A stretch of DNA of 21,591 nucleotides from the IMG/VR virus record IMGVR_UViG_3300046000_003437, positions 1 to 21,591 of that record; one strand, 5' to 3'. Numbering within the stretch: the stretch's first letter is position 1; the number at the start of each line of letters is the position of its first letter. A program made the translations under genes and the position numbers. Source of the stretch: a virus. The notes under the pieces were generated by a model. The model was not told the origin of the DNA and did not search any database. It saw only the letters and a list, made by a program, of their open reading frames with translations. Below are positions 1 through 21,591 of this stretch, piece by piece.

Positions 1-606
1 TATCATAAGCCTACGATTGAGATCGTTCCTGATTCTTTGATGGCTCCAGCCGTAATTAAAGATAAAATTTGCAACATCAGAATGGATTACCATTATTCTG
101 AAGCTAATCTTGTTCGCTTGGCTTCGATAAGCTTTCTTAACATCATTACCGATAAAGAAATTCCTATTAAAGTTATCGACGCTATCAAATCTAAGGTTCA
201 CGGTATCACGGTTATCGCAAACGAATCTATTACTCTTGAATATCTCAAGGAAGTAAAATCTCTTGGAATTAAAATTGATTTAATCGCCAAGTTCGATGAT
301 AACTGGGGAGCTTTAGCTGAAAAGTTTTTTGATTTTGGTTTAGAAAAAGATGAAGTATTTGACAAAAATACAGTCAAAACACTTGACATGATAGATGAAA
401 CGTGTTTGTTTTCCTCTGAAAAGATAATCCTTTCAGAAGAAAAAGTTTTCGCCAGTAAGTTAGCTTGGAAAAATAATAAACCAAAGCTTGACAGATTGGC
501 AAAAGTCGTAGATGATCCCGTCTTCTGGGAGGAATTAGAACACTTCCACATTATAAAAGATGAACGACTCAAACACAAAACCATTCGACAAGCCGACCAA
601 TCGTGA
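1..606 (+). CDS. Hypothetical phage protein, 5' end outside window
   Basis: The reading frame is open from the first base of the window (YHKPTIEIVPDSL...) to a TGA at 604-606, so the gene most likely starts upstream. TTG at 37 and ATG at 40 are possible but weaker starts, because the frame is already open before them. The visible 201 residues have alternating helix and strand character, with a segment around 200-300 (GITVIANESITLEYLKEVKS) that could be a strand-helix-strand unit. I see no signal peptide, membrane segment or known catalytic motif, and I do not recognise the family. Its last 47 nt overlap the start of the next gene in another frame, which suggests translational coupling. Confidence 0.75.
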   Translation, partial: YHKPTIEIVPDSLMAPAVIKDKICNIRMDYHYSEANLVRLASISFLNIITDKEIPIKVIDAIKSKVHGITVIANESITLEYLKEVKSLGIKIDLIAKFDDNWGALAEKFFDFGLEKDEVFDKNTVKTLDMIDETCLFSSEKIILSEEKVFASKLAWKNNKPKLDRLAKVVDDPVFWEELEHFHIIKDERLKHKTIRQADQS

Positions 607-1339
607 CGAACGAGGGTTGTTAAAAAACGTAGATTATATTTTCAATCAAGATGGCTCCGTAAACTGGCGAGCTATGGTCAAACCAGCGCATCTCTATCCA
701 AATAGAGGCTCGTTTGAACGTTTTGGTAAACCAGTTCCAGATTCTATCGAAGGGCTGGAAGATAATAAGCTTCTGATCAAACTTTCGGGAATTAAAGAAG
801 TCGCTAAACTTCGTGGCTACAGCAGGATTTCATATACTTTTCCTAAACTTGAAAAAGATTATGTAGTTGCTGTGTGCTCCGTAGATTGGATTTCTAATTT
901 TGAAAGCACCAATCAAATTGCTGGTGAAGATAGCTGGGAAGCTTGTTCTTCTATGGATGTTGCTAACGCCACTTCTGAAAACACTGATGGTTTTGGTCAA
1001 AAGTTCCTAGAAACTATTGCAGCCAATCGAGCTTTTGTTCGCGCTGTCCGCAATTATCTTGGTATTCATATCGTCGGCGAAGACGAAATCGACAAGAAAG
1101 GTTCTGGTAAAGTAATCGCCGCAAGCGACCATTCAAGCGATATTACTCCTCAAGGAGTTTTAAAGAATAAATTCAGAGACTCTGAACATAATTCTGGTGG
1201 AGATGAGTTTGAAAGCTTTAAAGATTTTCTACGCAGTCTTTGGAAATCTGAAACATACCGTAACGAAGAAGCCTCTAAATGGAAAACTTGGACTGATATT
1301 CCAGTTAAAGAAGCTCGCGCTTTAATTAAGTTTGTCTAA
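560..1339 (+). CDS. Hypothetical protein with single-strand-annealing-like motif (possible recombination protein)
   Basis: This 259-aa protein is soluble and starts at an ATG inside the preceding gene (47-nt overlap). A later Met (residue 39, MVKPAHLYPN) is an alternative start, but the intervening NVDYIFNQDGSVNWRA looks like part of the fold. Residues about 146-172 contain FLETIAANRAFVRAVRNYLGI. This resembles the helix with regularly spaced Ala and Arg seen in phage annealing proteins of the Sak, ERF and Rad52-like groups (ETRAxxRAL..LGI type). The C-terminal third is charged and probably less ordered until a final helix (about 215-259). The recombination role is an inference from one motif. 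No nuclease or ATPase motif is present. The next gene follows after 1 nt. Confidence 0.7.
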   Translation: MNDSNTKPFDKPTNRDERGLLKNVDYIFNQDGSVNWRAMVKPAHLYPNRGSFERFGKPVPDSIEGLEDNKLLIKLSGIKEVAKLRGYSRISYTFPKLEKDYVVAVCSVDWISNFESTNQIAGEDSWEACSSMDVANATSENTDGFGQKFLETIAANRAFVRAVRNYLGIHIVGEDEIDKKGSGKVIAASDHSSDITPQGVLKNKFRDSEHNSGGDEFESFKDFLRSLWKSETYRNEEASKWKTWTDIPVKEARALIKFV

Positions 1340-1340
1340 T

Positions 1341-1811
1341 ATGGTCAAGAGAATCGTTAAAGCTTCTGAGCTTAAAGCTATTCTTGATGAAATGTCTTTG
1401 ACCGAGCGGATACAAAACATCTGCAAAACTCAAAAACATTGGGGAGCAGAGTGGAATTTAGACTACCTAAAAGATAGACTAGTTACCGCTTTGCTCACCC
1501 TCAAGGATGACGCTGTTTTCTTTGTTTATTTTAGAGACGGAAAACCCAACTCAATCTTTGCTGGCATAGTTAGCTCTGATTGGGTTAGCGGTAGGAAAGG
1601 TGTGCAAGAAATCATTTGGGTTACTTGCGGAAAGTCTTCTCTCGACGGCATTAAGGTAATTTCTGCCGTAGAAGAATTTATTCAAGAAAAAAGCCTTGAC
1701 TTCTTAAACTGCTCCTACATTAGTCATGGCGGTGATCCTAGAGTCCAGATGTTTTATATGAACAACGGATTCAATGTGGATACACTCAATTTCGTTAAGA
1801 ACTACAAATAG
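1341..1811 (+). CDS. Small GNAT-like acetyltransferase (putative)
   Basis: This is a 156-aa protein. I choose ATG 1341 because it follows the previous stop (1337-1339) by one base; an in-frame TTG at 1332 would add three residues and overlap the upstream gene. The order of elements fits a GNAT fold: N-terminal helices, strands AVFFVYFRDG and SIFAGIVSSDWV, the strand QEIIWVTCGK followed by a helix (DGIKVISAVEEFIQEK), the strand DFLNCSYI, and a late MFYMNNGF, which matches the usual end of GNAT domains (xxFYxxxGF). The acetyl-CoA pyrophosphate loop (Q/RxxGxG/A) is not clearly preserved, so catalysis is uncertain. A protein of similar size and layout is encoded at 17396-17878. Confidence 0.7.
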   Translation: MVKRIVKASELKAILDEMSLTERIQNICKTQKHWGAEWNLDYLKDRLVTALLTLKDDAVFFVYFRDGKPNSIFAGIVSSDWVSGRKGVQEIIWVTCGKSSLDGIKVISAVEEFIQEKSLDFLNCSYISHGGDPRVQMFYMNNGFNVDTLNFVKNYK

Positions 1812-1883
1812 TTTCTTAAAGAAGTTTGTTCGATATTAACGTCTGTTTAACCTGTAAATTATCTTACCTATTTTGGTTTCAAT
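1812..1883 (+). promoter_or_regulatory. Leader ahead of nrdA, possible promoter region
   Basis: This 72-nt spacer is the longest non-coding stretch in the left operon and lies directly before nrdA. It is AT-rich, with TGTAAATTAT near 1853-1862, but I cannot match a standard -35/-10 pair or a T4-type late box with confidence. There is no clear Shine-Dalgarno sequence before ATG 1884. Calling it a promoter rests on position and length alone. Confidence 0.3.
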
Positions 1884-4181
1884 ATGAAAAAATTAATGAA
1901 TGTAAAGAAAAGAAGCGGCGAAGTTGAAAAATTCGATGCTGACAAAATCAATAAAGTTTTAGCTTGGGCTTGCGAGGGTATTAGCAATACTTCTTTTGAG
2001 GAAGTTGGCATCAATGCAAACCTATCTTTCTTTGACGGAATATCTTCCAAAGATGTTCACAATACTTTGATCGAATCTGCCGCTAATCTTATTTCCGAGG
2101 AAAAGCCTCAGTATCAATACGTTGCTTCTCGTTTGCAAAACTATCAGCTTCGTAAAGAAGTTTGGGGCGGCAGAAACGCGCCAAAACTTATTGATTTCGT
2201 AAAGGAAAACATTAATTCGGGCATTTATGATGCTGAGATTCTTAAGTGGTACGATGAAAGAGAGTTCCATAAGATCGACGAGTATTTAAAACATGACCGT
2301 GATTTTTCGTTCACTTATGCTGGTATTAAACAGTTGTGCGAGAAATACTTAGTTCAAAACCGCACTACGAAGAAAATCTACGAAACACCGCAATTTGCTT
2401 ATATGCTGATTGCTATGACTCTGTTTAAGAATTATAGCTCAAACAGACTCCAGTACGTTAAACGTGCCTACAATTACTTTAGCCAACACAAGATCAATCT
2501 TCCTACGCCAATTATGGCGGGCGTTCGCACAACTTTGAAGTCTTACGCTTCGTGCGCTTTGTTCACTGTTGACGATACATTAGATTCGATTTTTGGCAAT
2601 AATACCGCTGTTGGCCTAGCTACTGCCAACCGATATGGCATTGGCATGAATATCAGCCGTATTCGCGCCGTAAACAGCCCAGTTAAAGGCGGCATGGTCA
2701 GTCATACTGGCCCAATTCCGTTCTTGAAGATGTTTGAGTCCACTGTTAAGTCATGCCATCAAAACGGCATCCGTGGCGGTTCTGCAACGGTTAACGTTGC
2801 TTGGTTCCATCACGACATTGAAGACATTATGGTTCTCAAGAACAATGCTGGTACTGATGATAACCGTGTTCGCAAACTTGATTACTGCATTGGCTTTGAT
2901 CGCTTGTTCTATGATCGCGCCATGTCTAATAAGACTGTAACTCTTTTCTCTTATCATGAAGTTCCTGAACTTTGGAATAACTTTGGTATGGAAGGTTTCA
3001 AAGAACTTTACGAAGCCGCCGAAAAGAACAATAAAATTAAATTTAAAAAGGTAGTTAATGCCAGAGATCTTCTTTTCCTGTTCTCTAAAGAGCGCGTGGA
3101 AACTGGCCGCATTTATTTAATGAATGTTGACCATGCTAACTCTCATGGTTCTTGGACTGAACAAGTTGATACTGCTAACCTCTGCTTGGAAGTTAACCAT
3201 CCTTTAACTGCAATCAAAGACGTTAATGATAAAGACGGCGAAATCGGCGTCTGCATCCTTTCTGCCGTTAATCTTCTGGAAATCTCGGAAGATGAAATGG
3301 AATCAGTATGCGATGTTATCGTTCGTATGCTTGAAGAATTGATCGACCATCAAAACTACTTTGTTCCTGCTGCCGAAAACTTTGCCAAGAAACGTCGCAG
3401 TCTTGGTGTTGGTGTAACCAATTTGGCCGCTTGGTTAGCTAAACGCGAAATGAAGTATTTTGATAAGCAAGCTCCTAATAAGGTAGCCGCGCTTATGGAA
3501 TCTGTTAGTTATAATCTTATCAAAGCCTCTGTTGAAGTCGCTAAAGAAAAAGGTAAGTGCGAGAAGTTCCATCTGACCAAATTCTCTCAAGGCATCTTGC
3601 CGATTGATACTTACTGCAAGAACGTCGATGAGTTCGTGACGGAGAAACTTCATTTCGATTGGGAAGGTCTTCGTAAAGAAATCGCCCAACACGGTATGCG
3701 TCACAGTACTTTGACGGCGATTATGCCTGTTGAATCTAGCTCCGTAATTCAGTCTTCAACAAATGGTATTGAGCCTCCTCGTTCTCTTATTTCGTTCAAG
3801 CGTTCTAAGTCTGGAGTTATTTCGGTTGTCGTGCCAAATATTAAAGAGCATAAACAGCACTACACAATCGCTTCTGAAATGCCAAGCAATGACGGTTATC
3901 TTAAAGTCGCCGCCGCAATTCAAAAGTTCGTTGATATGAGTATGTCAACTAACCTGTATTATAATACAGCAGCTTATCCAAACAAAGTTCCGCCGCAAAC
4001 AGAACTTGTTCGTGATATTCTCCTCGCTTACAAATACGGCATCAAAAATCTTTATTACACAAACACATTCGATGGTGACACACAAACTGTGCTTGGTTCA
4101 GCCACCGAAGTTAAAAAAGTAGAGCCAGAAACACAACCAGAAGAAGTAGATAACTGCTCCAGTGGAGCTTGCACCCTATAA
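1884..4181 (+). CDS. nrdA: Class Ia ribonucleoside-diphosphate reductase, large (alpha) subunit
   Basis: The protein reduces ribonucleoside diphosphates to deoxyribonucleotides with NrdB. At 765 aa it is full length (E. coli NrdA is 761). An N-terminal ATP-cone (residues about 5-95, KKRSGEVEKFDADKINKVL) indicates dATP/ATP activity control. Catalytic features line up with E. coli: C224 (YASCALF) and C457 (GVCILSAVNL) as the redox pair, N432/C434/E436 in ANLCLEV as the radical site, the tyrosine pair Y724-Y725 in NLYYTNTFDG for radical transfer, and a C-terminal relay pair C758/C763 in CSSGACTL (E. coli ends CESGACKI). No intein or intron interrupts the frame. ATG 1896 is a second in-frame start, but 1884 gives the normal N-terminus. 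nrdB follows after 4 nt, so the two are co-transcribed. Confidence 0.98.
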   Translation: MKKLMNVKKRSGEVEKFDADKINKVLAWACEGISNTSFEEVGINANLSFFDGISSKDVHNTLIESAANLISEEKPQYQYVASRLQNYQLRKEVWGGRNAPKLIDFVKENINSGIYDAEILKWYDEREFHKIDEYLKHDRDFSFTYAGIKQLCEKYLVQNRTTKKIYETPQFAYMLIAMTLFKNYSSNRLQYVKRAYNYFSQHKINLPTPIMAGVRTTLKSYASCALFTVDDTLDSIFGNNTAVGLATANRYGIGMNISRIRAVNSPVKGGMVSHTGPIPFLKMFESTVKSCHQNGIRGGSATVNVAWFHHDIEDIMVLKNNAGTDDNRVRKLDYCIGFDRLFYDRAMSNKTVTLFSYHEVPELWNNFGMEGFKELYEAAEKNNKIKFKKVVNARDLLFLFSKERVETGRIYLMNVDHANSHGSWTEQVDTANLCLEVNHPLTAIKDVNDKDGEIGVCILSAVNLLEISEDEMESVCDVIVRMLEELIDHQNYFVPAAENFAKKRRSLGVGVTNLAAWLAKREMKYFDKQAPNKVAALMESVSYNLIKASVEVAKEKGKCEKFHLTKFSQGILPIDTYCKNVDEFVTEKLHFDWEGLRKEIAQHGMRHSTLTAIMPVESSSVIQSSTNGIEPPRSLISFKRSKSGVISVVVPNIKEHKQHYTIASEMPSNDGYLKVAAAIQKFVDMSMSTNLYYNTAAYPNKVPPQTELVRDILLAYKYGIKNLYYTNTFDGDTQTVLGSATEVKKVEPETQPEEVDNCSSGACTL

Positions 4182-4185
4182 AAAA

Positions 4186-5241
4186 ATGAAAACAGTATTA
4201 AACACCGTAAACACAGATTCTCTTAAACAACCGATCTTCCTTGGCGAAGATTTAGCTATTCAGCGTTATGACCGCTTGAAGTATCCAAAGTTCTATGATC
4301 TATATGATCAACAGATGAACTTCTTCTGGCGTCCACAAGAAATCAATCTGACTAAAGATTCTGCTGACTATAAGAATTTGTCTCCAGAAGAACGCTTTGT
4401 CTTCGATAGCAACCTCCGTTTTCAAACGATGACGGACTCTATGCTTTCTCGCAGCATCAATTCTCTCGCTGATTATGTCAGCAATCCAGAACTTGAAATC
4501 TGCATGAATGTATGGTCTTTCTTTGAAACTGTTCACAGCAACAGCTATACTTATATTCTTCAAAACGTTCATCCAGACGCGACCAAGTTCTTTGACTCTA
4601 TCTTAGAAGATAAGGAGATTGTTAAGCGCGCAGAAGCTATTTCTAGCCGCTACGACGCTCTCTTGAATACCAAGAGCGAAGACCCAAAGCAACAGATTTT
4701 TGACGCTCTGTTGGCTACTCAAATCACCGAAGGTCTTACTTTCTATGTTTCGTTTGCTTGCTCGTTTTATTTCGGTTATCGGGGCAAGATGGAAGGGAAC
4801 GCTAAGATCATCAACTTGATCTCTAGAGATGAAAATCTCCACGTCGCTATTACTCAAAATATCTTTAAGATTCTCCGTGATAACCCGAAAGAAGGCTTTC
4901 AAGAAATCGTAAAGAAGAATGAAGATCGCGTTTACGAAGCATATCGTATGGCAGTAGATGCTGAAAAAGAATGGGCCGACTATCTTTTCTCTCGCGGGAA
5001 CTTGATTGGACTCACATCTGATTCGCTCAAGAACTATGTTGAATGGCTCGCTGACAGCCGCTTAACTTCTATGGGTTACAAGAAAATCTACAACGTTAAA
5101 AGCAATCCTCTTTCTGGATGGCTGGATAGCTTCTACGACAGCAAGAAGATTCAAGTAGCTCCACAAGAAACAGAAATCTCGTCCTACGTTAAAGGCGTAG
5201 ATAACAAGATGGACGAATCTGTGTTCCAGATGAATCTTTAA
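4186..5241 (+). CDS. nrdB: Class Ia ribonucleoside-diphosphate reductase, small (beta) subunit
   Basis: This 351-aa protein houses the di-iron/tyrosyl-radical cofactor that activates NrdA. ATG 4186 is preferred over the in-frame GTG at 4162, which lies inside nrdA; a GGAG at 4164-4167 is rather far upstream. Ligands match E. coli NrdB: D84 (TMTDS), E114 and H117 (FFETVHSNSY), radical tyrosine Y121 (SYTYI), E182 (TEGLTF), E216 and H219 (SRDENLH). W48 (FFWRPQE) of the radical path is also present. The C-terminal tail (MDESVFQMNL) is acidic then hydrophobic, as expected for docking to NrdA. Keeping the tyrosine argues for a normal Fe-Tyr class Ia enzyme. Its stop codon overlaps that of the convergent tail gene at 5238-5241. 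Confidence 0.97.
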   Translation: MKTVLNTVNTDSLKQPIFLGEDLAIQRYDRLKYPKFYDLYDQQMNFFWRPQEINLTKDSADYKNLSPEERFVFDSNLRFQTMTDSMLSRSINSLADYVSNPELEICMNVWSFFETVHSNSYTYILQNVHPDATKFFDSILEDKEIVKRAEAISSRYDALLNTKSEDPKQQIFDALLATQITEGLTFYVSFACSFYFGYRGKMEGNAKIINLISRDENLHVAITQNIFKILRDNPKEGFQEIVKKNEDRVYEAYRMAVDAEKEWADYLFSRGNLIGLTSDSLKNYVEWLADSRLTSMGYKKIYNVKSNPLSGWLDSFYDSKKIQVAPQETEISSYVKGVDNKMDESVFQMNL

Positions 5242-8200
5242 TCTAAGTAAAGATTATCGCCTCTTGAGTCAACCCATTCATCTCCTATTCTCATAATCTC
5301 GGTTCTTTCACCGGGTTTGAGAATAGTTATTGTTTTGCCACCAGCGGAACCAGCAGCAGAGGATGTTTTTATATAAATATCCTCTTTTCCGTTGTTCATC
5401 ATGTTGTATGATGAACCTTCTTCTATGTCTTCTGGCACTGTTACGGTAGATTTTGTTTGCGCTTTCATACTTAAAAGAGATTCTGTTTCTTTTTCTGTTA
5501 AAGCTACAACTTCCTCCACTCTTTTTACAGTTCCACCTGTTCCACTGTGAGCTGCTCCAGAGTATTTAAATTCTGCTCCAATAAGTACGGTGGTAGCTCC
5601 TAACGCAGTCCAATTAACATCAGTTCCAAAAGTAACGATTTTGAATTTTAAATTTTTATTACTGGCTTGAGCCATTTGAGTCGCTAAAATCTCATCGTTT
5701 TGACCAGCGCCGCCATTCAAACGGAAATCAACAGGTTTTGAAATTGGAGCTTTGTCAGACCTATCTTCTAAGTAACCGCTAACGACAGGAGACATTTGTC
5801 CTTTACCAAAATCATCGTAAGGTTGGAATCTAAAATAGTACCATTTCTTTCTTTCGATAGTTGAACTTGAAAGTCTGATGGTATTTGAATAAGCTCTAGT
5901 TTCATTAAGACCTTGTTCTTTGTGGAGGTTTTTGAAATCAGTTGTATCTGGCGTAAAACCAACAGTATCTCCACTATATATATCTACTTTATATACATCT
6001 TTATTTGATGTTGGAGAATAGCAGTTAAATACTAATTCGTTATATGAAACAGCTTCTGGAAATACTGTAATATGTAATCCAGAGAATCCTACTTTGTTAT
6101 TTGGTACTTGAGTTAAGTCAGCGTCACCAAATGTTCCATCGTTTAATTTAAATAATTCGCGGCCTTCATTAAGTCCGTATTGGCTGTAATGTTCTTGACC
6201 CCAAACTTCCTTTGAAGTTGATTTATTAACGTTGTTGTCGTAATATTTAGCCAAATCTTCGTAGTAATTTACGTAGGCAGTATAATCTGGATCAGATCCT
6301 CTATAATTTACCGTGATACCATCGCCAACTGGTCTTGCGTTAACGTTTCTAACAGAACCTTCCGCTACTCCGTTAAATCCATCAGCAGATTTAAACGCTT
6401 CTACAATATTTTCGTATGCTATTTCTCCTGTTTCACTCCTCATCAATAACGAATCAGCTCCTCTAATTCCAGAGCCAGTGATCACGTTATCGTAACCACT
6501 ATTCCATACAGCTAGTTTAACTCCATCTACGTTTCCGAAGAATCCCGATAATACGTAATAAGGAGAATCTTGAAAAGAATCAATGACTTGAATATTAGTA
6601 TATTCTGGCAATACATTAAAAGATTTATATTTACCGTAACTATCTAAGTTATTTACTCCTTTAACTGTCACTCTTAAAGAAAGATTTCTTGTTGGGGCCA
6701 CATTTTTATAGTCAACCGTTTCTCTGCTTGTTAATCTTTTATTAGCATCTTGGTCAATTCTATAAGATAACCCTTGATAATTTTCCACGGTTTCTAAAAC
6801 GTTATCGCCTTTATCTAATACTTCAACTTTTACATTCGGCGGGAACGACATAAAAGGATTGTTTCGCATTTTTTCCACAGTAGAGATAACTCCTCCTGTT
6901 GGATCTATATACTTCCATCTAAAAGTAACATCAGAAGAGGTAAAGTTACCTTGTCCATATCCAACTAGTTCTTCTGGTTCAGCTGGATCATCTTCTCTTG
7001 GATACCAAATAACATTATAGCTTAAGCTCTTTACGTCAGCTGTATCCACTTTCATTCCAGTGACTAATACTCGATCTACTGCGTGACTTCCATTATTATT
7101 AACTACCAAAGTAGAATTAGGAAGAACGTGGAATGTTTTAGAAGCCGCAGAACGAGACAAGAATTTATATGGCGCTTTTCCTTGCGTGTAAACATCAATA
7201 TCGTATTGACCATAAATATCGTTAATTGGAATACCAGTATTTAACGCTGTTTTCGGAACGAAATAAAATTCAGTCAAAGCTGAATCGTGAGTAGTAGAAT
7301 AATCTGGTCTGCTAACATATATTTTATATCCAGTAAAATCAGCAACATCAGTTGTTGAAGCGGTCCAAGATAAAGAAATTCCTGTTCCTCCGTGAATACC
7401 ATTGTAAAGCAGGTTAGTTGGCTCTTCTGGTTTTAGAATAATATCGTAAGGTGATTTTACATAGATAGTAGATGAAGTATCATCAATTTCTCTTTCTACA
7501 TAGTCTTCTTTGTTTGGATGATATTCTAGTCCAACAATACCGTAAAGATTAGCTTCTTCTTCTTTTGTAGCGATTGTCTTATAGAATTTAGGCTCAACAC
7601 CAGAGCCGCTTAATACATAAAGACCGCCTGGTTCTAATGAGTTTAAGTTTTGCGGACTTGTGCTCAAGTCTAAATTATAGAATCCAATTGGATAACCAGT
7701 TCCGTAAATTAATCCGCTGTAACCAATTCCATCAATTTCTGCTAGATTTCTAAGATCGGTTTGACCTAAAGCGCCCGGTCCTTCGTACATTTCAATTCCA
7801 ATAGAATTAAATGCGTCAACAACATGAGCTGTTGTTAAAGCTGTCGAAACAAGAACTTTGTTTTTTCCAAAGAAGTCTTTAGGAAATCCTACTGTAGAGT
7901 AACCTAAATTACTTCCAAGCGACCATTTTGAAAAAGTGGGCGTGGCTGATAAATAATCATCAGTAAAACTAGCAGATGAAACATGATCTACTTTTGCGTA
8001 GTATGGTTTTGAATCTACCTGAACATAAACTCCTCTTTTGTAATTCGTCCCAGTCTTCCAAGCAGAAAAACTAGATTGTTGCTGATTACCAATATCTGCT
8101 TGAACTATTGTATAGTATGGTTGGAGCTTACTCATTGCTAGCAAGTCTCTGTATATAAACTTGATACTACCAATATCGCTTAATGTTTTGGATGCTCTTT

Positions 8201-10913
8201 CTAAAATTCTGCTTCCGCCTTTAATAAAAGCGGCGCAATATCCGAAAGCAGAAGAAGATCCGTTATGTGATTTTCCAATTTTAAATACTTCTGTTGCTGC
8301 GTAAGTATTCCAAGTGGCGCTTGGAGTAAATGAATTACTAATTTGTGATCCATTTGAAAGAACAATGATAACGTCTCCGTTAGAGGCTCCTGTAAATACT
8401 GCGTGGCTCCATAAGTCATTCAATGAAGATATTGCAGATCCAGTAATTAAAGCTCCAGCAGAACTTAATCTTACCGCTCTAATTTCTGAAGTGGCAGTAG
8501 CTATTGAAGAATTATTAACCGTCACTTCGCTTGTTGTGCCAATTCCATAAGAAACAACTCCAGTCCAAGTTCCTACTGAGTCAATAATTTGACCATATGT
8601 TGCTGCTCCAACTGTATCTATATCTATTTCTAAGCTAGAGAATACGCCAGATATATTACTGAATGTTAAAGAATCCCATCTTGGATTTCCAGAAGCGATT
8701 GTATTAGCTGGAAATTGATAAGGAATTCCACTTAAAACCGTTTGTCCTTGAGTTGGCGATCCCGATATTCTTTCTTCGATTGCGTGAACGTCAACGATTG
8801 CAGACTTCAATAAGAATTCTCCTGTAACAGTAATTACAGAACCATATCCAGCATTATTATAGCCAGATATATTAAGCTTCTTCACTTGAGTTTGGCGTCT
8901 TGCTCTAATTTGTTCAAGCGTACCTGTGAATCCTCCATCTGCACCTGTCAAAGCGTTCAAGTCTGAAACAGCGTAATTTCCAGATGGAATGTGAACATAG
9001 ATTCCAGAATCCAAACCGTCTTTAAACTCGCCATCAACTTTGATTGTCGAAGCATTAGCATCAACCTCCAAGATACGCCCGAATGTTCTCGCAACGTTTC
9101 TAATCTCGTCGCTTACGGTGAACAAGTCGCCGGGCTGAAGATAAGCCGCTTCCAAGCCTCCAACAAAGCTAACCGTATCAACCTCAAATATAGAGGTGCT
9201 AATGACGTATCTGCCAATTCTCTTTGCTTCTGATCTAGAAGTGCAACCAGCGGCGTTGATTTTAAATGGATTTAAACCATATTTTCTGATACCATCAGTA
9301 TCTTCAATGTATTCGATTTTTGTTTTGTAAGAATCGTATCTATCGTTATAAGTCACTTCAACAGAAGTGTAACGCATATTTCTTGCTGTTTCTGTATAGT
9401 TAAATACTCCGTCCTTAACAGACGAGTTGCTGAAATTCATTAACTGTTCTTTTGGTCTATCAACAAAGAATGAGAATCCTTCTGTGTTCCAAAATACAAT
9501 CCCTTTAAAGATTGCGGCAATATCTTTTAGAATATTATAAGCTTGATCTTTGTTATAGAAGATGATATTACAAGTATATCTCGGTTCCAATCCACCTTGA
9601 CCATCTGGCACACCTTTAAATCTTCCATCATCATCAACAGCATCGCAGTAACGACCAATATCGTAAAGGTTCCACTTATCAACAGAAGACGAATCAATAT
9701 AATTACCTAAACCATAATTAGGATCAGTAATGATGTCATATAAAACCCAAGCAGGATTATCTGTCCAACCAATCTTAAATGTTCCGTCCCAATTACCATA
9801 GTAAATTTTATTGCTATCGTAGAAATTAGAATCACAAAACTGACTTAATTTAGAATCAGCGTCATTAATCATGCAGAATTTTCCGCCGCCAGTGTCTTCC
9901 GATAATTCTCTTAACGTTCTCGTTCCACTGAAATTTTGATCGCTATGTAAATAATAAAAGTTAATGCAGTTTTCTCTTGCGTGAGATAATAAAGTATCAT
10001 ACGTTTCAGGAGACATTACTTCTGGAACTGTTCCAGAAAAATAAACTACTTTTCTTACTGTATTTGTCCAAAGATGTTTTGTAACATTAGCTTCAGAAGC
10101 TTTTCCTACTTGATCGCTAATACTGAACTGACTCTTTCTTAAAAAGAAATTTGCGATAACGGTTTCCGCAATATTTTCGCTAGCAACTGTAATTTTTTTA
10201 GAAAAATCTAAAGCATCATAAAGCTTCTTATATAAATTGGTTTGATTAGCTCCTGTAGAATCTGGTGTTTCAACTTCTGTAAAGGTTTCGTCTCCGCCAT
10301 AAGCTCCAAAATATGATACCGAATCTCCTGTTGATTCGTTGATTACATAAGAACCACTCGCTTTTGTTTCCCAAATAGAAAATCTTACATACTTGTAGCC
10401 AGAAATGATTTTTGCGATCATATCTTTCAAGTTTCTACTTAAAAGAGAACGTGTAGCAAAATCCATATTTTGATCTACCATAAAGATAACATCTAAATCA
10501 TTTGGATTTCCATCATAATCTGGATTAGCGTAAACATAACGACGGTCCAAACCGTTACCGCCTAAAGGATAGTAATTAGAAGGAATCTTTACTTTCTTCA
10601 TCTTTACATCATATTCTCTTTTAGGAGGACTAGAGAACGTTCTTGAATCAAATTTTAATCCAGCGTGAGCTGTCATTGGATACGAGAAACTTCTATCGAC
10701 AATCTCAATAACTGACTCTACGCTAAGATCTCTTTTAACTAGTGGGGAAATAGTTTCTGGCGTTATCTTCTCGATAGTTAAATATCTATCTCTGCCATTA
10801 AACGAATCAGGCAATACAATTTCTTCATTATCAGCAGCTATAGATACTGATACTGGATCAACTGGTCCATTTGCTCCGCCTTGATTATTAGGTTCGTTTG
10901 GGTCGTCTGACAT
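5238..10913 (-). CDS. gpJ-like tail-tip hub/host-specificity protein, C-terminal main part (1891 aa)
   Basis: This is the central tail-tip protein, expected to close the tail tube and contact the receptor. After an acidic N-terminus (1-30), residues about 41-115 match lambda gpJ up to KKVKIPSNYYP. Gene J then resumes at 370 (YYGNWDGTFKIGWTDNPAWV) and continues to about 630, including DKWNLYDIGRYCD and GCTSRSEAKRIGRYV. Between them sits a vWA-like domain (about 138-352). Residues 731-1000 are beta-rich with an aromatic module (950-998). Fibronectin-III-like segments follow (1162-1262 and later), then a YVNYYEDL...HYSQYGLNEGR module (1544-1587), an NWTALGA-type module (1754-1799) and a terminal beta domain. 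The start of gpJ is missing here and is encoded at 11510-12403. There is no clear ribosome-binding site; the leader carries TATAATAA. Confidence 0.93.
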   Translation of the reverse strand: MSDDPNEPNNQGGANGPVDPVSVSIAADNEEIVLPDSFNGRDRYLTIEKITPETISPLVKRDLSVESVIEIVDRSFSYPMTAHAGLKFDSRTFSSPPKREYDVKMKKVKIPSNYYPLGGNGLDRRYVYANPDYDGNPNDLDVIFMVDQNMDFATRSLLSRNLKDMIAKIISGYKYVRFSIWETKASGSYVINESTGDSVSYFGAYGGDETFTEVETPDSTGANQTNLYKKLYDALDFSKKITVASENIAETVIANFFLRKSQFSISDQVGKASEANVTKHLWTNTVRKVVYFSGTVPEVMSPETYDTLLSHARENCINFYYLHSDQNFSGTRTLRELSEDTGGGKFCMINDADSKLSQFCDSNFYDSNKIYYGNWDGTFKIGWTDNPAWVLYDIITDPNYGLGNYIDSSSVDKWNLYDIGRYCDAVDDDGRFKGVPDGQGGLEPRYTCNIIFYNKDQAYNILKDIAAIFKGIVFWNTEGFSFFVDRPKEQLMNFSNSSVKDGVFNYTETARNMRYTSVEVTYNDRYDSYKTKIEYIEDTDGIRKYGLNPFKINAAGCTSRSEAKRIGRYVISTSIFEVDTVSFVGGLEAAYLQPGDLFTVSDEIRNVARTFGRILEVDANASTIKVDGEFKDGLDSGIYVHIPSGNYAVSDLNALTGADGGFTGTLEQIRARRQTQVKKLNISGYNNAGYGSVITVTGEFLLKSAIVDVHAIEERISGSPTQGQTVLSGIPYQFPANTIASGNPRWDSLTFSNISGVFSSLEIDIDTVGAATYGQIIDSVGTWTGVVSYGIGTTSEVTVNNSSIATATSEIRAVRLSSAGALITGSAISSLNDLWSHAVFTGASNGDVIIVLSNGSQISNSFTPSATWNTYAATEVFKIGKSHNGSSSAFGYCAAFIKGGSRILERASKTLSDIGSIKFIYRDLLAMSKLQPYYTIVQADIGNQQQSSFSAWKTGTNYKRGVYVQVDSKPYYAKVDHVSSASFTDDYLSATPTFSKWSLGSNLGYSTVGFPKDFFGKNKVLVSTALTTAHVVDAFNSIGIEMYEGPGALGQTDLRNLAEIDGIGYSGLIYGTGYPIGFYNLDLSTSPQNLNSLEPGGLYVLSGSGVEPKFYKTIATKEEEANLYGIVGLEYHPNKEDYVEREIDDTSSTIYVKSPYDIILKPEEPTNLLYNGIHGGTGISLSWTASTTDVADFTGYKIYVSRPDYSTTHDSALTEFYFVPKTALNTGIPINDIYGQYDIDVYTQGKAPYKFLSRSAASKTFHVLPNSTLVVNNNGSHAVDRVLVTGMKVDTADVKSLSYNVIWYPREDDPAEPEELVGYGQGNFTSSDVTFRWKYIDPTGGVISTVEKMRNNPFMSFPPNVKVEVLDKGDNVLETVENYQGLSYRIDQDANKRLTSRETVDYKNVAPTRNLSLRVTVKGVNNLDSYGKYKSFNVLPEYTNIQVIDSFQDSPYYVLSGFFGNVDGVKLAVWNSGYDNVITGSGIRGADSLLMRSETGEIAYENIVEAFKSADGFNGVAEGSVRNVNARPVGDGITVNYRGSDPDYTAYVNYYEDLAKYYDNNVNKSTSKEVWGQEHYSQYGLNEGRELFKLNDGTFGDADLTQVPNNKVGFSGLHITVFPEAVSYNELVFNCYSPTSNKDVYKVDIYSGDTVGFTPDTTDFKNLHKEQGLNETRAYSNTIRLSSSTIERKKWYYFRFQPYDDFGKGQMSPVVSGYLEDRSDKAPISKPVDFRLNGGAGQNDEILATQMAQASNKNLKFKIVTFGTDVNWTALGATTVLIGAEFKYSGAAHSGTGGTVKRVEEVVALTEKETESLLSMKAQTKSTVTVPEDIEEGSSYNMMNNGKEDIYIKTSSAAGSAGGKTITILKPGERTEIMRIGDEWVDSRGDNLYLD
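9858..10502 (-). other. von Willebrand A-like domain inserted in the gpJ-like hub
   Basis: These are residues about 138-352 of the hub protein. The run DLDVIFMVDQNMDF gives a first strand followed by a DxNxD variant (D147, N149, D151) of the DxSxS metal site. RKVVYFSGTVPE resembles the central strand normally ending in TDGxP, and ENCINFYYLHSD...LRELSEDTGGGKF matches the typical final strand and TGG turn of vWA domains. The third-loop Asp is not conserved, so metal binding may be lost. Such domains mediate protein or matrix adhesion. The domain call is by eye. Confidence 0.6.
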
Positions 10914-10926
10914 AAATTATTATATT

Positions 10927-11499
10927 TTATTGCGCTGTTATTGCAAATGTTCTAATGTTATTTGTTGCGTTTCCACCAGTGGCGGTTAAAACCACCATAG
11001 CGTTGTCTGGCGAAGTTGCGTTTACATAAATAGAATGACTTCCAACTGCCAGTTTAGATGTAATTTCTGCTGGAATTGTGAAACTAAATACACCATTTGA
11101 CTGTACCTGAGCCGCTGTAGCTTCTACTTGGTAAGCTGGATATGTCGAAGTTGTTCTAGATACATCTATTTGTGCCACTATTTTAATAGCTGGTGTTATT
11201 GTGTTATTGGTTCCGTCCGATAGTAAATATGTCGCAGTACCGCTAATTGTTATTGCCTCACCTTTTACATAGCTTGCGCTAGCTGTACCTGAGCTGTTGT
11301 ATAAAGCGTTAAATATTTTAGATGTTCCAGCGCCAGTTCCAATTGAACTAGCGGTATAATTTAATCTAACTACTGCTTTAGGAGTGTAATCGACCATCTT
11401 GCGTTTAGTTAAAAAATTTATCAACGACAATACGCTAGAATAATTTCTAGGTTTAATTTTTAACGCTTTATCTTCTTGGGATGTTCTTATGATAGGCAT
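10927..11499 (-). CDS. Small beta-rich (Ig-like) tail-tip-associated protein
   Basis: This protein lies between the two parts of gpJ. Three starts are possible: 11538 (overlaps the upstream gene by 29 nt, 203 aa), 11499 (10 nt after the upstream stop, 190 aa) and 11397 (156 aa, MVDYTPKAVVRLNYTA). I give 11499 because other spacers in this unit are very short, but 11397 removes a basic N-terminal stretch and gives a cleaner structural protein. The last ~155 residues are Thr/Ser/Ala-rich with alternating strands (EAITISGTATYLLSDG, GVFSFTIPAEITSKL, GSHSIYVNATSPDNAMVVL), like one or two Ig-like beta sandwiches. It could be a tail-tip accessory or an adhesin-like subunit. No catalytic motif is visible. 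Confidence 0.7.
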   Translation of the reverse strand: MPIIRTSQEDKALKIKPRNYSSVLSLINFLTKRKMVDYTPKAVVRLNYTASSIGTGAGTSKIFNALYNSSGTASASYVKGEAITISGTATYLLSDGTNNTITPAIKIVAQIDVSRTTSTYPAYQVEATAAQVQSNGVFSFTIPAEITSKLAVGSHSIYVNATSPDNAMVVLTATGGNATNNIRTFAITAQ

Positions 11500-11509
11500 T
11501 GGTATAATC

Positions 11510-12403
11510 TTAATCAGCCGAGATATTTTCCGCAGCATTGTTAAAAGTTTTGGTTTCGCTAGTTGGAGTAGTTGATGCGTTCATCGCCACAGTTACTCCG
11601 TTGTTTCTATTTGCCAAAGGACTAGAAGAGTTTGTTGTAACGGTAGAAGTTGAAGGTGCTTGAGTATAACTTGTGCTTCCATTTCCAATCATATAAGCCC
11701 AAGGGCTTTGAACTAATCCTGAAATTGGAATTCGTTTTGAAGAATAAACAGAGCTTCCTTCTACTCCCCATTTAAAGATCAAATCTAAACTTGATGATTT
11801 ACTCATACCCATTTCTCCAGCTAGCCCTGCTCCTTTTCCTTGGTCAACTGTATCCATCAAAGACTCTACAATTAAACTTACTTTTAGTTTTTTAACGTCT
11901 CTGTTTTTAATTTTATGAATAAATAAATAAGGTTCTTGAGTTTGACTTGGCCAACCTTCTGAATTTATAGCCCATTTTGTAAAGTTTCTTGCTTCTCCTC
12001 CGTTTGGATTCGCTCTTATATCTTGTTCAGTAGTTATTGGTCCAAGTAATTTAAAATTAACTGGTTTTGCGATATGAACATTTTTAAAATTAACCAATGG
12101 TTTTTGATTTTCGGTGCCAAAATTAATCTCCATCATTACATTTCTGTAATTGTATTCGCCTTTATAATTCATTACGGCATTTCCGTTAAGATATATACCT
12201 TTCAACATATCCAAGCCATAAACCTTTTTACCAAACTGATCAACTAGCCCATAAATTGGCCCTTCACAAATCAAATCTACACATTCGTATATAGAAATTG
12301 ATTTTTTTAAGTTTTGATTAGAAGGAGGTGGGACAAGAGCAGGTACAGGAGGTTTACTGCCTCCAGCTCCTTTTATAAATCTTAATGGATTTAATATTTT
12401 CAT
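11510..12403 (-). CDS. gpJ-like tail-tip hub protein, N-terminal part
   Basis: This 297-aa protein matches the beginning of lambda-type gpJ. A basic, Pro-rich start (1-35) is followed by SISIYECVDLICEGPIYGLVD, equivalent to the SVIDAISEGPIEG motif. GIYLNGNAVMNYKGEYNYRNV matches the VLLNSTPVLDTEG strand region, and DVKKLKVSLIVESL corresponds to NIDRLRFTFGVQAL. SLDLIFKWGVEG...KRIPISG matches the strands just before gpJ's PRPFNIRMRRMTPDS segment, which here sits in the 10913 gene. Beyond about residue 238 it is a low-complexity Ser/Thr/Asn tail. The gene starts 2 nt beyond the upstream stop. A divided hub implies the two products assemble together in the virion. Confidence 0.8.
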   Translation of the reverse strand: MKILNPLRFIKGAGGSKPPVPALVPPPSNQNLKKSISIYECVDLICEGPIYGLVDQFGKKVYGLDMLKGIYLNGNAVMNYKGEYNYRNVMMEINFGTENQKPLVNFKNVHIAKPVNFKLLGPITTEQDIRANPNGGEARNFTKWAINSEGWPSQTQEPYLFIHKIKNRDVKKLKVSLIVESLMDTVDQGKGAGLAGEMGMSKSSSLDLIFKWGVEGSSVYSSKRIPISGLVQSPWAYMIGNGSTSYTQAPSTSTVTTNSSSPLANRNNGVTVAMNASTTPTSETKTFNNAAENISAD

Positions 12404-12404
12404 C

Positions 12405-15400
12405 TTATTTCTCTTGTTTTATAGCTGGATCATTATAAGATAACGTTGGATCTATTGCTCCTCTTGCAGATGTATTTGCAAGTGTTTCGTTAAATGTTAT
12501 AGAAATTTTTACTGGCGCTGATTTTAATTCCAAAGCTCCTATTTTTGCAGAGCATTGCCATTGAGAATTATATACAGAAAGTCCTGATTTTGAAGCTTGT
12601 GGTCTTTGAGATACAAACCGAACCAACCGATTAGAAGTAGCGGAAGTTTGTTGCGCGTAACTTAATAAATCTTCAAAAACAAAACCATCAGATCCAGTTA
12701 GAGCGCCTGCTGTTTTAAAGAATACGGTGCCAACCGAAGAAGATGGAGCGCCAATAGCTGTCCAATTTGTTGTACCAGAAGTAATAATCTTGTATTTTCT
12801 TCCGACTTTCATAGCTGACGCTGCAATGGGTAGAGCCTTACTTCTAAACTTCGTTGATTTAGAAACATTCAAATCATTTAAAACAGAATAAAACAATTTA
12901 TCCTTTGCAATTAATGCGTAAGAAGAATAAGATCCGCCGTCCAATTTTGATTTGCTATACAAACTAATACCATCCGAACCAATACCGTCTTGAAATCTTG
13001 CGTACAAGCGGTGATAACCAAGAGTAAGAGTAATTTCTTGAGTTGTCGAATTTAAATCAGTTATTGCTGGAGGCGGAACTAACTGCATACCAAATCCATG
13101 ATTTCCGTAAAAAGAACTTGCTAGCTGACCATCAATATAAAGATCGGCAGCGTCATCTGAGTCTATTTTAAATGAATATTTATTGACTGGATATATTTTC
13201 CCATTTCCTAAAGAAGATGGAACAGTTGCATTTTTAGTAAATGTCATTCCCAATTCTGGCATTATGGCCGCTCCTCCAACTCCAGTTAATCCTAATTCAG
13301 CCCATTGTCCAGTATCTCCTATCTTTATGATTTCGTAAGTAATTCCTTGTTGAGCATCATAAGAATTGATAACTTTTGTTTTGTCTATCTCTACATACAA
13401 GTAGCCGTAAAATTCCATTGCGTAATTATCTAAAGAATTTCTATCAAGAGTTGAACTTGTTATCGTTCTTAGGTTAGTCATGTTTAATTCTTGATTATAA
13501 ACGCCTTGAACAGTATATGCTGGGAAATTATCAATTAGCGAATCAAAATCCGTTTTATTTGCTGGAGAAGTGGTTGGCCCTGCGACCTCTAACCAAGCAG
13601 AAGCCCAATCGCCCCCTAAAGCTGCTAAATTTGGGATAACTCCAGTATTAGTTTTTAGTGCTTTGAACGTTGACTGAAGAGTTGGTGGTGTTATTTCTGC
13701 CCAAAAAGAAGTGTTAACCGCATTATCTACTATTGGAAACGGTTGAGCCTCTCTTAAAGCGTTTGCTGTTGTGGCAACTGTGTAAGTTTCTGTTGAAATT
13801 GCGCCAGTTATCACGAACTTAAATGTATCTGTTGTTACTTCTGTAATCGTTCTTGTTCCACTTGGATAAACTGTTCCAGTTAAGCCTTCAATAATAACAA
13901 CGTTGCCTACGCTTAATCCGTGAGATGAGCTTGTTACTGTTACAGTAGCTAAATTTCTTGATGCGGCGGTGATTTTTTTAGGAGAATATCCTGATTGAGT
14001 CGCTACAAAATAACGTGTTAAAATAGCTTTTGGATAATTTGTTACCGTATATGTTTCTGTAGAGGTTCCGCTAACTAAATCATAAGTAAATGTATTTGAC
14101 GTTGCAGTTGTTTTTATTGTTTTTAATCCGTTAGCGTTTGTAGTTCCAGTTAACCCAGATATATCTACAACGTTTCCAACAGTAAAACCATGATCTGTTT
14201 TCGTTGTAATCGTGACGGTTAAAGTTGATCTCGCCGCCGCTGTTATATCACTGGTTTGAAGATATTTTGTAATTTCTTTTCGTACAAATTTATAAGAAGA
14301 GTCGAATGTTGGAAAATTTAAATTAGCGAATTCTGTTGGACCCCATGTTACTAAAGTGTTCGTCGGATATTGTACAAAATAATTAGCAGCAGTGTTTATT
14401 GAGTTTGTCGATTTAGTTTTTAGTTCAAATTTGTTTGGATCATATGATCTATAAGCTAAACCATTTTGAAACGAGAACGCAGTTTCTATTGCGACAGCTC
14501 CTTTCTTTGTTGCCGACAACTCTTTCCAATCGTAAACAATATCAGGATTATATGTAGATAAATCAGGATTAGATACAGTTTCTCCGTTTGTTGTGACTAC
14601 AACTTCAACTGGATCTGTAGCAACTTTTCCCGCTGAACTTGTAATAACATTTATATAAGAATTTAATATATTGATGTTTGAGAAAGTTTCGCTTTCAGAA
14701 TCATTTGCTGATTGATTAGTAGAGAATCCATCCGCATTTAATCCGTAAGGAGATGGAGCTTCATCTTCTGAAATTAATTCGATATAATCATTGATTGGTT
14801 TATCAGCAGGAGTCATTAACTGTTTAATATCTGTGGCTAATGGATAGTGGTTTGTGGCTGCACTAATTTGAGATGAGCCTATTAACAATCTTCCGTATCC
14901 AACAGGAACAGCTTGTCCTTGTGATACGTTGCTAGGCTTGTTACCGAAAAGATAAGATTTGCCGCCAGCAGCTACTTCTTGATTAAAGTCTGGTTTGGGC
15001 TGAGGGAATAAAAGAGACATAGCTCCTTGAATGGCTAAACTAACGCCTACACTGGCCACAACAGATCCTAAAGCGGTCAACGACCCAACCGCAGCTCCAG
15101 CTGTAGCTGCCGCACTTCCAGCTGTTACGGATAATCCCATTGCCCCAGCTAAAGCAGGAGCAGCAGCGCCAGCAGTTATAGCTACAAGGGCTACGCCAGC
15201 GGCTAACATCAATATACCTCCTGAATTACCTCCAGCTCCCCAAACAACAGGAACGATGTGCATTTCTTTTGGAGCTTTTTGAACATCTAACTCTTTAGGA
15301 TTGCTTAATACTTCATCGTCTATAACAATTCTATATAATACTCCTTTGATAGCTAATTTTTTAACAGTATTAGCGAAAGTTTTTTTATTAGCATTAATAG

Positions 15401-15491
15401 CCGAAAATACTTCTTTTGGAGAACTAATGTTTAATTTAAAACATTCTCCAAATAAATTACGCAACTCTCCATGTAAATATACGTTAGTCAT
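12405..15491 (-). CDS. gpI-like tail assembly protein, greatly enlarged (1028 aa)
   Basis: Residues 1-82 form a beta-grasp-like domain (VYLHGELRNLFG...) as in lambda gpI. A Gly/Ala-rich hydrophobic stretch (about 90-162) follows, then LFGNKPSNVSQGQAVPVGYGRLLIGS (181-206), matching the conserved gpI motif NTTAQGNPVPVLYGR. Lambda gpI ends near there; this protein continues for 800 residues. The extension has two tandem beta repeats (416-484 and 507-573), a PA14-like domain (about 688-850) with a short module nested in it (718-756), and a second copy of that module (897-940, YKIITSGTTNWTAIGA). The extension is probably exposed and may bind glycans. It starts with an 8-nt overlap with the JAMM gene and ends 1 nt before the next gene. 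Confidence 0.85.
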   Translation of the reverse strand: MTNVYLHGELRNLFGECFKLNISSPKEVFSAINANKKTFANTVKKLAIKGVLYRIVIDDEVLSNPKELDVQKAPKEMHIVPVVWGAGGNSGGILMLAAGVALVAITAGAAAPALAGAMGLSVTAGSAAATAGAAVGSLTALGSVVASVGVSLAIQGAMSLLFPQPKPDFNQEVAAGGKSYLFGNKPSNVSQGQAVPVGYGRLLIGSSQISAATNHYPLATDIKQLMTPADKPINDYIELISEDEAPSPYGLNADGFSTNQSANDSESETFSNINILNSYINVITSSAGKVATDPVEVVVTTNGETVSNPDLSTYNPDIVYDWKELSATKKGAVAIETAFSFQNGLAYRSYDPNKFELKTKSTNSINTAANYFVQYPTNTLVTWGPTEFANLNFPTFDSSYKFVRKEITKYLQTSDITAAARSTLTVTITTKTDHGFTVGNVVDISGLTGTTNANGLKTIKTTATSNTFTYDLVSGTSTETYTVTNYPKAILTRYFVATQSGYSPKKITAASRNLATVTVTSSSHGLSVGNVVIIEGLTGTVYPSGTRTITEVTTDTFKFVITGAISTETYTVATTANALREAQPFPIVDNAVNTSFWAEITPPTLQSTFKALKTNTGVIPNLAALGGDWASAWLEVAGPTTSPANKTDFDSLIDNFPAYTVQGVYNQELNMTNLRTITSSTLDRNSLDNYAMEFYGYLYVEIDKTKVINSYDAQQGITYEIIKIGDTGQWAELGLTGVGGAAIMPELGMTFTKNATVPSSLGNGKIYPVNKYSFKIDSDDAADLYIDGQLASSFYGNHGFGMQLVPPPAITDLNSTTQEITLTLGYHRLYARFQDGIGSDGISLYSKSKLDGGSYSSYALIAKDKLFYSVLNDLNVSKSTKFRSKALPIAASAMKVGRKYKIITSGTTNWTAIGAPSSSVGTVFFKTAGALTGSDGFVFEDLLSYAQQTSATSNRLVRFVSQRPQASKSGLSVYNSQWQCSAKIGALELKSAPVKISITFNETLANTSARGAIDPTLSYNDPAIKQEK
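12942..13430 (-). other. PA14-like domain in the gpI-like protein, with a nested module
   Basis: Residues about 688-850. The strands EFYGYLYVEI, YSFKIDSDDAADLYIDGQ and GYHRLYARFQDGIGSDGISL follow the PA14 pattern and closely match the gpL-like protein of this window (DPDDAAELFIDGD, GYHRVLIRWYNQGGGGALTI). Between the first two strands lies an extra ~60-residue segment with an ITYEIIKIGDTGQWAELG motif. Confidence 0.6.
13773..14246 (-). repeat. Two tandem ~70-aa beta repeats within the gpI-like gene
   Basis: Residues 416-484 and 507-573 of the gpI-like protein are diverged copies. Both begin ITAA(A/S)R, continue HGFTVGNVVDISGLTGT / HGLSVGNVVIIEGLTGT, and end STETYTV. They are separated by about 22 residues. 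The pattern (HGxSVGxxVxIxGLTG...TFxF) is a common phage structural-protein repeat sometimes labelled FCCH-like. Only protein-level repetition is obvious. Confidence 0.75.
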
Positions 15492-15846
15492 AGTATTTTT
15501 TGAGTATCTCTATATACTCTTTGTTTACATGAGGAACCTTTGGAATGATAAGATTAAATTTTTCTGTTTGTTTGCTATAAATTAAATAAGGAATACATGA
15601 ATTTTCGCAATTAAATCGGTCAAACTTTGATTCTTCTTCTTCTGTCTTTGGATGAGTATGGTAAATCGCAGCAAGCTTTCCGCTTTTGATTTGCTTGATA
15701 ACTTCTAAAGGATGAATCTCAAATACGTCGTTTTCGTACACAGCGATATTTTTTGCTGGTTCAGTTTTGATTTCTCCGTTTTCAATACGCACGAAACCGC
15801 AAACCTCAACACTTGATGTAGCTGCGTGATCAATAATAGATTTCAT
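15484..15846 (-). CDS. JAMM/MPN-type metallopeptidase, gpK N-terminal-domain-like tail-tip protein
   Basis: This is a 120-aa Prok-JAB family protein. The complete JAMM zinc site is visible: E14 (SSVEVCGF), H63 and H65 (IYHTHP), S73 and D76, with the canonical HxH-x7-S-x2-D spacing. ATG 15846 follows the gpL stop (15848-15850) by 1 nt and gives the normal domain start. An upstream ATG at 15918 is in frame but would overlap gpL by 71 nt and add non-homologous residues. Lambda gpK joins this domain to a C-terminal NlpC/P60 peptidoglycan hydrolase; here only the JAMM half is present. Its position between gpL-like and gpI-like genes agrees with the L-K-I-J order. It may process a tail-tip partner such as the beta-grasp domain of gpI (inference). 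Confidence 0.88.
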   Translation of the reverse strand: MKSIIDHAATSSVEVCGFVRIENGEIKTEPAKNIAVYENDVFEIHPLEVIKQIKSGKLAAIYHTHPKTEEEESKFDRFNCENSCIPYLIYSKQTEKFNLIIPKVPHVNKEYIEILKKYYD

Positions 15847-15847
15847 G

Positions 15848-17365
15848 TTATTGTTGAGACATACCGTACTCTTCTGTACCGGGGAATCCGCCAAAAGGTA
15901 GTCCATCTTGATTTCCAAATCTCAACTTGCAGCCTTTAATACTCTTGGAACACTGATCAGGAATCCAATATTCTTTATTGAAATAAGGATCTTTTGTACT
16001 GGTTGATGTATGGTTTTTGGCGCAAACAAACACTTTATGAATCGGCTCCCAATTCGGAACGGCGTTAATATCAGATTTAGTTACTTTGATATTATGATTT
16101 TCACGATATACGTAATCGCCAACTTTATAATTGTAGTTACTAATCCATTTATCTTTGTTCACTAATAGACCAAAACTTGATTCATTAATTCCGATATATT
16201 TAGAGATTGCGGAATCTGTTCCAAATCTTTGAGAGCTTGTTAAAGTTGAAGCTTCATCTACATCATAATAGTATCTAGAAACAGGAACAGCTGCCCATGA
16301 TGTAACCGCTGGCGGTTTATAGTAAATAGTTAAAGCTCCACCACCTCCTTGATTATACCATCTAATTAAAACTCTATGATAACCTTCTTTTAAGAAAATA
16401 GTTCCTTCTTCTTGTGGAGCAGTTGTATTTTGTGGGCCACTACCATAATCTCCAGCAATTACATCGCCATCAATAAACAATTCAGCAGCATCGTCAGGAT
16501 CAACTCCAAGAGAATAACTTCCAGCTTGTCCTTTATCTACTTTAAAGTATCCGAGAAATTCGGTGAATACATACGTATCATTAGTTACGGTTACAGAACT
16601 AACTACAGATTCGGAAGAAAATGTGGCGGCTGCAATTTTAGAAGTAAACTCAGAAGAACTTACTGGCGAAGCTGGACTTCCAGTAGTTGTATAAACTCTT
16701 TTTAAAAGACCAGCTCTAAAATCAGTTGCTACAGAAAGCTTTAAATCATTTTCATCAGCAACAGGCGCACCCATGTAACGACATCCATTTCCTCTGTAAT
16801 GAAAAGAACAATAACGAGACATTACAATTCTTTTTGGGAAATTTACTCCATCAAGTTCAAGCGGCGAAGCTAACTCAAATTCTACAACAGCTTTGCTTTC
16901 GCTAGACCGTCTTAAAATAAAGAATACTTGATCTTCTAAGCCAGCTTTTGGATCTGCGCTACCATAAGGATTAGCTCCAAGAGGTTTAGCCGCTGTTGGC
17001 GAAAAGTTTTTATCGTCTAGAAATTTAACAAAAGTACGCTTTCTGATTACTTTTGCGCCAACTAAGTTGCTATATCTTCTGATTAAGTTAGATACGAAAA
17101 AATCTTGGTTAGAAACTGCTAATTTCGGTCTTGGAAGCGAGCCATCACCTTTGCTCTCAAATCCAGAGCTTTGAATCGGAAACGGCGCATACTCTTCGCC
17201 TTGCCAATAAACAGAACCTTCTATTCCATTAGTGCCGCCATGAATGTAAAGCTTTTCGTCAGGAAAGTTAACGTAATCATAGTAAATGACAAAAAACTCT
17301 AACAGCGCGGATGGTTCCAGCGAGAATAGAGCAGTATTGACTTTATGATTAGAATCCCTTGACAT
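15848..17365 (-). CDS. gpL-like tail-tip Fe-S protein with inserted PA14-like and aromatic modules
   Basis: This 505-aa protein corresponds to lambda gpL (about 230 aa), a [4Fe-4S] tail-tip protein linking the tail tube to gpI/gpJ. Residues 1-200 include the beta-rich gpL core (FELASPLELDGVNFPKRIV). The cluster ligands are likely C186 and C195 (SRYCSFHYRGNGCRYMG) with C472 and C479 (QCSKSIKGC), followed by the conserved end GLPFGGFPG. The Cys pairs, normally a few dozen residues apart, are separated by about 277 residues. This insert holds a PA14-like domain (about 264-352) and an aromatic, possibly carbohydrate-binding module (about 405-468). The gene opens the minus-strand unit. AAAGG-rich sequence precedes ATG 17365 and may act as the ribosome-binding site. 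Confidence 0.87.
   Translation of the reverse strand: MSRDSNHKVNTALFSLEPSALLEFFVIYYDYVNFPDEKLYIHGGTNGIEGSVYWQGEEYAPFPIQSSGFESKGDGSLPRPKLAVSNQDFFVSNLIRRYSNLVGAKVIRKRTFVKFLDDKNFSPTAAKPLGANPYGSADPKAGLEDQVFFILRRSSESKAVVEFELASPLELDGVNFPKRIVMSRYCSFHYRGNGCRYMGAPVADENDLKLSVATDFRAGLLKRVYTTTGSPASPVSSSEFTSKIAAATFSSESVVSSVTVTNDTYVFTEFLGYFKVDKGQAGSYSLGVDPDDAAELFIDGDVIAGDYGSGPQNTTAPQEEGTIFLKEGYHRVLIRWYNQGGGGALTIYYKPPAVTSWAAVPVSRYYYDVDEASTLTSSQRFGTDSAISKYIGINESSFGLLVNKDKWISNYNYKVGDYVYRENHNIKVTKSDINAVPNWEPIHKVFVCAKNHTSTSTKDPYFNKEYWIPDQCSKSIKGCKLRFGNQDGLPFGGFPGTEEYGMSQQ
16310..16576 (-). other. PA14-like domain inserted in the gpL-like protein
   Basis: Residues about 264-352. The strands FTEFLGYFKV, YSLGVDPDDAAELFIDGD, EGYHRVLIRWYNQGGGGALT and IYYKPP follow the PA14 pattern (DDxxxLxIDG then GxHxxxIxxxxxGG). 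PA14 domains commonly bind glycans. The insertion lies between the two cysteine pairs of the Fe-S domain. Confidence 0.65.
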
Positions 17366-17395
17366 TTCCTTTTACCTTTAGATTATATTACACCC
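17366..17395. promoter_or_regulatory. 30-bp divergent control region between tail-tip unit and right operon
   Basis: The gpL-like gene and the GNAT-like gene start back to back with only 30 bp between their ATGs. On the minus strand a perfect TATAAT (17382-17387) is followed by TAAAGG and AAAGGAA just before the gpL start, so this could combine a -10 box and a ribosome-binding site. I see no matching -35 box. Promoter function is inferred. Confidence 0.4.
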
Positions 17396-17878
17396 ATGAG
17401 TCAGAAAAACCATATAAAAATAGACTCTTTCAAAATAACTAGAATGTATTTAAACGACATTCCAGAAGTTCTAAAGCTCGCTATATCAGCGCAATCTAAA
17501 TTTGGAGTTACTTCAACAGTAGCTCCTTCTTTGTTTTTCAGGGAAATTGGCACTATTCTTCAAAAAAATACCATCAGCTCTTTTGTTTTCAGGGACATAA
17601 AAGATAGAGTTTTTGCCGCTTTTATAATCGCCCCAATAACAAGCGTATCTGCCGAAATCGTTCATGTATTCGTAGATAGTAGAATAATCCAAACCTCAGA
17701 AATGCAACAAGGATTTAAAGACAAGATAGAAGAACTGAAATATAAAGAAATTGCAGCAAAAGTAATGAAAAGTCGTAAAAGATATGCCATTTACGTTAAA
17801 TTTTTAAATACTTACGGTTTCAATGAAATAGCAGATGATAATGATTCGTATTTAAAACTTATTTATAGAAAAAGCTAA
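17396..17878 (+). CDS. Small GNAT-like protein (putative acetyltransferase)
   Basis: This 160-aa protein has GNAT-like order: FKITRMYLNDIPEVLKLA (strand then helix), SSFVFRDIKDRVFAAFIIAP (paired strands), AEIVHVFVDSR (the strand that usually precedes the CoA loop), a helix, RYAIYVKFLNTYGFNEI (helix and the terminal xxFLxxxGF), and a last strand YLKLIYRK. The CoA-binding RxxGxG/A loop is not evident, so enzyme activity is doubtful. Size and pattern (VFRDxxxxxFAAFII) recall the protein at 1341-1811 (YFRDGKPNSIFAGIV). First gene of the right-hand operon; a signal-peptide protein follows after 19 nt. Confidence 0.7.
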   Translation: MSQKNHIKIDSFKITRMYLNDIPEVLKLAISAQSKFGVTSTVAPSLFFREIGTILQKNTISSFVFRDIKDRVFAAFIIAPITSVSAEIVHVFVDSRIIQTSEMQQGFKDKIEELKYKEIAAKVMKSRKRYAIYVKFLNTYGFNEIADDNDSYLKLIYRKS

Positions 17879-17897
17879 AGTTAATGTAATAATTATA

Positions 17898-18284
17898 ATG
17901 ATTATGAACAAAATTAAACTATTCATCGTTTCGTTAACTCTAGCTCTTTTGGCTACCAAAGCTCACGCTGGTATCCCATTTTATCTGGAGTCCAAGAATA
18001 ACACCTCCGCTACTAACTGGAATACCCAAACATATTCCCATGAAGCTCGCGTTGGCGTAGCTTATCCTTGGGTTTATGCCGAAGTTGGCAAAGGTCGTCA
18101 ATACGTTAATTCCTTTAACAAAGGTCAAAACATGGACACTTTTGAAGTTGGTTCTAAGATCACGATTAAGAAGCTTGATGTTAAGCTCAAGTTTGAAGGC
18201 AGCAATGGAAAGCGGTTGAATTCTAAATTACCGCAAAAATTCCTTGACACAGGCGGCGAAGTCCGCATTAGATATAACTTCTAA
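17898..18284 (+). CDS. Secreted, outer-membrane-like beta-strand protein
   Basis: This 128-aa protein has a clear Sec signal peptide: a basic start (MNKIK), a hydrophobic core (LFIVSLTLALLATK) and an AHA-G cleavage site near residue 24. ATG 17898 and ATG 17904 are both possible. The mature ~104 residues alternate polar and hydrophobic or aromatic residues (HEARVGVAYPWVYAEVG, FEVGSKITIKKLDVKLKFEG, TGGEVRIRYNF) and end in Phe, a signal typical of outer-membrane beta barrels. It is too small for a classic eight-strand barrel, so an oligomeric or miniature barrel, or a periplasmic protein, is also possible. A phage protein made in the cell and sent to the outer membrane could mask or block the receptor against superinfection (inference). 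Its stop overlaps the next start (TAATG). Confidence 0.85.
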   Translation: MIMNKIKLFIVSLTLALLATKAHAGIPFYLESKNNTSATNWNTQTYSHEARVGVAYPWVYAEVGKGRQYVNSFNKGQNMDTFEVGSKITIKKLDVKLKFEGSNGKRLNSKLPQKFLDTGGEVRIRYNF

Positions 18285-18709
18285 TGAAGTTTGAGCGTCT
18301 CGTAAACCTAGCAAAAAATCTAATTATCTATGACGACACTGGAATCCGGTGTCGTCATTTTGCTTTTATACTGCACAAGAATCGTGTCGTTTCCATTGGG
18401 AGAAACTCAAACAAGTCTCACCCGATAAACAGAAAGTACGGTTACTTTGAAGGAAGCGGCATCCATGCCGAAGCGTGCGCCGTCATTAAATCTGGCAAGG
18501 TCGATCACTCGAAAAATACTTTAGTTACATTTCGTATTGACAGAAACGAAAAAATAGCTATGGGTAAACCTTGCAAACACTGCCAAAAGCTTTTGGGCGA
18601 TGTAATTTTCAAAGAAATTTATTACTCAAACGAACAAGGCGAATTCACAAAATTTAATGAAAATCTTAATCATCGAAAGCACAAGCAAGAGAAAGCCGCT
18701 GTCAAATGA
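18284..18709 (+). CDS. Zinc-dependent cytidine/deoxycytidylate-deaminase-fold protein
   Basis: This 141-aa protein has the deaminase zinc signature: H61-A-E63 (GIHAEACAVI), then P96-C97-x2-C100 (GKPCKHCQKLL), with the expected strands HFAFILHKNRVVSIGRN before and TLVTFRIDRN between. The pattern TFRI...GKPCKHC...IYYSNEQGEF differs from the classic dCMP deaminase TLYxTxxPCxxC. I therefore assign the superfamily only; the substrate could be a nucleotide, a nucleoside or nucleic acid. Near the reductase genes and upstream of a glycosyltransferase, a role in nucleotide metabolism or DNA base modification is plausible. The Lys/His-rich C-terminus (about 124-141) is encoded in the 53 nt shared with the next gene. 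ATG 18284 overlaps the preceding stop. Confidence 0.85.
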   Translation: MKFERLVNLAKNLIIYDDTGIRCRHFAFILHKNRVVSIGRNSNKSHPINRKYGYFEGSGIHAEACAVIKSGKVDHSKNTLVTFRIDRNEKIAMGKPCKHCQKLLGDVIFKEIYYSNEQGEFTKFNENLNHRKHKQEKAAVK

Positions 18710-19646
18710 GTTTGACGATACATCAATCGTTCATTGCCGTAACAGCTTGATTCTGGCCGAGGCACTCGGCGCAGACCTATTGGATGGCGAATACAAATTG
18801 CCACAAATCTTAGCCAACCAGTACGACGTAATCATTTGCGCGTATGCGTCACCGTATATGCCTCATGTTCCTTACCGCGAGATTCTGACGAAGAATCCAA
18901 ACGCGAGATACGTTTGGCTCGTTAACGATCATGACATTGAAGACAATCAGCTTCTTCGCTATGGCGTAATCAATCATGGATTAAAGTATGATATGATCTG
19001 CAATAATCCTCGTAGCGGTTATCGCCACTGGATTCTCAACAAGAACATTGCGGGCAAAAAGCTGAACGACTTTATCGTTGAGTGGCTCACTGTGAATCTC
19101 AATTCTTTGATTATGGATACGCGCAATCCTACAAATCCTGCTGATAAAGACGGTATCATTTACTACGGCACTTACCGCAAGCATCGCCAAGTTTCTTTTG
19201 AGAAGTTCTTAACAGAAGGCGTTTCTCTTTCTTGTTCACCAAAGAACGTCAAGAAATTCCAAGCGATCAACTGCAAATGTGCTTATGTTGAAAAGTTATC
19301 TTGGAAGAAGAACGAAGAGGATTTACGCAAATATAAATACTCAATCTACATTGAAGATTTGCACACTCACAACAACTATGCGTTCTTGGCTAATCGTTTT
19401 TACGAAGCTTTAATGAGCGACGTTGTAATGCTGTTTGACGCTGGATGCGAAAACACAATCAAGAACTGCGGATATAATTTATCTCCAAATGTATTAGTTG
19501 ACGAAAAAAGATTGTCAAAAGGCTTGACAACTTATGTTTCTTCTCTCAATTACGAGGAAGAGCTAAAGCATCAAAAGCAATTCGTTGCTCAAGCTTTCGC
19601 CGAAAAATCTGACGCTATTCAAAAAATTAAAAACTTTTTAAAATGA
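18657..19646 (+). CDS. T4 beta-glucosyltransferase-like GT-B glycosyltransferase
   Basis: This 329-aa protein (T4 BGT is 351) begins with a Rossmann strand, MKILIIESTS, supporting ATG 18657 although it lies inside the deaminase gene. By memory alignment to T4 BGT, D91 in YVWLVNDHDIED fits catalytic Asp100 (YYLFTDIRL). IIYYGTYRKHRQ (R174, R177) fits VIYGGSFRSGQR (R191, R195). NNYAFLANRFYEALMSDVVML (R247, E250) fits NDNFITLRVWETMASDAVML (R269, E272), which binds UDP. A UDP-sugar-dependent inverting transferase is therefore likely. T4 BGT glucosylates 5-hydroxymethylcytosine in phage DNA to block restriction; here the acceptor is unknown. The gene ends with an ATGA overlap with the next gene. 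Confidence 0.8.
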   Translation: MKILIIESTSKRKPLSNEFDDTSIVHCRNSLILAEALGADLLDGEYKLPQILANQYDVIICAYASPYMPHVPYREILTKNPNARYVWLVNDHDIEDNQLLRYGVINHGLKYDMICNNPRSGYRHWILNKNIAGKKLNDFIVEWLTVNLNSLIMDTRNPTNPADKDGIIYYGTYRKHRQVSFEKFLTEGVSLSCSPKNVKKFQAINCKCAYVEKLSWKKNEEDLRKYKYSIYIEDLHTHNNYAFLANRFYEALMSDVVMLFDAGCENTIKNCGYNLSPNVLVDEKRLSKGLTTYVSSLNYEEELKHQKQFVAQAFAEKSDAIQKIKNFLK

Positions 19647-19957
19647 AATACGAAATCACATTTGCTTTGACTGAAAAGTCGCGCAAGCATCTTAACATTC
19701 AGGAGCTTACCCCTTACAAAGCTTCGATCATTTCCACAAATGATCTCGACGATAAAAAGCTTATGCTTCTTATCACACTTTCTGAAGAAGGTCTTCCAAT
19801 CGAAACTCCAAGAAGATTTGAAATGGAAGTGAAGAACATTGGCTTTGGGCTTGAAAAGTTGCGAGTTCTCGGTTGGCTCGCAACACAAGATTATGTTTGC
19901 GACTGCATGATTACACTTCACTCTTTTCAGCAACCTGATTCTGGATGGAAAAGCTAA
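19643..19957 (+). CDS. Hypothetical protein (104 aa)
   Basis: The gene overlaps the glycosyltransferase stop by 4 nt (ATGA), implying coupled translation. The product is a small soluble alpha/beta protein with strands MKYEITFALT, KLMLLITLSEEG and RRFEMEVKNIGFG, and a later C-D-C-M segment. No family is recognised. Co-expression with the glycosyltransferase is the only functional hint. Confidence 0.75.
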   Translation: MKYEITFALTEKSRKHLNIQELTPYKASIISTNDLDDKKLMLLITLSEEGLPIETPRRFEMEVKNIGFGLEKLRVLGWLATQDYVCDCMITLHSFQQPDSGWKS

Positions 19958-20175
19958 TGAGTAGATATCTTGTAACGAAGACTTGTCCTCTTCTGTGTTT
20001 CAATTACAAAGAGAACTCTCAAACTGTTCTTCCTCTTTTCTCTGGAGACATTCTTAATGTTTTCTCTAAGTCAAAAGACTTGTTTGATCAAAGATTAGAG
20101 TATTGGGACTTCACAAATAATTGGAGCGCGAAAATCGACCCAGAAACACTATCTGCTCTGGAGGAAATACAATGA
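19957..20175 (+). CDS. Hypothetical small protein (72 aa)
   Basis: ATG 19957 shares its A with the preceding TAA and has a GGAAAAG upstream, so I prefer it to the in-frame ATG at 19945 inside the previous gene. The product (MSRYLVTKTCPLLCFNYKEN...) has two cysteines near the N-terminus (TCPLLC) and an aromatic middle. No family is recognised. The ribosome-binding site of the next gene is embedded in its last codons. Confidence 0.65.
   Translation: MSRYLVTKTCPLLCFNYKENSQTVLPLFSGDILNVFSKSKDLFDQRLEYWDFTNNWSAKIDPETLSALEEIQ
20160..20165 (+). promoter_or_regulatory. Strong Shine-Dalgarno site (GGAGGA)
   Basis: GGAGGA ends 6 nt before ATG 20172 and fixes that start over an upstream in-frame ATG at 20121. 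It is the clearest Shine-Dalgarno sequence in the window; most other starts rely on overlap or weak sites. It shows that the host uses anti-SD-based initiation. Confidence 0.8.
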
Positions 20176-20825
20176 TGACTTACGAAGAACAAGAAACAAT
20201 TTTGTTTACAGAATTTTCTAAAGTAAAAAAAGATTTTGAATCTGTTTTGAAAAAGAAAGTTAATCGTAAAAACTTTAAAGAGGCTATTATTGATCTAACT
20301 AAGATCGCAGTCAACACTCAATTTGATTCAGAGATTGATGCGGACATTAGAGAAAGACTATCTGGATTTTTCGCTGTTTGCCAGCCTTATCTTGGTGAGG
20401 TTATTTGGTCCAAGATAAAAGAGAAAGCTCTTAAGATTAGTATTGATTATGGCGATGATACAATGGTTAGCTGGAATATCCCAGTCGAAACATTTTTCGT
20501 AAATCAAAAACAATTTGAATTATCTATTGGGATGTTAGTCAATAGCTTTAAAGATTGCTTCCTTGGCCTTTTCCTATGCCCAGAATTGCGCGAAGCAGTT
20601 ATACAAGGCGATGAACTAGCGGTTAAAGCTCTTTACTCTTCCTTTTCCAGACCATCTATGGAATCAACAGTTATTAATCTTAAGCTGTTCAAAGAATGTT
20701 TCCCTGAATTCTATAATCATATTACCACTAATTTAGATATTATGAAGCTGGAAGACATGAAAGATTTTATTAAAAATAAGAATAAAGAAGTCAAAAAGCC
20801 AATTAAAAAACGTAAAGTTAAGTAA
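20172..20825 (+). CDS. Hypothetical protein with basic C-terminal tail (217 aa)
   Basis: Translation starts at ATG 20172, supported by the adjacent GGAGGA and an ATGA overlap with the preceding stop; a second ATG follows directly. The protein is mainly helical with a charged N-terminus (residues 1-50) and a middle section SWNIPVETFFVNQKQFELSIGM. It ends in a Lys-rich tail (NKNKEVKKPIKKRKVK) that could contact nucleic acid. I do not recognise the family and see no catalytic motif. Confidence 0.8.
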   Translation: MMTYEEQETILFTEFSKVKKDFESVLKKKVNRKNFKEAIIDLTKIAVNTQFDSEIDADIRERLSGFFAVCQPYLGEVIWSKIKEKALKISIDYGDDTMVSWNIPVETFFVNQKQFELSIGMLVNSFKDCFLGLFLCPELREAVIQGDELAVKALYSSFSRPSMESTVINLKLFKECFPEFYNHITTNLDIMKLEDMKDFIKNKNKEVKKPIKKRKVK

Positions 20826-21487
20826 TGCCATACTTAAATGCGAATATTCCTGTTTTTCATGCTTATTTAAGCAGCGACTTTCTTTATAATCATACTAAAA
20901 CTGAAAAAGAATATATTTCGTGTGAAGTTTTCGGAGTTACCTCATTAACTCGTCGCTGTCTTACATTTCAAATAATGACAGAGTATGGTTCTAGACATGA
21001 TAGAGTTCCTATTCATTATCTAACCCTAGATCCTAAACACTCTAACTATCCTTTAGATTGGTTGCAGCTTTGGGATTGTTATTCAAACGTCTTGTCCGTA
21101 ACGAGATACGAATACCATAAGAACGCATCAGTAGAAGTTCAACTCAAGAATCACGAATGGGTTAAAGGCAAATACTTATTCACGATAGACTGGCACGATA
21201 ATCCTGATGCTGCGTTTGGCTATTCTGAAATGGCTGGAGGACACAAATGCGGCCATCTTATTTGGGGTCTTCAAGACTCAACAGGTAAAGAATGTAATCA
21301 ATTATTCTTTCAGCCAAATAATAGAGTTGTTTGGAGAGATGGTGGCGCTTTTATCGCTAAAAAATTAGAGAAACCAGATTGGAAAGTCTTTGATAAAGAG
21401 TTCACTTGCGAAGGTAAAGGCAAGTGGTTAGCTTTAGATAACGACGATTACTTCTATCAATTCAAAGAAGCCGATAAAAAAGTGTAA
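20825..21487 (+). CDS. Hypothetical conserved-looking phage protein (220 aa)
   Basis: The start ATG shares a base with the preceding stop (TAATG). The 220-aa product begins MPYLNANIPVFHAYLSSDFL and is rich in aromatic residues, with paired strands (SVEVQLKNHEWVKGKYLFTI), a GGHKCGHLIWGLQD segment and NQLFFQPNNRVVWRD. It looks like a globular, mostly beta protein without signal peptide or membrane segment. It resembles uncharacterised proteins I associate with large tailed phages, but I cannot name a function. The HKCGH cluster might bind a metal (weak). Confidence 0.8.
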   Translation: MPYLNANIPVFHAYLSSDFLYNHTKTEKEYISCEVFGVTSLTRRCLTFQIMTEYGSRHDRVPIHYLTLDPKHSNYPLDWLQLWDCYSNVLSVTRYEYHKNASVEVQLKNHEWVKGKYLFTIDWHDNPDAAFGYSEMAGGHKCGHLIWGLQDSTGKECNQLFFQPNNRVVWRDGGAFIAKKLEKPDWKVFDKEFTCEGKGKWLALDNDDYFYQFKEADKKV

Positions 21488-21491
21488 TAGT

Positions 21492-21591
21492 ATGATAAGT
21501 GAAGAAGGCATTTTTTCTAATTTTATTTATTTTTATTTCCAGCTCGCATGGAAGCGAGATGGTCCATGGCTTCAAGTCTCCGGTATTCAAC
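21492..21591 (+). CDS. Partial ORF running off the right edge
   Basis: ATG 21492, four bases after the previous stop codon, opens a frame without stops for 33 codons to the window end. It begins MISEEGIFSNFIYFYFQLAW, with a hydrophobic aromatic stretch followed by WKRDGPWLQVSG. The short spacing fits the operon, but there is no clear ribosome-binding site and too little sequence to name it. Confidence 0.5.
   Translation, partial: MISEEGIFSNFIYFYFQLAWKRDGPWLQVSGIQ

Follow-up and report, generated by a model that had tools for sequence, protein, structure and literature searches.

Glucosylation of DNA in the manner of phage T4 proceeds in two steps, hydroxymethylation of a nucleotide followed by addition of the sugar. 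In the T4 beta-glucosyltransferase (BGT), whose family PF09198 we take to be GT63, D100 is presumably the catalytic aspartate and R191, R195, R269 and E272 the donor site, and the title of one PDB entry names a D100A mutant of this enzyme. A phage DNA glycosyltransferase can also be found alone. Solitary homologues of TAGT (beta-glucosyl-HMC-alpha-glucosyltransferase, PF20691) are reported without an alpha-GT or beta-GT in many genomes (PMC13216743), so that the decoupling of a glycosyltransferase has a precedent, although in a different family from the one considered here.

The DNA that we analysed, hereafter the window, is a whole viral record of 21,591 bases and covers only a fragment of its genome; it carries a BGT-like gene. 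The terminase used to place the phage had only distant relatives, with 23-27% identity among the 15 matches listed. The features to which the text refers are the following.

1884-4181, plus strand: NrdA, ribonucleotide reductase large subunit (similarity search)
4162-5241, plus strand: small subunit of ribonucleotide reductase, probable (named by eye from the sequence and from the position)
18284-18709, plus strand: dCMP/cytidine deaminase-like protein, 141 aa (marginal match to PF00383, E 1.1e-5, 25.6 bits with a cut-off of 25)
18657-19646, plus strand: BGT-like GT-B glycosyltransferase, 329 aa (ORF list, profile, model and fold search)
18843-18860, plus strand: YASPYM (Y63-M68), a loop conserved in the N-terminal half, with Y63 and Y67 invariant in 44/44 members
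18924-18935, plus strand: N90-D93 (NDHD), D91 falling on T4 D100 by MAFFT, with the hhalign register one off
19002-19037, plus strand: N116-L127 (NNPRSGYRHWIL), kept by the main family and absent or different in S13, Ci1, L123 and L124
19161-19187, plus strand: YYGTYRKHR, putative donor-site motif with R174 and R177, aligned to T4 R191 and R195
19395-19406, plus strand: R247-x-x-E250 (RFYE), putative nucleotide-sugar RxxE pair, aligned to T4 R269 and E272
19643-19957, plus strand: next ORF, 104 aa, its start sharing 4 bases with the transferase stop

Two other products of the window were recorded. A small protein at 17898-18284 resembles Phage_OMP, a cyanophage beta barrel of outer-membrane type (E 8.4e-6, with 26.5 bits for a cut-off of 27), and a 220-aa protein at 20825-21487 matches PHROG 3704, which bears a ferredoxin label (E 4.2e-45), with no match in Pfam. 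The ORF at 19643-19957 had zero Pfam or PHROG matches.

Searched as a single sequence, the window transferase had no match in Pfam at E up to 5 and nothing below 0.06 in the PDB. Its PHROG matches (phosphoheptose isomerase, E 0.01; thioredoxin, 0.07) were taken as chance, and a single PADLOC match at 0.057 among 10 members of the family was judged likewise. In hhalign, a profile of 21 family sequences matched a profile of six BGT sequences over residues 161-329 with a probability of 96.5 and an E of 9.6e-10, which is the value for a single comparison, and a profile of 44 family sequences gave 96.0 and 4.6e-9. Against single sequences, the smaller profile reached 4e-5 for T4 BGT, 2e-5 for the BGT of phage VFW and 0.0076 for the diverged Planchet enzyme; T4 AGT, the DNA alpha-glucosyltransferase of that phage (PF11440), stood at 0.17, two other phage glycosyltransferases at 0.2 and 0.73, and three unrelated proteins at 0.09-0.56. 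With the larger profile, T4 BGT, VFW and Planchet were found at 0.0011, 1e-4 and 0.0038, and all the rest at 0.09-0.38. The similarity to T4 BGT, as judged from these profiles, is thus above chance, and the match is clear for the C-terminal half. T4 AGT (E 0.17 and 0.30 as a single sequence with the two profiles) remained within the range of the unrelated controls. With the S13 protein as query, proteins annotated as beta-glucosyltransferases appeared at E values from 7e-3 to 1, which is weak taken alone.

The predicted structure agrees with the profiles. A model built from 44 aligned members reached a pLDDT of 90.7 and a pTM of 0.89, and a prediction from the single sequence (pLDDT 32.3) was discarded. 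In a Foldseek search of the PDB, entries of T4 BGT took ranks 1-5 and 7, the first five with E of 1.2e-8 to 1.1e-6 and TM of 0.64-0.70. VIA-align placed BGT 1qkj at Z 21.9, with an rmsd of 3.0 over 300 residues, then AGT 1xv5 at 19.6 and SenB at 16.3. T4 AGT, the second-best fold, has no profile similarity to the family. The best match in a viral structure library was an uncultured phage protein labelled 'Glycosyl transferases group 1' (E 5.9e-19, 24% identity). According to the model, the nearest solved relative of this GT-B enzyme is T4 BGT, with the fold shared over the whole length.

In three MAFFT modes applied to 53 sequences, D91, R174, R177, R247 and E250 align with T4 D100, R191, R195, R269 and E272. 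The last four residues of the family are invariant in 44/44 members, and the position of D91 is Asp in 42 and Glu in two of them. Glutamate replaces D91 in L123, L124, S13 and Ci1, and S13 and Ci1 keep all four of the donor-site Arg/Glu residues. A contrary result came from the full-length hhalign paths, which pair T4 D100 with H92, one residue off; this offset falls in the low-confidence N-terminal half. The alignments thus support the predicted donor-site residues and the probable catalytic acid. The sequence-only reading had claimed a BGT-like enzyme and named these five residues, proposing Foldseek as a check, and these two points held in profile, model and alignment, except for the hhalign register at D100.

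What sets the family apart from BGT is its N-terminal half. The 167 positions of PF09198 correspond to the N-terminal half of T4 BGT. With E values as high as 10 allowed, this model matched 0/10 family records, whereas it matched all three controls, T4, VFW and Planchet; it was also absent from a Pfam search of 10 members at E up to 5. The mismatch suggests that the acceptor-side sequence of BGT was not carried over. Mean identity among eight diverged members was 50.5% in the N-terminal half versus 40.6% in the C-terminal half (28 pairs, the N-terminal half being higher in 21), and the corresponding values for the BGT set were 40.4 and 40.9 (15 pairs). Taken together, the failure of PF09198 and the conservation of this half point to a donor half that is BGT-like and an acceptor half that is constrained and the family's own, with its own loops YASPYM and NNPRSGYRHWIL. 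By analogy with the BGT fold, the YASPYM loop would lie on the acceptor side. Since S13, Ci1, L123 and L124 do not have the N-terminal segment typical of the family, acceptors may vary among its members.

In the viral collection, the window protein used as query found 65 loci, a profile query gave the best 80 of 152 loci, many of them identical to the former, and two diverged members found 24 and 2; altogether 118 distinct transferase loci were used for the comparison of neighbours. Among 50,697 named phage records, the only relatives at the sensitivity used were five records from the Cronobacter phages S13 and LPCS28 and the Citrobacter phage Ci1, all annotated as hypothetical proteins, which cover 67% of the query at about 26% identity (E 7e-16 to 1e-15). 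A scan of genome contigs added relatives in two MAG contigs, whose binning labels name a beta proteobacterium and a cyanobacterium. In a limited literature collection, no title or shown abstract describes this transferase family.

The deaminase-like gene overlaps the start of the transferase gene by 53 bases, and in the window the deaminase, the transferase and the following small ORF overlap in series. The transferase follows in 53/56 deaminase loci, and the three other deaminase contigs stop 1, 12 and 77 bases past the deaminase match; the spacing in relatives runs from overlap up to 289 bases. A deaminase match stands beside the transferase in 77/118 loci, only in relatives of at least 67% identity. 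L048, at 67%, has no adjacent deaminase, and among the remaining 40 there are contigs that begin too near the transferase to judge. The deaminase was therefore rejected as a general partner. At least 5000 phage records have an NrdA-like match. Because the deaminase match is marginal and NrdA is widespread, neither of them marks hypermodification, and the earlier suggestion that deaminase and ribonucleotide reductase together form the signature of such a pathway did not survive.

In S13, uvsY and uvsW enclose the transferase gene, each separated from it by a single hypothetical gene. Elsewhere outside the lineage of the window, 10 neighbouring genes were picked by hand, seven of which had Pfam matches. 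DUF1376 is encoded near the transferase in L062 and L052, together with a weak DUF968/YbcO match in L062; RusA occurs in L116, and DNA polymerase A and an Enc34 single-stranded DNA-binding protein in L048. Immediately downstream of the transferase in the 44 kb contig L109 (9104-9916) there is an ArdC-like anti-restriction gene (PF08401, E 2e-10), whose product also has a marginal Peptidase_M78 match. In L124 the transferase is found between a ParB-like ORF (by eye, with no Pfam match) and terminase genes (by eye). The genes upstream in the window, on the opposite strand, look tail-like by eye, and those downstream in L101 resemble tail fibres, also by eye.

As the window is only a fragment, genome-wide checks were run on relatives. 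The search for PF00303, the thymidylate-synthase family, covered S13, Ci1 and a choice by hand of 54 contigs out of the family's 118, for the most part longer ones; many of these records are fragments. One match (G031) was found in the first 35 contigs, and five in 24 further records, namely the controls T4, VFW and Planchet together with S13 and Ci1; thus, 3/56 family records have a member, and the T4 dCMP hydroxymethylase was detected as positive control. Whether the substrate is dUMP or dCMP is reported to depend on the residue that corresponds to E. coli N177 (PMC8670742). S13, Ci1 and G031 have Asn here, the dUMP type; T4 gp42 has Asp, as do VFW and Planchet, which are Enterococcus phages with true BGTs. 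The dCMP hydroxymethylase that the sequence-only reading proposed to look for was not found, with 0/56 family records, many of them fragments, carrying an Asp-type gene, a further difference from T4. C5 DNA methyltransferase was found in 0/17 records, with 10/14 control genomes positive. The TET-like gene that the sequence-only reading named along with the hydroxymethylase was likewise not seen (Tet_JBP, 0/32 records), a zero that shows little because no control was positive.

Some of these genomes showed further genes. In G031, a complete thymidylate synthase ORF lies in 11033-16177 (L070, L071), about 1 kb from a second, stop-interrupted match to the C-terminal part of the same enzyme, and a nearby ORF on the opposite strand resembles a GIY-YIG homing endonuclease by eye. 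The large phage contig G030 (L131-L137) has many genes for sugars and transfer reactions and encodes a GDP-mannose 4,6-dehydratase, Glycos_transf_1 and Glyco_transf_9 matches and a sulfotransferase, as well as an FkbM methyltransferase, a cytidylyltransferase-like protein and UvdE.

Two carriers appear to be complete. G034 (33,675 bases) and G053 (34,884 bases) each have an exact end repeat of 123 bases, and the two repeats differ from one another, which fits circular assemblies and not a common terminal repeat; thus, we read both genomes as complete. The records G030 (127 kb), G036 (108 kb), G047, G051 and G052 have no end repeat. Neither G034 nor G053 matched PF00303, PF02511, PF12851, PF00145 or PF07659. 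G034 is P22-like. Of the 54 ORFs predicted in it, 42 were scanned against Pfam, all but the transferase, a pair of long ORFs resembling tail fibres and nine others that were short or doubtful. The 14 families returned include structural proteins (portal, terminase, coat and others), recombination proteins, a peptidase, ASCH and domains of unknown function, and no known base-modification enzyme; G053 was checked for the named families only. Moreover, in a comparison of 17 records from nine lineages, the transferase was the sole BLAST cluster (at 1e-4) present in all nine, with two clusters reaching four lineages and none reaching five to eight; the lineages were assigned by hand and several of the records are fragments.

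According to these data, the best reading is a stand-alone BGT-type enzyme, probably directed at a nucleic acid, whose acceptor is something other than phage-made 5-hydroxymethylcytosine. A rival, which we consider somewhat unlikely, is that the same enzyme glycosylates a host or phage component other than DNA, such as a protein, a tRNA, an envelope sugar or a small molecule, in host takeover, counter-defence or superinfection exclusion. The failure to find an Asp-type gene in 56 family records, two of them apparently complete genomes, agrees with such a role, as do an N-terminal half that falls outside the BGT Pfam model, a GT-B fold that is common to enzymes with many acceptors, and the weak matches that 3/10 members have to Glyco_trans_1_2, a general family (E 2.2e-4 at best). 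However, both T4 DNA glucosyltransferases outrank all other folds among the VIA-align matches listed, genes of DNA metabolism are neighbours in several unrelated phages, and the strong conservation of the N-terminal half speaks against host surface targets, which change fast.

A classical pathway with a hidden first step, in which a diverged enzyme such as a changed ThyX or an oxygenase makes 5-hydroxymethylcytosine or 5-hydroxymethyluracil for glucosylation as in T4, seems to us quite improbable. It would account for the presence of all five BGT residues, and candidates do exist: ThyX (PF02511) in 5/40 records, all contigs of at least 66 kb; weak, sub-cut-off matches to DUF1599 (Nmad1, in Pfam the nucleotide modification associated domain 1) in 4/17 records; and an oxygenase of the family 2OG-FeII_Oxy_5 in G030. 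In the T4-like phages S13 and Ci1, the sole PF00303 protein has Met at the position of E. coli His147, beside the catalytic Cys, and is thus not a fully canonical thymidylate synthase; the Tet_JBP search, moreover, had no working control. Nevertheless, no such gene is common to all carriers, ThyX was not found in 35/40 records, including both circular genomes, and the C5 methyltransferase search was negative in all 17 records. A decayed or structural, non-catalytic protein might be suspected from the Glu at the position of D91 in L123, L124, S13 and Ci1, and is very hard to reconcile with the donor-site residues kept in every member of the alignment, and in S13 and Ci1, or with the purifying selection on the gene. 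In comparisons with four close relatives (L005, L011, L022 and L012) the dN/dS was 0.043-0.072, and it was 0.021 between two other members of the family (L038 and L040); dS was saturated for the more distant L026 and L027, for which no ratio is given.

We prefer, with a probability of roughly 0.47, a stand-alone BGT-type enzyme that acts on a nucleic acid without hydroxymethylation by the phage. In its favor are the ranking of BGT among the folds, the BGT residues, the profile match, the Asp-type gene not found in 56 family records, the two apparently complete genomes with no match to the named families, the lone cluster shared by nine lineages, the neighbours from DNA metabolism and the conserved N-terminal half. 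In this stand-alone enzyme, the C-terminal half would bind an activated nucleotide sugar, D91 would act as the base on an acceptor nucleophile that the conserved N-terminal half holds, and the sugar would be transferred with inversion. The acceptor would most likely be a nucleic acid, the phage's own DNA in the first place, carrying a group made by no known phage hydroxymethylase, and a single gene could thereby protect against host nucleases. A more specific form of this idea, in which the sugar is placed on phage DNA at a nucleophile of a host-present or canonical base, with no hydroxymethylation beforehand, by a single mobile anti-restriction gene that passes between unrelated phages, is unlikely in our view. 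Some points count against the preferred reading. A shared fold alone does not imply a shared acceptor, and the neighbours are not always genes of DNA metabolism, as the tail-like genes of the window and L101 illustrate. Furthermore, a GT-B enzyme requires a nucleophile, and normal bases are poor ones.

The sequence-only interpretation is therefore retained in part. The BGT-like fold, the donor-site residues and the probable catalytic acid are supported, and glycosylation of the phage DNA by a T4-like pathway has no support since its first step was not found in the relatives (Asp-type hydroxymethylase 0/56); the part that the evidence favors is the proviso that neither the base nor the sugar need be that of T4. 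A family with the BGT fold, distributed in at least nine phage lineages, apparently skips hydroxymethylation, even in apparently complete genomes of 34 kb. The consequence would be either a new chemistry of DNA modification or a new target for an enzyme of the BGT fold.
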